From: Winogradskyella arenosi
GTDB taxonomy: Bacteria; Bacteroidota; Bacteroidia; Flavobacteriales; Flavobacteriaceae
Reading direction: 5' to 3'
DNA: 64,000 bases
Assembly (NCBI RefSeq): GCF_003337305.1
Contig: NZ_QPJO01000001.1
Location: 186,001-250,000, forward strand
Shown: positions 1 to 64,000 of the stretch, piece after piece
Layout: each line of letters opens with the position of its first letter
How positions within the stretch are numbered: position 1 is the stretch's first letter
Notes under the pieces: model-generated
What the model was told of the DNA's origin: nothing
Seen by the model: only the letters and a program-made list of their open reading frames with translations
Databases searched by the model: none
Made by a program: the position numbers and the translations under genes

Positions 1-354
1 TAAAAACAACCCAACAAAAAATAACAAGGTATAGATGACTTGCACCATTTTAATATTAAATAACACCAACCACTTTACCGTACGCTTCGGAAACATAAAC
101 AGGGCTAAACCAAGAAACAACGCTAACCAACCAATTAAGGTGACAATAAGCTTGTAATTAGGCTCCCAAATATTATGAAATAAGGTATTTAATAAGCCAA
201 TTATAATGGCTATAAATGAAAATAGAATGAGGAATTTTTCATCTTTTAAATCATTAAAAACCTGTTTTATGCGCTTCGGATTTAAACTCAATATCAAGAA
301 GAAAATGATAAGATACCATCCCCAAAACTTTGCTAAAAAAATTGACGTATCCAT
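1..354 (-). CDS. Partial integral membrane protein, unknown function
   Basis: The reading frame starts with ATG at 352-354 on the minus strand and runs open off the left edge of the window, giving 118 residues so far. It begins MDTSIFLAKFWGWYLIIFF and shows about four hydrophobic helices separated by short basic loops (for example NPKRIKQVF and MFPKRTVKW), so it is an inner-membrane protein. The start lies 12 bp after the stop of the universal stress protein gene, so the two are probably cotranscribed. I do not recognise the family and propose no function. The C-terminus is outside the window. Confidence 0.75.
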   Translation of the reverse strand, partial: MDTSIFLAKFWGWYLIIFFLILSLNPKRIKQVFNDLKDEKFLILFSFIAIIIGLLNTLFHNIWEPNYKLIVTLIGWLALFLGLALFMFPKRTVKWLVLFNIKMVQVIYTLLFFVGLFL

Positions 355-366
355 AAGGCAAGGGTT

Positions 367-1206
367 TTATTCATGAAGTACCAAGAACGGAATATCCGTG
401 TGGTAACTGATTTTTTCTACTTTAGAATGAAATAAGATGCTTTGAAAATAATTTAAATTTTTAGCCACCATAACCATCATATCAATAGCCTTAGTTTCTA
501 CAAAGGTTTGTATGGCATCTTCGACCTTTCTATTCTCAATATAATCAAAACTAGGGTTATAAGCATCAAAATAAGCTTTAAAAATATCAATATTATTTAA
601 TTGTTCTACGCTTAATTCTATATCCTTTTTATGAATATGAAGCATGCGCAAATTAGCTTTTGATGTTTTTAAAACCTCGGATAGCGGCTCTAAGGTTTGC
701 AAATCATAAGACATATTAAAATCTGAAGGAAAGGCAATTTCTTTAAGTGGCCTATATGTGGCAGCCTCTGGAACCACTAAGGTGGTACACTTTACTTTTG
801 TAATAACATCACCGGTATTACTCCCTACTATATATTGCTTAAGACCAGACGCTCCTTTTGTCCCCATTACCAACACATCTATTTTCTGCTCTAAAACCTG
901 TTTTCTAATAGATTCTAGAAAGAACCCATATTCGGTTAGGGTAAAAAAGTGATGATTCTCGTTAATTTTTCCTTCGTCATTAAGCGTACTTAACACATTT
1001 GCTAAGCGTTGCTTAGAGGGTTTAACGTACAACTCTTCAATTTGGCTAGCCGTCGGTGTGGTACTACTATCCCCTGCCATAAAGCTATCCATAAGACAGA
1101 CATTTAAGAGGTAAAAATTACATTTTACGGCTTTGTAAAAATCTATCGCATACGAAATGGCGTTTAAAGAATTTTCGGAAAAATCTGTAGGTAATAAAAT
1201 ATTCAT
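367..1206 (-). CDS. Universal stress protein, two tandem UspA domains
   Basis: This 279-residue cytoplasmic protein has two UspA folds. The first opens with MNILLPTDFSENSLNAISYA and ends with a nucleotide-binding-like GTKGASGLKQYIVGSNTGDV segment followed by CTTLVVPE. The second starts near EIAFPSDFNMSYD and ends with TDIPFLVLHE, with a weaker glycine motif. An in-frame ATG exists at 1230, but the ATG at 1206 fits the family N-terminus, and a -7 promoter element lies at 1230-1237, so the upstream codon would sit inside the promoter. The protein probably supports stress or low-oxygen survival. The upstream receiver-CRP regulator gene and a TGA-type palindrome in the promoter suggest control by that regulator. 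Confidence 0.88.
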   Translation of the reverse strand: MNILLPTDFSENSLNAISYAIDFYKAVKCNFYLLNVCLMDSFMAGDSSTTPTASQIEELYVKPSKQRLANVLSTLNDEGKINENHHFFTLTEYGFFLESIRKQVLEQKIDVLVMGTKGASGLKQYIVGSNTGDVITKVKCTTLVVPEAATYRPLKEIAFPSDFNMSYDLQTLEPLSEVLKTSKANLRMLHIHKKDIELSVEQLNNIDIFKAYFDAYNPSFDYIENRKVEDAIQTFVETKAIDMMVMVAKNLNYFQSILFHSKVEKISYHTDIPFLVLHE

Positions 1207-1229
1207 CGCGTAACTTTTATTAGTCACCA

Positions 1230-1272
1230 CAAATCTAGACCTCTGCGTGGTCTTAAAATATGATATTCGTCA
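1230..1272 (-). promoter_or_regulatory. Promoter of usp with CRP/FNR-type palindrome
   Basis: On the minus strand TAGATTTG at 1230-1237 matches the Bacteroidota -7 consensus TAnnTTTG exactly, which predicts a start site near 1225 and a leader of about 18 nt. Upstream, 1261-1272 reads TGACGAATATCA on the minus strand, an imperfect TGA-N6-TCA palindrome followed by T. Its centre (1266.5) is 36.5 bp from the last G of the -7 element, so about -41 to -42 from the predicted start. That is the classical position for a CRP/FNR activator. Binding is inferred. Confidence 0.55.
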
Positions 1273-1296
1273 CTAATAAAAATTACGCCACTATAA

Positions 1297-2349
1297 TTAC
1301 TGGATATCTTGTAACTTTTGTAAGTCTAGAACCTTGACCGTGCGGCCTTCCATTTCAATGATTCCTAATTTTTTAAAATCGGACATCGTTCTAATTAAGG
1401 TTTCTGTAGCAATACCTGCCACACTGGCTAAATCACTTCTAGAAATTCTAATAGGGTCTTCTGGTTTAGCATTTATTTTTTCAGCAAACCTAAGAATAGT
1501 AGCCGCAGTTTTGCGTTTTACAGAACTATAAGCCATCTGTAACAATTGATCTTTAACACCTGTAATGTTTTCGGAAAGCAACTGAATAATTTCTAAAGTG
1601 ATCTTATGATTTTTATCTAAGACCTCTTTTAATTCTGATTTAGACACCCCAACCATTTCCACATCTTTCATCGCTGTAGCACTCTCTTTATAGGGAATAT
1701 TTTGAGTAAATGAGGTATAGCCAAAAATATCGTCTTCCTTATGAAGTGCCGTAGTCAGTTCTTTTCCATTTTCATCATATTTAAAACACTTTACAACACC
1801 TTGTAGAATGAGATAAACATAATTAGAGTTCTGCCCTTCTTGATAAATGGTTTCATTTTTTCTGAACTTAAAAACCGTTCCGTTATCATCAAAAAAGTTC
1901 TTTAAATCATTTAAAGTTCTTAATTCTTCTTCATTGTTTTGTGGTTGTACTTGGTGCGCCTCGCGTTCCTCTTTTAAAATAGCGGCTTTGGCAATTCGGC
2001 TTTCAATAGCACTTGTTAACTCTTCCTCACTAAAAGGTTTGGTAATGTAATCATCAGCACCGAGATCCATTCCTTTTCTAACATCGTGACGCTCTGTTTT
2101 GGCTGATAAAAAAATGAAGGGTATAAATTTCGTTGTACTGTCTTTAGATAGTGCTTCTAATACACCATACCCATCAAGTATAGGCATCATAATATCACAA
2201 ACAATAACGTCTGGTAATGATTGCTTTGCCGTTTCTACCCCTAAGGCGCCATTAGCAGCCGTGATAACATTAAAGTCTGAAAGCTCTAATAATTCTGCTG
2301 TATTTTCTCTTAATACGGTATCGTCTTCTATCAGTAAAACTGTTTTCAT
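1297..2349 (-). CDS. Response regulator fused to CRP/FNR-type DNA-binding module
   Basis: The 350-residue protein has a receiver domain at about 1-120 with the acidic pocket ED at 8-9, phospho-acceptor D52 (VIVCDIMMP) and K104-P105. A cyclic-nucleotide-binding-like beta roll follows at about 150-270, then a CRP-type winged helix at about 275-345. The recognition helix TETLIRT keeps E316 and R320 with the same spacing as the Glu and Arg of Crp and Fnr that read TGA half-sites. There is no N-terminal cysteine cluster of Fnr type, so the input is probably phosphorylation. The gene overlaps the upstream histidine kinase by 4 bp (ATGA), indicating translational coupling. The fusion puts roles usually split between a FixJ-like and a FixK-like protein into one chain. 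Targets are inferred. Confidence 0.9.
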   Translation of the reverse strand: MKTVLLIEDDTVLRENTAELLELSDFNVITAANGALGVETAKQSLPDVIVCDIMMPILDGYGVLEALSKDSTTKFIPFIFLSAKTERHDVRKGMDLGADDYITKPFSEEELTSAIESRIAKAAILKEEREAHQVQPQNNEEELRTLNDLKNFFDDNGTVFKFRKNETIYQEGQNSNYVYLILQGVVKCFKYDENGKELTTALHKEDDIFGYTSFTQNIPYKESATAMKDVEMVGVSKSELKEVLDKNHKITLEIIQLLSENITGVKDQLLQMAYSSVKRKTAATILRFAEKINAKPEDPIRISRSDLASVAGIATETLIRTMSDFKKLGIIEMEGRTVKVLDLQKLQDIQ

Positions 2350-3851
2350 AGCTGTGCTTTATTTGGTAATTCTATAATAAAAGTGGAGCCTACATTCTCA
2401 ACACTTTCAAAAGTAATGCTTCCATTTAAATTTTCTAAATGGTCTTTCACAATGTTTAATCCTATTCCTGTGCCCTGCATTAATAAGGCATTTTCCGCTC
2501 TAAAATAACGGTTAAAAATATTTTTCTGATCTACAAGCGGAATCCCAATACCATTGTCTATAACCTTAAAGGTGGTTTTATGGGCATCTTGAAAAATTTC
2601 TATATCTATAATAGCATGTTCTGAAGAATATTTAATGGCATTATAAATTAGGTTAGATAAGGATAATTCAACAATTTTCTCATCTTGGTATAAGCTAATG
2701 TCATCTACATTTTCAGGATAATTAATATGCTGGCCATCTTTAAGCAACATATTAGCGTTATAAATTACTTCATTTAAGACCTTACTCAACTTAAAGGTGC
2801 TAAAATTATAATTAATTTTACCCTTCTCAAGTTTCTCTACAGATAAGAAATCTGTTAAAATAGAATTGAGATATTGTACCTTATCGGTAATGGTTCTTAA
2901 ATGCTTTTCTCTATTCTCTTGTTGTTCTGTCAATTTATATTTACTCAATAATATAGTCGAGGTTAAAATACCGCTTAAAGGGGTTTTAAACTCATGAGAA
3001 ACCATAGAAAGAAACTTCGTTTTTAAATCGTTTAGCTCCTTTTCTGCTGCCAAAGCTGTTTTAAGTTCTTCGGTTCTAACCTCTACAGTCTTTTCTAAAG
3101 TTTGGGTATAATTTTTTTGCTCTGTAATGTCTAAAATTATAGCCACATAAACATCATTCCCTCCCAACTTAGAATGTTGCAAATGCACACTCGCTGGATA
3201 CCTTGTTCCGGATTTACGTTGATGGACCGCTTCAAACTCAATTTTATCAACCTCACCTTCACGTAACCCTTTTATTTTTTTTCTGAAATCCTCTTCCGTA
3301 AACTCAGGCTTTATATCTAAAGGCGTCATTTTATAAAGCTCATCCATGGTATAGCCCAGGTTTTTTTGAGCTTCGTAATTAACACTCACAAATAATAAAC
3401 TATGCGCATCAAACACATAGATTTCATTTAGGGATTCTAAGATAATATTGGTTAAATGGTTCCTTTCTTGCTCTAGTCTTTTTCGTTCGGTGATATCAAT
3501 AACCAAGGCCATGATATATTTTTGATCAAAAAGTATAAACGGATTAAGACTGGCTTCTATTGGAAAAATACTCCCATCTTTTTTAGCACCGTGGATGTCA
3601 CGACCGTGACCCATACTACGCTTCTTGTTATCTTTTACAAAACCTTTAAAATGCCTGCCGTGCTCTACATGATAATTACGAGGAATTAAAACATTCAAAG
3701 GCTGATTTGTTAACTCGTTTTCACCATAACCAAACATCTGTTCTCCAGCTTTGTTGACTTTTACAATGGTTTGCTTATCATTAACAATCACCACACCTTC
3801 TGAAACAGAGTCTAATAGAATATTAAAAATTTCTTGATCTTCTGGAAACAT
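2346..3851 (-). CDS. Soluble PAS-PAS histidine kinase with FixL-like first PAS
   Basis: The 501-residue protein has no transmembrane segment. PAS1 (about 5-122) contains LIPRNYHVEH and GHGRDIHGAKKDG; H64 and R84 are 20 residues apart, matching the haem-ligand His200 and the Arg220 of Bradyrhizobium FixL in motif and spacing. PAS2 spans about 132-245 and a short coiled linker follows. HisKA carries H286 in SMVSHEFKTPLSG. The ATPase domain has an N box (LSNLIYNAIKYSS), G1 (VIDNGIGIP) and G2 (GTGIGLNIV). It presumably phosphorylates the coupled receiver-CRP protein encoded immediately downstream. Many PAS domains carry similar residues without haem, so oxygen sensing is a hypothesis. A weak -7-like TATCTTTA lies at 3877-3884 on the minus strand. 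Confidence 0.92.
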   Translation of the reverse strand: MFPEDQEIFNILLDSVSEGVVIVNDKQTIVKVNKAGEQMFGYGENELTNQPLNVLIPRNYHVEHGRHFKGFVKDNKKRSMGHGRDIHGAKKDGSIFPIEASLNPFILFDQKYIMALVIDITERKRLEQERNHLTNIILESLNEIYVFDAHSLLFVSVNYEAQKNLGYTMDELYKMTPLDIKPEFTEEDFRKKIKGLREGEVDKIEFEAVHQRKSGTRYPASVHLQHSKLGGNDVYVAIILDITEQKNYTQTLEKTVEVRTEELKTALAAEKELNDLKTKFLSMVSHEFKTPLSGILTSTILLSKYKLTEQQENREKHLRTITDKVQYLNSILTDFLSVEKLEKGKINYNFSTFKLSKVLNEVIYNANMLLKDGQHINYPENVDDISLYQDEKIVELSLSNLIYNAIKYSSEHAIIDIEIFQDAHKTTFKVIDNGIGIPLVDQKNIFNRYFRAENALLMQGTGIGLNIVKDHLENLNGSITFESVENVGSTFIIELPNKAQL

Positions 3852-4242
3852 CTTTTAAAATTGAGGTTTAAAAAGCTAAAGATAAAAATCCTTAAGAATT
3901 TATTAGCATCAAAACGGGGAAGATTTGGGGCCTTTTGCGCATTAAAAATATAACTACAAAAAATGATAACGAAAAAAAACGCACTCCCCATTCTTCCTAC
4001 CTGAACCCTAGTTCTTAAAGTTCTAGAGTAAAATCCTATCAACCTCTAGCCGTCAAACGCCATGATAAGGCCTTAACACTGATCTATATCATTATTTACG
4101 GCCCTAAAAAATTGTAATTTGCAAAATAGCTTTTGCCTATAAACCTAAGAGATCGTTGTATAAGTTGCGTATTTCAGAGAAGCCTTAGCTATAAAACCCG
4201 CCTATAAAAGCGGTACCTTACTTATTTTAAACTATAAGATTT
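3852..4242. promoter_or_regulatory. Divergent intergenic region with CRP/FNR-like site
   Basis: This 391-bp region separates the kinase operon from cardiolipin synthase. At 4080-4091 it contains TGATCTATATCA, a perfect TGAT-N4-ATCA palindrome followed by T, close to the Fnr consensus but without its outer T and A. A -7-like TAATTTG (one base short in the spacer) lies at 4115-4121, whose last G is 35.5 bp from the palindrome centre. This gives the cls gene the same geometry as the usp promoter. The leader to the cls ATG is about 115 nt. A short open frame at 3812-4042 on the minus strand looks non-coding. Confidence 0.5.
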
Positions 4243-5673
4243 ATGATGTTTGCGCTCATTGCATATGTTCTAATTGCATTTGTCTTAATGGGGCGATTAC
4301 TACTTTACGGGGTAAGACCAACCAAAACCTTAGCTTGGTTACTCGCTATTTTTACAATCCCCGTTGGCGGTATGCTTCTCTATTTTATTTTAGGTCGAAA
4401 TAGAAAAAAGAATAAATTTTATCATTTTAAAAAAAATGAAACTATTTTTGGTTATCTTCAAAAGTATAACGCTCTTCATCAATCCGAAGCGCCTACAACT
4501 CCAATTCCTCCGCTTTTAAAACAACATCATCGTTTGGCCCAAATGATGACTAAAAGTTCTGGGGCTTTCCCTACCACAGGCAATTTCTTACAACCCTTAA
4601 AAAATGGCCCAGCAACCTTTGACGCCATTTTTAAAACCTTAGAAAAAGCAAGAACGTTTATACATATTCAATATTATATTTTTGAAGAAGGCGATTTAGC
4701 CAACCGATTTAGAAGCTTATTGATACAGAAAGCCATAGAAGGCGTAGAAGTCAGATTACTTTATGATGCTTTAGGCAGCCGCGTTTTGAGTAAAAAATTC
4801 ATTAAAAGTTTAAAAACGGAAGGCATTCAGGTTTATGGTTTTTTACCGATGAGATTGGGCCGGTTCCTTTCTTCTGTTAATTATAGAAATCACAGAAAAA
4901 TTGTGATCATAGATGGACTCTATGGTTTTACCGGTGGTATTAATGTATCCGATAAATACATTAACGGAGATCCCAATTTAGGACCGTGGTACGATATGCA
5001 TTTGCAAATGGAAGGCCCTGTTATTCATAGTCTACAAGCCGTTTTCGCTAGAGATTGGAGCTTTGCGAGTGGTACAGAAGAATTATTAAACACCAAATAT
5101 TTTGCTCCACAAATTCGTGCAGGACAAAGTACCGCTCAAGTTGTATCTAGTGGCCCTGATTCTGATTTTTCTTCCATACAATACCTCTATCTCTCTTTAA
5201 TTAATAAGGCAAAAAACTACGTTTACATTATTAACCCCTATATTATTCCCGGAGAAGCACTATTAGAAACCTTAAAAATTGCCGCCTTAAGTGGTGTGGA
5301 TGTCCGACTGCTGCTCTCAGCCAATTCTGATAGCCTTTTAGTGAAATGGACCGTACGTTCTAATTTTGAAAATCTCCTTGCAGCCGGCGTAAAAATCTAT
5401 TTATATCCCGATGGCTTTTTACATAGCAAAGTGATGCTTTCTGATGACGAATTGTCTACCATAGGCACTGCCAATTTAGACATCAGAAGTTTTGAACAGA
5501 ATTACGAAGTCAATGTTTTAATGTATGATAAGACGATTACAACCACATTAAAGCACGATTTTTTAAACGACTGTAAAAAAAGCCAACAATTAAACTACCA
5601 TCAACACTTACAACGTTCTAAACTAGAACGCCTAAAAGAAGGCACCGCTAAAGTATTTAGCCCAATTTTATAA
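4243..5673 (+). CDS. cls: Cardiolipin synthase, phospholipase D family
   Basis: The 476-residue protein has two N-terminal membrane helices (about 1-21 and 30-50) followed by a cytoplasmic or membrane-surface PLD body. The two HKD motifs are HRKIVIID with H217 and HSKVMLSDDELSTIGTANLD with H394. Length and layout match bacterial ClsA-type enzymes, which join phosphatidylglycerol molecules (or phosphatidylglycerol and phosphatidylethanolamine) to make cardiolipin. The start ATG-ATG at 4243 places the first helix correctly. It lies divergent from the PAS kinase operon, and a CRP/FNR-like palindrome sits at the activator position of its promoter, which suggests that membrane lipid remodelling is linked to that two-component system. 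A patatin gene follows but has its own promoter. Confidence 0.92.
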   Translation: MMFALIAYVLIAFVLMGRLLLYGVRPTKTLAWLLAIFTIPVGGMLLYFILGRNRKKNKFYHFKKNETIFGYLQKYNALHQSEAPTTPIPPLLKQHHRLAQMMTKSSGAFPTTGNFLQPLKNGPATFDAIFKTLEKARTFIHIQYYIFEEGDLANRFRSLLIQKAIEGVEVRLLYDALGSRVLSKKFIKSLKTEGIQVYGFLPMRLGRFLSSVNYRNHRKIVIIDGLYGFTGGINVSDKYINGDPNLGPWYDMHLQMEGPVIHSLQAVFARDWSFASGTEELLNTKYFAPQIRAGQSTAQVVSSGPDSDFSSIQYLYLSLINKAKNYVYIINPYIIPGEALLETLKIAALSGVDVRLLLSANSDSLLVKWTVRSNFENLLAAGVKIYLYPDGFLHSKVMLSDDELSTIGTANLDIRSFEQNYEVNVLMYDKTITTTLKHDFLNDCKKSQQLNYHQHLQRSKLERLKEGTAKVFSPIL

Positions 5674-5687
5674 TGAATTTAAAATCA

Positions 5688-5720
5688 TTTGGTTGCATTT
5701 AAAACATCGTTGTACATTTG
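5688..5720 (+). promoter_or_regulatory. Bacteroidota-type promoter of the small patatin gene
   Basis: TTTG at 5688-5691 and TACATTTG at 5713-5720 match both the -33 and -7 consensus elements with a 21-bp spacer. The predicted start site near 5725 lies upstream of the ATG at 5741 but downstream of an earlier in-frame ATG at 5693. This decides the start of the patatin gene. Confidence 0.7.
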
Positions 5721-5740
5721 TAGGACTTATACTAAAAAGC

Positions 5741-6523
5741 ATGAATTTAGGATTAGTATTATCTGGAGGAGGTGCTAGAGGCGCCGCACATATAGGGACC
5801 ATTAAAGCCTTAGAAGAGGCCGGCATTTACCCAACACACCTTTCCGGAACAAGCTCAGGCGCCATCGTTGGCGCTCTCTATGCCGCTGGTGTGCATTGGT
5901 CTGAAATTTTAAACTTCTTTAAAACCATTCCCCTTTTTAACACCAAGCGCTTTGCAAGACGAAAACCGGGATTTTTAAATTCTGATAACTTTTATGACGA
6001 CTTAAGTGCGTATTTTCCTGAAGACAGTTTTGAAGCCTTAAAAAAACCTTTGTTTATTCCTGCTACTAATATTGTAGATGGCACTTCAAAAATGTTTAGT
6101 AAAGGGCAATTAATTAAGCCCATTATAGCTTCGGCCTCTTTTCCTGGAGTCTTTACCCCTACTGAAATTAATGGAAAGTTTTATGTTGATGGCGGCACCT
6201 TAAATAATTTCCCGGTTGAACCTCTAATAGAACCCTGCGATAAAATTGTAGGCGTTTATGTAAATCCTTTAAAAAAGGTAACCATGAAAGACCTAAAACA
6301 TTCTTTTGCCATTGTAGAGCGTTCCTATAAAATTATGGTTGCTGCAGAATCCATGTCTAAATTCTCACATTGCGATATGGTTATCAGTCCACAAGAATTA
6401 GTGCATTACACCACCTTTGGTATGAACCATGTAGATGCTATATTTAAATTAGGATACGACACCACAAAACGGGCCTTAGAAGAAGGACAATTAAACCTCA
6501 ACTCCGTAGGTAAACCAAGTTAA
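5741..6523 (+). CDS. Patatin-like phospholipase, small cytoplasmic type
   Basis: The 260-residue protein starts MNLGLVLSGGGARGAAHIG, giving the oxyanion-hole glycine motif at once. The nucleophile is S38 in GTSSG and the catalytic aspartate is D150 in VDGGTLNN, so the Ser-Asp dyad of patatin lipases is complete. The length fits the RssA/NTE-core group without added domains and there is no signal peptide. Substrates are probably phospholipid acyl chains. An upstream in-frame ATG at 5693 is rejected because the promoter -7 element lies after it and the domain begins at the ATG at 5741. The cardiolipin synthase gene directly upstream suggests a shared theme of phospholipid turnover, but transcription appears separate. 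Confidence 0.88.
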   Translation: MNLGLVLSGGGARGAAHIGTIKALEEAGIYPTHLSGTSSGAIVGALYAAGVHWSEILNFFKTIPLFNTKRFARRKPGFLNSDNFYDDLSAYFPEDSFEALKKPLFIPATNIVDGTSKMFSKGQLIKPIIASASFPGVFTPTEINGKFYVDGGTLNNFPVEPLIEPCDKIVGVYVNPLKKVTMKDLKHSFAIVERSYKIMVAAESMSKFSHCDMVISPQELVHYTTFGMNHVDAIFKLGYDTTKRALEEGQLNLNSVGKPS

Positions 6524-6564
6524 AAATTAAGAGTATTGATACTGAGTTAGGATATGTCCCTAAA

Positions 6565-6598
6565 AAAAGCCCTATAAAACAACGTTTTTAGGGCTTTT
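6565..6598 (+). terminator. Rho-independent terminator after the small patatin
   Basis: AAAAGCCCTA at 6565-6574 pairs with TAGGGCTTTT at 6589-6598 across a 14-nt loop that can itself pair partly. T-rich sequence follows. Because both ends are A/T-rich it could also serve the tRNA gene coming from the other side. Confidence 0.75.
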
Positions 6599-6609
6599 CT
6601 TTTTAATCG

Positions 6610-6691
6610 TACTCAAGGCGGGAATCGAACCCGCACGTCTTGCGACATTGGATTTTGAATCCAACGTGTCTACCAATTCCACCACTTGAGC
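6610..6691 (-). tRNA. tRNA-Leu, anticodon CAA
   Basis: Read on the minus strand, the acceptor stem GCTCAAG pairs with CTTGAGT (the first pair is G-U), and the discriminator is A at 6610. The anticodon stem-loop is TTGGA-TTCAAAA-TCCAA, so the anticodon is CAA, which reads TTG leucine codons. The long variable arm (TGTCGCAAGACGT region) and the TTCGATT T-loop are typical of a class II tRNA. CCA is not encoded. Two short open frames across this stretch are shadows of the tRNA. Confidence 0.95.
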
Positions 6692-6779
6692 AATTTCGGA
6701 CAGCAAAAGTAATAAATAAATTCGGGCTAAACACCAAAAAATAGTAGGTTTTATAATTTTTTGGCGCAAAATAATTTTC

Positions 6780-6787
6780 TAAATTTG
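6780..6787 (+). promoter_or_regulatory. -7 element of the prs promoter
   Basis: TAAATTTG at 6780-6787 matches TAnnTTTG. A TTTG at 6760-6763 could be the -33 element with a slightly short 16-bp spacer. The predicted start near 6792 leaves a leader of about 45 nt, A/C-rich, before the ATG at 6836, and it excludes a possible TTG start at 6761. Confidence 0.65.
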
Positions 6788-6835
6788 CCCTCACGTAAAA
6801 AACACAACACAACACAACTAAAACCCTATAAACAA

Positions 6836-7777
6836 ATGCCTTACGAAACCACAGAAGCCAAAATTTTCACTTGTGCTCAAAGTCAAGACTTAGCTCAACA
6901 AATCGCTAAAGCGTATGGCGTGAAATTAGGTAACGTTATCACATCGACTTACAGTGACGGTGAATTTCAACCTTCATATGAAGAATCAATTCGCGGAACT
7001 CGTATTTTTATTGTAGGATCTACCCACCCAGGACCAAAGAATTTAATGGAAATGCTTTTAATGATTGACGCTGCCAAACGTGCTTCTGCAAGACACATTA
7101 CTGCTGTTATACCCTATTTTGGATGGGCAAGACAAGACCGAAAGGACAAGCCAAGAGTCCCTATTGCAGCTAAACTTGTAGCTAAAATGCTAGAAGCTGC
7201 CGGAGCCACTAGAATTATCACCATGGATTTACATGCCGACCAAATTCAAGGTTTCTTTGAAAAACCGGTAGACCACTTATTCGCTTCAACTATCTTTTTA
7301 CCGTATTTAAAAAGTTTAAACTTAGACAACTTAACCATTGCTTCTCCAGATATGGGAGGTTCTAAAAGAGCCTATGCCTATTCTAAAGCTTTAAAAAGCG
7401 ATGTGGTGATCTGTTACAAGCAACGCGCTAAAGCCAATGTTATTTCTCATATGGAACTTATTGGTGATGTTACAGGAAAGAATGTTATTCTTGTAGATGA
7501 TATGGTGGATACCGCCGGAACTTTAACAAAAGCAGCAGATCTTATGATGGAGCGTGGTGCATTAAGCGTAAGAGCAATTTGTACCCACCCTATTTTATCT
7601 GGAAATGCTTACGAAAAATTAGAGAACTCTAAGCTTGAAGAATTAATTGTAACCAATTCAATTCCTCTAAAACAAGAAAGCAAAAAACTAAGAGTATTAA
7701 GTTGCGCAGATTTATTTGCAGAAGTAATGCAAAACGTTCATAGCAACAAGTCTATAAGCAATAAATTTGTGATGTAA
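6836..7777 (+). CDS. prs: Ribose-phosphate pyrophosphokinase (PRPP synthetase)
   Basis: The 313-residue cytosolic enzyme makes PRPP from ribose 5-phosphate and ATP for purine, pyrimidine, histidine, tryptophan and NAD synthesis. Typical segments are YSDGEFQPSYEESIRGTRIF near the N-terminus, the ATP-site run PYFGWARQDRKDKPRVP, the catalytic DLHADQIQGFF, and the PRPP-binding loop NVILVDDMVDTAGTL. The ATG at 6836 gives the family N-terminus; the frame stays open upstream from a TTG at 6761, but that codon lies upstream of the -7 element. Ribosomal protein L25 follows in the same direction, an order common in this family of bacteria, but L25 has its own promoter. Confidence 0.96.
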   Translation: MPYETTEAKIFTCAQSQDLAQQIAKAYGVKLGNVITSTYSDGEFQPSYEESIRGTRIFIVGSTHPGPKNLMEMLLMIDAAKRASARHITAVIPYFGWARQDRKDKPRVPIAAKLVAKMLEAAGATRIITMDLHADQIQGFFEKPVDHLFASTIFLPYLKSLNLDNLTIASPDMGGSKRAYAYSKALKSDVVICYKQRAKANVISHMELIGDVTGKNVILVDDMVDTAGTLTKAADLMMERGALSVRAICTHPILSGNAYEKLENSKLEELIVTNSIPLKQESKKLRVLSCADLFAEVMQNVHSNKSISNKFVM

Positions 7778-7886
7778 GACCACTATTAGGGCCTGTATTT
7801 AATCACAAAAACAAGTCTTAAACCCTTAAAAACAAGCCCTTATCAAAAAACAGAGAACTTACAGTAATATTCTCATATAAAATCTC

Positions 7887-7912
7887 TAAATTTGCAGCCC
7901 TCAAAATGAGGG
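7887..7912 (+). promoter_or_regulatory. Promoter of the L25 gene with small start-site hairpin
   Basis: TAAATTTG at 7887-7894 is a perfect -7 element. CCCTC at 7898-7902 and GAGGG at 7908-7912 form an inverted repeat with a 5-nt loop that spans the predicted start near 7899. The leader to the ATG at 7943 is about 44 nt. No clear -33 TTTG was seen. Confidence 0.6.
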
Positions 7913-7942
7913 AATTAAAATTTAACAAACAAACATTTCAAA

Positions 7943-8554
7943 ATGAAATCAATTACAATTAACGGATCTCAAAGAGAAAGCGTAGGCAAGAAAGCAACAA
8001 AAGCCTTACGTAATGCTGGTCAGGTTCCTTGCGTTATATACGGAGGAGACAAGCCTTTACATTTCTCAGCACCAGAATTGGCCTTTTCTAAACTTGTATA
8101 TACAGCTAACGCTCATACAGTTGTGATTGCCTTAGATAACGGTGTAGAATACAATGCAATTATGCAAGATATTCAGTTTCACCCAGTAACAGACAAAATC
8201 ATTCACATCGATTTCTACCAAATCTTTGATGATAAAGAAATCACAATGGAAATTCCAGTACATACTGTTGGTTCTTCTAAAGGTGTTATGAATGGTGGTA
8301 ACTTAAGAATGCCTTACCGTAAGCTTAGAGTTAAAGCGATTCCATCTAAACTTCCAGATTTTATTGAAATCGATATTACTCCATTAAAAATCGGTAATAA
8401 ACTTTACATTACTGAGCTTGAAAATGAAGATTACAAATTTATGCACCCAGACAACACTGTTGTTTGTCAAGTAAGACGTAGCAGATTAGCTGTTATGACT
8501 GATGATGACGATGACGAAGAAGAAGATGGTGCAGATGATACAGCACAAGAATAG
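7943..8554 (+). CDS. rplY: 50S ribosomal protein L25/general stress protein Ctc
   Basis: The 203-residue protein binds 5S rRNA. It starts [20 protein letters not shown] and continues [13 protein letters not shown], the signature of the L25 beta barrel (about 1-95). The longer CTC-type C-terminal domain (about 96-185) contains the usual [11 protein letters not shown] motif. It ends in an acidic low-complexity tail of Asp and Glu ([13 protein letters not shown]), seen in many Bacteroidota members of the family. The gene has its own promoter and terminator, so it is expressed independently of prs. Confidence 0.95.
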
Positions 8555-8580
8555 ATCTATTTCTATTGAAAAGCTTTAAA

Positions 8581-8608
8581 AAAAGACTGTCTCTTGAGAC
8601 GGTCTTTT
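8581..8608 (+). terminator. Strong Rho-independent terminator after L25
   Basis: AAAAGACTGTCTC at 8581-8593 pairs with GAGACGGTCTTTT at 8596-8608 (one G-U pair, 2-nt gap) and is followed by a run of T. The patatin-barrel gene converges from the right and ends at 8622, so the element can act for both strands. Confidence 0.85.
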
Positions 8609-8621
8609 TTTTTGCCCTATA

Positions 8622-10859
8622 CTAAAACCAAAATCCTAGATTAAAAAACCAGTAGCTCTTTCCGGTTTCTGGAGAAAATGTATACTTCCCTTCTAGTGGG
8701 CCTAAAAAAGTTTCTAAGGAATAGCCTAAAGCATAGCCCGTATAATCAACCTTGCTAATAAACGCCCCGCTCTCAAAGATGCCATCATCAATATTGGCAT
8801 AGTTGGCCGCTAAGAGAATATGATGCTTCTTAAAAATTTCGTAATCTAAGGTCAATGTTCCTTTTACAAAACTGTCTCCCGATAGTGCGAGGTAGTCATA
8901 ACCATAAAAGGAAGAGAAATTATTAATAAAATTATTGCCATAACCTCCTATGGCAAACCCTAACGTTTGTGTGGACATATCACCAATTTTAAAACCACCA
9001 TTGGCTTCAACCTTCATCGCTAATTTATCATTAAAACTAAAGGCATAACCCAAATCGGCCTTAGCTATAGAAAACTCTAAAAATTCATCATTAAAGCCCG
9101 ATGCATCTAGATACAGATGAAAACTACCGTTAAAATAAAATCCATTTTTAGGAAAATGGTAGTTGTCATAATTATCAAATTTTAGTGTTCCAAACAAACT
9201 AAAGTAATCCGTGTTTTCAAAGGTAATTTCGTCCTCCTGATTTTCACCTAAAATCGTTTCTGAAGTAATTTTAAGACGTTTATGCTCTGCCCCTAATCGC
9301 AAAGCAAAATCTTTTCTAAATATAGTTTGTAAATAAATCTGATTGGTAAAATCTGCAATCTCGGCATCAATTTTATTTAAACCCGTTAATAGCGGCGAGT
9401 CTTCATCTAAAGCTAAGCGTGGATTCACGTTTTTATTAAACTGATTATACCGCGATCTTAAACCTAAACTAATATAAAACCCTTTATCTATAAAGTAATC
9501 TAAATTATACCGGGAATGATCCCCTAAAATGACATCTAATGAGGCAATATCATTATTAAAGAGTAATTTTTTCTTGGTAAGATTGGCCAAGAGTGCACTT
9601 TTATAAAGGCCGTCATAATGCAAGCCAAGTCTTAAAAAAGTGGTCGTTTCAGACTCTACAATTTTACCTTTAAAATCGTACTCCATTTCATTTTCAGTAG
9701 GCTCTAAAAAATACCGAAAGGCATCAAAATTGTTGGTTGCAATAAGATTATTTATCCCTTCTCTAAAGTCTGAATAGCTAATTTTTTCATCGCCTTTAAA
9801 CTTTAAGCGCCCAATCATATAAGACCTGGTATAACGCTCGTTACCGTCTAAACTCACGGAGCGAATCTTTAAACTGTCTAGAATTTTAGCTTTTGGTCGC
9901 TCTACATAATGTGGTTTTTGCGCTTTAAGAGCTTTCAAGGATTCTAATTGTATGAGTGCCGCATTAGTACCATGAGAGATGATATCTTTTCCTTCATCAA
10001 AAGAAATAAGCGAAAAATCAGAAATATCAGGCTTAATATAGATGTCCGTTAAGTCGGCCTTCGTTTTCATGGCCTCGATGGTTCGGAAATTACTAATTTG
10101 CATTAAGATCTCTGGCGCCGATTTTAAAGCTTCCCGGTCTTTTAAAGCATCTTGTACATCTACACCAATAATAACATCCATGCCCTTGGCGCGTAATTCT
10201 TCAACAGGAAAATTATTGGTTACCCCACCATCTATTAAAATATTGCCATCAATCACTACGGGTTGAAACAAAGACGGTAAAGCCCCACTCGCCGCGACAG
10301 CCTCAGCCAATTTGCCTTTTTCCATTAAAAGGGATTCGCCAGTTTCCATATTAGTGGCCATGCAAAAAAATGGAATCGGTAATTTATTAAATTCTGAAAT
10401 ATCACTTACCGGCAGCAGTAACTGATACATTAAGTTATAGACATTTTGTCCGCGAGATAAAGCTGAAGGCAAGGCTATTTTAAAGTGATCAAAGGGGAGA
10501 TTAACCACGTATTTCTCTGTGTTTTCGCGCTCGTAAAATGATTTTGAGGCTCTTGGAAAATCATCATTAATTAAAATATCAAAATCTTGAGCTTCAAAAA
10601 TCGCTTCTAATTGTTTCCCAGAATAGCCTGAGGCATATAAAGAGCCAATAATAGCACCCATACTTGTGCCCGCCACATAATCGATATTAATTTCTAAGCT
10701 ATCAATGACTTTTAAAACGCCAATATGCGCGAAGCCTTTAGCCCCACCTCCACTTAACACCAAACCCACCTTGGGTTCTGAGGCGCGAGTATGTTCTTGA
10801 GCCTTTGCAGGAAAAAGCACCATTAAAAACAGGACTACTATAACAGGTGTTATTTTCAT
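8622..10859 (-). CDS. Patatin-like phospholipase fused to outer-membrane beta barrel (PlpD-like)
   Basis: The 745-residue precursor has a signal peptide (about 1-20, ending FPAKAQ) and a patatin domain at about 28-330 with LSGGGAKGFAHIG, nucleophile S66 in GTSMG and D210 in IDGGVTNNFP. A POTRA-like segment (about 335-395, containing IRSVSLDGNERYTRSYMIGRLKFK) leads to a C-terminal barrel with alternating aromatic strands that ends in WFFNLGFWF. The terminal phenylalanine is typical of barrel proteins inserted by Bam. The order patatin-POTRA-barrel is that of Pseudomonas PlpD (type Vd secretion). In Bacteroidota many such proteins are annotated only as patatin or BamA-like. The lipase domain may face the periplasm or the outside. 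It stands alone between convergent L25 and codirectional uvrC. Confidence 0.88.
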   Translation of the reverse strand: MKITPVIVVLFLMVLFPAKAQEHTRASEPKVGLVLSGGGAKGFAHIGVLKVIDSLEINIDYVAGTSMGAIIGSLYASGYSGKQLEAIFEAQDFDILINDDFPRASKSFYERENTEKYVVNLPFDHFKIALPSALSRGQNVYNLMYQLLLPVSDISEFNKLPIPFFCMATNMETGESLLMEKGKLAEAVAASGALPSLFQPVVIDGNILIDGGVTNNFPVEELRAKGMDVIIGVDVQDALKDREALKSAPEILMQISNFRTIEAMKTKADLTDIYIKPDISDFSLISFDEGKDIISHGTNAALIQLESLKALKAQKPHYVERPKAKILDSLKIRSVSLDGNERYTRSYMIGRLKFKGDEKISYSDFREGINNLIATNNFDAFRYFLEPTENEMEYDFKGKIVESETTTFLRLGLHYDGLYKSALLANLTKKKLLFNNDIASLDVILGDHSRYNLDYFIDKGFYISLGLRSRYNQFNKNVNPRLALDEDSPLLTGLNKIDAEIADFTNQIYLQTIFRKDFALRLGAEHKRLKITSETILGENQEDEITFENTDYFSLFGTLKFDNYDNYHFPKNGFYFNGSFHLYLDASGFNDEFLEFSIAKADLGYAFSFNDKLAMKVEANGGFKIGDMSTQTLGFAIGGYGNNFINNFSSFYGYDYLALSGDSFVKGTLTLDYEIFKKHHILLAANYANIDDGIFESGAFISKVDYTGYALGYSLETFLGPLEGKYTFSPETGKSYWFFNLGFWF

Positions 10860-10909
10860 ATACTCAGCGTTCTATACTAAAAAGACAAACCACTCTCATT
10901 GACAGAAGG

Positions 10910-12703
10910 CTATTCTTTATGATAATAATTATATACTTTACGCGCTCTAGAAACTCCAACAACAGCTTCTAATTCGTCTAATTTAGCGTTTGCAATACGC
11001 TTCACGGTTTTAAACTGCTTCATTAAATCTACAATCGTTTGTTCTCCAACCCCTGAAATATTTTCCAATTCTGTGGTTAAAGCCCCTTTACTTCTGCGAT
11101 TTCTATGATGTTCTATCCCAAAACGATGGGCTTCATTTCTTAAATGTTGAATAACTTTCAACGTTTCACTTTTCTTATCTAAATATAGCGGAATTGGATC
11201 ATCTGGATAAAACAATTCTTCTAAGCGTTTAGCAATTCCGATGATGGCAATAGTACCTCGTAAACCAAGAACATCTAAACTCTTTAAAGCCGAAGACAGT
11301 TGCCCTTTACCCCCATCAATAATAATAAGTTGTGGTAACGGCTGATCTTCATCTAACAAACGTTTATACCGTCTATAAACCACCTCTTCCATAGAAGCAA
11401 AATCATCAGGACCTACAACCGTTTTTATATTAAAATGACGGTAATCCTTTTTACTCGGTTTTCCATCTTTAAAGACCACACAAGCCGCCACGGGATTGGT
11501 TCCTTGAATATTAGAATTATCAAAACATTCAATATGCCTTGGCTCTTCAGAAAGTAGCAAATCGGCTTTCATCTGTGCCATAATCCTATTGGCATGCCGA
11601 TCAGGGTCTACAATCTTAATTTGCTTCAACTTATCCATACGGTAATACTTAGCATTTCTAATAGACAAATCTAAGATACTCTTTTTATCCCCAAGTTTAG
11701 GGACAGTAATTTTAATATCGGCTCCTAGATCTACTGGGAACGGCACATATATTTCTTTAGAGTTAGAATTAAAACGTTGGCGTATTTCCGTAATTGCTAA
11801 AGCTAAAAGTTGAGTATCCGTCTCTTCTAATTTCTTCTTAAGTTCTAAGGTATGCGACCTAATTATAGACCCATAACTCAGCTGTAAAAAGTTAACATAA
11901 GCATAGCCTTCATCACTAACAATAGAGAACACATCAACATTACTAATTTTAGGATTTACAATGGTAGACTTAGCCTGATAATTTTCTAACACCTCCAATT
12001 TTTCCTTAATTTTCTGTGCCTCTTCAAATTGCATGGCCTCTGCATGCTTACGCATTTGGATTCTAAATTGCTGTAAAGAATCTTTAAAATTTCCTTTTAA
12101 AATTTCTCTAATGGCAATAATATTACTTTGATATTCCTCTTCAGTTTCATACCCTTCACATGGCCCTTTACAATTTCCTAAGTGATATTCTAAACAAACT
12201 TTATATTTTCCAGATTCTATTTTAGCTTCGGACAAATCATAATTACACGTTCGTAATTGATACAAGCCTTTAATTAAACCCAACAAAGTTTTTACGGTTT
12301 TCATACTCGTATAAGGTCCAAAATATTCCGAACCATCTTTAATAACACGTCGTGTAGGAAACACTCTAGGAAAACGCTCTTTTTTAATACAGATCCAAGG
12401 ATAAGATTTATCATCTTTAAGCAATACATTGTATTTAGGTTTGTATTTTTTTATAAGATTATTCTCAAGGAGAAGTGCATCGTTTTCCGTTTCTACAACA
12501 ATGTGTTTTACTGAAACGATATTTTTAACTAAAACCCGAGTTTTACCATAATCGTGATGTTTATTAAAGTAACTGCTTACTCGTTTTTTTATATCTTTAG
12601 CTTTTCCGACGTAGATTAAACGGTTGTCTTTATCAAAATATTGATAGACACCAGGCAGGTGCGGAAGCGTTTTTATTTGTATGTCTAATGAAGATTTTGG
12701 CAT
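10910..12703 (-). CDS. uvrC: Excinuclease ABC subunit C
   Basis: The 597-residue nucleotide excision repair nuclease makes both incisions around UvrB-bound lesions. The GIY-YIG domain is at about 15-95 (PGVYQYFDKDNRLIYVGKAK), followed by a cysteine-rich insert (RTCNYDL, CLEYHLGNCKGPCEGY). A UVR motif lies at about 200-240, and the RNase H-like C-terminal nuclease has IECFDNSNIQGTNPVA and LIIIDGGKGQL. The C-terminal helix-hairpin-helix pair includes ISGVGEQTIVDL and VVGVSRARKVY. Length and start fit the family. A perfect -7 element lies only 5 bp upstream of the ATG, so the message may be leaderless. The neighbouring genes are unrelated to repair. Confidence 0.96.
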   Translation of the reverse strand: MPKSSLDIQIKTLPHLPGVYQYFDKDNRLIYVGKAKDIKKRVSSYFNKHHDYGKTRVLVKNIVSVKHIVVETENDALLLENNLIKKYKPKYNVLLKDDKSYPWICIKKERFPRVFPTRRVIKDGSEYFGPYTSMKTVKTLLGLIKGLYQLRTCNYDLSEAKIESGKYKVCLEYHLGNCKGPCEGYETEEEYQSNIIAIREILKGNFKDSLQQFRIQMRKHAEAMQFEEAQKIKEKLEVLENYQAKSTIVNPKISNVDVFSIVSDEGYAYVNFLQLSYGSIIRSHTLELKKKLEETDTQLLALAITEIRQRFNSNSKEIYVPFPVDLGADIKITVPKLGDKKSILDLSIRNAKYYRMDKLKQIKIVDPDRHANRIMAQMKADLLLSEEPRHIECFDNSNIQGTNPVAACVVFKDGKPSKKDYRHFNIKTVVGPDDFASMEEVVYRRYKRLLDEDQPLPQLIIIDGGKGQLSSALKSLDVLGLRGTIAIIGIAKRLEELFYPDDPIPLYLDKKSETLKVIQHLRNEAHRFGIEHHRNRRSKGALTTELENISGVGEQTIVDLMKQFKTVKRIANAKLDELEAVVGVSRARKVYNYYHKE

Positions 12704-12708
12704 TTAAT

Positions 12709-12716
12709 CAAAGGTA
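12709..12716 (-). promoter_or_regulatory. -7 element of uvrC, next to the start codon
   Basis: TACCTTTG on the minus strand matches TAnnTTTG exactly. Its last G (12709) is separated from the ATG (12701-12703) by only 5 bp, so the predicted transcript starts at or within a base or two of the start codon. Confidence 0.5.
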
Positions 12717-12781
12717 ATAATATATGTGTAATTTAAGACACTTTATGATTACCTTGCGTCTCATTTTTATAAAACGAATAC

Positions 12782-13210
12782 ATGACGAAAAAAATTTTAG
12801 GTCGCGTTGATAAAGTCGATTTTCCTGAATTAAAACTCAGCACTATAGACGTTAAAATAGATACAGGGGCCTATACCTCTGCCATTCATTGCTCTAAAGT
12901 TAGAGAAGAAAACGGCAAACTCTACTGCATTTTTGAGAGCAAGGGTCATCCTAATTTTAAAAGTGAAGAAGTGGTTTTTGACACGTACACTTACACTGAT
13001 GTGAAGAGCAGTAATGGTTTTAAAGAAAACCGTTATAAAATAAAAACTAACGTTGTATTCTTCGGAAAAACATATAAGATTAATCTTACCCTCAGTACTC
13101 GTGCAGATATGAAATTTCCGGTACTTATTGGGCGACAATTTTTAAAACACAAATACTTGGTCGATGTCGATCTTGAAAATGAATCCTATAAACAAACTTT
13201 AACTCCATGA
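12782..13210 (+). CDS. RimB-like retropepsin-type protease (Zn_protease/COG4067 family)
   Basis: The 142-residue protein belongs to the small aspartic-protease-like family often labelled ATP-dependent zinc protease. The catalytic-type motif is [11 protein letters not shown] with D27-T28-G29, and the second half has a typical [10 protein letters not shown] segment. There is no signal peptide. In Pseudomonas the homologue RimB works with RimK, which adds glutamate residues to the C-terminus of ribosomal protein S6, and trims or processes the tail. Here it overlaps rimK by 4 bp (ATGA at 13207-13210), which strongly supports a joint role. The protein is single-domain and probably acts as a dimer like retroviral proteases. 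Ribosomal S6 as substrate is inferred from the neighbour. Confidence 0.85.
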
Positions 13211-14082
13211 ACATAGTAATTCTTTCGCGCAATGCCGAACTTTATTCCACCCAACGACTTATAGAAGAAGGCGAAAAAAGAGGTCACAGAATGGAAATTA
13301 TTGACCCTTTAAAATGCGATATTATTATCGAAAAGGAGAAACCCACCATTTACTATAAAGATCGTTATTTAGATGACGTTGATGCTATCATTCCTAGAAT
13401 TGGCGCTTCAGTAACCTTTTACGGTTGTGCCGTAGTAAGGCAATTTGAAGAAATGGGCGTATTTACGATTGCATCTTCGGATGCTATAACGCGTTCTCGA
13501 GACAAATTAAGAAGCTTACAACGCCTAAGTAAAGCTGGTATTGGCATGCCTAAAACCGTTTTCACCAATTATTCTAGAGATGTTGAAGAGGTTATTGATT
13601 ATGTGGGTGGTACACCTGTAATTATAAAACTTCTTGAAGGGACTCAAGGTTTAGGGGTTGTTTTAGCCGAAACTAAAAATGCAGCAGAATCTGTACTAGA
13701 AGCCTTTAATGGTCTTCAAGCAAGGGTCATTGTCCAAGAATTCATTAAAGAAGCGAAAGGGGCCGATTTAAGAGCTTTGGTCGTTGATGGTCAAGTGGTA
13801 GGTGCCATGAAACGTCAAGGGAAAGAAGGCGAATTTAGATCTAACTTACACCGTGGAGGCTCTGCTAATATTATAAAATTAGAACCCGATGAGCTTAAAC
13901 TAGCCATGAATGCCGCTAAAGTCTTAAAACTTCCGGTTTGTGGGGTCGATATGTTACAATCTACACGAGGACCGTTATTATTAGAAGTTAATTCTACACC
14001 CGGCTTAGAAGGAATTGAAGGCGCTACACAAAAAAATATAGCTAAAGCCATTATTACATTTATTGAGCGTAATAGAAATTAA
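13207..14082 (+). CDS. rimK: RimK, ATP-grasp alpha-L-glutamate ligase
   Basis: The 291-residue ATP-grasp enzyme has the RimK N-terminal domain ([18 protein letters not shown]) and a central ATP-grasp fold (about 95-285). Visible elements are the nucleotide lysine region [18 protein letters not shown], the RVIVQEFI strand, [13 protein letters not shown], and metal-ligand segment [15 protein letters not shown]. The length matches E. coli RimK (300). The family adds glutamates to the C-terminus of ribosomal protein S6. It is translationally coupled to the RimB-like protease upstream, and a deacylase-family gene follows 24 bp downstream, so the four genes 12782-15635 probably form one operon. Confidence 0.93.
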
Positions 14083-14106
14083 TAGGCAAAGCCTTAAAAT
14101 GTTGAA

Positions 14107-15075
14107 ATGAGCGAACCAGATGTATTACGAATTTTAGGCAAAAATGTAGGCTTAGGCCAAAGTGCTAAAGTCAGTTTTAACGTTGCTAAATTACATACCC
14201 AAAACACCATTGATGTCCCGGTAATTATTGAACGTTCTAAAAAACCAGGCCCGGTGGTCCTCATTACTGCGGGTATTCACGGCGATGAAGTTAATGGGGT
14301 AGAGATTGTACGTCAAATTATTTCTAAGGGCCTCAACAAACCGAAACGTGGTACTATTATTTGCATACCGGTTATTAATGTTTTTGGATTTATTCACTTA
14401 AACCGGGAGTTTCCGGATGGTCGGGATCTTAACCGTGTATTTCCGGGAACCAGCGCCGGATCCTTAGCTAGTAGAGTGGCCAATAAACTCGTTAACGAGA
14501 TATTACCGCATGCCGATTTAGTTTTAGATTTTCATACCGGTGGTGCCAATCGCTTTAACGCAGCACAAATCCGCATCATAAAAGACGATCCCTATTTAGA
14601 TGAATTGGCAAATGTGTTTGGCGCTCCTTTTGTACTCTACTCTAAAAATCTCAGTAAATCTTTTAGAAAAACATGTTTTAAATCGGGGATTCCTATCCTT
14701 TTATTTGAAGGTGGAAAATCATCTTATATCGATAATAGCATTACAAATACAGCCGTTAATGGCACCAAACGAGTATTGCACCATCTCAATATGCTTGGCC
14801 GAAACTTTAAGGTCTCACAACCTAAAAAACCATGTATTCACTTGTTAGACAGCAAATGGATTAGAGCCAAATACTCGGGGATGTTTAAAGCCACAATCAG
14901 CATAAATTCTGAAGTAACAAAGGGTGACATCTTAGGAAGTATTACCGATCCGTATGGTAGTTTTAACCATTTTGTAAAAGCGCCAAACAATGGCTACATT
15001 TTTAATATTAACGAGTCGCCTATTATTTATCAAGGTGATGCTATTTTCCATATCTCTACAAAAGTTAAACCATGA
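14107..15075 (+). CDS. Succinylglutamate desuccinylase/aspartoacylase-family metallohydrolase
   Basis: The 322-residue protein is a zinc amidohydrolase of the AstE/AspA group, related to M14 carboxypeptidases. The zinc motif is HGDE with H58 and E61 (AGIHGDEVNG), and the third ligand is H143 in DFHTGG. Substrate-binding-like NREFPDGRDLNRVFPG lies between. The catalytic glutamate is probably in LLFEGGK. A C-terminal beta domain (about 245-320) follows. The family cleaves small N-acyl amino acids or glutamyl-type amide bonds. Its place between rimK and a folate gene raises the possibility that it acts on glutamylated products, for example poly-glutamate tails, but the substrate is unknown. It overlaps the next gene by 4 bp. 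Confidence 0.85.
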   Translation: MSEPDVLRILGKNVGLGQSAKVSFNVAKLHTQNTIDVPVIIERSKKPGPVVLITAGIHGDEVNGVEIVRQIISKGLNKPKRGTIICIPVINVFGFIHLNREFPDGRDLNRVFPGTSAGSLASRVANKLVNEILPHADLVLDFHTGGANRFNAAQIRIIKDDPYLDELANVFGAPFVLYSKNLSKSFRKTCFKSGIPILLFEGGKSSYIDNSITNTAVNGTKRVLHHLNMLGRNFKVSQPKKPCIHLLDSKWIRAKYSGMFKATISINSEVTKGDILGSITDPYGSFNHFVKAPNNGYIFNINESPIIYQGDAIFHISTKVKP

Positions 15076-15635
15076 ATAAGGCCCAACTTCGTAAAATGTA
15101 TAAGCAGCTAAGAGCCAACCTGACCACGGATCAAATTGAAGAATTTAGTTTGGCTATTGCCAATCAGTTGTTAAGCCTGAAGATTTGGAACCATACCTTT
15201 TACCACCTTTTCTTAACGATTGAAGAACAAAAGGAAATTAATACCGATTATATTTTAAATATTCTCTCCGGAAAGGATAAAAATATTATCATTTCTAAAA
15301 GTCATTTTGAAGATTACTCTATGACGCATTACCTCCTTATGGACAACACCCGAATTAAAAAAAACAAATACAACATCCCTGAACCGGTTGATGGTATTGA
15401 GATTCAACCAACGCAATTAGACGTGGTTTTTATCCCCTTATTAGCTTTTGATGCTACTGGACATAGAGTAGGCTACGGAAAAGGGTTTTACGATCGTTTT
15501 TTAGCCCAGTGCAAACCCGAAACTCTAAAAATAGGCTTATCCTTTTTTGAGGTTACAGACGCTCCTTTTGAAGTTTTAGACAATGATATTAAATTGGATT
15601 ACTGTGTAACTCCTGATCAGGTGTATGCGTTTTAG
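15072..15635 (+). CDS. 5-formyltetrahydrofolate cyclo-ligase
   Basis: The 187-residue enzyme converts 5-formyl-THF to 5,10-methenyl-THF with ATP. The N-terminal basic start MNKAQLRKMYKQLRANLT and the C-terminal nucleotide-binding signature GHRVGYGKGFYDRFLAQ are diagnostic. The family motif VFIPLLAFDATG precedes it. The length is normal. The ATG overlaps the stop of the deacylase gene by 4 bp. The last 47 bp of the gene overlap the end of lspA on the opposite strand, so the C-terminal codons of both proteins share DNA. Confidence 0.93.
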   Translation: MNKAQLRKMYKQLRANLTTDQIEEFSLAIANQLLSLKIWNHTFYHLFLTIEEQKEINTDYILNILSGKDKNIIISKSHFEDYSMTHYLLMDNTRIKKNKYNIPEPVDGIEIQPTQLDVVFIPLLAFDATGHRVGYGKGFYDRFLAQCKPETLKIGLSFFEVTDAPFEVLDNDIKLDYCVTPDQVYAF

Positions 15636-16254
15636 AAGACTCTTTAAAGGCCTTTTTGTTAAACACAATTAAAATTCCAATCCCAGTGCTTATTGCCATA
15701 TCAGCCACATTAAAAACGGGATCGAAAAAAGAAAAATATTTCCCACCAATCAAAGGCAGGTTTTCTGGCATAACACCACTCCAAATAGGAAAATGTAACA
15801 TGTCTACAACATTGCCATGAAAAATATCGGCATAACCGCCCTCTTCAGGTAAAAAGCTAGCCACTTGCATAACGCTATCATTAAACAATAAACCGTAAAA
15901 AACAGAATCTAAGATATTCCCTAAAGCGCCAGCAAAAATGATAGCAATGGCAAATATTAAGGTGGCTGATTTCTTTTTCTTTATAACATCGACCAACCAA
16001 AATCCTATACCTATAACCGCAACAATACGGAATAAGGTTAAGATTAATTTAGCGGTATGATCGGAAATTAAGCTTGTAAAATCACTCAATTTTGTCCCCC
16101 AAGCCATCCCATCGTTTTCTATAAAAGCAATTTTAAACCAAGAAAATACGGTAACATCCTCACCCAATTGAAAATGGGTCTTAATATAAATTTTACTGAT
16201 CTGATCGATCAATAAAACAACAGCAATAATAACCGAAGCGCGCTTTAAAGACAT
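15589..16254 (-). CDS. lspA: Lipoprotein signal peptidase II
   Basis: The 221-residue inner-membrane aspartic protease removes signal peptides from diacylglyceryl-modified prolipoproteins. The four expected membrane helices are visible (about 6-22, 70-90, 97-118, 180-200). Catalytic aspartates are D151 in GNVVDMLHF and D185 in FNVADMAIS, and ENDGMAWG and AGALGNILD are family motifs. The protein is longer than E. coli LspA (164) because of an insert between helices 3 and 4, normal for Bacteroidota. It is the last gene of a minus-strand series ileS, dksA-like, DUF4097, lspA, and converges with the cyclo-ligase with a 47-bp coding overlap. Confidence 0.93.
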   Translation of the reverse strand: MSLKRASVIIAVVLLIDQISKIYIKTHFQLGEDVTVFSWFKIAFIENDGMAWGTKLSDFTSLISDHTAKLILTLFRIVAVIGIGFWLVDVIKKKKSATLIFAIAIIFAGALGNILDSVFYGLLFNDSVMQVASFLPEEGGYADIFHGNVVDMLHFPIWSGVMPENLPLIGGKYFSFFDPVFNVADMAISTGIGILIVFNKKAFKESSKTHTPDQELHSNPI

Positions 16255-16286
16255 GAGAGGTTTTTAAGTAAAAATAAACTTTAATT

Positions 16287-16961
16287 TTATTGTTTAACGG
16301 AAATATCACCATTAATGGAGGTTAATGTCCAAAGCGACGATGCCTTATCGTTATGGGGCACCTTAATTTCTCCGTGGTTAGAATGGGCATCAAAAGTGCC
16401 ATTTGTCGTGGTTACAACGATATCGCCATCAATAGTATTTATGGTAGCACTTTGAGCCGTCCCCACTACGTAGCACGCCCCTCTTAATAATTCAATATAA
16501 AGCGATTTATACGCACCATCTATGTTAACCGAGGCAATATCACTTAAAATATTAAGCCTAAGCTCCTCCGGAATTTCTAACTTTAAGGTGGCGGCAATAA
16601 CCTTATGAGCATTACGCTTATCATCAGGGATATCTAACAAAGACAGCTTTTCTAAACTTAAGTATAAGGTCTTATCTTGAGCTTTAAGCAACACTTGAAA
16701 ATCATTCTGATAGGCTCCATCGACTATAGACGTCGCTTTTATCTCCGTTGTTTTAGACGTCGAAATTTCAATATTAAAGATTTGATTTCCATTAATGGTC
16801 ACCGCTTCTATACCTTGAGCAGAGCGTTGTTGTTGCCATATGTTCTGGCTGCTAAGACTAAAACTGAGGCAAAATAAAATAAGGGTTAAACATAAAGACC
16901 TTCCAGATTTAACAAATCTGAAAGGTCTTTTATTATCAATTACTAAAGTCATAAACAGCAT
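16287..16961 (-). CDS. Secreted DUF4097-like beta-repeat protein
   Basis: The 224-residue frame contains a hydrophobic signal sequence at about 24-38 (LCLTLILFCLSFSLSSQ) followed by a repetitive beta-strand region with alternating residues such as SIVDGAYQNDF, SVNIDGAYKSLYIEL and ATINTIDGDIVVTT. This is typical of DUF4097/adhesin-like beta-solenoid proteins, probably periplasmic or on the cell surface; the function is unknown. The start is uncertain. ATGs exist at 16961 and 16952, but the first 23 residues run through a 37-nt near-perfect hairpin repeat (16894-16930), and there is no in-frame ATG, GTG or TTG between the hairpin and the signal sequence. The gene sits inside the otherwise common ileS-dksA-lspA order. 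Confidence 0.6.
   Translation of the reverse strand: MLFMTLVIDNKRPFRFVKSGRSLCLTLILFCLSFSLSSQNIWQQQRSAQGIEAVTINGNQIFNIEISTSKTTEIKATSIVDGAYQNDFQVLLKAQDKTLYLSLEKLSLLDIPDDKRNAHKVIAATLKLEIPEELRLNILSDIASVNIDGAYKSLYIELLRGACYVVGTAQSATINTIDGDIVVTTTNGTFDAHSNHGEIKVPHNDKASSLWTLTSINGDISVKQ
16894..16930. repeat. Palindromic repeat (17-bp stem, AAC loop)
   Basis: AAAGACCTTCCAGATTT at 16894-16910 and AAATCTGAAAGGTCTTT at 16914-16930 are inverted copies that pair at all 17 positions with one G-U pair. It lies inside the 5' end of the DUF4097 gene. The AAAGACCT ends are shared with other hairpins in this window (22430, 31706, 44817). It resembles a small REP-like element or a bidirectional terminator. Confidence 0.8.
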
Positions 16962-17035
16962 CTTAAAGGCCTTATAATTTTAGTAATGTAAACACATATA
17001 CAATATGCTGGCGCTTACAACTAAAGCAAATACGC

Positions 17036-17416
17036 CTATTGCATATTTTTAGCCTCAATACTTAAAGTCGCATGAGGAACGAGCTTTAAACGCTCTTTAT
17101 TAATTAATTTTCCGGTAACACGACAAATACCATACGTTTTATTCTCAATACGAATAATCGCATTTTTAAGATCTCTAATAAACTTTTCTTGGCGAATGGC
17201 CAATGCAGAATTAGACTCTTTACTCATTGTTGCACTACCTTCTTCAAACGCTTTAAATGTAGGTGACGTATCATCCGTACCGTTATCAAAATCATTCATA
17301 TAAGCACTTTTTATAAGTTCTAAATCGTGCTCTGCTTTATCAATTTTTTCTAAAAGAATAGCTCTAAACTCTTCTAAATCTTTATCTGAATATCTGGTTT
17401 TTGTTTCTGTTGCCAT
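17036..17416 (-). CDS. DksA/TraR-family regulator without full zinc cysteine set
   Basis: The 126-residue protein starts MATETKTRYSDKDLEEFRAI, has a long coiled-coil pair (about 8-85) and ends in the DksA/TraR finger region YGICRVTGKLINKERLKLVPHATLSIEAKN. Only one of the usual zinc-binding cysteines is present (GIC), as in many Bacteroidota homologues. It probably binds the RNA polymerase secondary channel and tunes rRNA and stress transcription. The start at 17416 is preferred over an in-frame ATG at 17467, because the longer form would overlap the end of ileS and has no family match. It begins 4 bp after the ileS stop and is clearly cotranscribed. Confidence 0.9.
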   Translation of the reverse strand: MATETKTRYSDKDLEEFRAILLEKIDKAEHDLELIKSAYMNDFDNGTDDTSPTFKAFEEGSATMSKESNSALAIRQEKFIRDLKNAIIRIENKTYGICRVTGKLINKERLKLVPHATLSIEAKNMQ

Positions 17417-17420
17417 AATG

Positions 17421-20400
17421 TTAGTGTTTTTTAATAAACAATTTGGTATTGACATTATCAAATACAATTTCTATACCATTGTCTAAAGTGTCCGTAATTT
17501 CTAATTCATCGGTCAACGTTTCAGATTTAATATACGCTTCATTTGAAGTCACAGCCTTAACAATTGGGTCATCTTTAAGAATTTGTACGTTAATTCTGTC
17601 AGTAACTTCAAATCCTGAATCTTTACGTAGGTTTTGAATACGGTTTACTAACTCTCTAGCAATCCCTTCTTCACGTAAATCTTCGCTTATGGTAACATCT
17701 AAAGCCACTGTTAAAGCCCCTTCATTAGCTACTAGCCATCCTTCAATATCTTGCGATGTAATCTCCACATCTTCCAATCCTAAAGTAACGTTTTTTTCTC
17801 CAATATTTATATCTAATTGGCCATTTTGCTCAATTTTTTTAATATCGTCAGCCGAGAAACCTCTTACAACGTTGGCAATCAGCTTCATATCTTTCCCGAA
17901 TTTAGGGCCTAAAGCCTTAAAATTAGGTTTTATCTGCTTCACTAAAATATCAGATGCATCTTCTAAAAGCTCTATTTCCTTAATATTAACTTCATGTTTT
18001 ATTAACTCAGACACTGCAGCAATCTCTTCTTTTTGTTGTTGATTCTGAATAGGAATCATAATTTTTTGAAGCGGTTGACGCACTTTAATCTTCTCTTTAG
18101 CACGTAACGACAAGACCAAAGAACAAATGGTCTGTGCATTGTACATTTTACGTTCTAAAACGGTATCAATTACCGTGGTATCTGCGACTGGGAAATCTGC
18201 TAAATGCACACTTTCAAAAGTTTCCTTTTTAGTCACGGCATTAAGGTCTAAATACAAACGGTCCATAAAGAATGGGGCAATTGGTGCACCAAGCTTTGCA
18301 ATGGTTTCCATACAAGTATAAAGGGTTTGATAAGCCGAAATTTTATCGGTTTGGTAATCCCCTTTCCAAAAACGTCTTCGACTTAAACGCACGTACCAGT
18401 TACTTAAATGATCTTGTGTAAAGTCTGAAATCGCTCTTGCGGCTTTAGTTGGTTCATATTCCGCATAGTATTCATCTACACGCTGAATTAAGGTGTTTAA
18501 TTCTGAAAGTACCCAACGGTCTATTTCTGGTCGTTCATTTAATGGAATATCGGCTTCACTATAACTAAAGCCATCAATATTGGTATATAATGTAAAGAAT
18601 GAATAGGTGTTATAAAGCGTTCCGAAAAACTTACGGCTCACTTCAGCAATACCTTCGCTATCAAATTTTAGGTTATCCCAAGGGTTAGCGTTACTAATCA
18701 TATACCAACGTGTAGCATCCGCACCATACTTAGATAAGGTTTCAAAAGGATCTACGGCGTTACCTAAACGCTTAGACATTTTTTGTCCATTCTTATCTAA
18801 AACCAAGCCGTTAGACACAACATTTTTGTAAGCTACAGAATCGAAAACCATAGTTCCGATAGCATGTAAGGTATAAAACCATCCACGTGTTTGGTCTACC
18901 CCTTCAGCAATAAAATCTGCCGGAAAGGCTTCGTTATTATCAATAAGATTTTTGTTTTCAAATGGGTAATGCCATTGTGCATATGGCATAGAACCAGAAT
19001 CGAACCACACATCAATTAAATCGCTTTCGCGTTTCATCGGTTGACCTGAGGCTGAAACTAAAACAATTTTATCCACTACATTTTTATGGAGATCGATAGT
19101 TTCGTAATTGGCTTCAGACATGTTACCGACTTCAAAGTCAGCAAAAATATCTTCAGACATCACACCTGCTTCAACAGATTTTGCTATTTCCTCTTTTAAT
19201 TCGGCAACAGAACCAATACATAATTGTTCTTTTCCATCTTCGGATCTCCAAATTGGCAATGGAATTCCCCAGAAACGAGATCTAGATAAATTCCAGTCAT
19301 TTGCATTAGCTAACCAATTTCCAAAACGCCCTTCTCCAGTTGATTTTGGTTTCCAGTTAATGCTTGTATTAAGCTCGTGCATATGCCCTTTAACATCGGT
19401 CACTTTAATAAACCAAGAATCTAATGGATAGTATAAGATTGGCTTATCGGTTCTCCAACAATTTGGGTAACTGTGCTTATATTTTTCAACCTTAAAGGCT
19501 TTATTTTCTGTTTTAAGCTGAATAGCGAGCTCTACATCTACAGAACGTTCTGGTGCTTCGCCTTCATCATAATATTCATTCTTCACATATTTACCAGCGT
19601 ATTCTCCCATTTCTGGTCTGAATTTCCCTTGTAAATCTACTAATGGCACTAAATTATCATTATCATCTTTTACTAAAAGTGGTGGCACTTCTGGTGAAGC
19701 TTGTTTAGCTACCAAGGCATCATCAGCTCCAAAAGTTGGTGCGGTGTGTACGATACCAGTACCATCTTCAATAGTTACGAAATCTCCAGAGATGATTCTA
19801 AATGCATTTTCAGGATTGTCGTTTGGTAAAGCATATGGTAACAACTGTTCGTAAGTAATTCCCACTAAATCTTTTCCAACGAAATCTTTAACCACATAAA
19901 AAGGAATCTTTTTATCCCCTTCTTTGTAGTCTAATAATTCAGGCTTCGTCTCTACTTGTTTAAATTTCCCATCAAATTGCTTGTTGACCAAATTCTTTGC
20001 CAACACCACATTCATAGGTTTAAACGTGTATTGGTTATAGGTCTCCACTAAAACATATTCAATTTTAGGACCAACGGTTAATGCCGTGTTACTAGGAAGC
20101 GTCCACGGGGTCGTTGTCCATGCTAAAAAGAAAATATCACCTTCATTCTGAAGAAATTCTGGCAAGGATTCTGCTTTTGCTTTAAACTGAGCTACAATAG
20201 TCGTATCGGTAACATCTTGGTAAGTTCCTGGTTGGTTGAGCTCGTGTGAACTTAAACCGGTTCCTGCTTTTGGCGAATAGGGCTGAATGGTGTAACCTTT
20301 GTAGATTAAATCTTTTTCATAAATCTGTTTTAGTAACCACCAAACCGATTCCATGTACTTAGATTTGTAAGTAATATATGGATTGTCCATATCTACCCAA

Positions 20401-20825
20401 TAGCCCATTTTCTGTGTAAGGTCGTTCCAGATATCTGTATAACGCATCACGGCTTTTTTACAAGCTTCATTATACTCTTCTACAGTGATTTTTTTACCAA
20501 TATCTTCTTTGGTAATCCCCAGTTCCTTTTCTACACCAAGTTCCACTGGTAAACCGTGTGTATCCCAACCCGCTTTACGTTTTACTTGAAACCCTTTCAT
20601 GGTTTTGTAACGCGGAAAAATATCTTTAATCGCACGTGCTAAAACGTGGTGTACACCAGGTAATCCGTTGGCTGAAGGAGGTCCTTCAAAAAAAACGAAA
20701 GGTGGTTTTCCTTCTTTAGAGGTTACACTTTTATCGAAGATATTATTAGCTTCCCAATAGGTACTGATGTCATCTGCAACCTTTGGCAAGTTAAGTCCTT
20801 TGTATTCAGGGAACTTTGTGCTCAT
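17421..20825 (-). CDS. ileS: Isoleucyl-tRNA synthetase
   Basis: The 1134-residue class I synthetase is of the long type used by Bacteroidota. The HIGH-type motif is GLPGVHHVLARAIKD near residue 55, and the KMSKR loop is in LDKNGQKMSKRLGNAVDPF. The editing (CP1) domain holds LAWTTTPWTLPSNTAL and the GTGIVHTAPTFGADD segment. The anticodon-binding domain includes SRRRFWKGD. The C-terminal region carries DUF5915-like sequence (ITSQDIEGWLVANEG) found in the same clade. The gene heads the set ileS, dksA-like, DUF4097, lspA. The 136-bp upstream gap holds a hairpin and only a weak -7-like sequence. Confidence 0.96.
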   Translation of the reverse strand: MSTKFPEYKGLNLPKVADDISTYWEANNIFDKSVTSKEGKPPFVFFEGPPSANGLPGVHHVLARAIKDIFPRYKTMKGFQVKRKAGWDTHGLPVELGVEKELGITKEDIGKKITVEEYNEACKKAVMRYTDIWNDLTQKMGYWVDMDNPYITYKSKYMESVWWLLKQIYEKDLIYKGYTIQPYSPKAGTGLSSHELNQPGTYQDVTDTTIVAQFKAKAESLPEFLQNEGDIFFLAWTTTPWTLPSNTALTVGPKIEYVLVETYNQYTFKPMNVVLAKNLVNKQFDGKFKQVETKPELLDYKEGDKKIPFYVVKDFVGKDLVGITYEQLLPYALPNDNPENAFRIISGDFVTIEDGTGIVHTAPTFGADDALVAKQASPEVPPLLVKDDNDNLVPLVDLQGKFRPEMGEYAGKYVKNEYYDEGEAPERSVDVELAIQLKTENKAFKVEKYKHSYPNCWRTDKPILYYPLDSWFIKVTDVKGHMHELNTSINWKPKSTGEGRFGNWLANANDWNLSRSRFWGIPLPIWRSEDGKEQLCIGSVAELKEEIAKSVEAGVMSEDIFADFEVGNMSEANYETIDLHKNVVDKIVLVSASGQPMKRESDLIDVWFDSGSMPYAQWHYPFENKNLIDNNEAFPADFIAEGVDQTRGWFYTLHAIGTMVFDSVAYKNVVSNGLVLDKNGQKMSKRLGNAVDPFETLSKYGADATRWYMISNANPWDNLKFDSEGIAEVSRKFFGTLYNTYSFFTLYTNIDGFSYSEADIPLNERPEIDRWVLSELNTLIQRVDEYYAEYEPTKAARAISDFTQDHLSNWYVRLSRRRFWKGDYQTDKISAYQTLYTCMETIAKLGAPIAPFFMDRLYLDLNAVTKKETFESVHLADFPVADTTVIDTVLERKMYNAQTICSLVLSLRAKEKIKVRQPLQKIMIPIQNQQQKEEIAAVSELIKHEVNIKEIELLEDASDILVKQIKPNFKALGPKFGKDMKLIANVVRGFSADDIKKIEQNGQLDINIGEKNVTLGLEDVEITSQDIEGWLVANEGALTVALDVTISEDLREEGIARELVNRIQNLRKDSGFEVTDRINVQILKDDPIVKAVTSNEAYIKSETLTDELEITDTLDNGIEIVFDNVNTKLFIKKH

Positions 20826-20903
20826 TATTCTGTTTTATTTTCGAGGAGCGAAATTACAGAATTTTGTGGAAATATAATAAGATAATAAGGGAGAAACATA
20901 AGG

Positions 20904-20936
20904 GGACCTCACGGGCTTAAAAAACCGGTGAGGTCC
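20904..20936. repeat. Palindromic hairpin between ileS and radA
   Basis: GGACCTCAC at 20904-20912 pairs with GTGAGGTCC at 20928-20936. After one mismatch two more G-C pairs form, leaving an A/T-rich loop. No T-run follows on the minus strand, so it may be a REP-like element or a weak terminator for radA, which ends at 20962. The region between the genes contains nothing else I can name. Confidence 0.65.
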
Positions 20937-20961
20937 GTCTAATAAGATCCTTTAAAATTTG

Positions 20962-22320
20962 TTAGACTAAAAAGCCAACCAAATCCTCAATCTTAGAAAT
21001 GAGTTGAATTTTAATGCCCGTCTTTTTTAGGGGAATTTTATTGTATTTGGAGATAAAAATGGTTGAAAACCCTAATTTTTCAGCCTCTAAAATACGTTGC
21101 TCTACACGTTGTACGGGTCTAATTTCTCCAGACAAACCAACTTCAGCAGCAAAACAATAATCGCTTTCTAAAGCCACATCTTCATTAGACGATAAAATAG
21201 CAGCCACCACGGCTAAATCAATAGCTGGATCATCAACGGTAATACCTCCCGTAATATTTAAAAAGACATCCTTTGCTCCCAATCTAAAACCGGCTCGTTT
21301 TTCTAAAACAGCTAATAACATGTTTAGTCGCTTGGCATTAAAACCTGTAGCAGAACGTTGTGGTGTGCCGTAAACTGCCGTACTCACCAAAGCTTGCACT
21401 TCTATCATTAAGGGTCTTAAGCCTTCTAAGGTTGCAGCAACGGCATTACCAGAAAGTTCACCGTCCTTTTCTGAAATTAAGATTTCTGAAGGATTAGACA
21501 CTTCCCGCAACCCAGAACCTTGCATTTCATATATACCGAGTTCATTGGTAGACCCGAAACGGTTTTTATTCGCTCTAAGAATTCTGAATACATGATTACG
21601 GTCGCCTTCAAACTGCAACACCGTATCTACCATATGTTCTAAAATTTTAGGCCCAGCAATGTGTCCGTCTTTAGTAATATGCCCAATAAGCAAGACCGGC
21701 GTTGCGGTTTCCTTGGCAAACTTAATAAGTTCGGTGGTACACTCTTTAATTTGAGAAATACTTCCGGCAGAAGATTCGATATAATCGCTATGTAGGGTTT
21801 GAATAGAATCTATCACCACAATATCCGGGTCTAAAGCTTCTATTTGCTTAAAAATATTTTGAGTTTTGGTTTCGGTAAGGATGTAACAATGGTTGTTACT
21901 TGGATTTATACGTTCGGCACGCATTTTTATTTGTTTCTGACTTTCCTCTCCCGAAACATATAAGGTTTTATAAGGTAATTTTAAGGCCATTTGTAGCAAA
22001 AGCGTACTTTTTCCAATACCCGGCTCTCCACCTAAAAGCGTTAATGAGCCTTGAACCATACCACCACCAAGCACACGATTAAACTCCCCATCACACAGAT
22101 CTAAACGCGCTTCTTGCGAGGTATCAATTTCATTGATAAGTAAGGGTTTTGCAGCCCGCTTAGAGGGTGTCGTTGGAAGTTTCCAATCGCTTTTTTCTGG
22201 TTTTTGAATCACCTCTTCAGCAATGGTATTCCATTCTTTACACGAGGTACATTGTCCTTGCCATTTTGCATATTGACTGCCACAATTCTGACAAAAAAAA
22301 GTTGTTTTTACTTTAGCCAT
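20962..22320 (-). CDS. radA: DNA repair protein RadA
   Basis: The 452-residue protein is a branch-migration ATPase acting with RecA. The N-terminal C4 zinc finger is CQNCG...CTSC (residues 10-27). The Walker A motif GEPGIGKST is at 98-106 and the RadA-specific KNRFG motif is present (RANKNRFGSTNELG). The C-terminal Lon-like domain includes DVFLNITGGITVDDPAIDLA and AEVGLSGEIRPV. The length is normal. It stands between the ileS series and two hydrolase genes on the same strand, with a terminator-like hairpin upstream that separates it from them. No clear -7 element was seen in the roughly 200 bp upstream. Confidence 0.96.
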   Translation of the reverse strand: MAKVKTTFFCQNCGSQYAKWQGQCTSCKEWNTIAEEVIQKPEKSDWKLPTTPSKRAAKPLLINEIDTSQEARLDLCDGEFNRVLGGGMVQGSLTLLGGEPGIGKSTLLLQMALKLPYKTLYVSGEESQKQIKMRAERINPSNNHCYILTETKTQNIFKQIEALDPDIVVIDSIQTLHSDYIESSAGSISQIKECTTELIKFAKETATPVLLIGHITKDGHIAGPKILEHMVDTVLQFEGDRNHVFRILRANKNRFGSTNELGIYEMQGSGLREVSNPSEILISEKDGELSGNAVAATLEGLRPLMIEVQALVSTAVYGTPQRSATGFNAKRLNMLLAVLEKRAGFRLGAKDVFLNITGGITVDDPAIDLAVVAAILSSNEDVALESDYCFAAEVGLSGEIRPVQRVEQRILEAEKLGFSTIFISKYNKIPLKKTGIKIQLISKIEDLVGFLV

Positions 22321-22429
22321 ATTATTCTTTCCGCCTTAAGAGAACGCTATTATAGAATTTAAAACGCCTAAATTAAAACAATTTTAATTGATGACTTTCT
22401 AAGACAGATGAAATGCCACAATAAAAAAA

Positions 22430-22465
22430 GACCTTTATAAAGCGTACAAAAGCTTTATAAAGGTC
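22430..22465 (-). terminator. Terminator of the upstream hydrolase gene
   Basis: GACCTTTATAAAGC at 22430-22443 and GCTTTATAAAGGTC at 22452-22465 form a perfect 14-bp stem with an 8-nt loop. On the minus strand it is followed by seven T. It therefore ends transcription of the hydrolase at 22521-23708 before radA. Confidence 0.85.
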
Positions 22466-22520
22466 AATTTCGTTTACAGCAAAAACACAACATACAACCT
22501 GTAAACGTTATAGGTTTTTC

Positions 22521-23708
22521 TTAGTTTTCTTCAACATCATCGTCTTCGTCAACCTCTTCATCAACATCTGCCACGGTTAACTCGTCAATTTTTGAAAAGA
22601 TATACTCTTTATCAATATGTCCGCCATCATTTAATGTTAATGCCGACTCGTACAATTTTTTCGCTTTTTTAGTCTTTCCTAAAGCTTCTGCAGATTGTGC
22701 CAGATAATAAGTTCCTAATAACGATTCTGGATATAATTTATTGGCTAAGTTCCCTAATTTGGCTAGGGATTTTAAGTCTTCACGTTGCTCGGCAACAAGT
22801 GCTACTTTTTCAATTTCAGCTTCACTAATTTGTTTCTTGATTCCAAATAACTTTTCGATACGTTGGTAACGGTCGGTTAAATAACGATCCAAGGTCCCTT
22901 CATAAGGAAGCACTTTTTCTTCAAGCTCCTTTTCTCTAAGCGGGTTATAGATATCAAAAATCTTTTCAAAAGATCTTGCCAAGGCACTAGTGACTAACGT
23001 GTAATGTGTTTCACTTTCAAAATCATCAAAATAATACGTGAGGTGCTGGTTATCTAAGCTCTTAATTTGTGCATCCGTAGCTAGAATATTTTCTCTAATT
23101 TGAGGAATATCTTTATCTGCCGTTGCCATGTAATAAAACACATCATCCTTGAAGAGCGATAAACGTTTTGAAATAAAACTACTTAAAGACCCTATAAAAT
23201 CTGGACTAATACAAACATAGGCTTGAAATGCTAAATCTGGCTTAAACAAATAAGAATTGATAAAATTCCCCATAGTATCATGCCCTACAGCCACTCTAAA
23301 TTTACTGGTATTGTATTTATCGTCTATATAAGGTAAAAGTTCGTCTGCAATAAAATCGTGAAATCTAAGTCCTGATTCGGTTGGTAATCCGGTTGCGGGA
23401 TCATAATAGGCATCGTAGAAACGATTTTCGCCTTGCATCACCCCAACCACAATAGAGCCTGGCATATTATCGAAGTAAGTTTGAAAATCGACTTGTCCTG
23501 CAACAGGTTCAAATAAATAATCTCCATCAAACACAATGATCACTGGGTATTTTTCATCGGCCTTAGGATCGTAGCCTTTTGGAAGCTTTATTTTTAATTT
23601 ACGTTCTGCACTTAAATTTGATGATGCGATTTCTTTATAAGTAACTTGTTGCGCATAGGACGCTGTAAAAATAAACAAGGTAAGAACGGAAAGTATTGTA
23701 TTCCTCAT
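22521..23708 (-). CDS. Secreted alpha/beta-hydrolase-fold protein with Asp at the nucleophile elbow
   Basis: The 395-residue protein has a signal peptide (about 1-20, ending SYAQ). The hydrolase domain (about 22-260) resembles the esterase D/siderophore-esterase group: KYPVIIVFDGDYLF, then VAVGHDTMGNF, then AYVCISPDF, and a likely catalytic H235 in ESETHYTLV. The elbow reads G-H-D-T-M-G with D144 where family members normally have Ser. A helical TPR-like C-terminal region (about 290-380) ends in an acidic Asp/Glu tail. It is a paralogue of the next gene (23796-24941). It may be a pseudo-enzyme or use Asp as nucleophile as haloalkane dehalogenases do. A -7 element lies upstream at 23733-23740. 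Confidence 0.82.
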   Translation of the reverse strand: MRNTILSVLTLFIFTASYAQQVTYKEIASSNLSAERKLKIKLPKGYDPKADEKYPVIIVFDGDYLFEPVAGQVDFQTYFDNMPGSIVVGVMQGENRFYDAYYDPATGLPTESGLRFHDFIADELLPYIDDKYNTSKFRVAVGHDTMGNFINSYLFKPDLAFQAYVCISPDFIGSLSSFISKRLSLFKDDVFYYMATADKDIPQIRENILATDAQIKSLDNQHLTYYFDDFESETHYTLVTSALARSFEKIFDIYNPLREKELEEKVLPYEGTLDRYLTDRYQRIEKLFGIKKQISEAEIEKVALVAEQREDLKSLAKLGNLANKLYPESLLGTYYLAQSAEALGKTKKAKKLYESALTLNDGGHIDKEYIFSKIDELTVADVDEEVDEDDDVEEN

Positions 23709-23732
23709 AGTTAGCAGGGTTAATTAGGAACC

Positions 23733-23740
23733 CAAACATA
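23733..23740 (-). promoter_or_regulatory. -7 element of the 22521-23708 hydrolase gene
   Basis: TATGTTTG on the minus strand matches TAnnTTTG and predicts a leader of about 20 nt before the ATG at 23706-23708. The gene therefore can be transcribed separately from its paralogue upstream. Confidence 0.55.
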
Positions 23741-23795
23741 CTTAAATATTCTTATTAATCGCTAAAGGGTGATATTTTTTCGATGAAATGCACTA

Positions 23796-24941
23796 TTATT
23801 TGATTTTTTCCTGAATTTCGTACATTTTATCAAGCATAATTTCTTTATCAACAGTTTGTGAGGGCTCAAGCAGTAAACCCGATTTATAACGTTGTAAAGC
23901 CCTTTTAAAATTCCCAATTTTCTCATTATACATACCAGAATAATAAGCGCTTAACATAGATTTTGAGAAATGTTTATTCACTAATTTTGAGAGTTCTTTT
24001 AAAGATTCTACATCGCCTTTTTTATTACTTGCAGCAGCGATAGCACGCACATCATTTTCTATCAATTTCTTTTCAAAACCGTAAAAACGTTCAATATCAG
24101 CGTACTTTTTCATCAGATATTCAAAAGGTGTCCCTTCATAAGTTAAAACTTGCTCTTTATATTCTTTAGCATTAATGGGCTTAAATAAAGTAAATATTTG
24201 ATTTAAAGCCTTAGGAATTCCTCTCCCTACTAAGGAGTAATGGTTCGCGTCTTTAAATTCATCAAATTTATAGTGAAACTTTTCATTTTCTACAGTTTTA
24301 ATAACCGCATCAGCCTCTACAACCGACGCTCTAATGGCTTTAATATCGGCATCAGCAGTAGCCATATAATAAAAGGTTTCATCGGTTAAGATGTTCATGC
24401 GTTGCTGCAATCTGTTTACCATTTCTGGAGCAAAATCAGGACTTAAAGTCACATAAGCTCTAAAAATAGGATCGTCCTTAAACATGTAATAGTTTATAAA
24501 ATTAGCACTTAAATCATGCCCTACAACGATTCTAAAATTTGAGGCATTGTATTGATCCTCGATAAAAGGTAAGAGCTCTGCCGCCATAAACTCATAAAAC
24601 GCCGCACCATTATGAGAAGGAAAATAAGTTTCTTCATCATAATAAAAATCATCCACCCTAGAACTGGCTTGATTAATTCCTACCACAATACAATCAGGGA
24701 TATCTTCCCAATACGACTGATAATCAATATTCCCGGCAACCGGTTCAAACAAATAATCACCATCTAGCACGATAATTAACGGGTAAGACCGCTTATCTTC
24801 AGGATTATAATTTCTAGGCAACTGAATTTTTAATTCACGTGTTCCTTCAAGCTTATAGGAATCTATGGTCTTATAAATAGCCTGAGCCGGCAATTGTACA
24901 GACATGAAAAGAATTAAGAGAAACACATAAAAATTCTTCAT
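23796..24941 (-). CDS. Secreted alpha/beta-hydrolase-fold protein, paralogue of the next gene
   Basis: The 381-residue protein has a signal peptide (about 1-20, ending LPAQ) and the same layout as its neighbour: SYPLIIVLDGDYLFEPVAG, VVGHDLSANF at the elbow, AYVTLSPDF, and H234 in DANHYSLVG. D143 replaces the catalytic Ser, and the residue after next is Ser instead of Met, so both copies share the substitution. A TPR-like C-terminal region includes GNFKRALQRYKSGLLLEPS. The two genes arose by tandem duplication but have diverged widely. It lies 45 bp after the flippase-like gene and may be the last gene of the panC-panD series. Confidence 0.82.
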   Translation of the reverse strand: MKNFYVFLLILFMSVQLPAQAIYKTIDSYKLEGTRELKIQLPRNYNPEDKRSYPLIIVLDGDYLFEPVAGNIDYQSYWEDIPDCIVVGINQASSRVDDFYYDEETYFPSHNGAAFYEFMAAELLPFIEDQYNASNFRIVVGHDLSANFINYYMFKDDPIFRAYVTLSPDFAPEMVNRLQQRMNILTDETFYYMATADADIKAIRASVVEADAVIKTVENEKFHYKFDEFKDANHYSLVGRGIPKALNQIFTLFKPINAKEYKEQVLTYEGTPFEYLMKKYADIERFYGFEKKLIENDVRAIAAASNKKGDVESLKELSKLVNKHFSKSMLSAYYSGMYNEKIGNFKRALQRYKSGLLLEPSQTVDKEIMLDKMYEIQEKIK

Positions 24942-24986
24942 ATGATATTGGAAATTAAAATTTATAGAAAGGTAAAAAATATTTTA

Positions 24987-25943
24987 TTATGTCCTATCTT
25001 TTCTGTTGTAAATAGGTAAATATAACAGAGATAGCCCTCCAAGAAGGATAATCACTAAGGTTTGTGTAGACCACATAATCCAGCCAAAAGCTCTACTGGG
25101 GTCTTCTGCTATTCCGAATAATGAAAAAGCAATAACCACAGCTTCAGGGAAAGACCCAATTCCGCCATTGGTCGCAGCAATACTAAAACTAGCCAAAATA
25201 AAGCCAATAAGGACAGGGGTAAGAGAAATATGTTCTAACTCGGGCAACGCATTAGTGGTGACGTAAAACATTAACACATACATGATCCATATAAATAAAG
25301 TGTGCCCAATAAAGGCCCACTTTTTTTTCATCTTAAAAATACTGAGTGCACCTTCTAAGAGTCCTAAGAAAAATCCCTTCACCTTTAAAGCAAATTTTGA
25401 ATGGCTTTTTCTCAACCAAATCAGCAACAGCAATGCACACAACAATAACCCTACAGCCCCAACAATTAAGACGAAACCGTTAAACTTAGCAGCAAAAAAT
25501 TGGTAAATAAACTCAAACTCTAAGAAAAAGGCTATGAGCACCACAGCCAAAAGCATTAAAGTATCTGCAATACGCTCTGCGACGATAGTTCCGAAACCTT
25601 TATCAAAAGGAATCCCCTCGTAATTGGCCAAAATTGTTCCTCTAGCCACCTCTCCTGCTCTGGGAATTGTAAAATTGATCAAGTAAGCGGAATACACCGC
25701 CATAATACTGTTGGGTAATTTTGGCTTAAACCCTAAAGGCTCTGCCATATACAACCAACGGTAGGCTCTTGAAATGTGACTTAAAACTCCTAAAAATACA
25801 CCAAAGAGAATCCAAGCATAGTCGGCATCTTTAAAATATTGTACTAAAGTTGATAAGGAAATTTTAGATAAAGAATACCAGACCAATCCTACTCCTAAGA
25901 GTAAAGGTATGACCACTTTTAGAATGGTTTTAGGTTGCCCCAC
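24987..25943 (-). CDS. LPG-synthase TM-region/flippase-like membrane protein (UPF0104)
   Basis: The 318-residue integral membrane protein has about eight helices and the typical family landmarks: HISRAYRWLYMAEPLG after helix 2, YLINFTIPRAGEVARG, and FDKGFGTIVAERIADTLMLL. The C-terminal block has NGGIGSFPEAVV and WSTQTLVIILLGGLSLLYLP. It lacks the soluble lysyl transferase domain of MprF, so it resembles the flippase part only. Members of this family have been linked to lipid or polyprenyl carrier transport, but the substrate here is unknown. It begins 4 bp after the panD stop, so the genes are cotranscribed. Confidence 0.85.
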   Translation of the reverse strand: MGQPKTILKVVIPLLLGVGLVWYSLSKISLSTLVQYFKDADYAWILFGVFLGVLSHISRAYRWLYMAEPLGFKPKLPNSIMAVYSAYLINFTIPRAGEVARGTILANYEGIPFDKGFGTIVAERIADTLMLLAVVLIAFFLEFEFIYQFFAAKFNGFVLIVGAVGLLLCALLLLIWLRKSHSKFALKVKGFFLGLLEGALSIFKMKKKWAFIGHTLFIWIMYVLMFYVTTNALPELEHISLTPVLIGFILASFSIAATNGGIGSFPEAVVIAFSLFGIAEDPSRAFGWIMWSTQTLVIILLGGLSLLYLPIYNRKDRT

Positions 25944-25947
25944 CCGT

Positions 25948-26298
25948 TTATTTTAAGAGATTGGTAGCCTCGTCTGGAAACACTAATGCAGGATTAAAGT
26001 CCTTTGCTTCTTCAATATCCATAATACCATAAGTAATAAGAATAAGAATATCACCCACAGCCACTTTTCGTGCTGCAGCTCCATTAAGTGTAATTTCGCC
26101 ACTATTACGTGGCCCAGGGATACAATAGGTTTCTAAGCGTTCACCATTGTTATTATTAACAATCTGAACTTTTTCACCTTGTATAATGTTAGCGGCCTCC
26201 ATTAAATCTTCGTCAATAGTAATACTACCGATATAATTAAGGTCTGCTCCTGTAACTCTTACACGATGAATTTTCGATTTTACGACTTGAATTTGCAT
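25948..26298 (-). CDS. panD: Aspartate 1-decarboxylase proenzyme
   Basis: The 116-residue proenzyme makes beta-alanine for pantothenate and CoA. Self-cleavage between G24 and S25 in [10 protein letters not shown] creates the pyruvoyl group. Other signatures are [13 protein letters not shown] at the N-terminus, [22 protein letters not shown] and [11 protein letters not shown]. The length is normal. It lies 13 bp downstream of panC and 4 bp upstream of the flippase-like gene, forming a pantothenate operon. Confidence 0.96.
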
Positions 26299-26311
26299 GC
26301 CACAAAGGTAA

Positions 26312-27163
26312 TTAATTTAAAGCGATATTATCTATTAATCTAATATCACCTGCATATACAGCGATAAAGGCTCTATACGTATTTTCTAATGATTTTTTTT
26401 CAACTGGCTTTAAGGTTGTTGTATCTGCAATTACAAAATACTCTAGTTTTAAGAGTGTATGATTTTTAAATTGCAGGTTAACCCATTCCGTTACTAATTC
26501 TGCACGTTCTGTGCCAAACTTTAATTTGGCAGTCTTAATTGTTTCATAAATAAAAGGTGCAGCAGCCCTATGCGCTTCGGTTAAGCGTGCATTTCTAGAG
26601 CTCATAGCCAAGCCATCTTCTTCTCTATGAATAGGACATCCAATAACCTCTACAGGTAGCTTATGAAGGGCTACCATTTTCTTTACGATCTGTAATTGCT
26701 GAAAATCTTTTTCTCCAAAATAAGCTCTTCGTGGTTCTACAATTTCAAACAAACGCTTTACAATCGTTCCGACCCCATCAAAGTGACCAGCCCTAAAGGC
26801 GCCCTCCATCTCATGCTCTAAACCGCCAAAATTAAAAGGTTCTGAAACCACATCATCACCGTATACATCGGTTTCAGACGGTGTATACACTACAATCCTT
26901 TCAGGGTCTACTGTTTGTAATAATTCAATATCTGTAGCCACACTCCTTGGATATTTCTCAAGGTCTTCGGGGTTATCAAATTGGGTAGGATTTACAAAGA
27001 TACTCACCACGACCACCTCATTTTCACTCAATCCCTTCTCTACTAAAGACACATGCCCCGCATGCAAGGCGCCCATAGTTGGCACAAAGCCAATACGACA
27101 TTCTTTAGCTCTTAATGCATCTAAATGATGCGACAAATCTGTTTTATTTAAAAATCGTTTCAC
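26312..27163 (-). CDS. panC: Pantothenate synthetase
   Basis: The 283-residue enzyme joins pantoate and beta-alanine with ATP. The HIGH-type nucleotide motif is in [15 protein letters not shown], and [32 protein letters not shown] and [12 protein letters not shown] are the other family blocks. Length and start are normal. It is divergent from the GT5-type gene at 27273, an order common in Flavobacteriaceae, and the roughly 110-bp gap holds promoters for both. Confidence 0.96.
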
Positions 27164-27227
27164 GGTGGTAACAAAAAATTAACGCGTGCAAACATAATAT
27201 AATACTAGCAATCTGCCCAAATTTTTG

Positions 27228-27235
27228 TAATTTTG
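27228..27235 (+). promoter_or_regulatory. -7 element of the GT5-type gene
   Basis: TAATTTTG at 27228-27235 matches TAnnTTTG. It places the transcription start near 27240, after an in-frame ATG at 27237-27239, which therefore cannot be the translation start; the ATG at 27273 is used instead. Confidence 0.65.
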
Positions 27236-27272
27236 CATGTTTTTTACTATTAATTCCAAAAGCAGCAGATTT

Positions 27273-28085
27273 ATGAAAGATAAACGAATATTATATGTGT
27301 CCTCGGAAGTTGTTCCATATTTACCAGAAACAGAAATTTCTTCAATGTCATTTGAAGCACCTCGGATGGTAAACAAACAAGGAGGTCAGATAAGAATATT
27401 TATGCCTCGCTTTGGTAATATTAATGAAAGAAGACACCAATTGCACGAGGTGATTAGACTTTCAGGAATTAACTTGGTCATCAATGATCTTGATATGCCT
27501 TTAATTATTAAAGTGGCATCAATTCCTAAAGAAAGAATTCAAGTGTACTTTATCGATAACGAAGATTATTTCAAGAGAAAAGCCACTTTAACCGATGAAA
27601 ATGGAAAACTATTTTCTGATAATGACGAACGTGCTATCTTCTTTGCCAAAGGCGTTATTGAAACGGTAAAAAAATTAAACTGGGCTCCAGACATCATTCA
27701 CGTTAACGGATGGTTAGCCTCTTTACTTCCTTTATACTTAAAAGAGTTTTATAAAACCGAACCTTTATTTACAGAAAGTAAAATTGTGACCTCGGTATAC
27801 AATCAAAACTTCGAAGGAACGTTAGATAAAGACATGATCTCTAAAGTTAATTTTGACGGACTTCCAGCAGAAGCTACAGATCTTTTAAAAGAACCAGATT
27901 ATGTTAATTTAATGAAAGTAGCGATTAATAACTCTGATGCTATTATTAGAGGTTCGGAAGAACTTCCTGAAGCTTTAGATACTTATTTAAATGATTTAGA
28001 TAAACCTGTATTAGCTTATTCTCCTATTGATGAATTTGCAGATCCTTATACAGAGTTTTACAATAACACTGTTTTAAACGGTTAA
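27273..28085 (+). CDS. Glycogen/starch synthase-like protein, GT5 N-terminal domain only
   Basis: The 270-residue protein starts MKDKRILYVSSEVVPYLPET, the GT5 glycogen synthase N-terminal signature, and continues with NKQGGQIRIFMPRFGNINER and DIIHVNGWLASLLPLYLKEF. Full glycogen synthases are about 470-500 residues and have a second Rossmann domain with the nucleotide-sugar site; that half is missing here. The frame ends cleanly and is followed 8 bp later by the next gene, so this is not a recent truncation. Either it has lost glycosyl transfer or it acts with a partner. It probably forms an operon with the DUF4270 lipoprotein and glmS. Confidence 0.8.
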   Translation: MKDKRILYVSSEVVPYLPETEISSMSFEAPRMVNKQGGQIRIFMPRFGNINERRHQLHEVIRLSGINLVINDLDMPLIIKVASIPKERIQVYFIDNEDYFKRKATLTDENGKLFSDNDERAIFFAKGVIETVKKLNWAPDIIHVNGWLASLLPLYLKEFYKTEPLFTESKIVTSVYNQNFEGTLDKDMISKVNFDGLPAEATDLLKEPDYVNLMKVAINNSDAIIRGSEELPEALDTYLNDLDKPVLAYSPIDEFADPYTEFYNNTVLNG

Positions 28086-28093
28086 TACGATTT

Positions 28094-29815
28094 ATGAAAA
28101 ACAACAAATTTGCTTTACAAATTTTATCCGTTGGTTTAATTTTCCTCAGTTTTATAGCTTGCGATAGTGATTACGCGACCTTGGATTCTGATGTGCTCAA
28201 CAGCGATATTGCAACAAATTTTGATATTGATTCATCCCATTACGACATCATCACATATACAAAGGCCTTAAATCCTGTACAAACCAACCAATTAGGGCTA
28301 AGCACCCTTGGGGTTTATGATGATGCTTACGGAAGAGTAACCTCTAGTTTTGTAACTCAACTCACACCTTCAACCTATGATCCAAGTTTTGGAGACGAGG
28401 TAGAAATTGATTCTGTTGTTGTAACCCTTCCTTTTTACAGTACTGCTACTGATTTTGATGATGATGGCAACCTTACATACACTTTAGATTCTGTAATTTC
28501 TGACGGAGATACTTATAAAGACATCAAATTAAGAATCTTTGAAAACAACTATTTTATCAGAAATTTTGATCCTAGTGCCAGTTTTAGTGAAGGCCAAGCG
28601 TATTACTCTGATAAATCAGCTTCTCCTACAGAACCGATTTCTACAACGGTATTAGAAGGTGAAGAACTTACGTTTCTTGCTGCACCACAAACCTCTCATA
28701 CCTCACTAGGAAATACCATTTCTATTAGTGAAGACGTTTTTATTTTAGAATCTGAGAATCCAGATGCGGATGAAGATGATACCGAAACAACCCTTACCGA
28801 GCGTGTTGCTCCAGCTATCAGAGTTAAGTTAGACCCAACGTTTTGGAAAAACAAAATCATTGACAAAGAAGGTGATGCCGTTTTAAGTAACCAAAATAAT
28901 TTTTACAACTACTTTAGAGGACTTTATTTTAAAGCTGAAGCTTATAACGATGATGGCAGCTACATCTTCTTAAACACCGGAAGCGCCAACAACGCCAATG
29001 TTACCATTTACTATTCAAAATTAACAGCCTCTACGGTTGATGATGATGAATTAAGAGACACCGGAACTTACGTCTTAACTTTTGGAACCAATAAAATCAA
29101 CTTCCTTGAAACCGATTATAGTCTTCCCTTAAATGACGGAAATGCAGAAACCGGAGATTCTAAAATCTATTTAAAAGGTGGTGAAGGTGCCATTGCAGGT
29201 ATAAAATTATTTCAAGGGATAGATGAAGAAACTGGACTTAGCAATTTTGAAAGTTTCAGAAACGAGTACGTTAATCTTGAAAACAACGAATTTGTTAGCT
29301 CTAAACGTTTAGTCAATGAAGCCAATTTAGTGTTTTATGTCGATAGAGATGAGTTAGCTATGTTAGGTGCAGATCCTGAAAACGAACCTAACCGCTTATA
29401 CCTATATGATGTTGATAATAAAGCGCCTTTAATTGATTACTATTTAGACGTAACCAATAGTGCTCTACCTTCCTTTTCTAAAACCAATCATCTTGGCGCT
29501 TTAGAACGTGTAGATGATGAAATTGATGGTGAAGGTGTAAAATATAAATTTAAAATTACAGAGCATATCAATAACTTATTATTGAGAGACTCTACAAATG
29601 TTGAATTAGGTTTAGCCGTTTCTTTAAATGTAAATATCGAAGACCCTAGCGTTAGTTTTACTCAAAATAAAGAGCAAAATGATGAAGGATTAGATTTAAC
29701 GGTTCCTGTAAGCTCTATTCTTTCACCTAGAGGCACAATTTTACATGGGAATACCACTCCAGAAGAGAGCAAACGTGTATATTTAGAAATCTATTACACA
29801 GAACCTAATAATTAA
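28094..29815 (+). CDS. DUF4270-family lipoprotein
   Basis: The 573-residue precursor has a lipoprotein signal with C23 in LSFIACDSD. The mature part is rich in Asp, Asn and Ser and fits the DUF4270 family: it contains PSFGDEVEIDSVVVTLPF near the N-terminus and an acid-rich DADEDDTETTLTER insert at about 225-240. No enzyme motif is visible. The protein probably sits on the outer membrane. It lies 8 bp after the GT5-type gene and 12 bp before glmS. This three-gene order recurs in Flavobacteriaceae, which suggests a link to amino-sugar or envelope metabolism, but the function is unknown. Confidence 0.82.
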   Translation: MKNNKFALQILSVGLIFLSFIACDSDYATLDSDVLNSDIATNFDIDSSHYDIITYTKALNPVQTNQLGLSTLGVYDDAYGRVTSSFVTQLTPSTYDPSFGDEVEIDSVVVTLPFYSTATDFDDDGNLTYTLDSVISDGDTYKDIKLRIFENNYFIRNFDPSASFSEGQAYYSDKSASPTEPISTTVLEGEELTFLAAPQTSHTSLGNTISISEDVFILESENPDADEDDTETTLTERVAPAIRVKLDPTFWKNKIIDKEGDAVLSNQNNFYNYFRGLYFKAEAYNDDGSYIFLNTGSANNANVTIYYSKLTASTVDDDELRDTGTYVLTFGTNKINFLETDYSLPLNDGNAETGDSKIYLKGGEGAIAGIKLFQGIDEETGLSNFESFRNEYVNLENNEFVSSKRLVNEANLVFYVDRDELAMLGADPENEPNRLYLYDVDNKAPLIDYYLDVTNSALPSFSKTNHLGALERVDDEIDGEGVKYKFKITEHINNLLLRDSTNVELGLAVSLNVNIEDPSVSFTQNKEQNDEGLDLTVPVSSILSPRGTILHGNTTPEESKRVYLEIYYTEPNN

Positions 29816-29827
29816 AAGCGACTATTT

Positions 29828-31675
29828 ATGTGTGGAATCGTTGGATATATAGGGCACCAAGAGGCCTATCCTATTATAATTAAAGGTCTACAAAGACTAG
29901 AATACCGTGGTTATGATAGTGCAGGTATTGCATTATATGATGGCAATAATATAAAACTTTCTAAGACGAAAGGAAAAGTTTCTGATCTTAAAACTAAAAT
30001 TGAGAATGAAATTGCTACCGATGGAACTTTAGGAATTGGACATACCCGCTGGGCAACCCATGGCGTTCCTAATGATGTCAATTCACATCCTCATTATTCT
30101 AACTCTGGCGATCTCGTAATTATCCATAACGGTATCATAGAAAATTACGATGCCTTAAAGAAAGAGTTAATTAAGCGTGGGTACACTTTTCAATCCGATA
30201 CAGACACTGAAGTTTTAGTCAACCTTATTGAAGACGTTAAGAAAAGTGAAAACCTTAAACTAGGAAAAGCAGTACAAATTGCACTAAACCAAGTTGTAGG
30301 GGCATACGCTATTGCCGTGTTTGATAAAAATAAACCGAATGAAATTGTCGTTGCCAAACTAGGAAGTCCTTTAGCAATAGGCATTGGTGATGATGAATTT
30401 TTTATTGCTAGTGATGCTTCGCCATTTATAGAGTACACTAAAAATGCTGTTTACCTTGAAGATGAAGAAATGGCAATTATTAGACGAGGTCGAAAAATTA
30501 AAGTCCGCAAAATTACAAGCGACACCATTATCGACCCTTACGTTCAAGAACTTCAACTTAACTTAGAGCAAATTGAAAAAGGGGGTTACGACCACTTTAT
30601 GCTTAAGGAAATATACGAACAACCTAGTGCTATTTTAGACACCTTTAGAGGTCGACTTCTAAGTAATGAAGCCATTATAAAAATGGTGGGTGTTGAAGAT
30701 AATATGAAGAAATTCTTAGCTGCCGACCGTATTATTATTGTCGCTTGCGGAACGTCTTGGCACGCCGGATTAGTTGCTGAATATATTTTTGAAGATTTAG
30801 CACGAATCCCTGTTGAGGTGGAATACGCTTCAGAATTTAGATATAGAAACCCTGTTATTACTGAAAAAGATGTGGTCATCGCCATTTCACAATCGGGAGA
30901 AACAGCAGATACCTTAGCAGCTATCAAACTAGCCAAGTCTAAAGGCGCTTTTGTATTTGGGGTTTGTAATGTGGTAGGCTCTACCATTGCTAGAGAAACT
31001 CATGCCGGAGCTTATACCCACGCCGGACCAGAAATTGGAGTAGCGTCAACTAAAGCGTTCACCACACAAATTACGGTATTAACCTTAATGGCTTTACGTT
31101 TAGCTAGAGCTAAAGGAACCATGTCAAGTTCAGAATTTAGACACCACCTTATTGAATTAGAAACGATTCCTAATAAAGTGGAAGAAGCTTTAAAATCTGA
31201 CGCCTACGTTAAAACAGTGTCTGACATTTATAAAGATTCAAAAAATTTCCTATACTTGGGTAGAGGGTTTAATTTCCCGGTAGCTTTAGAAGGGGCCTTA
31301 AAATTAAAAGAGATTTCGTACATCCACGCTGAAGGTTATCCGGCTGCAGAAATGAAGCACGGACCAATTGCTTTAATTGATGAACAAATGCCTGTAGTGG
31401 TTATAGCGACCAAAAAAGGACACTACGAAAAAGTGGTGAGTAACATTCAAGAAATTAAATCTCGAAAAGGTAAAATTATCGGTATTGTTACTAAAGGAGA
31501 TACTAGCGTTAAAGAATTGGCCGATCATGTTATTGAGGTTCCAGAGACCTTAGAATGCTTATCGCCATTATTAACCACCATTCCTTTACAGTTGTTATCC
31601 TACCATATTGCGGTAATGCTTAATAAAAATGTAGATCAACCACGTAATTTAGCCAAATCGGTAACCGTGGAATAA
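29828..31675 (+). CDS. glmS: Glutamine-fructose-6-phosphate aminotransferase (isomerizing)
   Basis: The 615-residue enzyme makes glucosamine 6-phosphate for peptidoglycan and LPS. The N-terminal amidotransferase begins MCGIVGYIGHQEA with nucleophile Cys2, and LQRLEYRGYDSAG, GHTRWATHG and HNGIIENY follow. Two SIS domains carry ACGTSWHAGLVAEY, ISQSGETADTL, GVASTKAFT and the C-terminal QPRNLAKSVTVE. The length is normal. There is no sign of a glmS ribozyme in the 12-bp gap upstream. A terminator follows. Confidence 0.97.
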   Translation: MCGIVGYIGHQEAYPIIIKGLQRLEYRGYDSAGIALYDGNNIKLSKTKGKVSDLKTKIENEIATDGTLGIGHTRWATHGVPNDVNSHPHYSNSGDLVIIHNGIIENYDALKKELIKRGYTFQSDTDTEVLVNLIEDVKKSENLKLGKAVQIALNQVVGAYAIAVFDKNKPNEIVVAKLGSPLAIGIGDDEFFIASDASPFIEYTKNAVYLEDEEMAIIRRGRKIKVRKITSDTIIDPYVQELQLNLEQIEKGGYDHFMLKEIYEQPSAILDTFRGRLLSNEAIIKMVGVEDNMKKFLAADRIIIVACGTSWHAGLVAEYIFEDLARIPVEVEYASEFRYRNPVITEKDVVIAISQSGETADTLAAIKLAKSKGAFVFGVCNVVGSTIARETHAGAYTHAGPEIGVASTKAFTTQITVLTLMALRLARAKGTMSSSEFRHHLIELETIPNKVEEALKSDAYVKTVSDIYKDSKNFLYLGRGFNFPVALEGALKLKEISYIHAEGYPAAEMKHGPIALIDEQMPVVVIATKKGHYEKVVSNIQEIKSRKGKIIGIVTKGDTSVKELADHVIEVPETLECLSPLLTTIPLQLLSYHIAVMLNKNVDQPRNLAKSVTVE

Positions 31676-31705
31676 ACACAGCTTACATTTTTATAAAATA
31701 ATATC

Positions 31706-31743
31706 AAGACCTAAACTTTGAGACCTCTCTTTGTTTAGGTCTT
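31706..31743 (+). terminator. Terminator after glmS
   Basis: AAGACCTAAAC at 31706-31716 pairs with GTTTAGGTCTT at 31733-31743 (11 bp, 16-nt loop), followed by T-rich sequence. The AAGACCT arm resembles other hairpins in the window. Confidence 0.8.
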
Positions 31744-31983
31744 TTTTTTACTCAAATCCCAGCCTTTATTTCTTCTCACATCGGGCGTCCTGCCAGACTA
31801 TATTGAGGCTCGAAAATTTTAACATCACAACTTCTACCAAATACGTCCTTTTGCCAAATATTTATTATTTAGTCAATATTTTATCAATATAATGCTATGC
31901 AAGCATAATTTCTAAGAATTTATTTACAAATTATCATATTTTTAACTAAATTGCTATTATAATTAAATAATTAAATCTCTAAC
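31744..31983. promoter_or_regulatory. Leader region of the TonB receptor gene with small repeats
   Basis: This AT-rich 240-bp gap contains TCAATAT at 31873-31879 and again at 31884-31890 (one helical turn apart), then the palindrome TATGC-AA-GCATA at 31896-31907. No full -7 consensus was found; a TATTTTTA-like run is the best candidate. The repeats could bind a regulator of the receptor gene. No coding frame is apparent. Confidence 0.35.
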
Positions 31984-34716
31984 ATGAAGACAATCTTACA
32001 GCTTTTTACTTTGCTTTTTTGTGTGGCCTCCTTTGCGCAAACCACCATTAAAGGTAAAATCTCAGACCATACAGGATTACCGTTACCAGGAGCAAATATT
32101 GTAATCGTTGGCACGAGTACCGGTACTGTATCAGATTTTGATGGTTATTACACCTTAACCACAAGTCAATCGCCACCATTTTCAGTTCGTATTACCTATA
32201 CCGGATTTGAAAATCAGATCATTGAAATCACTGAAAATAACATAACCCTCAATGTTACCCTTGAAGAGGGTAATGAATTGGATGAAGTAGTGATCTCAGC
32301 CTCAAGAACCCCAGAGCGTATTTTTGAATCTCCAGTGACCGTAGAACGCTTTGGACTTAAAGAAATTAAAAATACAGCTTCTGCCGATTTTTATGGCGGA
32401 TTAGAAACCTTAAAAGGGGTCGATGTAAACACAAGTAGTTTAACCTTTAAATCTGTAAATACAAGAGGATTTGCGACGACTGCAAACACCCGATTTATGC
32501 AATTGGTAGATGGTATGGACAACTCTACTCCCGCATTAAACTTCCCTATAGGAAACCTAGTCGGACTTATAGAAACAGATGTTCATAGTGTTGAATTATT
32601 ACCTGGAGCTTCATCAGCACTCTATGGAGCCAATGCCTTTAATGGAATTCTATTTATGCGAAGTAAAAATCCTTTCGATCATCAAGGCATCAGTGCTTTT
32701 GTAAAAAAAGGAATTACCACCCAAGAAGCGGCTGGAGATAATGAATATACCGACCTCGGAATTAGAATGGCCTACAAATTCAGTGATAAATTTGCGGCTA
32801 AAGTCAACTTCGGATACTTAAATGGTACCGATTGGGCGGCAACCAGCGAAGTCGATAGCGATATGCCGGGTGGTACTAGAGCCACCAACCTCAATTACAA
32901 CGGAATTAATGTCTATGGTGATGAAGTGTCGGCTAATATTAATGACTTAGCAGGAGGCACAGGGATTGTTCCTGATGTTTTTGTTAGTAGAACAGGATAC
33001 AACGAACGTTTTTTAACAGAGCACAAAGCGCAGAGTATTAAAGCGGACTGGGGCTTATACTTACGTCCTATTACCGATAGTAATTTTGAAATTCAATACG
33101 TTGGAAAAGTAGGTACCGGAACCACCATTTACCAAGGTACCAACCGCTATAACATTGATGGATTTTTTCAACAACAGCACAAACTAGAAGTAAAAAACGA
33201 CAATTATTTTTTAAGAGGGTATGTCGTTGCCGATAAAGCCGGAGATTCTTACGATATGGTATTTACCGGAATCAATATTAACCGCGCATGGAAAAGTGAT
33301 GCCGATTGGTTTGGAGACTACATCAACACCTACGTGGCCGCAACTTTAGGTGGGGGTGCAACAGATGCAGAAGCTCATGCTGCTGCAAGAGCCGCGGCAG
33401 AAAACGGACGATACGAACCAGGAAGCCCAGAATTTAAAAATGCCTTTAATCAAATTATTAAAAATCCAGATTTAGCTTCAGGTTCGCAGTTTAGAGATGC
33501 TTCTAAATATTACCACGCTGACGGTAACTATAATTTTAGTCACCTTACGGATATCGCCGAAATCCAAGTAGGTGGATCGTTCAGACAGTATAAATTAAAT
33601 TCTTTCGGTTCTATATATACCGATTACGATGGCACTATTGATTACAGTGAATTTGGAATTTACACTCAGGTGCAAAAAGAATTGGAACTTAACGGAGATA
33701 TGAATTTAAAAATCACCGCTTCCGCTCGTTATGATAAATCAGAGTTCTTTGACGGGTTTGTATCACCACGATTATCTTTAGGACTTACCTTAAACGAGAA
33801 CCACAACATTAGAGCCTCAGCACAAACGGGCTTTAGAAATCCCACCACCCAAGATTTATTTATAGGTTTAGATGCGGGTAGAGCGATTTTAGTCGGTTCC
33901 GCCCCAGACAATCTAGATCGGTATTCACGCGACTTTACCGCGAGTAACGGTACGATGTATACCCAAACAGGAGCCGCAGCTTATAACAACTCATACTCAG
34001 CTTCATCCGTTCAGGAATTTGGAGAAACCGGTGATGCCTCCGTATTGAGAGTGGCTAATCCGGATCTGGTATCACCAGAAAAAGTGAGCTCTTTTGAAAT
34101 TGGTTATCGTGGAAAATTTGACCACCTAACGATAGATTTCAGTACCTATTACAACAAATACCAAGACTTTATTTCTTCCGAAGTGGTTATAGCACCACTT
34201 TATGGCTCTGTAAATGATAACTCAGGGATTGCAGCCATTGCCAATAGCGATTTCACCACTTATAGCACTTACACCAATTCTCAAGTCGATGTAAATTCTT
34301 ACGGCGCCTCTTTAGGTTTGTCTACAAAAGTGTTTCAAGATTTTGATTTAGGTGGAAGTTACACTTTTACCAAACAAGATTTTGACCAAGCGGCAAATCC
34401 GAATTTCGAAACTAATTTTAACACCCCAGAGCATAAGTTTAAAGCCCATTTTGGGAATACCGAATTGTTTAAAAACTTCGGTTTTAATATTGCGTATAAA
34501 TTTAGTGATGATTATTTCTGGGAAGCCACCTTTGGAGATGGTATTGTACCAGAATTCCACACAGTCGATGCTCAAATCAACTATAAAATTCCAAGTTTAA
34601 AATCTACCATTAAAATTGGTGGTACAAACATTGGCGGTCAAGAATATTTCACAGTCTTTGGCTCAGGTTACATTGGCTCAATGTACTATGCATCGTGGAC
34701 CATTAATAACTTATAA
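31984..34716 (+). CDS. TonB-dependent outer-membrane receptor with carboxypeptidase-regulatory-like domain
   Basis: The 910-residue precursor has a signal peptide (about 1-19, ending ASFAQ). A beta-sandwich CarboxypepD_reg-like domain spans about 20-105 (TTIKGKISDHTGLPLPGANI), then a TonB box-like EVVISASRTPER, a plug (about 110-230) with VNTRGFATTANTRFMQL and LLPGASSALYGANAFNG, and a 22-strand-type barrel. The length is in the usual range. The substrate cannot be read from the sequence. The next gene is an SGNH-type lipoprotein 10 bp downstream, so the pair probably captures and hydrolyses an ester- or lipid-type nutrient at the surface. Confidence 0.9.
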   Translation: MKTILQLFTLLFCVASFAQTTIKGKISDHTGLPLPGANIVIVGTSTGTVSDFDGYYTLTTSQSPPFSVRITYTGFENQIIEITENNITLNVTLEEGNELDEVVISASRTPERIFESPVTVERFGLKEIKNTASADFYGGLETLKGVDVNTSSLTFKSVNTRGFATTANTRFMQLVDGMDNSTPALNFPIGNLVGLIETDVHSVELLPGASSALYGANAFNGILFMRSKNPFDHQGISAFVKKGITTQEAAGDNEYTDLGIRMAYKFSDKFAAKVNFGYLNGTDWAATSEVDSDMPGGTRATNLNYNGINVYGDEVSANINDLAGGTGIVPDVFVSRTGYNERFLTEHKAQSIKADWGLYLRPITDSNFEIQYVGKVGTGTTIYQGTNRYNIDGFFQQQHKLEVKNDNYFLRGYVVADKAGDSYDMVFTGININRAWKSDADWFGDYINTYVAATLGGGATDAEAHAAARAAAENGRYEPGSPEFKNAFNQIIKNPDLASGSQFRDASKYYHADGNYNFSHLTDIAEIQVGGSFRQYKLNSFGSIYTDYDGTIDYSEFGIYTQVQKELELNGDMNLKITASARYDKSEFFDGFVSPRLSLGLTLNENHNIRASAQTGFRNPTTQDLFIGLDAGRAILVGSAPDNLDRYSRDFTASNGTMYTQTGAAAYNNSYSASSVQEFGETGDASVLRVANPDLVSPEKVSSFEIGYRGKFDHLTIDFSTYYNKYQDFISSEVVIAPLYGSVNDNSGIAAIANSDFTTYSTYTNSQVDVNSYGASLGLSTKVFQDFDLGGSYTFTKQDFDQAANPNFETNFNTPEHKFKAHFGNTELFKNFGFNIAYKFSDDYFWEATFGDGIVPEFHTVDAQINYKIPSLKSTIKIGGTNIGGQEYFTVFGSGYIGSMYYASWTINNL

Positions 34717-34726
34717 AAAACATAGC

Positions 34727-36346
34727 ATGAAAAATATTAGATACATATTACTATCGGCTATTTTCATTGGGTTTACAGCCTGTAATAGCGAAGAAGATTT
34801 TGAAGATCTTTTAGACAACCCTACCATTCCTGTAGAATTACCAACACTCACGCCGGGCACCGTAGATTTCTCTACGTATATTGCTGTAGGCGCTTCCTTT
34901 ACTGGTGGGTTTACAGATAATGCCCTATTTATAGCCGGACAGCAAAACTCGTTTCCAAATCTGCTATCAGAAAAATTCGCATTAGTGGGCGGAGGCAGCT
35001 TTACCCAACCATTAATGAATGATAATATCGGCGGATTTGTTTTAGGATCTACCGTTATATTATCACCAAGATTATATTTTGATGGAAGTGGCCCTGCAGA
35101 ACTACCGGCCACTCCAACCACAGAAATTACAGATATTTTATCGGGTCCATTTAATAACTACGGCATTACTGGAGCTAAAAGCTTTCACCTTGGGGTTCCG
35201 GGTTATGGGACATTAAATCCTTATTTCGGGAGAATGGCCTCAACACCAGCAGCGACGATAATTGGTGATGCAGCAGCTCAAAACCCAACCTTTTTCACCT
35301 TATCAGAAATTGGAGGTAACGATGTACTCGCCTATGCACTTTCAGGAGGAACTGGCGTAGACCAGACCGGAAATTTAGATGCCACAAGTTATGCCAATAA
35401 CGATCTTACAGATCCCAATGTTTTTGCAGCGTCATTTAGTGCTAGCGTAGATGCCTTAACAGCTAATGGTGCTAAAGGTGTGGTGGCCAACCTGCCGTAC
35501 ATCACGTCTTTGGCCCATTTTACAACCGTACCACATAATCCTTTAGATCCTAGCAATCCTGCCTTTGGCCCGCAAATTCCTCTTTTGAATTCAATCTTTG
35601 GAGCGCTAAACCCTATTTTTAATGCAGTAGATCCTGATCGTGCCATTGTATTTTCAGAAACGGAAGCCAGTGCGGTGGTGATTAAAGATGAAAACTTAAC
35701 CGATATTTCTACTATTATTATTGAAGCCTTAAGCGCCAGTCCTACATTCCCAGCCTTTATCGCGCAATTTGGTTTACCCCCACAAGCCGCTCCTTTAGTT
35801 GCTAATCTTTTGGGCAACACTTATGGACAAACAAGACAAGCTACCGAAGCCGATTTATTAGTCTTACCAAGTAGTTCTCTAATTGGTACCATTAATGAAG
35901 ACTATGCTGCTGCTTTAGAACTGCAAGGATTGTCAGCAACCTTAGCAGCTCAGTTTGCTGCTGAAGGCATCACCTTACCCTTAGAAGATAAGTGGGTACT
36001 GATACCAAGTGAACAAACCGCTATTAAGACTGTAACGGATGCTTATAATGTTACTATTGCCAGTATAGCCTCTAATAAAGGTTTAGCTTTTGTAGATTTT
36101 AACGCCATTTTAGCTGAAGCTTCTACAACGGGTTACCCTTCTGGCAATTTTATTTTAACAACCGATTTGGTAACAGGTGGATTAGTTAGTTTAGACGGCG
36201 TGCATTTAACCTCACGTGGCTATGCTGTGATGGCTAATGAAATGTTAAAAGCAATCGATATGACCTATGGTTCAAACTTTGAGGCTTCAGGCAATTTGAT
36301 TGTCCCAGGTAATTATCCAACAAATTTTCCACCGTCATTACAGTAA
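34727..36346 (+). CDS. SGNH/GDSL-type hydrolase lipoprotein
   Basis: The 539-residue protein starts MKNIRYILLSAIFIGFTACN, a lipoprotein signal with C19. The catalytic Ser is probably S57 in YIAVGASFTGG (block I), block III is IGGNDVLAY, and block V is DGVHLTSRGY with the Asp-His pair. The sequence between is long and Ala/Pro-rich. A longer open frame from 34616 overlaps the receptor gene and has no merit. The protein is expected in the outer membrane beside the TonB receptor encoded 10 bp upstream, probably acting on esters or lipids. The function is predicted only from the motifs. Confidence 0.85.
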   Translation: MKNIRYILLSAIFIGFTACNSEEDFEDLLDNPTIPVELPTLTPGTVDFSTYIAVGASFTGGFTDNALFIAGQQNSFPNLLSEKFALVGGGSFTQPLMNDNIGGFVLGSTVILSPRLYFDGSGPAELPATPTTEITDILSGPFNNYGITGAKSFHLGVPGYGTLNPYFGRMASTPAATIIGDAAAQNPTFFTLSEIGGNDVLAYALSGGTGVDQTGNLDATSYANNDLTDPNVFAASFSASVDALTANGAKGVVANLPYITSLAHFTTVPHNPLDPSNPAFGPQIPLLNSIFGALNPIFNAVDPDRAIVFSETEASAVVIKDENLTDISTIIIEALSASPTFPAFIAQFGLPPQAAPLVANLLGNTYGQTRQATEADLLVLPSSSLIGTINEDYAAALELQGLSATLAAQFAAEGITLPLEDKWVLIPSEQTAIKTVTDAYNVTIASIASNKGLAFVDFNAILAEASTTGYPSGNFILTTDLVTGGLVSLDGVHLTSRGYAVMANEMLKAIDMTYGSNFEASGNLIVPGNYPTNFPPSLQ

Positions 36347-36445
36347 AAACCATAGAAATACGACAAAAAAAAGCTTGGTAGTTTTAGGTGATTTCAAGCC
36401 GCAAAAAAGCCATAAATTTTGATGTGGTATTTAAATTAAAACACA

Positions 36446-38047
<1,602 letters not shown>

Positions 38048-38123
38048 TTGGTTAATAGTTTATAGGTGTTGGAAACCACGTTTTTCAGCAACCCTTAACT
38101 AACAACAAACAACTATAAAGAAT

Positions 38124-38402
38124 ATGTATTTAGAAATTGTATCACCAGAAAACACATTATTTAGTGGAGAAGTTACTTCGGTAGCCGTTCCTGGTGTTAA
38201 TGGCGAGTTTGAAATGTTAACCAATCACGCACCTATTGTATCTATACTTACAAAAGGAAATGTAAAAGTGATGGGGAGCAATATTCAATTAGAAAAAGAA
38301 GTAGAAACTAAATTTACAAAGTCTGATAAAGGCGTTTGGTTAGCTATCAATTCTGGTACACTAGAAATGAAAGATAATAAACTTATCATTTTAGCAGATT
38401 AG
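38124..38402 (+). CDS. atpC: F-type ATP synthase subunit epsilon
   Basis: The 92-residue protein has the epsilon beta-sandwich (MYLEIVSPENTLFSGEVTSVAVPGVNGEFEML) and TNHAPIVSILTKGNV. The C-terminal helical hairpin of E. coli epsilon is missing, as is usual in Bacteroidota. It lies 76 bp downstream of atpD, and the pair ends at a strong terminator. Confidence 0.94.
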   Translation: MYLEIVSPENTLFSGEVTSVAVPGVNGEFEMLTNHAPIVSILTKGNVKVMGSNIQLEKEVETKFTKSDKGVWLAINSGTLEMKDNKLIILAD

Positions 38403-38421
38403 TACATCAATTCTATCATAT

Positions 38422-38455
38422 AAAAAAGGGCGAAATATTAATTTCGCCCTTTTTT
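38422..38455. terminator. Bidirectional terminator between atpC and the oxidoreductase gene
   Basis: Fifteen bases at 38422-38436 (AAAAAAGGGCGAAAT) pair perfectly with 38441-38455 around a 4-nt loop. A on one side and T on the other allow termination from both directions. Confidence 0.9.
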
Positions 38456-38474
38456 TTGTGGATAGCTATAAGCT

Positions 38475-39449
38475 TTATAAAGTCCCTAAAATCTTATCCA
38501 TCACCCAAGCAGTATGTACCCCACTTTTTCCTGTAGACGGGTGCTCCCCTTCTCCAATAAGATGCGTATACATGTTTTTGACGTGATTATACTGTATAGG
38601 ATTAGGATGCGCTATTGAAAGTGTCTTTTTATACGCTGCTGTACTATAAGTTATGGGCGCTTCACTAAACACTGAAAAACACAATTCGCCTTCACTTCCT
38701 ACAATACGGACTTCATCTTCGCGCTTATAAACCCCAAAATTCCATGTGGCCGCTCCTATAACTCCAGATTGATGTAACCAAGAGGCCGCAACTGCATCTT
38801 TAGCACTATAGTGGTTTTGTTGGTTAAGACTCACCCCATTGGCTTCGGTTATATCGCCTAACAAATAAGCAAACAAATCTAAGCCATGGCTCGCTAAATC
38901 ATCAAAATAACCCGCCGGCGCAATGTTGGCATCCGTACGCCAATTATAAGTCTCCGACACATCAAACGGGCTTGGGGTTCGCGATAAATTCCAGTGCACA
39001 TAGCGCAGCTCGCCAACAGCATCAGATTCTAACATCGCTTTTAAGGCATTAAATCGCGGTAAAGATCTACGGTAATATGCCACAAATAAGGGTAAGTTCT
39101 TCAACTTAAACGCCCTATAGATTTCCAAACAGGCTTTATAACTTGGCGCCATAGGTTTCTCTATACAGCAAATTTTTCCGGCTTCAGACACCTTTAACGC
39201 ATAAAAACGATGTGTATCTGGAGGGGTAGCAATATAGACGGCATCCACATCCTTGTCTTTTATAAGAGCATCGGCATCATTATAATAGCGCTCTACCTTA
39301 TGACGTTGGGCATAATCTTTAGCCAAGGCCAAAGTTCTTCGCATTACCGCCACCAATTCAAAACCTTCAACACGTTGGTAGGCGGGTCCGCTTTTAACTT
39401 CCGTAACATCACCACAACCAATAATTCCCCATTTAATATGTTCTGCCAT
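38475..39449 (-). CDS. Gfo/Idh/MocA-family NAD(P)-dependent oxidoreductase
   Basis: The 324-residue protein has the Rossmann start IKWGIIGCGDVTEVKSGPAY, the AVYIATPPDTH segment and the EKP motif in CIEKPMAPS, followed by the GFO/IDH C-terminal domain (YFDDLASHGLDLFAYLLGD). Substrates of this family are mostly sugars and polyols, and the specific one is not predictable. The gene begins 3 bp after the stop of the S24-type repressor gene, so it is cotranscribed with it, an unexpected partner for a DNA-damage-type regulator. Confidence 0.88.
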   Translation of the reverse strand: MAEHIKWGIIGCGDVTEVKSGPAYQRVEGFELVAVMRRTLALAKDYAQRHKVERYYNDADALIKDKDVDAVYIATPPDTHRFYALKVSEAGKICCIEKPMAPSYKACLEIYRAFKLKNLPLFVAYYRRSLPRFNALKAMLESDAVGELRYVHWNLSRTPSPFDVSETYNWRTDANIAPAGYFDDLASHGLDLFAYLLGDITEANGVSLNQQNHYSAKDAVAASWLHQSGVIGAATWNFGVYKREDEVRIVGSEGELCFSVFSEAPITYSTAAYKKTLSIAHPNPIQYNHVKNMYTHLIGEGEHPSTGKSGVHTAWVMDKILGTL

Positions 39450-39452
39450 CTT

Positions 39453-40220
39453 TTAAAGTCGCTTTATGGCTTCAAGCTCTACTTTCAGCTCTTGAAACAT
39501 GGTCATAATACTACTTAATTTTAGTTCCTTTTCATCATATTCTTGCGTATTAATACAGCAAGTAAACTCCCAAATTTCAAGAATATTTTCGCGGGCAATT
39601 AAATAGGGCTCATAAGCTCTATTATCAGAACTCAATAATAAATTAGTAACATCATTTTCTGGAATATAAACCCGTTTGTACACTAAGCCATCATCTTTTG
39701 TTAGAATAATATAGGTACGTCCACTTTTAACATCAGCAATATTATCTAAAAATTTAGCGACAATAAAAGCACCATCTTTAACCGGTAACATGGAATCGCC
39801 TTTAATAGGAAATGCCCGATGCGTTCCGGTAGGCAAAAAAGGCAATTTAATTTTTTGAAGTTGCTCTATATATTCCGGATCATCATAACCTGAAAGATAA
39901 CCTGCCGATGCCTTAGCCGGTATAATTTCAATGAGATCCTCATTGTCTTCATTAACGGTAACCGGAAACAATACGCGCTTATTTCCAACTTCAATAAAAG
40001 AGGTATTTGTCGCTTTACGTAAATCGTTTTTCACTAGAATATCAATAGGAATATTAAAGTAAGTAGACAAATCTATTAAGCGGTCTATTGGCGGCTCAGA
40101 ACGGCCTTCTTCATAAGACCCCACCATAGAACGACTCCAATTTAATTCGTCCGCAAGACGCTCTTGAGACATCTTCTTTAAAGAACGTAAATGCTTTATA
40201 TTAACCTGAATTGGTTTCAT
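39453..40220 (-). CDS. XRE-family repressor with S24 (LexA/CI-like) self-cleavage domain
   Basis: The 255-residue protein has an N-terminal helix-turn-helix at about 8-62 (MSQERLADELNWSRSMVGSYEEG) and an S24 peptidase domain at about 98-215. The putative nucleophile is S143 in KGDSMLPVKDGAF and the general base K182 in LVYKRV; 39 residues separate them, near the 37 of LexA. A cleavage-type Ala-Gly lies at A106-G107 (KASAGYL). It is divergent from a DnaE2-like polymerase, and paired repeats in the gap overlap both promoters, one inside its own -7 element. This fits an autoregulated repressor inactivated on DNA damage. Classical LexA is absent from many Bacteroidota, so this protein may fill that role locally. 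Confidence 0.85.
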   Translation of the reverse strand: MKPIQVNIKHLRSLKKMSQERLADELNWSRSMVGSYEEGRSEPPIDRLIDLSTYFNIPIDILVKNDLRKATNTSFIEVGNKRVLFPVTVNEDNEDLIEIIPAKASAGYLSGYDDPEYIEQLQKIKLPFLPTGTHRAFPIKGDSMLPVKDGAFIVAKFLDNIADVKSGRTYIILTKDDGLVYKRVYIPENDVTNLLLSSDNRAYEPYLIARENILEIWEFTCCINTQEYDEKELKLSSIMTMFQELKVELEAIKRL

Positions 40221-40244
40221 TTCATATTAGTTTTAACATTATTT

Positions 40245-40289
40245 ACTACAAATGTAAGCAATAAAAACTACACATAGTAGCTAATTTTA
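40245..40289. promoter_or_regulatory. Divergent promoters with two operator-like repeats
   Basis: ACTACAAATGTAAGC (40245-40259) and ACTACACATAGTAGC (40267-40281) agree at 11 of 15 positions and start 22 bp apart, about two helical turns. Each has small palindromic parts (TACA-AA-TGTA; CTAC-N5-GTAG). Site 1 covers the minus-strand -7 element TACATTTG (40249-40256) of the repressor gene. Site 2 directly abuts the plus-strand -7-like TAATTTTA (40282-40289) of the polymerase gene. One repressor bound to both sites would close both promoters. Confidence 0.6.
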
Positions 40290-40306
40290 CAAACCAATTA
40301 AGAACT

Positions 40307-43291
40307 ATGTATTTAAATTGCCACACCTATTACAGTCTTCGCTACGGCACTATTAAGCCAGAGCAGCTCTTAGCTATAGCTTCTGAAAACGGAGTTCAAA
40401 CTTTAGCTTTAACAGATATCAACAGTACATCGGCATGTTTAGATGTGATGCGTTTATCTAAAAAGTACAAGATAAAACCCGTTCTCGGTGTTGATTTTAG
40501 AAATGGTGTGCAACAGCAATTTATCCTTATTGCAAAAAATAATAATGGTTTTTTTAATATTAATACTTACCTCTCTAAATTTCTCCATGAGCCTAACTTA
40601 AAAATTCCATCACGACCAGATGGCAATTTACAAGACTGTTTTGTGGTCTATCCTTATAAAGATGACCTAACGTTTACCTTAAAGGCTAATGAGTTTTTAG
40701 GCATAACCCCACAAGATCTTAATCAATTAAAGTTTTCAAAATGGAAACAACTCAAACATAAATTAGTGATCTTAAAAACGGTATCCTTTCAAAATAAAAA
40801 AGGTTTTAATACCCACCGTTTGCTACGTGCTATAGACAATAATACCTTATTAAGTAAACTGCCTAAATCTGAAGAAGGCCTTGAGAGTCATCAAATGCTT
40901 CCGTATCACGATTTATGTGCCACTTATGCTGAGTACCCTAAACTCATATCTAACACCAAACAACTTTTAGATGCTTGTTCCTTAAACTTTAATTTTGGTG
41001 CTGAAACGCCTAAAAACCAAAAGTGTTTAACCGATAGTGAAAGTTCAGACTACCGCTTACTAAAACAGCTAACCTATGATGGTATTGCTTACCGTTACGG
41101 AACAGAAGCCACACAAAAAATCTATGATCGTATTGAAAAAGAACTTACCATAATTAAACAAAAAGGCTTTGTCTCTTATTTTCTTATCAATTGGAAAATT
41201 TTAGAATACGCCCGCAGTAAGGACTATTATTATGTTGGTCGTGGAAGTGGCGCCAATAGCATTATTGCTTATTTATTACGCATTACAGATGTAGACCCTA
41301 TTGAACTAGACTTATATTTTGAACGATTTATTAATCTATTCCGTCAAAATCCACCCGATTTTGATCTCGATTTTTCATGGAAAGACCGAGACGATATAAC
41401 CAACTACATCTTTAAAACCTTCAAACATACCGCCCTTATTGCCGTATATAACACTTTTAAATTTAAAGCCTCTATACGCGAACTGGGGAAGGTTTTTGGC
41501 TTACCAAAGCCTGAAATGGACAAACTTACCCGAGGGAAATTTAACCTCAGCACACTCGATCAATTATCGCAACTTGTCATTAAATACAGCACGTATATTG
41601 AAGGGTTTCCCAACTACTTAGGCATCCATGCAGGTGGGGTCTTAATTTCAGAAGCGCCTATTCACAGCTATTGCGCCACATTTATGCCTCCTAAAGGCTT
41701 TGCTACTACACAATTTGATATGGTGGCTGCGGAAGACATCGGGCTTTATAAGTTTGATATTCTAAGCCAACGTGGATTAGGAAAAATTAAAGAAGCTGTA
41801 GAAATTATTAACGCCAATTACAAAGATCAGCCCGCAATTGATATTCACGATATTAAACGTTTTAAAAAAGACCAACGCATCAAAGAGCTGCTCCGTAATG
41901 CTAAAGCTATTGGTTGTTTTTATGTGGAATCGCCTGCCATGCGTATGCTCTTAAAAAAATTACAAGTAGATAACTATCTAGGCTTAGTAGCCGCAAGTTC
42001 TATTATTAGACCTGGTGTGGCCAAAAGTGGTATGATGCGCGAATATATTCTGCGTTACCGTTATCCTGAAAAACGTAAAGAAGCACATCCGGTTTTACAA
42101 AAAATAATGCCAGAAACTTATGGTATTATGGTTTACCAAGAAGATGTTATAAAAGTGGCGCACCTTTTTGGAGGTTTAGATTTAGGCGAATCGGATATGC
42201 TCCGTCGTGGTATGTCTGGGAAATTTAGATCTCGAAATGAATTTTTAAAAGTGAAACAAAAATTCTTCGACAATTGTATAAACGACGGTAAACCTGAAGC
42301 TTTAGTGGCTGATATTTGGCGACAAATAGAAAGTTTTGCTGGCTATGCTTTTGCCAAAGGCCACTCCGCATCATATGCTGTAGAAAGCTACCAAAGTCTA
42401 TTTTTAAAAGCCTATTATCCCTTAGAGTACATGACGGCAACCCTTAATAATTTTGGCGGGTTTTACAGTACTGAATTTTATGTTCATGAAGCAAAAATGC
42501 ACAACGGTAATATTGAGGCGCCCTGTATAAATCAATCTTTTGCGCAAGCCATCATCAAAGAAAAGACCATTTATTTAGGCTTTATGTTTTTACAGGCGTT
42601 AGCATCAAAAACAATCACTCAAATTATTACTGAACGTCAAAACCAAGGAGACTTTAAGTCGCTTGATGATTTTATAGAACGGGTCCCTATCTCTATAGAA
42701 CAGATTTCAATTTTAATTAAAATTAATGCCTTTCGTTTTACAAAAGTTAATAAGCGCGAATTACTTTGGGAAGCTCATTTAAAAATAAGTAAAACCGTCT
42801 TAAAAGAAGATATTATTAATTTATTTAAAACCGAACGGGTACATTATAATACACCCCAATTGCCGAGTACAACCTTAGAAAATGCTTTTGATGAAATTGA
42901 ATTATTAGGGTTTCCGCTCTGTAATCCGTTTCACTTATTAGAATCACAATCCATTAGCAATTTACGGGCAAAGCATCTTCAAAAGTTAGAAACTAAACTT
43001 ATAATTATTGAAGGCTATCTCGTAACGACTAAAACCACCAAAACAACTCAGGGTAAACTGATGCATTTTGGAACCTTCCTAGATCGTGATGGTCATTTTT
43101 TAGATACGGTACACTTCCCTCCTACCGTTGCAAAATATCCGTTTAGAGGACGAGGTATTTACGCCATTACAGGAAAAGTTATAAATGAATTTGATTGTAT
43201 AACTATTGAAGTTTCAAAATTAGAACGCTTAGCGATTATTGAAGACCCCCGTTATTCTGAAAAAATGATATCGCCTAAAGAAGCCGTTTAA
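40307..43291 (+). CDS. DnaE2-like DNA polymerase III alpha subunit (error-prone type)
   Basis: The 994-residue protein is a C-family polymerase much shorter than the replicative DnaE of this group (about 1,400-1,500). Visible are the PHP domain (about 1-215), GRGSGANSIIAYLLRITDVDP, and the catalytic PPDFDLDFSWKDRDD with D351 and D353. Also present are MVYQEDVIKVAHLFGGLDLGESDMLRRGM, the GYAFAKGHSASYA helix-hairpin region, and a C-terminal OB fold. The PHP metal residues are degraded: the usual HxH is NCH (residues 4-6) and TDH is TDI. The size, the linked DinB gene and the LexA-like repressor make a mutagenic-repair role likely (DnaE2/ImuC type). Confidence 0.88.
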   Translation: MYLNCHTYYSLRYGTIKPEQLLAIASENGVQTLALTDINSTSACLDVMRLSKKYKIKPVLGVDFRNGVQQQFILIAKNNNGFFNINTYLSKFLHEPNLKIPSRPDGNLQDCFVVYPYKDDLTFTLKANEFLGITPQDLNQLKFSKWKQLKHKLVILKTVSFQNKKGFNTHRLLRAIDNNTLLSKLPKSEEGLESHQMLPYHDLCATYAEYPKLISNTKQLLDACSLNFNFGAETPKNQKCLTDSESSDYRLLKQLTYDGIAYRYGTEATQKIYDRIEKELTIIKQKGFVSYFLINWKILEYARSKDYYYVGRGSGANSIIAYLLRITDVDPIELDLYFERFINLFRQNPPDFDLDFSWKDRDDITNYIFKTFKHTALIAVYNTFKFKASIRELGKVFGLPKPEMDKLTRGKFNLSTLDQLSQLVIKYSTYIEGFPNYLGIHAGGVLISEAPIHSYCATFMPPKGFATTQFDMVAAEDIGLYKFDILSQRGLGKIKEAVEIINANYKDQPAIDIHDIKRFKKDQRIKELLRNAKAIGCFYVESPAMRMLLKKLQVDNYLGLVAASSIIRPGVAKSGMMREYILRYRYPEKRKEAHPVLQKIMPETYGIMVYQEDVIKVAHLFGGLDLGESDMLRRGMSGKFRSRNEFLKVKQKFFDNCINDGKPEALVADIWRQIESFAGYAFAKGHSASYAVESYQSLFLKAYYPLEYMTATLNNFGGFYSTEFYVHEAKMHNGNIEAPCINQSFAQAIIKEKTIYLGFMFLQALASKTITQIITERQNQGDFKSLDDFIERVPISIEQISILIKINAFRFTKVNKRELLWEAHLKISKTVLKEDIINLFKTERVHYNTPQLPSTTLENAFDEIELLGFPLCNPFHLLESQSISNLRAKHLQKLETKLIIIEGYLVTTKTTKTTQGKLMHFGTFLDRDGHFLDTVHFPPTVAKYPFRGRGIYAITGKVINEFDCITIEVSKLERLAIIEDPRYSEKMISPKEAV

Positions 43292-43592
43292 AAAAATACA
43301 GTCCTAAAATCCTAAATCTCCATATGAGTGGCTTACGAGCTACACGTAAAATGTAATGCGAAATTTAACCCTTTGCCAGGAATGCTATATCGTAATTTCT
43401 ACGGCTTTAGCAATAAAATATAAGCCCCAAACTGAAGACAATTACGCTGTAAATAGAACGCTATAAGGAGACCACCCTCTCTTATAAGCTCAGTATTGCT
43501 GAATAATACATCGAAACTACCTTTTACTAATGGTATCCTTAGAGAAAATTTAAGGATACCACTTAAACCTTACAGAAAACCCAAATTAAAAA
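43292..43592. other. Non-coding gap with inverted repeat before dinB
   Basis: The 301-bp gap between the two polymerase genes has no credible coding frame. At 43532-43541 and 43551-43560 a perfect 10-bp inverted repeat (GGTATCCTTA, 9-nt spacer) sits 32 bp before the dinB ATG. It has no T-run on the plus strand, so it looks more like an operator or leader hairpin than a terminator. A weak echo of the upstream operators (GCTACACGTAA) occurs at about 43340-43350. Confidence 0.45.
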
Positions 43593-44810
43593 ATGAACAA
43601 AAACCGCAGCATCGTACATATGGATCTCGACACGTTTTTTGTGTCTTGCGAAAGGCACATGGATAGTAACCTTAACGGCAAACCTATACTTATTGGTGGC
43701 ACAAGCGACAGAGGTGTGGTAGCTTCTTGTAGCTATGAAGCCCGAACTTTTGGTATCCATTCCGCCATGCCCATGCGTATGGCCAAGCAACTGTGCCCAG
43801 AAGCTATTGTACTACGAGGAAACTCGGGAATCTACACCAAATTTTCTAATGAGGTCACCGAGGTTATTAAAGAAAGTGTCCCGCTTTATGAAAAATCCTC
43901 TATAGACGAGTTTTATATAGATTTAACGGGAATGGATAAATTTTTTGGCTGCCACAAATTAGCCTCTGAACTACGCCAAAAAATTATAAAAGAAACCGGA
44001 CTTCCCATTTCCTTTGGCTTATCCCTTAACAAAACCGTATCTAAAATAGCCACAGGAGAAGCCAAACCTAATAACGAAATTAGAATTCTATCGGGTAACG
44101 AAAAGCCTTTTTTAGCGCCACTATCGGTAAAAAAAATCCCTATGGTAGGCCATGTGACTTATAAAGCTTTGTGCGATTTGGGAGTAAAACGTATTAAAAC
44201 CATCCAAGAGATGCCCATGGAGCTTATGCACAAAGTACTCGGTAAAAATGGCCTTGGCATTTGGAAAAAAGCCAATGGGATAGACAATGCACCTGTAATA
44301 CAATACCATGAACGAAAATCTATATCTACAGAACGTACTTTTGGTCAAGACACTACAGATGTGGTAAAACTTAAAGGTATGGTGGTTGCCATGACAGAAA
44401 ATTTAGCCTATCAATTACGACGAGGCCATAAACTTACCGCTTGTGTAACCTTTAAAATTAGATATTCCGATTTTCAGACTTACACCCAACAACAACGCAT
44501 TCCTTATAGCGCTATGGACCATATGCTTATTCCTGTGGTCTTAGATTTATTTAAAAAATTATACAAACGGCGACTTTTGGTAAGACTCATTGGCGTTAGG
44601 TTTAGCCATTTGGTGGAGGGAGGCCATCAAATTAATTTATTTGAAGACAATGAAATGCACCTCAACCTCTGTAAAGCCATGGATAAAATGCGCGAACGCT
44701 ATGGAGATAGAGCCGTAATGAGTGCTGCTGGTATGGATGCTAAAAGCATTAGCCGTTGGAATCCTTTTAATGGAGAACCTCCACCTTTACTTGCAAATAG
44801 ACGACGATAG
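43593..44810 (+). CDS. dinB: DNA polymerase IV, Y family
   Basis: The 405-residue translesion polymerase has IVHMDLDTFFVSCERHMD with catalytic D11, SSIDEFYIDLTGMD with D105 and E106, and a little-finger domain with RKSISTERTFGQDT. Near the C-terminus QINLF (residues 346-350) is a consensus beta-clamp-binding motif. The catalytic residues are intact, so this is an active polymerase and not an ImuB-type degenerate partner. It lies 301 bp after the DnaE2-like gene on the same strand. No -7 element was recognised directly upstream, so it may be read from the polymerase promoter. Confidence 0.93.
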   Translation: MNKNRSIVHMDLDTFFVSCERHMDSNLNGKPILIGGTSDRGVVASCSYEARTFGIHSAMPMRMAKQLCPEAIVLRGNSGIYTKFSNEVTEVIKESVPLYEKSSIDEFYIDLTGMDKFFGCHKLASELRQKIIKETGLPISFGLSLNKTVSKIATGEAKPNNEIRILSGNEKPFLAPLSVKKIPMVGHVTYKALCDLGVKRIKTIQEMPMELMHKVLGKNGLGIWKKANGIDNAPVIQYHERKSISTERTFGQDTTDVVKLKGMVVAMTENLAYQLRRGHKLTACVTFKIRYSDFQTYTQQQRIPYSAMDHMLIPVVLDLFKKLYKRRLLVRLIGVRFSHLVEGGHQINLFEDNEMHLNLCKAMDKMRERYGDRAVMSAAGMDAKSISRWNPFNGEPPPLLANRRR

Positions 44811-44816
44811 TACGTG

Positions 44817-44899
44817 AAAGACCTGTTAGGTTTTTATAAAAAAATTTGAACCTTATAAATTATCTCATTTTTACATCCCTAAAGTCCCCTCAAGGGGAC
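44817..44899. repeat. Two small hairpins after dinB
   Basis: AAAGACCTGTTAGGTTTTT at 44817-44835 contains ACCT-GTT-AGGT, a short hairpin of the AAAGACCT type seen elsewhere in the window. GTCCCC at 44884-44889 pairs with GGGGAC at 44894-44899 around TCAA. They lie between convergent dinB and the small HTH gene and may end transcription from either side, though T-runs are short. Confidence 0.45.
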
Positions 44900-44922
44900 A
44901 ATCTCACGGTTGCGAAGACCCT

Positions 44923-45132
44923 TTATAAATCTTCTACGTACTCTAAAATAGCACCAGGCTGACAGTCTAAGGCTTTACAAATCGCTTCTAAAGTTGAAAA
45001 TCGCATAGCCTTTGCTTTTCCAGTTTTTAAGATGGACAAATTGGCCGTAGTGATCCCTACAATTTCAGCAAGTTCATAACTCTTCATACCACGCTCGGCA
45101 AGAATACGATCTAAGTTTACTCTTATAGCCAT
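44923..45132 (-). CDS. Small XRE/YozG-type HTH regulator, partner of DUF2975 protein
   Basis: The 69-residue protein is one helix-turn-helix domain: MAIRVNLDRILAERGMKSYE, then LAEIVGITTANLSILKTGKAKA and TLEAICKALDCQPGAILEY. It matches the Cro-like family often encoded directly after DUF2975 membrane proteins. Only 2 bp separate it from that gene here. Such pairs probably form a membrane-linked, self-regulating switch. TTATCG-type palindromes around the operon promoter are the likely binding sites. Confidence 0.88.
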   Translation of the reverse strand: MAIRVNLDRILAERGMKSYELAEIVGITTANLSILKTGKAKAMRFSTLEAICKALDCQPGAILEYVEDL

Positions 45133-45134
45133 AA

Positions 45135-45644
45135 TTACACCGTTAAATCATTTTCTTCCTTCGCGACTTTCGCTATCTTAAAGACTTCACTTAATACCAT
45201 AAAAAATAAACCTAAACAGAGCAACATAAGGTAAGGACTTAACCCTAAATAAATTTTAAAAGTCCCTTTAAAAACCAATTCCACTATAACAACTAATAAT
45301 GACGTCAGTACACCAACACCTGTAAGTAAATACCCGATCTTATAGAAGTTAGCAATAACATCACTATGAAAAGGTTTCACCCTCTGAAAATAGCGCAACG
45401 TTTTTCTAAATAAATACAGGCAGTAAATACTAACAAAAGCTAAAGCAATGAATAGCAAAGCAAACAACTGCCCTACCATTGAAAATGGCGCCACTACAGA
45501 CTTATCCGTATTTAAGATTAACTCTAAAGCTTTGGGCTCAATAAACATATAAACCGTAAAAAAAGCCAACAGTGCAATTGCCGGAATACAAGTAACAATC
45601 CAAACAAAATCAATTAAACTTTTTAGAATCACTAGTTTTCTCAT
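45135..45644 (-). CDS. DUF2975-family membrane protein
   Basis: The 169-residue protein has four hydrophobic helices (about 10-32, 50-75, 100-120, 132-155) with the family layout and short basic loops, including LYLFRKTLRYFQRVKPFHSD between helices 2 and 3. The function of the family is unknown. It is first in an operon with the small HTH regulator, which suggests that it controls that regulator or is controlled by it. The leader is about 22 nt from a perfect -7 element. Confidence 0.85.
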   Translation of the reverse strand: MRKLVILKSLIDFVWIVTCIPAIALLAFFTVYMFIEPKALELILNTDKSVVAPFSMVGQLFALLFIALAFVSIYCLYLFRKTLRYFQRVKPFHSDVIANFYKIGYLLTGVGVLTSLLVVIVELVFKGTFKIYLGLSPYLMLLCLGLFFMVLSEVFKIAKVAKEENDLTV

Positions 45645-45654
45645 GCTAAAAAAA

Positions 45655-45695
45655 TTATCGTTTTACGATAACAAATATATAAAAATTATCGATAA
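45655..45695 (-). promoter_or_regulatory. DUF2975-HTH promoter bracketed by two palindromes
   Basis: The -7 element TATATTTG lies at 45672-45679 on the minus strand. Directly downstream, 45655-45671 is TTATCGT-TTT-ACGATAA, a perfect palindrome with 7-bp arms that covers the predicted start site. Upstream, 45686-45695 is the perfect 10-bp palindrome TTATCGATAA. The shared TTATCG/CGATAA half-site suggests that the small HTH protein binds both and represses its own operon. Confidence 0.65.
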
Positions 45696-45738
45696 ACAAT
45701 ATTTTTTGACTATAATCATTTTGAAGCATGCTTAAATA

Positions 45739-45767
45739 TTGTAAGTTATTTCTTTATACTATATTTG
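45739..45767 (+). promoter_or_regulatory. Promoter of the 45772 gene, directly at the start codon
   Basis: TTG at 45739-45741 and TATATTTG at 45760-45767 have an 18-bp spacer and match the Bacteroidota promoter. Only 4 bp separate the -7 element from the ATG at 45772, which predicts a leaderless message. Confidence 0.55.
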
Positions 45768-45771
45768 AATT

Positions 45772-46320
45772 ATGACATCGCATACCATCATTTCAGAACG
45801 CCCTAGACCTATTTGGCAAATCCCCATTGCAGCCCTGTTTTTTACCATGGCTTTCGGAATTATAGGGTATAAATTTTATCTTTGGATCACCACAAATCAA
45901 TCTTCAGGCATACGATTGGTAGATTTTCAAGGTCTCATTTATTTTTCTGGTATTGGCGCAGGTTTTTGCTCTAGAAAACGTATCCATATTGATATTGCTA
46001 ATTCTAGGTTTAAACCAACTATAGAAATTGGCCCTATAAAATTGGGATCGTGGCAAACCATTAAAAATTATAACTACGTCTCCGTTTTTCATCAACCTAC
46101 AACCAATGGGACTTATGTTTTTGAGGTAAACCTATGGTATGATAACAACAAACATTTTGAGCTCTATGAAGAGCAGGACTATCAAGATGCTTTTATTATA
46201 GGTTATGAACTTTCAGAAACCTTAAATATTGATTTGTTAGACGCTACGGTTCCTAATGATTATAAATGGATCGATAAAGCAGAATGGAAAGCCCAAATGG
46301 CGCAGGCCCAAACCGCCTAA
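45772..46320 (+). CDS. Small membrane protein, paralogue of 52712-53188
   Basis: The 182-residue protein has an N-terminal RPRPIWQ motif, two membrane helices (about 17-37 and 44-62) and a soluble C-terminal part rich in aromatic residues (NYVSVFHQPTTNGTYVFEVNLWYD, LNIDLLDATVPNDYKWID). The protein at 52712-53188 has the same order: RPRP, two helices, YVSVFKTT, VKVNLFYNTN and LKILDATSKDPNW. The fold of the C-terminal part may be PH-like, but I do not recognise a named family. Start choice agrees with the paralogue. The function is unknown. Confidence 0.75.
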   Translation: MTSHTIISERPRPIWQIPIAALFFTMAFGIIGYKFYLWITTNQSSGIRLVDFQGLIYFSGIGAGFCSRKRIHIDIANSRFKPTIEIGPIKLGSWQTIKNYNYVSVFHQPTTNGTYVFEVNLWYDNNKHFELYEEQDYQDAFIIGYELSETLNIDLLDATVPNDYKWIDKAEWKAQMAQAQTA

Positions 46321-46380
46321 CGCTAAGATATAAACTCTTAAAATTCATAAACCTCAGACCGCTTTTCTTATCTTTACCCT

Positions 46381-46797
46381 ATGCAAGACACCTTTGTTAC
46401 CATCGCTAAATATCAATATTCCACAGAAGCCGAAATTATTAAGGGCCGTTTAGAATCGGAAGGCATAAGCGTCTTCTTAAAAGATAATATCACTATTGAT
46501 ACCGATCCTTTGGTGAGTCAGGCTATAGGCGGTATTAAATTAAATGTTTTAGCTAAAGACAAAGCACAAGCTGTAGAAATTTTACAAGCTATACAATCCT
46601 ATTCCATGGATAATGACGGCCAGCCTCTAAAATGTCCTAACTGCGGAAACCACCATATTAGACTCTATTCTACCATCAATAATGTTAAAGCTTTAGTCTC
46701 ATTTCTTATCAGTTTTCTCACGGGTACGCTTCCTTTTAGTACGCGATATCAATACCAATGTGAAGACTGTAAAACCCGTTTTCCTATTAAAGCTTGA
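46381..46797 (+). CDS. DUF2007-type protein with zinc ribbon
   Basis: The 138-residue protein begins QDTFVTIAKYQYSTEAEIIK, the DUF2007 (putative signal-transducing) fold at about 1-68, and continues with a zinc ribbon (KCPNCG at about 80 and CEDC near the C-terminus) interrupted by a hydrophobic stretch, ALVSFLISFLTGTLPF. The cellular role is unknown. A -7-like TATCTTTA (46369-46376) ends 4 bp before the ATG, so the transcript may be leaderless. Its last 11 bp overlap the end of the MocR gene on the other strand. Confidence 0.8.
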   Translation: MQDTFVTIAKYQYSTEAEIIKGRLESEGISVFLKDNITIDTDPLVSQAIGGIKLNVLAKDKAQAVEILQAIQSYSMDNDGQPLKCPNCGNHHIRLYSTINNVKALVSFLISFLTGTLPFSTRYQYQCEDCKTRFPIKA

Positions 46798-48283
46798 GCA
46801 CCCTATTATAGGCCTGCTTCAGGTTCCTTATAACCGTTTCTAACGCTTCTTCGGTTAAATGTCCATAACCAAACCGAATGGCACAGGTAGTTTTATCTTG
46901 ATACAAAATGGTTTTCGGTAAAAACACATCGCACTTTTCAGCTTCTTCTGCCAGTTTCACTAAAGATATAGTCTCATTAAATTGTAGCCAAATGGCCAAA
47001 CCTCCTGAAGGTATGTTCCAAGTGAGAATGCCTTCAAAATAAAAATTTAAGTAGCGGCACAAGGTATCGCGACGCGCTTTATAAGTGACAATATTCTTTT
47101 TTTTAAGACGGTATATTTCACCTTCAGAAATCAACTCCGACAACATCTGTTCTTGTATTAAATCGCCTTGTTTATCTAAGAGTTGTAAATAGTTTTTTGC
47201 TTCGGAAATAAAATTTTCCGGCGCCACCACAAAACCCGTATGAAAACTAGGAAATAGAGACTGCCCTAACTTCCCTAAATAAATGACCATACCATGCGTA
47301 TTGGCACTCGCCATTGGTAACATGGCCGACCCATCAAACTGAAAATCGTAATCGTAATCATCTTCAATAATAGCAAACCCAAAAGTCTTCGCTAGGGCCA
47401 ACAATTCTAAACGACGCTTAGCACTCAAGGTTACCGTAGTAGGATAATCTCTATTAGCGCAGACATACACACAGCGCACGCTGTGCTTTACAAAATGCTT
47501 ACGAATATAATCTACATCTAAACCCTCCTCATCGACCGGAATCGTTCGGATGGTCGCCCCGGCTTGCTGAAAAATCATGTTAGACGAATAATTACTCAGC
47601 TGCCCAACAAGGACCAAATCGTCTTGTTTAATCAGCAACTGAGAAACCATGTACAGACTCATCTCGGTACTGCGTGTATTGATTAAATTCTTAGCATCAA
47701 TATGAAAACCCCGAGTAGCATTTAAATAATTGCAGAGTTGGGTTATAAACACAGAAGCTTTTGTGGTCTGGGTGGTATTCCATTTTTGAATAAGCGGTTT
47801 CCGTTTCATAGCCGCACTATACCACCTAGAAAATTGATGCACCGGATGCAAACGCAAATCGGGCTGCCCATCATTCAGAATATATTTTACAGTAGTTTCT
47901 TGTGCTGTTGATGCCAAATGAAAGGACTTTTGAAAAGGAAATCCTGCCACCTTAGGATAAGTATAAGCATGGTCTATAGGCTGTATGGCGGCCTTAATTT
48001 TAGTCATAGAAGCCTCAGGGACCACCACAAAGGTTCCCTTATTCGCCAAAATATCAACCCAACCTTGGGAGGCTAATTCGTCGTAAATTGCTACAGCCGT
48101 ATTTCTATGAACATTTAATAGCGTACTAAGCACCCGTGTTCCGGGCAATTTACTACCTTTATCTAAATACCCGCGTTGTATGGCATTGATAATTTGCTGT
48201 GCCACTTGCACATAGACAGGCTGCACCAAGGTTTTATCGAAGGTAACAAGTTGTTTTATGATTTCATTAACCGGACTATTCAT
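46787..48283 (-). CDS. MocR-type regulator (GntR wHTH plus aminotransferase fold) lacking the PLP lysine
   Basis: The 498-residue protein has a GntR-type winged helix at about 18-88 (VYVQVAQQIINAIQRGYLDKG, NVHRNTAVAIYDELASQGW) and a class I aminotransferase domain at about 130-495. EDDYDYDFQF (307-316) and the C-terminal AIRFGYGHL are conserved. The segment that normally reads GTFSK-x-LxPxxR, with the Schiff-base lysine, reads GKLGQSLFPSFHTGF here, so residue 341 is Gln and the Arg is His. Covalent PLP binding is therefore doubtful. Another ligand or non-covalent PLP is possible. It is divergent from a TonB receptor, the likely target, with GGACTATT repeats between them. Confidence 0.88.
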   Translation of the reverse strand: MNSPVNEIIKQLVTFDKTLVQPVYVQVAQQIINAIQRGYLDKGSKLPGTRVLSTLLNVHRNTAVAIYDELASQGWVDILANKGTFVVVPEASMTKIKAAIQPIDHAYTYPKVAGFPFQKSFHLASTAQETTVKYILNDGQPDLRLHPVHQFSRWYSAAMKRKPLIQKWNTTQTTKASVFITQLCNYLNATRGFHIDAKNLINTRSTEMSLYMVSQLLIKQDDLVLVGQLSNYSSNMIFQQAGATIRTIPVDEEGLDVDYIRKHFVKHSVRCVYVCANRDYPTTVTLSAKRRLELLALAKTFGFAIIEDDYDYDFQFDGSAMLPMASANTHGMVIYLGKLGQSLFPSFHTGFVVAPENFISEAKNYLQLLDKQGDLIQEQMLSELISEGEIYRLKKKNIVTYKARRDTLCRYLNFYFEGILTWNIPSGGLAIWLQFNETISLVKLAEEAEKCDVFLPKTILYQDKTTCAIRFGYGHLTEEALETVIRNLKQAYNRVLKL

Positions 48284-48315
48284 TGTTTTAATACTGGACT
48301 ATTTTAATCGTCCGG
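48271..48315. promoter_or_regulatory. GGACTATT repeats between the MocR and TonB receptor genes
   Basis: CCGGACTATT (48271-48280, at codons 2-4 of the MocR gene) and CTGGACTATT (48294-48303) are direct repeats 23 bp apart that differ at one base. An inverted half, GTCCGG, follows at 48310-48315. Direct repeats plus an inverted half are typical for GabR/MocR operators. A -7-like ACTTTTGC lies just downstream at about 48326-48333 for the receptor gene. Binding is inferred. Confidence 0.5.
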
Positions 48316-48401
48316 AAAGTTACGACTTTTGCAGCGTTCAACAGCCTTATCTAAAACCCTAAAGTTTTGAACTTTTTAAACAGATCACAAACGCTAAACC
48401 A

Positions 48402-50228
48402 ATGAAAACAACGAGCCTTTTTATTACCTTTATTTCTATTGCTTTTTTTAAGCTTTATGCCCAAGAGCAACCCATAAAAACAGATTCTTTAACTGAAGTT
48501 ATAATCACTTCTACCCGTATAGATTTGCCTTTTAAAGAAAATGCAAGAACCATAAACATTATCTCTGCCGAAGCGATTAAAAATAGTGCCGCTATCACGG
48601 TTGCCGATTTATTACAACAAGTTGCCGGTGTGGATATAAGACGTCGTGGTACGGGCGGAAGCCAAGCCGATTTATTTATTAGAGGTGGTGGTTTTGATCA
48701 AACACTTCTACTGATTGACGGTATAAAAATGGACGATGTACAAACCGGCCACAACACCTTAAATGCAGCGATTCCAATAGAAGTAATTAAACGTATTGAA
48801 ATCATTAAAGGCCCTGCAGCTCGTGTTTTTGGCCAAAATGCTTTTACAGGAGCCATTAATATTGTTACAAAATCAACCCTAAACAATTCGGTTTCTGCAC
48901 AGATTGAAACCGGTTCCTTTGGGCAACTTAACGGTTCTATTACTGCCGGTACAGAATTAGAAAACTCTACCCATATTATCCATATTGATCGTATGACTTC
49001 TGAAGGATACCGCAGCAATACCGATTATGATAATGCAAATTATTTCATCAAAAGCACCTTTAATAAAAATGCGCAGGCCATAGAAATGATTACCACATTC
49101 TCTGAGCGTAAATTTGGAGCTGAAAATTTCTACACCACCAGTGCAGATTATAATGAATATGAAGAAACCCAGAATAGTTTAATGGCGTTCACCACTAAAT
49201 TTCAATCTGAAAACTTTAAAATTCAACCTCGAGTGTATTGGAAACGTAACCAAGATATCTTTCTTTTAAAACGTTTTGAGCCTAACTTCTTCAGAAACAT
49301 TCATATTTCTAATAAAATAGGGGCTGAAGCCAACGCTTCTTACACCTCTAAACTGGGTATTACTGGATTTGGAATAGACCTTTCTAAAACCTATTTACAG
49401 AGTAATAACTTAGGGAACCGTAACCGCTTTATGAGCACTGTATTCTTAGAGCACCGTTTTGACCTTTTGGAAAACCGTTTAAGTGTAACTCCCGGAGTGG
49501 CAATGACCTATTTTTCAGATTTTAAATTTAATGCCTTCCCTGGCCTAGATTTAGGATTTGATCTGACCAATAACCTAAAAGCCTACGGAAATATTGGCTG
49601 GACCTACCGAATCCCAACCTATACCGATTTGTATTATAATGATCCTAGAACCATAGGTAATGAAGATTTAGAGCCTGAAGAAGCCTTTTCACAAGAAATT
49701 GGTCTTAAATACCATGCTTCTAACCTACGCGCTAGTGTAGCACTTTTTAACCGCGACGCCACCAATCTTATAGATTTTGTAAGACCTAATACTACCGAAG
49801 AAATCTATACGGCAACCAATATTGCTGAAGTGAATACCAAAGGAATAGAGCTTGATGCAGCATACAACTTTAATGTAAAAGGTTATAAGCAAAGTCTTGC
49901 ACTCGGTTATGCTTATTTAGATGATAATATTTTAGAACAAAACGAAGAATTATCACGTTATGCCTTAAACACCTTAAAGCATCATTTTACCACGACTTTA
50001 AGCACTAAACTATTTAAAAACATCAGTCAGAATATCATTTACAAATATGCGGAACGCACTACCGGACAAACCTACAATGTGTGGGATGCCTCAGTAGTCT
50101 TCACTTTAAAACAAGTAGAGCTATCGGTAACGGCGAGTAATATTTTTGATGCGGACTATATAGAATCGGGCTACACCCCAATGCCACCAAGTAATGTGTT
50201 ATTCGGTATGCGTTATAAATTCCTATAA
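48402..50228 (+). CDS. TonB-dependent receptor, compact BtuB/FepA-size
   Basis: The 608-residue precursor has a signal peptide (about 1-20, ending KLYAQ), a TonB box-like LTEVIITSTRID at about 29-40, a plug (about 45-160) with VDIRRRGTGGSQADLFIRGG and PAARVFGQNAFTGAINIVTK, and a barrel ending LFGMRYKFL. It lacks the carboxypeptidase-regulatory-like extension of the 910-residue receptor, and its size matches vitamin and siderophore receptors. The substrate is not evident. The divergent MocR gene suggests an amine, amino acid or B6-type ligand, which is only a guess. No cobalamin riboswitch is visible in the short gap. A terminator follows. Confidence 0.9.
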   Translation: MKTTSLFITFISIAFFKLYAQEQPIKTDSLTEVIITSTRIDLPFKENARTINIISAEAIKNSAAITVADLLQQVAGVDIRRRGTGGSQADLFIRGGGFDQTLLLIDGIKMDDVQTGHNTLNAAIPIEVIKRIEIIKGPAARVFGQNAFTGAINIVTKSTLNNSVSAQIETGSFGQLNGSITAGTELENSTHIIHIDRMTSEGYRSNTDYDNANYFIKSTFNKNAQAIEMITTFSERKFGAENFYTTSADYNEYEETQNSLMAFTTKFQSENFKIQPRVYWKRNQDIFLLKRFEPNFFRNIHISNKIGAEANASYTSKLGITGFGIDLSKTYLQSNNLGNRNRFMSTVFLEHRFDLLENRLSVTPGVAMTYFSDFKFNAFPGLDLGFDLTNNLKAYGNIGWTYRIPTYTDLYYNDPRTIGNEDLEPEEAFSQEIGLKYHASNLRASVALFNRDATNLIDFVRPNTTEEIYTATNIAEVNTKGIELDAAYNFNVKGYKQSLALGYAYLDDNILEQNEELSRYALNTLKHHFTTTLSTKLFKNISQNIIYKYAERTTGQTYNVWDASVVFTLKQVELSVTASNIFDADYIESGYTPMPPSNVLFGMRYKFL

Positions 50229-50266
50229 GCTATAAACCTTAAAGGTTCAGCCTAAACAATCTTCTT

Positions 50267-50306
50267 AAAACATCTGCAGAGTTAATAGTAACCTTGCAGA
50301 TGTTTT
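50267..50306 (+). terminator. Terminator after the TonB receptor gene
   Basis: AAAACATCTGCA at 50267-50278 pairs with TGCAGATGTTTT at 50295-50306 (12 bp, 16-nt loop) and is followed by T-rich sequence. Confidence 0.85.
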
Positions 50307-50604
50307 TGTTTTATACACCTTCAATGGCAGTAGAACCAACGTATAAGTGAATTATTTTTAGCTTCAACTGTAACAAAACCTTAAAGTTTGCTACTGATAT
50401 AGAGCAAACCTTTCTTTTATAGTTAGGTATTCAACTTTAAAATATTAAAAACATTTGGTTAACAAACTTGGTTTTTAAACACAGAAAGAAAACTCTTTAA
50501 GTTGAAAAAATCAGGCCCATAAGCTTGAATTTACTTTCAGAAAAAAAATTGTAATCTCTTACAATGGTCGTATATTTATTAACTCAGAATTTAAAGAAAA
50601 TCTC
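50307..50604 (+). promoter_or_regulatory. Flotillin operon promoter region with palindrome
   Basis: This 298-bp gap is non-coding. ATTGTAA at 50548-50554 and TTACAAT at 50559-50565 form a perfect 7-bp-arm palindrome with a TCTC spacer. It lies directly upstream of the -7-like TATATTTA at 50571-50578 and would overlap the -33 region. It is a likely operator for the NfeD-flotillin operon; the regulator is unknown. Confidence 0.5.
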
Positions 50605-51243
50605 ATGACACAATGGTACTTAAGTTTAGAATTTATTTCGCAAATCTATTGGCTAGTGGCCGTAGTAGGATCACTGATTTTTATCGTAGTGATGATTTTA
50701 ACTTTTGTGGGTGGTGATGGAGAAGATTTTGGTGATATAGATACGGAAATCGATGGTGATGCAGGATTTCAATTTATATCCTTTAAAAATCTTGTTGCCT
50801 TTTTTACCATTTTTGGATGGAGTGGTATTGCTTGTATTGATGCCGGACTTTCAAAACCCTCAACCATCATTATTTCTATTATTTCTGGTTTATTGATGAT
50901 GGTAATTATGGCCTCCTTATTTTATTTTATCAGTAAACTTTCAGATAGTGGTACTTTAAAATATAAAAACGCCTTAGATGCCGTTGGAGAAGTCTATTTA
51001 ACCATTGGTGCAGACCGTTCTTCAATGGGAAAGGTCACCGTAAATGTTCAAGGGTCTATGCGCGAGTTAGACGCCTTAACGGATTCTTTAACCGCGCTAA
51101 AATCGGGCACCATTATTAAAGTCGTAGAGGTCACCTCTAATGGAATTCTGATAGTCGATAGAACCCGAAAACCTATAGAACCGTCTCAAATACAAAGCAG
51201 TCAAGACGCTTTACCTGGCCAATCACAAAAGAAACTTTTATAA
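50605..51243 (+). CDS. NfeD/YuaF-like membrane protein, flotillin partner
   Basis: The 212-residue protein has three membrane helices (about 12-36, 60-78, 82-106), an acidic loop GDGEDFGDIDTEIDGDAGF between the first two, and a C-terminal OB-like beta domain (about 120-185) with AVGEVYLTIGADRSSMGKV and LKSGTIIKVVEV. This architecture and the downstream flotillin match the yuaF-floT pair of Bacillus, where it takes part in membrane microdomains and envelope stress. The tail is Gln/Ser-rich. It begins the operon and is 16 bp ahead of flotillin. Confidence 0.85.
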   Translation: MTQWYLSLEFISQIYWLVAVVGSLIFIVVMILTFVGGDGEDFGDIDTEIDGDAGFQFISFKNLVAFFTIFGWSGIACIDAGLSKPSTIIISIISGLLMMVIMASLFYFISKLSDSGTLKYKNALDAVGEVYLTIGADRSSMGKVTVNVQGSMRELDALTDSLTALKSGTIIKVVEVTSNGILIVDRTRKPIEPSQIQSSQDALPGQSQKKLL

Positions 51244-51259
51244 ATAACACTTAACCCGT

Positions 51260-52696
51260 ATGCAAATGAACTTATTAACCATTCAAGAAACTATTAATGT
51301 AGAAGGTCTCGGAGGGCCCATGCTACTTATTTTTGTTGCCCTTTTTATTGTGGTGACCTTATTAATCTTAATAAAACGCTACAAACGTTGTCCTTCTGAC
51401 CGTATTTTAGTGGTTTATGGTAAAGTTGGCGGAGGCCAATCGGCAAAATGTATTCATGGTGGCGCCGCGTTTATTATTCCTGTAATTCAGGATTATGAAT
51501 TTTTAGATTTAACACCAATTTCAATTGAGGTTAACCTGGTCAATGCCTTATCTAAACAAAATATTCGTGTTAACGTGCCTTCTCGTTTTACTATTGGGGT
51601 ATCTACAGAGCCTGGGGTAATGCAAAATGCGGCAGAACGTTTATTAGGTTTAGGCGCTCAAGATGTACAGGAATTGGCTAAAGAAATTATTTTCGGTCAG
51701 TTACGTTTGGTTGTTGCTTCTATGGATATTGAAGAAATTAACAATGATCGTGATAAATTTTTAACGAACATTTCGCAATCTGTTGAAACCGAATTAAAGA
51801 AAGTTGGTTTAAAATTAATCAACGTAAACATTACCGATATCGTTGACGAGTCGGGTTATATTGAAGCCCTTGGTAAAGAAGCCGCAGCCCATGCTATTAA
51901 CGCCGCCCGTAAATCGGTTGCAGAGAAAACTAGAGATGGTTCTATTGGTGAAGCTAACGCCGTACAAGATGAAAGAACACAAGTTGCTGCCGCCAATGCA
52001 CAAGCGGTAGAAGGTGAAAACGCCGCTAAAATTTCGGTAGCGAATTCAGATTCTTTACGTCGTCAGCGTGAAGCCGAGGCAGAACGCGTAGCAATCGCTT
52101 CAGAGAAAGTACAGGCCGCAAAAGCCTTAGAAGAGTCTTATGCTGCTGAGCAAGAAGCAGAAACCGCGAGAGCAGAACGTGAGCGTTCATCTCAAATGGC
52201 CGATATTATTGTCCCAGCAGAAATTGATAAGCAAAAAGCAGAAATTGATGCTGAAGCAGAAGCGGAACGTATTAGACGTAAAGCAAAAGGTGAAGCAGAT
52301 GCGATATTATTTAAAGCACAAGCCGAAGCACAAGGTCAGTATGAGATCTTAACCAAGCAAGCGGCAGGTATGGAGCAAATTGTAAAAGCCGCTGGTAATA
52401 ATAGTAGAGATGCTGTCTTATTATTAATTGCTGATAAATTACCAGAATTAGTACAAGCACAAGCCGACGCTATTAAGAATATTAAAATTGATAAAGTTAC
52501 GGTATGGGATAACGGAAGTAACGGTGAAGACGGGAAATCGTCTACTGCGAATTTCTTATCAGGAATGTACAAATCAGTACCACCTTTACAAGAAATGTTT
52601 AATATGGCCGGTATGGATTTACCTGAGTATTTAAAAGGTAAAGACAAAAAAGAAATTGAAGCGGAAGACGCTAAAATTGAAACTACAGAAAACTAA
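51260..52696 (+). CDS. Flotillin-like SPFH-domain protein
   Basis: The 478-residue protein has an N-terminal membrane segment (about 19-40, MLLIFVALFIVVTLLILIKR) and the SPFH/band 7 domain (about 45-230) with RCPSDRILVVYGKVGGGQSA, then a long alanine- and glutamate-rich coiled coil (about 235-400; repeated EAEAER and KAQAEA blocks). A C-terminal region ends in acidic ETTEN. This is the flotillin architecture that forms oligomeric cages and organises membrane domains. An alternative ATG two codons in cannot be excluded. It is cotranscribed with the NfeD-like gene, and a small membrane protein follows 15 bp later. Confidence 0.93.
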   Translation: MQMNLLTIQETINVEGLGGPMLLIFVALFIVVTLLILIKRYKRCPSDRILVVYGKVGGGQSAKCIHGGAAFIIPVIQDYEFLDLTPISIEVNLVNALSKQNIRVNVPSRFTIGVSTEPGVMQNAAERLLGLGAQDVQELAKEIIFGQLRLVVASMDIEEINNDRDKFLTNISQSVETELKKVGLKLINVNITDIVDESGYIEALGKEAAAHAINAARKSVAEKTRDGSIGEANAVQDERTQVAAANAQAVEGENAAKISVANSDSLRRQREAEAERVAIASEKVQAAKALEESYAAEQEAETARAERERSSQMADIIVPAEIDKQKAEIDAEAEAERIRRKAKGEADAILFKAQAEAQGQYEILTKQAAGMEQIVKAAGNNSRDAVLLLIADKLPELVQAQADAIKNIKIDKVTVWDNGSNGEDGKSSTANFLSGMYKSVPPLQEMFNMAGMDLPEYLKGKDKKEIEAEDAKIETTEN

Positions 52697-52711
52697 GCAT
52701 TCAGATCTATT

Positions 52712-53188
52712 TTGAAAACCATTAGTTACAACAGACCAAGACCAACACTACAACTTATTTATGGTGTTGGTCTTTTAGTATTGAGCAGTTTTGCCTTAAT
52801 ATCAGGACATTTTTTAGGCATATTATTTGGGGTCGCAGGCTTTTATTTTTTTCGAAATGAAGGTTTGGAAATGAACCTTGAAAATTCCCAATACAGAACC
52901 ACCACAAGCTTGTTTAATCTCACCTTCGGAACTTGGAATCCACTCCCGGAAATTGAATATGTTTCGGTTTTTAAAACCACACAAACCTCAAGAGTTTGGG
53001 TTTCTACAGCTAGCACCCAAGTTACGATATCGTGTGTAAAAGTTAATTTATTCTACAACACCAATAGAAAAATTGAAGCCTACGAAACGGATAATACAGA
53101 CCAGGCCTTTGCGATAGCAACACAAATTGCTAGCGCTTTACATCTAAAAATTTTAGACGCTACCTCCAAAGATCCGAATTGGCTCTAA
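52712..53188 (+). CDS. Small membrane protein in the flotillin operon, TTG start
   Basis: The 158-residue protein begins at a TTG (52712) with KTISYNRPRPTLQLIYG, has two hydrophobic helices (about 12-30 and 33-47) and a beta-rich C-terminal part with YVSVFKTT, VKVNLFYN and LKILDATSKDPNW. It is a paralogue of the protein at 45772-46320. No ATG is available at the N-terminus, and the TTG is supported by alignment with the paralogue (RPRP motif just after the start). It is 15 bp downstream of flotillin and likely part of the operon. The function is unknown. Confidence 0.72.
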   Translation: MKTISYNRPRPTLQLIYGVGLLVLSSFALISGHFLGILFGVAGFYFFRNEGLEMNLENSQYRTTTSLFNLTFGTWNPLPEIEYVSVFKTTQTSRVWVSTASTQVTISCVKVNLFYNTNRKIEAYETDNTDQAFAIATQIASALHLKILDATSKDPNWL

Positions 53189-53235
53189 ACTAAAAGCCAT
53201 AAAATTCACCAATTATCACGCTCCCTCCCACTCTA

Positions 53236-54101
53236 AACCCCATCCGTCAGTTCGAGTGATTTCAAGGTACGAAAAATCGTATCGAGAACCCAGCCTTCAA
53301 CCTAAACCCAAACCCACAACCCTCATAAAAACCAACACAACCCAAACCCCATCCGTCAGTTCGAGTGATTTCAAGGTACGAGAAATCGTATCGAGCACTC
53401 TCCTTTCAACCTAAACCCAAACCCACAACCCTCATAAAAACCAACACAACCCAAACCCCATCCGTCAGTTCGAGTGATTTCAAGGTACGAAAAATCGTAT
53501 CGAGAACCCAGCCTTCAACCTAAACCCAAACCCACAACCCTCATAACAACCAACACAACCCAAACCCCATCCGTCAGTTCGAGTGATTTCAAGGTACGAG
53601 AAATCGTATCGAGAACTCTCCTTTCAACCTAAACCCAACCCCACAACCCTCATAACAACCAACGCAACCCAAATCCCATCCGTCAGTTCGAGTGATTTCG
53701 AGGCACGAGAAATCGTATCGAGAACTCTCCCTTCAACCTAAACCCAAACCCACAACCCTCATAACAACCAACACAACCCAAACCCCATCCGTCAGTTCGA
53801 GTGATTTCAAGGTACGAGAAATCGTATCGAGAACTCTCCTTTCAACCTAAACCCAAACCCACAACCCTCATAACAACCAACACAACCCAAACCCCATCCG
53901 TCAGTTCGAGTGATTTCAAGGCACGAGAAATCGTATCGAGAACCCAGCCTTCAACCTAAACCCAAACCCCACAACCCTCATAACAACCAACACAACCCAA
54001 ACCCCATAACCCTCATAAAAACCAACGCAACCCAAACCCCACCCGTCAGTTCGAGTGATTTCGAGGCACGAAAAATCGTATCGAGAACACAGCCTTCAAC
54101 A
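53236..54101. repeat. Tandem array of a 109-bp repeat, eight cores
   Basis: The core starting CCGTCAGTTCGAGTGATTTC occurs at 53244, 53353, 53462, 53571, 53680, 53789 and 53898, a constant 109-bp period, and at 54043 after an extra 36-bp partial copy. Each core contains an imperfect hairpin (TCGAGTGATTTC with GAAATCGTATCGA). Each spacer is about 60 bp without any G on the plus strand (ACCTAAACCCAAACCCACAA type), so the minus strand carries periodic G-runs. Spacers come in two flavours (CCAGCCTTCAACC and CTCTCCTTTCAACC), showing that blocks were duplicated. Similar TTCGAGTG...TATCGAGAA elements are, to my knowledge, scattered singly in flavobacterial genomes. An open frame inside (53910-54110) is an artefact. 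Confidence 0.95.
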
Positions 54102-54117
54102 TGTCCTTAGCTTTTAT

Positions 54118-54125
54118 TAACTTTG
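54118..54125 (+). promoter_or_regulatory. -7 element of the JmjC-type gene
   Basis: TAACTTTG at 54118-54125 matches TAnnTTTG. It lies just downstream of the last repeat copy and predicts a start near 54130, about 15 nt ahead of the TTG start codon at 54146. Confidence 0.6.
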
Positions 54126-54145
54126 TAGCTTAAATATAAACGCAT

Positions 54146-55006
54146 TTGAAACTCAACCTTCAAGACATTCCACGTGTAAAAACCATCACGAAGGACGACT
54201 TTATAAAACAGTATTTTAAACCACAGAAACCTGTGGTCATTGAAAAGTTTATCGAAGATTGGCCTGCCTACAAAAAATGGAATTTAGACTACATTAAGAC
54301 CGTGGCCGGGGATAAAACCGTTCCGCTTTATGATGACCGACCTGTACATTTTAAAGATGGTTTTAACCAAGCGCACGCCACCATGAAAATGAGCGATTAC
54401 GTTGACTTACTAAAACGCGAACCAACGAGATACCGTATTTTTCTTTGGAATATCCTAAAGGAAGTACCACAACTTCAAAAGGATTTTAAATTTCCAGATT
54501 TTGGACTGCGTCTTATGAAAAAACTCCCAATGTTATTTTTTGGTGGTACAGATTCTTACACCTTTATGCATTACGATATTGACTTAGCCAATATTTTCCA
54601 TTTTCACTTTGAAGGCAAAAAGCAATGTATTTTATTTGATCAGAAACAAAATCCTTACCTCTACAAAGTGCCTTTTGCCTTAATTACACGAGAAGATATT
54701 GATTTTTCTAATCCTGATTTAGACCAGTGGCCAGCCTTAAAAAATGCAAAGGGTTGGGTTTGTAATCTCAACCACGGCGAGGTTTTATACATGCCAGAAG
54801 GCTATTGGCACTATATGCGTTACCTCACGCCAGGGTTTTCTATGAGCCTACGGGCTATAGCGCGTAACCCAAAGAATTTAGGAAAAGCCATTTATAACGT
54901 TTTTGCCATGCGTAACATTGACAACCTTATGCGACGCTTAAAAGGCCAGAAGTGGATAGACTGGAAAAACAAAAAAGCTATACACAACACACAGCGATTC
55001 AGCTAA
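54146..55006 (+). CDS. Cupin-like JmjC-type Fe(II)/2-oxoglutarate hydroxylase
   Basis: The 286-residue protein has the cupin_8/JmjC layout: an N-terminal YFKPQKPVVIEKFIEDWPA strand motif, then HYD with H142 and D144 (FMHYDIDLANIFHFHFEG) and the distal H222 in MPEGYWHYMRYL, completing the two-His-one-carboxylate iron site. RAIAR near 236-240 is also typical. There is no signal peptide. Family members hydroxylate protein side chains (often ribosomal proteins) or small molecules; the substrate is not predictable. The start is a TTG at 54146, supported by the -7 element 20 bp upstream. No partner gene is adjacent. Confidence 0.85.
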   Translation: MKLNLQDIPRVKTITKDDFIKQYFKPQKPVVIEKFIEDWPAYKKWNLDYIKTVAGDKTVPLYDDRPVHFKDGFNQAHATMKMSDYVDLLKREPTRYRIFLWNILKEVPQLQKDFKFPDFGLRLMKKLPMLFFGGTDSYTFMHYDIDLANIFHFHFEGKKQCILFDQKQNPYLYKVPFALITREDIDFSNPDLDQWPALKNAKGWVCNLNHGEVLYMPEGYWHYMRYLTPGFSMSLRAIARNPKNLGKAIYNVFAMRNIDNLMRRLKGQKWIDWKNKKAIHNTQRFS

Positions 55007-55034
55007 TTTTCTGACATTACTTAAATACTATTTG

Positions 55035-55042
55035 TATATTTG
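55035..55042 (+). promoter_or_regulatory. -7 element deciding the start of the next gene
   Basis: TATATTTG at 55035-55042 is a perfect -7 element. It contains an in-frame TTG at 55040 that could be mistaken for a start codon; the transcript should start near 55047, so translation begins at the ATG at 55058. Confidence 0.65.
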
Positions 55043-55057
55043 GCCCTTATATTTAAA

Positions 55058-55549
55058 ATGAAAAACATGAAAAATATTTTACTTGCAGTGGCACTATTAG
55101 CCTTTAGTTTTGCTAACGCGCAAGCCTTTGAAGGTAAAGGCGACCAAAAATTTCAAGTGGGTGCAAACCTTCAAGAGTATGCTACCGGTATTAATGTAAG
55201 CTTCGACCATGGTTTAGGCCAAAATATCTCTGTAGGGGTTTCTTCGTCTTATGCTTTAGGAGGTTCTAGTGGGATTGAAAATTTAGACTTCGAAGATCGT
55301 TTTGATCTTAAAGCACGCTTCAATGCCAATTTAGGAAATGTCATTAATATTGATGAAAATTTTGACTTTTACCCAGGTTTAAACCTTAGTTTAAAAAACT
55401 TTGGAGGCCACGTTGGAGCACGTTATTTCTTTACAGAAGGTTTTGGGGTTTATACTGAAGCTTCTTTTCCTTTAGCGAAATATGAAGAAAATTCAATTGA
55501 TATCCATAATCAATTTGCTGTAAACATAGGGATGAGTTTTAATATCTAA
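55058..55549 (+). CDS. Small outer-membrane beta-barrel-like protein, unknown family
   Basis: The 163-residue precursor has a signal peptide (MKNMKNILLAVALLAFSFANAQ). The mature 140 residues form alternating beta strands such as FQVGANLQEYATGINVSFDH, VGVSSSYALGG and FAVNIGMSFNI, ending with an apolar-aromatic strand like an eight-stranded barrel protein. I am not certain of the family; it may be a flavobacterial DUF. A second ATG three codons downstream (55067) is equally possible. A strong terminator follows, so it is a single-gene unit. Confidence 0.78.
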   Translation: MKNMKNILLAVALLAFSFANAQAFEGKGDQKFQVGANLQEYATGINVSFDHGLGQNISVGVSSSYALGGSSGIENLDFEDRFDLKARFNANLGNVINIDENFDFYPGLNLSLKNFGGHVGARYFFTEGFGVYTEASFPLAKYEENSIDIHNQFAVNIGMSFNI

Positions 55550-55567
55550 ACTCTTACCTTCACGTAT

Positions 55568-55607
55568 AAAAAAACGCCTATTCTAAATTTAGAATAGGCG
55601 TTTTTTT
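55568..55607. terminator. Perfect 40-bp palindromic terminator
   Basis: The 20 bases at 55568-55587 are the exact inverted copy of 55588-55607, with a GC-containing ACGCCTATTCTAAA arm and A/T tracts at the ends. It ends the outer-membrane protein gene. Confidence 0.9.
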
Positions 55608-55799
55608 TTAGGGCATCAAAAATAAAACCTTTTTTTGACACCAAAATCCTACAAAATATTGCGTACACTCTTCATTTTTCCCTAATTTTTATCGTTAATC
55701 GAAATTAATTGCATTTTAAAGTTTTTAGTTTTAAACTCTCTCACATCCTTAAGAATACCTCTAACTTTGCCATCTTTTTTACCCTAGTTGCACCGTTAG
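55608..55799 (+). promoter_or_regulatory. Upstream region of the first secreted giant gene
   Basis: TATCGTTAAT (55690-55699) and TTGCATTTTAAA (55709-55720) occur here and recur in front of the second secreted gene. A perfect -7 element, TAACTTTG, lies at 55762-55769, giving a leader of about 26 nt before the ATG at 55800. The shared motifs suggest common control. Confidence 0.5.
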
Positions 55800-58700
55800 A
55801 TGATTAAAAAACTTATACTAATTCTTTCCGTTTATTTCAGTGTCTTAACACTCGGTTACGGACAAACAGAAATTTTCAATATTACGAGTTATTCAAACCT
55901 TCCAGCAAATTGGTCTAGGCAAAATAACATTACATCAAACAACATTGAAAACAGCTCAGGTTTCATTTTAGAAAAGGGGAATCCTAGTGACCAAATTGAA
56001 ACTACCATATACAATTTAGAAGCTTATGACTCGGCTACTTTTACTGTTGATATGAAGAAATTTTCTGGTGGTGGTCAAAACAAATTACTTGTAGAAGTCT
56101 CTACAGATGGCGGCACGAGTTTTACGCAAAGTTCTACAACCCCGAGCACCACAGGAAATTACAAAACACAAACAGTAAATATCTCCGAGGTATCTGCACA
56201 AACGGTAATTAGGCTAAAAGTCAACGCCACCAATGGTGCAGATATCCAATTACAAAAATTAATTTTACAAGCTACGGGGGTAGCAACAAAAACCATTACT
56301 GTTATTCCTGCTTCCGGTGGTACTATTTCTCCTGGCACAACACAAGTCAGTTATAATGACAGTCAATCTTTTACAGCGACAGCAAGCAGTTGCTATACCT
56401 TTAATTATTGGTTAGTTGATGGTATACAAGCCGGAAATAATAACCCATACACCTTCACCTCTGTTACAGACCATCATTCACTTGAAGCCGTGTACAACCA
56501 AAGCTCTTATACAATCTCAGCTACTGCTGGAGCTAACGGTTCCATAAATCCAAATGGCAGTACAACTGTTTTTTGTGGTGACACCCTAACTTATAATTTC
56601 ACCCCGGACGACGGTTATATGGTAAGCGATGTAATTATTGACAATACGTCTTATGGCCCTTTAGAGAGCTACACCTTTACAAATATTGCATCCTCTCATA
56701 ATTTAAGTGTAAACTTCGCCGTTTATGAAGGGCCCTGTGGCTACGAAACGTTTTCCAACGCCAACCTTCCTAATAATTACAGCGATGGGAATTTTACAGG
56801 AGACCAAGGGATTGAATGGATCTATGAAGACTCTAAAACCGCGAGCGGTGATGAGATTGATGGATCGGGAATAATATTTAATAAAACCAATAGTAAACTA
56901 ACCATTGCAAACGTTCCTGGTGGTATAGGAGACTTCTCCATACAGTTAAAAAAAGTAGGTTCAGATAGTGCAGAACGTAAAATAGAGGTTTTTGTTAATG
57001 GTAACTCTAAGGGCAGCTATGCTCTTGAAAATAATTCTAATACCCAAACATTCAATATTTCTAATATTAACATTAATGGTTCCATTAGTTTAGAAATAAA
57101 GAATCAGAAAAATAAATCTGTAGTTATTGACAATATAGAATGGACCTGTTATGATGTTTGCACACCCCCTAACACTCCTCAAGGCGTAATTGACGGTCAA
57201 ACACAGGGCTGCCCGTCTAATACAACGTTAAGCTTTTCTGAAACCGCCCCTAATGCAGTGGCCTACTATTGGCAAACAAGTGCTACAGGAGAATCACAAT
57301 CATACAATACAACGAGCAACTTAAACGTTACTACCGCTGGCGATTATTATGTAAGAGCCTATAATACAACTGAAGGTTGTTGGTCTTTAGAAGCAGTTGG
57401 TCCTTATCATGTAGACATTAATGCTACAGCTCCTGTAATCAACACACATCCTAGCGACATCACTGTGCCTATTGGAGGTACAGCAAATTTTGTTGTGGCA
57501 AGCAACAATGCTGAATCATACCAATGGGAAGTCTCTACAGATAATGGAAATACTTGGACTACTATTGGAAATAACACCTATAGTCTTTCAATAGCTTCAG
57601 TTACACATGCTGATCACAATAACCTTTATCGTGTGGAGATCAGTAATTCCTGTGGAAGTAGCACATCGGATACTGCAACATTAACCATTAGAGAAACGAC
57701 ACTGCTAAATCCTGGAGAATTAATTTTTGTTGGATTCAATGGAAAAATTAATAACAATAATACTAATGACGAGTATCTTATTGCCAATTTTGCGGACCTC
57801 ACACCAGGAACAGAATTTTCAATAGTTAACTCGCGTTTTGAAGCAGGAGCACCAGCACAACAGCGTACCTTAAAATGGGGAGGAGCAAGCACAGATGCTA
57901 GTGAGGCACCTTATGAAGCTAAAATAACCTATACCGGAACCACAACGATTCCTGCAGGGTCCGTATTACGTATTGAAGTTACAGAATCGGAAACGTTTAT
58001 TTCTTCCGTAAGCGTTACTGAAGGAAATACAACCACTACAAGAACTGATGACTTTGAGGCCTCAATTACTACCCCTGGACACTATCCTAATTTAGCGACA
58101 AATACGTCAGACCAAATATTCCTTATGCAAGGTAATTTTGTTTACGAAGGGAATACAACACCTAACGAAGCCAATTATTACTTTAACGGAACCGTACTTC
58201 ATGGACTAACAACGTATACTCCTTGGGTTTCGTTACAACAAGCTTGTAGCAGCACCGCCGTAGAATCAAGGATACCACCAGAATTGTATTGTTTTCATAT
58301 TGAAAGTACCAACTCTCCTAGCGGTTACTACCAAAATAGCCAAGAACATGGAGCTGCAACTCTAAGAAATCTTATATATAATATTTCAGAAACAGCACTT
58401 CATTGGACCTTTCAAACCTATAATAGTTTTAACCCTACAAGCAATGCTGCAACGCATGCCGGAAAAACATTTACCATTACACCAAGCCAACCCGCAGGAC
58501 AATGGGTGGGCGATGCTGACTCTAACTGGTTTAACTGCTTAAATTGGGAAGGGCTTTCCGTGCCTAAAGCCAGCACTAACGTCCGTTTAGATGCTAGTGC
58601 CTTTAACACCCCAATTATAGACTATACGGCATTGCATGCAGAAGAACATCACGCCACCGCTTACTCTAAAAACCTAACCCTGTCTGGTCTGAGTTTAACA

Positions 58701-60596
58701 ATGCAAGGTAACAGTAATAATACCTTAGAAGTCCATGGAGATTTAAATATCATTTCTGATGGAACCTTAAAGATGGATGATGCCAATCCTGATTCTGAAG
58801 ACGGAACCATTATTCTATACGGGAATTGGAATAACGCCATTGGAACTACAGGGTTTGAAGAAGGAAATAGCACCGTGATATTTAATGGTGATTCACCACA
58901 AATTATCAATTACAGTGATTCTAGCGGACTTACCTCAACAGAAACTGAGCATTTTTACCACGTAGAATTGTCTAACAATTTTACCACCGCCACCTCAAAC
59001 AAGCTATATGCCAAAGGTAACCTTACCATAAACCAAGGATATACCCTAACGATCTCTAATGATGATTACATTTTTGTTAATGATGCCCTTATAAATCAGG
59101 GCACCTTTTATATTGAAAATAACGGCTCCTTAATTCAAGATGGCAATGGTACAAATCTAAACAGCGGAAACCTTTTTATGGAGAGAACCGCATATGATGT
59201 GCACCGTTTAGATTATGTCTATTGGTCGTCTCCCGTGGAAAATTTTAATACTAATGCTATTTCAACCGCAATTTCAAGCGCTCTAATTTTTGCATGGAAT
59301 CCTACTTATTCAAATTCTAATGGTACACAAGGCAATTGGGTATCTGCAGGTAACAGTATTATGACACCGGGTAAAGGCTATATTTTAAGAGGCCCTAATA
59401 CGCATACTACAGCTCAAGAATTTACAGCTCTATTTAGTGGCTCTAGACCTAACAATGGTAATATTAGCGTTAGTGTGGCAAGAGGGGATTTTAGCGGCTC
59501 AAATTACACCACCTCTAACGGAAATACAGTCACCAAATATGATGATAACTGGAATTTAGTCGGAAACCCCTATCCCTCTGCTATTGATGCTACAACATTT
59601 TTACAAACCAATACTCATCTTCAAGGTTATATTAACTTATGGACACACGGTTCTTTACCTAGCGCTAATGTAAGCAATCCGTTTTATGCTAATTTCGTCA
59701 GCAATTACTCTACCGATGATTATATTACCTATAACGCTTCAGGAGCGGTTTCTGGCCCTGATACCTTTAAAGGTTCTATTGCCGCTGGTCAAGGTTTTAT
59801 GGTTAATTTAGAAGATGGAAATGCCTTAGAAACCACTATAGAATTTAACAATAGCATGCGTTCAACAACCTATAACAACACACAGTTTTACAGAAACGCA
59901 AGCAGCACAGAGAAACATCGTATTTGGTTAGATTTAGAAGGGCCAAACTCCACAACCAACCGTATACTTGTGGGATATATTTCTGGAGCAACTCAAGGAA
60001 AAGACCGTATTTATGATGCCACAAATAGTGGAACTAATCAGCAAAATTTCTATAGTCTTATTAATGATGAAGCCTTTAACATTCAAGGAAGAGCAGTAGA
60101 TTTTACCACTAGCGATGTTGTTCCCTTGGGTTTTACTGCAGAAACCTCTGGTAGCCATACTATTGCCATACACGCCTTAGATGGTTTGTTTGAAACTGGA
60201 AACCAAGCCGTCTATCTAAAAGACCAGCTTTTAAATATTACACACAATCTATTAACGCAACCTTACAGTTTTACTTCAGATTCTGGAACTTTTAATTCGC
60301 GTTTTGAACTTGTATATGAAGATGAAATTACCCTCTCTATCAATGATCTCGAAACGACAACTAACACTGTTTCTATAAGAGAACTTGAACACAATAACGT
60401 ACAGTTTAAAGTTGAAGGGACTGCAACCTTAAAATCTATAGAAATTATAGACCTCAACGGACGTCGTGTGTATTATTTTGAAAACAATACCAGCCTCGCC
60501 GTTTACAATTTAGCACAGTTAAGCAAAGCGCCATACATTGCGAAATTAGAACTTTCTAACGGACAAGTTTTAACAAAAAAAGCCATTAAAAAATAA
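55800..60596 (+). CDS. Large multidomain secreted protein with type IX sorting domain
   Basis: The 1,598-residue precursor has a signal peptide (about 1-22, ending LGYGQ). A beta-sandwich at about 23-158 is followed by two InlB-type repeats at about 160-306 (ASGGTISPGTTQVSYNDSQS and GANGSINPNGSTTVFCGDT). Next come a carbohydrate-binding-like module at about 312-450, a YYWQTSATGE segment, an Ig-like domain at about 545-630 (YQWEVSTDNGNTWTTIG), a long beta-rich region, and a C-terminal sorting domain at about 1,511-1,598 with LKSIEIIDLNGRRVYYF and a KKAIKK end. The last is typical of type A cargo of the type IX secretion system. No catalytic motif was recognised; adhesion or matrix binding is likely. 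Confidence 0.88.
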   Translation: MIKKLILILSVYFSVLTLGYGQTEIFNITSYSNLPANWSRQNNITSNNIENSSGFILEKGNPSDQIETTIYNLEAYDSATFTVDMKKFSGGGQNKLLVEVSTDGGTSFTQSSTTPSTTGNYKTQTVNISEVSAQTVIRLKVNATNGADIQLQKLILQATGVATKTITVIPASGGTISPGTTQVSYNDSQSFTATASSCYTFNYWLVDGIQAGNNNPYTFTSVTDHHSLEAVYNQSSYTISATAGANGSINPNGSTTVFCGDTLTYNFTPDDGYMVSDVIIDNTSYGPLESYTFTNIASSHNLSVNFAVYEGPCGYETFSNANLPNNYSDGNFTGDQGIEWIYEDSKTASGDEIDGSGIIFNKTNSKLTIANVPGGIGDFSIQLKKVGSDSAERKIEVFVNGNSKGSYALENNSNTQTFNISNININGSISLEIKNQKNKSVVIDNIEWTCYDVCTPPNTPQGVIDGQTQGCPSNTTLSFSETAPNAVAYYWQTSATGESQSYNTTSNLNVTTAGDYYVRAYNTTEGCWSLEAVGPYHVDINATAPVINTHPSDITVPIGGTANFVVASNNAESYQWEVSTDNGNTWTTIGNNTYSLSIASVTHADHNNLYRVEISNSCGSSTSDTATLTIRETTLLNPGELIFVGFNGKINNNNTNDEYLIANFADLTPGTEFSIVNSRFEAGAPAQQRTLKWGGASTDASEAPYEAKITYTGTTTIPAGSVLRIEVTESETFISSVSVTEGNTTTTRTDDFEASITTPGHYPNLATNTSDQIFLMQGNFVYEGNTTPNEANYYFNGTVLHGLTTYTPWVSLQQACSSTAVESRIPPELYCFHIESTNSPSGYYQNSQEHGAATLRNLIYNISETALHWTFQTYNSFNPTSNAATHAGKTFTITPSQPAGQWVGDADSNWFNCLNWEGLSVPKASTNVRLDASAFNTPIIDYTALHAEEHHATAYSKNLTLSGLSLTMQGNSNNTLEVHGDLNIISDGTLKMDDANPDSEDGTIILYGNWNNAIGTTGFEEGNSTVIFNGDSPQIINYSDSSGLTSTETEHFYHVELSNNFTTATSNKLYAKGNLTINQGYTLTISNDDYIFVNDALINQGTFYIENNGSLIQDGNGTNLNSGNLFMERTAYDVHRLDYVYWSSPVENFNTNAISTAISSALIFAWNPTYSNSNGTQGNWVSAGNSIMTPGKGYILRGPNTHTTAQEFTALFSGSRPNNGNISVSVARGDFSGSNYTTSNGNTVTKYDDNWNLVGNPYPSAIDATTFLQTNTHLQGYINLWTHGSLPSANVSNPFYANFVSNYSTDDYITYNASGAVSGPDTFKGSIAAGQGFMVNLEDGNALETTIEFNNSMRSTTYNNTQFYRNASSTEKHRIWLDLEGPNSTTNRILVGYISGATQGKDRIYDATNSGTNQQNFYSLINDEAFNIQGRAVDFTTSDVVPLGFTAETSGSHTIAIHALDGLFETGNQAVYLKDQLLNITHNLLTQPYSFTSDSGTFNSRFELVYEDEITLSINDLETTTNTVSIRELEHNNVQFKVEGTATLKSIEIIDLNGRRVYYFENNTSLAVYNLAQLSKAPYIAKLELSNGQVLTKKAIKK

Positions 60597-60619
60597 AGGA
60601 AGCCTGACTTAAAAACCTC

Positions 60620-60653
60620 AAAAGGGTGGACAAACATTTTGCGCCACCCTTTT
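60620..60653. terminator. Bidirectional terminator between the secreted protein and recX
   Basis: AAAAGGGTGG (60620-60629) pairs perfectly with CCACCCTTTT (60644-60653) around a 14-nt loop. Its right arm reaches the recX stop codon (60652-60654). Confidence 0.82.
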
Positions 60654-61125
60654 ATTTTAAATACGTATTAAGTTTTTCAAAAACCAAGTAGGACTCCCAG
60701 CCTCGATACAACAGATAATCGGCTATTTTTTTCTTTTTTTTATACCCATTAGGCTCTTTCACTAAGGCCATCCGTTTTTCAATTAAAGTCTCTAAGGTCT
60801 TCTCATAATCGTCTTCATCAATCTCTTTGAGGCCGGCATCAATACTAAATTTAGAAATATCTCTAAATTTAAGCTCGCGGAGCAACCTATTTTTACCCCA
60901 TTGTTTCATTCTAAATTTCCCCCGGACAAAGGCTTTAGCAAAACGTTCTTCATTAAGAAAATTATGCTGAATAAGGTGCACCATAATAAGATCTATGGCT
61001 TCTGGAATCATATGCATCTCGTAAAGTTTAGCGCGCACCTCTTTATGGCAACGCTCTTGGTAAGCACAATAATGCTCTAATTTACGCTTTGCTTCGTCTA
61101 CAGTATAGGTTTTCCTTGCCTCCAT
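60652..61125 (-). CDS. recX: Regulatory protein RecX
   Basis: The 157-residue helical protein inhibits or modulates RecA. It starts MEARKTYTVDEAKRKLEHYC and contains the RecX repeats CHKEVRAKLYEMHM, LIQHNFLNEERFAKAFVRGKF, GKNRLLRELKFRDI and KKKIADYLLYRGWESYLVFEKL. A longer open frame to 61254 is rejected because the RecX start is at 61125 and a -7 element (61132-61139) lies just upstream. The -7 element ends 6 bp before the ATG, so the transcript may have almost no leader. No recA is nearby. Confidence 0.92.
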   Translation of the reverse strand: MEARKTYTVDEAKRKLEHYCAYQERCHKEVRAKLYEMHMIPEAIDLIMVHLIQHNFLNEERFAKAFVRGKFRMKQWGKNRLLRELKFRDISKFSIDAGLKEIDEDDYEKTLETLIEKRMALVKEPNGYKKKKKIADYLLYRGWESYLVFEKLNTYLK

Positions 61126-61131
61126 AAGCCT

Positions 61132-61139
61132 CAAAAGTA
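61132..61139 (-). promoter_or_regulatory. -7 element of recX
   Basis: TACTTTTG on the minus strand matches TAnnTTTG and lies 6 bp from the start codon, which predicts a leaderless or nearly leaderless transcript. Confidence 0.5.
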
Positions 61140-61581
61140 CAGTTTTGAAATTACATAGGCTTGCAACAGATCTCAATTTTTTAATAGACCAAAGGTGTAA
61201 AATCTCAAGGGATTCCCACTTTAAATAAGTAAAAGTAGCCAAAATAGACATCAAACATTGCCCCCAAATAAAGATCGCAATGCAACAACTAAAAGTAGTA
61301 CTTCAGCCCCTTTTTTTTAGACGTAGAACTAAACTATTAAAACGCCAAACCGCCATTATAAAAAGAAAAAGAGACCTTAGTCTCAAGCTGTTAAAACAAT
61401 AGAAGAATCGTATCAAATATGCAGAATAGCCTTTTAATTTGTGCATTTTATCGTTAATTTTTGCATTTTAAAAGGTATCGTTAATTATTTATTAATGTTT
61501 TCTTAATAAAAACATATCTTACACGCTGTCTATAAAACTAGCCGTTCATCTATTTTTGTAAGAATTTTAATCCCTCTACTT
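61140..61581 (+). promoter_or_regulatory. Long upstream region of the second secreted gene
   Basis: The 442-bp gap is AT-rich and non-coding. TATCGTTAAT occurs at 61449-61458 and 61476-61485, with TTGCATTTTAAA at 61461-61472 between them; both motifs also precede the gene at 55800. A perfect -7 element TATTTTTG lies at 61551-61558, giving a leader of about 18 nt. GAGAC-CTTA-GTCTC at 61371-61384 is a small hairpin followed on the minus strand by T-rich sequence. Confidence 0.5.
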
Positions 61582-64000
61582 ATGAAACAAAATTACCCCC
61601 TACTACTTTTCTCATTTTTTTGCATGATTTGGTCTGGTTATGGACAGACTAAAATAGCAGAATTAACTTTTGAAACTCCTGGTGGTTACACTACAAGTGT
61701 AACTGAATTTTCAGATGGATCATTAGATTACTTTACTCGAACCGACGGAACTGATATTGGTAACACAATTAATTTTACAAATATCCAAGGAAGTTATTAT
61801 TTTGCGGCTCATGATATTGATGGTGAAGTTAGTAGTGCTAATCAAAGATTATACTTTACAGGAATTAACATTTCTGGGTACACCACTTTAGAAGTTAGAA
61901 TTCATATTGCAGAAGATGATGACGGAAGTAGTCAAGATTGGGATGCTGCTGATTATTTTCATTTAAACGGAAACATTGATACTGGTACTGATCAAAACTT
62001 AATTTGGGTAGAAAGCTCTGGCGGCACAAATACAACACCTGCTATTGACACGGATTACAATGGGTCAGGTGACGGTACCCATATAACAGATGCATTTGCA
62101 CAATTTACAAAAAGCATAGCAGGCACAGGTACCAACCTAGACCTCGAATTAATTTTTAATTTAGATTCTGGTGATGAAGATATAGCAATAGATAATATTG
62201 AAATTTGGGGAGTTTCAGCAGGTCCACCAACCTATTCTGTTACATATAACGGTAATAGCAACACTGGAGGAGCAACCCCAACTGATAGTAATGCCTATGA
62301 TCCTGGAGATACAGTAACCGTTTTAGGCAATACAGGGGCTTTAGTAAATACGTGTAATTCTTTTAATGGATGGAACACAAAAGCTGATGGTTCCGGCACA
62401 TCGTATGTGGCTAGTGACACGTTTACCATTTCAGATAACACCACCTTATACGCACAATGGACTCCTACAGGAAATACAGTAACATATAATGCTAATGGAG
62501 GTACAGGTACAATGTCTCCTCAAACAAATTGTAGCGCAACCAATTTAACAGCAAACGCATTTACCAATTCTGGCTTTACCTTTAATAGCTGGAATACAGC
62601 CGCAGATGGTAGTGGTGCATCTTATGCAGATGAAGCATCTTATAGTTTTGCTTCGGATATTACTTTGTATGCGCAATGGGATGTTTTCGTTGGACCTTGT
62701 GCTGAGGAGAGTTTCAATAATATACCAGCAAGCACAGGGAGCTATACTACACAAAATTGGACCGGAGACGATGGAGTAAACTGGACGGCTACAATTTCTA
62801 GAACCGATCAGACATTAAACGGAAGAGCAATTACAACAGATGGTGGTAAATTAACATCTGATACTTTTACAGGAGGTATCGGTAGTTTAACCGTGTCAAC
62901 TCAAAGAGAATTTGGTGGAAGCTCAGGCACCTTTGATTTAAATGTAAATGGAACTTTTATTGCAACGATTCCGTATGATGATACTATCCAAACTACTACT
63001 ATAAATAACATTAACGTTGGAGGCAATGTAATTATAGAATTAGATTTAAACACTGGTGATAGAGTTTCTATAGATGATTTATCTTGGACATGCTACACCG
63101 CCTGTTCAGCACCAGCAGACCCAGTAGGAAGCATCACAGGAACCACACCTGTATGTACTTCAACAGACTTAACATTTTCTGGCACAGCACCTGCAGGAAT
63201 TACAAATTACTGGCAAACTACGGCCACTGGAACGGATGAAACTTATAATGCTAGTTCTACATATACCGCAACGACCTCTGGCACTTACTACGTTAGAGCT
63301 TATGATACTGCTGGTACCTGTTGGTCAGATGGTAATTTAAGCTACACTGTAGTCATAGAAGAGGGTGTACCAACCTTAACGCAACCTACCGACCAAACCG
63401 AAGTGATACCAGATACCGCAACATTCTCGGTGAGCTCTTCAAACACAGACAGCTACCAATGGCAAGTCAATACAGGCTCGGGTTGGAATAATGTTACTGA
63501 CGGTTCTGGGACCACGACAGACACCTACACCACAATAGCAACGTCAACACCCATGAATGGCAACCAATACCGTTGTATCTTAACTAATATTTGTGGTACT
63601 ACAACATCTAATGCCGTAACATTAAATTTAAGTAATGATAGTCCTAATAATGCTACAGGTTTAGAGGGGTGTTTAGGAGAAACAAGTATTGATTTAAGCT
63701 GGAATGCATCCTCTGGCACCTTAACACCAACAGGCTACATCGTATTTGCACAACCTGGAAGTACTGTACCTACAAGTACAGCTGCTGCTGCAGGTGATGC
63801 GTCCGCATATACAGCCAATACCAATTATACCTTAGCAACCACGTATGGCACTTTAGGTAAAGCAGTGTTTAAAGGCAACAGCACCAACGCCACCATAACA
63901 GGTTTAACCAGTGGTAACGATTACACCTTTAAAGTTGTGGCGTACTACAGCGAAGACCTAACCGGTTGGGCAACTGGCATCAACAACACCGGGTCTTGGA
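61582..64000 (+). CDS. Large modular secreted protein, cut by the window end
   Basis: The frame starts MKQNYPLLLFSFFCMIWSGYGQ (signal peptide) and is open to the last base, giving 806 residues. Two Listeria-Bacteroides (Flg_new) repeats lie at about 218-367 (VTYNGNSNTGGATP...LYAQW and VTYNANGGTGTMSPQ...LYAQWD). A module at about 371-508 and the NYWQTTATGTDETYN segment resemble parts of the 1,598-residue protein. An Ig-like domain follows at about 597-675 (SYQWQVNTGSGWNN), then a fibronectin III-like domain at about 690-806 (SIDLSWNASSG, ATITGLTSGNDYTFKV). It is probably another type IX cargo protein; its sorting domain would be outside the window. Confidence 0.85.
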   Translation, partial: MKQNYPLLLFSFFCMIWSGYGQTKIAELTFETPGGYTTSVTEFSDGSLDYFTRTDGTDIGNTINFTNIQGSYYFAAHDIDGEVSSANQRLYFTGINISGYTTLEVRIHIAEDDDGSSQDWDAADYFHLNGNIDTGTDQNLIWVESSGGTNTTPAIDTDYNGSGDGTHITDAFAQFTKSIAGTGTNLDLELIFNLDSGDEDIAIDNIEIWGVSAGPPTYSVTYNGNSNTGGATPTDSNAYDPGDTVTVLGNTGALVNTCNSFNGWNTKADGSGTSYVASDTFTISDNTTLYAQWTPTGNTVTYNANGGTGTMSPQTNCSATNLTANAFTNSGFTFNSWNTAADGSGASYADEASYSFASDITLYAQWDVFVGPCAEESFNNIPASTGSYTTQNWTGDDGVNWTATISRTDQTLNGRAITTDGGKLTSDTFTGGIGSLTVSTQREFGGSSGTFDLNVNGTFIATIPYDDTIQTTTINNINVGGNVIIELDLNTGDRVSIDDLSWTCYTACSAPADPVGSITGTTPVCTSTDLTFSGTAPAGITNYWQTTATGTDETYNASSTYTATTSGTYYVRAYDTAGTCWSDGNLSYTVVIEEGVPTLTQPTDQTEVIPDTATFSVSSSNTDSYQWQVNTGSGWNNVTDGSGTTTDTYTTIATSTPMNGNQYRCILTNICGTTTSNAVTLNLSNDSPNNATGLEGCLGETSIDLSWNASSGTLTPTGYIVFAQPGSTVPTSTAAAAGDASAYTANTNYTLATTYGTLGKAVFKGNSTNATITGLTSGNDYTFKVVAYYSEDLTGWATGINNTGSW

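Follow-up and report, generated by a model that had tools for sequence, protein, structure and literature searches.

The window, i.e. the whole stretch of DNA analysed, comprises 64,000 nucleotides of a Winogradskyella arenosi contig (NZ_QPJO01000001.1). Three genes follow one another on its minus strand: a gene for a sensor histidine kinase of 501 amino acids (3851–2346), a gene for a 350-aa fusion of a receiver with a CRP-type module (receiver-CRP; 2349–1297), and a gene for a universal stress protein (Usp; 1206–367, with the start set at the ATG). The start of the receiver-CRP gene overlaps the stop of the kinase gene by 4 nt, and the two ORFs and their coupling are thus as the first-pass annotation had described them. 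In the Pfam search, the kinase gave PAS (two PAS_9 stretches, PAS1 and PAS2), HisKA, and HATPase_c, and receiver-CRP gave Response_reg, cNMP_binding, and HTH_Crp_2, all above the cut-offs; the third gene matched Usp, likewise above its cut-off. PAS1, supported by a structural model, structural matches, and conservation, covers kinase residues 1–125 (3477–3851, minus strand) and contains H64 (codon at 3660–3662), H67, M80 (3612–3614), and R84 (3600–3602).

To describe the conservation of this locus, we used the best 80 of 514 confirmed relatives, hereafter the named loci, among which those of Winogradskyella wichelsiae and W. undariae scored best (86% and 85% identity). A kinase gene was located directly upstream of receiver-CRP in 80/80 of them, one (L080) being a fragment at a contig end, and a usp gene was located downstream in 78/80. 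When L080 was dropped, PAS1 was present in all 79 untruncated kinases, whatever their length; its seeming absence from 5 of 30 kinases was an artefact of 1.5-kb flanks. Kinase, receiver-CRP, and Usp therefore form a conserved unit, and the first two constitute a real, conserved, and probably important regulatory pair.

The residues D52, E316, and R320, which the first-pass annotation had singled out in receiver-CRP, are indeed Asp, Glu, and Arg. D9, D10, D52, S82, and K104, corresponding to the acidic pair, the phosphorylated Asp, the Ser/Thr, and the Lys of response regulators, were invariant in 14/14 aligned receiver-CRPs. E316 and R320, which we take to be the residues that read TGA half-sites, were invariant in the same 14 sequences. 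Together with the cNMP_binding fold and the TGAY-N4-RTCA boxes in its own operon (see below), the HTH_Crp domain with this Glu/Arg pair gives the protein the features of a CRP/Fnr-family regulator. Glu and Arg bind cAMP in CRP. Since Tyr stands at both of these positions in the alignment, cAMP is unlikely to be the signal of the CRP part. The N-terminal cysteine cluster that carries the Fe-S cluster of Fnr proper is absent from the receiver-CRP translation, which has just Cys51 and one cysteine in the cNMP fold. Nor is the partner that adjoins the kinase of the FixJ type, i.e. a receiver with its own helix-turn-helix; it has the order receiver–cNMP_binding–HTH_Crp_2.

We searched the named loci for all spaced palindromes with four-base arms. 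In the gap between receiver-CRP and usp, ATGA-N6-TCAT was found in 68/78 loci (second-best palindrome, 34; maximum in one shuffled set, 7), and upstream of the kinase gene, TGAT-N4-ATCA was found in 50/79 loci (second-best palindrome, 30; maximum in one shuffled set, 19). Written as TGAY-N4-RTCA, the box precedes usp in 76/78 loci (mean of mononucleotide shuffles, 0.55), mostly about 64 nt from the start, and lies within 300 nt of the kinase gene in 60/79 loci (shuffle mean, 1.6); all promoter shuffles kept base content and not dinucleotides. It is missing from these 300 nt in 19/79 loci, including the two nearest Winogradskyella. In the window, the usp promoter carries TGACGAATATCA (1261–1272, read on the minus strand) 55–66 nt before the ATG. 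A second box, TGATATAGATCA (4080–4091, read on the minus strand), is located upstream of the kinase gene, which it separates from a divergent gene; its distance to the start exceeds that seen in most loci, and its surroundings (AATGATATAGATCAGTG) resemble those of several relatives (AATGATATAAATCAGTT). The whole window has three strict matches against 2.83 expected; therefore, the position of a box and not the number of boxes counts as evidence. Genome-wide box counting is likewise of little use, with 22 strict matches against 18 in the control and 107 loose matches against 63.

Among the 22 strict sites of the W. arenosi genome, we inspected the neighbours of five. One of these separates an fnr-like gene from a ccoI-like ATPase gene, and two precede ccoNO and hemN, respectively; a usp gene follows hemN. 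The other two were located between divergent genes without an evident link to respiration and inside an enolase-like gene. The presence of boxes at usp, ccoN, and hemN is in line with the TGA half-sites that had been predicted for the CRP module in the first-pass annotation. The genome includes an Fnr homologue, encoded beside ccoI and ccoNO, which scores 94 bits against an NCBIfam Fnr cut-off of 228; it is one of two genes other than receiver-CRP with a CRP helix-turn-helix above the cut-off. Because W. arenosi carries this homologue too, we compared the distribution of the two regulators among genomes.

The comparison covered 149 Flavobacteriaceae genomes, that of W. arenosi included, each of a different genus by its handle code. 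The receiver-CRP fusion was found at E ≤ 1e-40 in 66/149 genomes, of which 62 have the main form (at least 48% identity) and the other 4 have just a paralogue of 41–43% identity. Fnr homologues were defined by E ≤ 5.5e-42, the next matches falling to about 2e-37 with 35% identity (gap from 5.5e-42 to 2.1e-37); two of the weakest members of this class (G020 and G043) match over residues 36–224 only. An Fnr homologue was present in 91/149 genomes, and ccoNO was present in 116/149. In the 58 genomes without Fnr, ccoNO was found in 28 of the 30 that have receiver-CRP, compared with 1 of the 28 that do not (Fisher's test, 8e-13, which ignores kinship and depends on cut-offs of our choosing, with one genome per genus). 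One or the other regulator was present in 115/116 genomes with ccoN, and the single genome with neither (G048) is 82% complete. Receiver-CRP and the Fnr homologue therefore look like alternatives.

The ccoN box, located 248–348 nt before the start, was present in 26/28 genomes with receiver-CRP only (0.9 in shuffles); L157 and L167 have none. Of the 55 genomes with Fnr only, 12 were examined, and all 12 have it; of the 32 with both regulators, 20 were examined, and 19 have it. The last set includes two weak rows, namely L199, which has 345 bases before a contig end and no box, and L205, whose match is at an odd distance. Before hemN, the box was found in 17 of the 18 receiver-CRP-only genomes examined (of 23; 0.7 in shuffles), 58–69 nt from the start in 16 of the 17 and at 368 nt in L272, with L271 having none; the only two genomes with hemN and neither regulator lacked it there. 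At usp, the box was found in 11/12 receiver-CRP-only loci examined, and the twelfth has no usp in the stretch. The simplest reading of these patterns is that receiver-CRP can do the work of Fnr.

Residues 64 and 84 of the kinase are His and Arg and are 20 residues apart as in FixL chains, and on this pair the first-pass annotation had called PAS1 FixL-like. H64 aligns with the proximal His of FixL and sits in a helix of the model (residues 58–74). In the window and 79 relatives (from the best 80 of 514), H64, R78, and M80 were invariant (80/80), and position 84 was Arg in 71 and had lost it in 9, indicating that H64 and R84 are not there by chance. At position 67, 68 of these 80 rows have His and 8 have Tyr, and at position 82, 28 have His. 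The distal signature of FixL, HIIGIGR with I215 and I218, is not found in PAS1, whose counterpart is RSMGHGR; Ser79 and His82 stand in the place of the two isoleucines, and in most relatives these positions are polar as well. The 78 rows compared (of 80) never have I, V, L, or M at position 79, and I or L occurred at position 82 in 6 of 73 rows compared. Since the distal isoleucines are missing, PAS1 of the window is, judged by its sequence, not of the FixL type; the argument from the His/Arg pair is not supported.

The pair also occurs outside FixL. In 12 PAS domains taken from 378 plasmid records with a match, the His was present in 12/12 and the Arg in 8/12. FixL-type domains account for two of the 12 (one is annotated as fixL), and the Arg was present in 6/10 of the others, which makes the pair not diagnostic; the first-pass annotation had itself cautioned that like residues occur in PAS domains without haem. 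H64 and R84 alone, shared as they are with PAS domains of other phyla too, were rejected as proof of a FixL haem pocket. More distant kinases beside a fusion kept the His in 14/16 cases, and the 10 of these 16 that have a PAS of the window's type kept the Arg in 6 and lost it in 4. As matches to PAS1, plasmid-borne PAS domains from Streptomyces and other sources (42% and 39% identity) ranked before FixL (32%). Among solved chains, those nearest in sequence were FixL (1d06, 8.7e-15), the haem PAS of FG214 from Fimbriimonas ginsengisoli (10jx, 1.1e-11), and DosP (4.1e-11).

We then compared an AlphaFold model of PAS1 (pLDDT 90.6) with solved structures; the underlying alignment had 38 sequences, of which three are FixL-type and may pull the model towards FixL. 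The top match was 10jx (Z 18.2, rmsd 1.7 over 115 residues), followed by the PAS domain 3lyx (Z 16.9), FixL 1d06 (16.8), DosP (16.6), the FAD-binding NifL (15.8), and LOV (15.0). In Foldseek, the E-values of DosP, a LOV chimera, 10jx, and FixL were nearly equal, and since LOV domains rank so high, the fold by itself gives no cofactor. By ungapped spacing, His156, His159, and Met172 of FG214 correspond to H64, H67, and M80 of PAS1, and both domains share an R-x-M-G motif; the FG214 distal His175 has no counterpart by this spacing, Gly83 standing there in PAS1. According to the accessible part of a preprint (PMC13060918), His156 is the proximal and His175 the distal haem ligand of FG214, Met172 is a possible alternative ligand, and His159I was impaired. 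According to a survey of PAS domains (PMC10468136), whether a domain of the FixL/DosP cluster binds haem is determined primarily by a His of the F-alpha helix. From this rule, the invariance of H64, and the FG214-like structure with its His/His/Met set, we expect that PAS1 binds haem, which we consider likely, with Met80 or His82 perhaps serving as the sixth ligand and Arg84 lying close to bound O2. Haem binding, which had been put forward as an inference from the His/Arg pair, remains one, now better founded through the modelled match to FG214.

To extend the comparison beyond Flavobacteriaceae, we used a phylum sample of 296 genomes. A fusion match was found in 44, of which 43 belong to the same class; the match in G421 covers the receiver only. 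We compared 40 regions (34 from 32 of the 44 genomes, and 6 with the Flavobacteriaceae paralogue) and classed the PAS of the adjacent kinase according to which of two queries gave the lower E-value. The PAS was FixL-type in 13 regions and of the window's type in 18, one of which (L286) is doubtful in that it lacks the His and is 'other' in the tree; in the remaining 9, none was found. Because the regions were partly picked for a known FixL-type PAS, 13/40 is not a random share, and 13/44 genomes with a fusion match is the better figure for a FixL-type PAS kinase beside a homologous receiver-CRP. Bradyrhizobium FixL was matched at 5e-35 by the FixL-type PAS of L292, in which HIIGIGR is present, and at 4e-28 by that of L304. 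hemN or cco genes were located in the stretch of about 11 kb in 6/13 FixL-type regions and in 4/18 with the other type. A tree of 59 receiver-CRP regulators (quick method, with two long branches) implied two changes between the PAS types. With a FixL-type PAS kinase beside receiver-CRP, a compressed cascade without FixJ therefore exists in these relatives. For the pair in the window, the first-pass annotation had proposed a compression of the FixL-FixJ-FixK cascade into two proteins; the boxes, the apparent replacement of Fnr, and the FixL-type relatives support the low-oxygen relay in this proposal, and its FixL-type sensor falls away, PAS1 being of another type.

Two other explanations have to be weighed. 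An Fnr or another CRP-family protein might own the boxes and the cbb3 and hemN genes, so that the pair is a mere target or serves some other signal, mainly for usp and itself. In W. arenosi, the boxes at the cbb3 genes may indeed be Fnr's because the homologue is encoded there beside the cco genes and the Fnr-only genomes share the ccoN box; the two further CRP-type genes of this genome, one of them that homologue, fit such an explanation as well. It is weakened by the genomes without Fnr. Twenty-eight of them have ccoN together with receiver-CRP as the only one of the two regulators compared, those examined keep the box at ccoN, hemN, and usp almost throughout, and ccoN occurs in just one of the 28 genomes with neither regulator. 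We therefore regard ownership of the boxes by Fnr or a similar protein as improbable.

The other explanation accepts control by low oxygen or redox state and takes PAS1 to be without haem: the domain might bind another ligand or a flavin, respond to quinone-linked redox changes, or be structural, with PAS2 or another input receiving the signal. The missing distal isoleucines, the plasmid PAS domains without a named cofactor that are closer to PAS1 than FixL is, the Z-scores of NifL and LOV against those of 10jx and FixL, and the nearly equal Foldseek E-values all point this way. The opposite is indicated by the complete conservation of H64 and its retention in most of the more distant kinases, by the haem PAS that matches the structure best and shares the His/His/Met set, by the FixL-type PAS in the kinases of relatives beside a homologous regulator, and by the presence of PAS1 in every untruncated kinase of the named loci. 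A PAS1 without haem is accordingly, in our estimation, unlikely, if still to be reckoned with.

In the rhizobial FixL-FixJ-FixK system, a CRP/Fnr-family output acts at the promoters of haem genes and of cbb3 oxidase. The pair resembles it in having a PAS kinase, a predicted phosphorelay, and a CRP/Fnr-type output on TGA half-sites before such genes, and differs from it in that one receiver-CRP protein replaces both FixJ, a receiver with its own helix-turn-helix, and the separate FixK, and in that its PAS1 is of another type than the PAS of FixL. The pair is thus a variant of the FixL-FixJ-FixK kind and not a member. In the hFixL-FxkR-FixK system of Rhizobium leguminosarum, as far as the accessible part of the source describes it (PMC7888657), a FixL variant signals towards FixK without FixJ; this route likewise reaches a FixK-type output through a regulator other than FixJ, but it uses two proteins, FxkR and FixK, for what receiver-CRP would do in one. 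FG214, which shares with PAS1 the residues named above, is a one-component HTH-PAS protein (PMC13060918). Fnr is similar to receiver-CRP in the type of box and in having the same Glu and Arg in its recognition helix, and it occupies the place of a missing receiver-CRP in many genera; receiver-CRP differs in carrying a receiver instead of the cysteine cluster.

The sequence gives the architecture, the operon, the boxes, and the co-occurrence, and the regulatory reading of the pair is better supported by comparative genomics than by residues. We think it likely that kinase and receiver-CRP form a two-component low-oxygen switch. Through the box, it would control usp and the operon of the pair itself, joined in many genomes by ccoNO and hemN. 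The steps that we infer are as follows. PAS1 would bind haem b via H64, with M80 or H82 as the candidate distal ligand and R84 close to the bound O2. The activity of the kinase would be set by O2 or the redox state (low oxygen or reduced haem). The kinase would pass a phosphoryl group to D52 of receiver-CRP, and the phosphorylated receiver would free or dimerise the CRP module. This module would bind the TGAY-N4-RTCA boxes and switch on usp and the operon that encodes it; many genomes would add hemN and ccoNO (cbb3 oxidase) to these targets, at least where Fnr is absent; in W. arenosi, the boxes might be divided between receiver-CRP and Fnr.

In the literature found, mostly outside subscription journals, there was no description of such a kinase/receiver-CRP pair and no account of low-oxygen sensing in aerobic Bacteroidota. 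One study places Flavobacteriales CRP/Fnr homologues in a carbon-sensing MalR group, and its accessible part does not mention the fusion (PMC8510549). A broader proposal, for and against which we see about equal weight, is that in Bacteroidia a haem-PAS kinase and receiver-CRP make up a two-protein oxygen relay which stands in for FixL-FixJ-FixK and, in many genera, takes the place of Fnr as master of cbb3 oxidase and haem synthesis. Its sensor domain would have been swapped in evolution, being a FixL-type PAS in some members and in others one resembling FG214/DosP, where His and probably Met or His would ligate the haem; kinase and regulator would otherwise have stayed constant.

Taken together, the comparison suggests that the pair switches on genes of low-oxygen respiration in Flavobacteriaceae and related Bacteroidota. 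Receiver-CRP would then be predicted to act as a master regulator; its box and its targets are at hand, and the genera without Fnr offer a clean test system. Two PAS types, one of them FixL-type, appear to have been exchanged in nature before homologous outputs, so the effect of haem ligation on kinase signalling would be directly testable in these bacteria.

The sensor kinases of the unit ranged from 378 to 809 aa in length, with locus L080 left out, and the length variation was found at the fetched loci L061, L063, L065, L066, L068, L082, L105–L107, and L112–L115. The N-terminal PAS domain (PAS1), the probable haem domain, is constant in these kinases, while extra domains ahead of HisKA seem to have been gained or lost. 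Judged by length, the kinases of ca. 380–415 aa have space for PAS1 only and no further domain. Several Flavobacteriaceae have a second, paralogous receiver-CRP (41–44% identity; regions L285–L290), and a relative of PAS1 was clear near only some of the kinases at these loci.

A cardiolipin synthase-like gene and two patatin-like genes, named from their translations alone, are located at 4243–6523 and 8622–10859 of the window. The cardiolipin synthase-like gene runs divergently from the kinase gene, and the box (TGAY-N4-RTCA) at 4080–4091 could also act for this gene. In two genomes, hemN was found on the same strand ca. 1.0 kb (G040:C1) and ca. 0.9 kb (G053:C4) past receiver-CRP, as placed by match coordinates; in G040, usp sits between receiver-CRP and hemN.

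According to match coordinates, an Fnr homologue lies ca. 1 kb past receiver-CRP and ccoNO ca. 4–6 kb off in five genomes (G061, G071, G110, G121, and G134). This gene proximity links receiver-CRP and Fnr to the cbb3 oxidase in these genomes. In the ccoN promoters (L152–L211), a C directly 5′ of the box was present in 18 of the 26 genomes having receiver-CRP without Fnr, whereas 5 of the 31 genomes with Fnr had it (Fisher 1e-4, phylogeny uncorrected). Because the preceding C is enriched in the former, the sequence of the ccoN box may be tuned to its regulator, receiver-CRP or Fnr.
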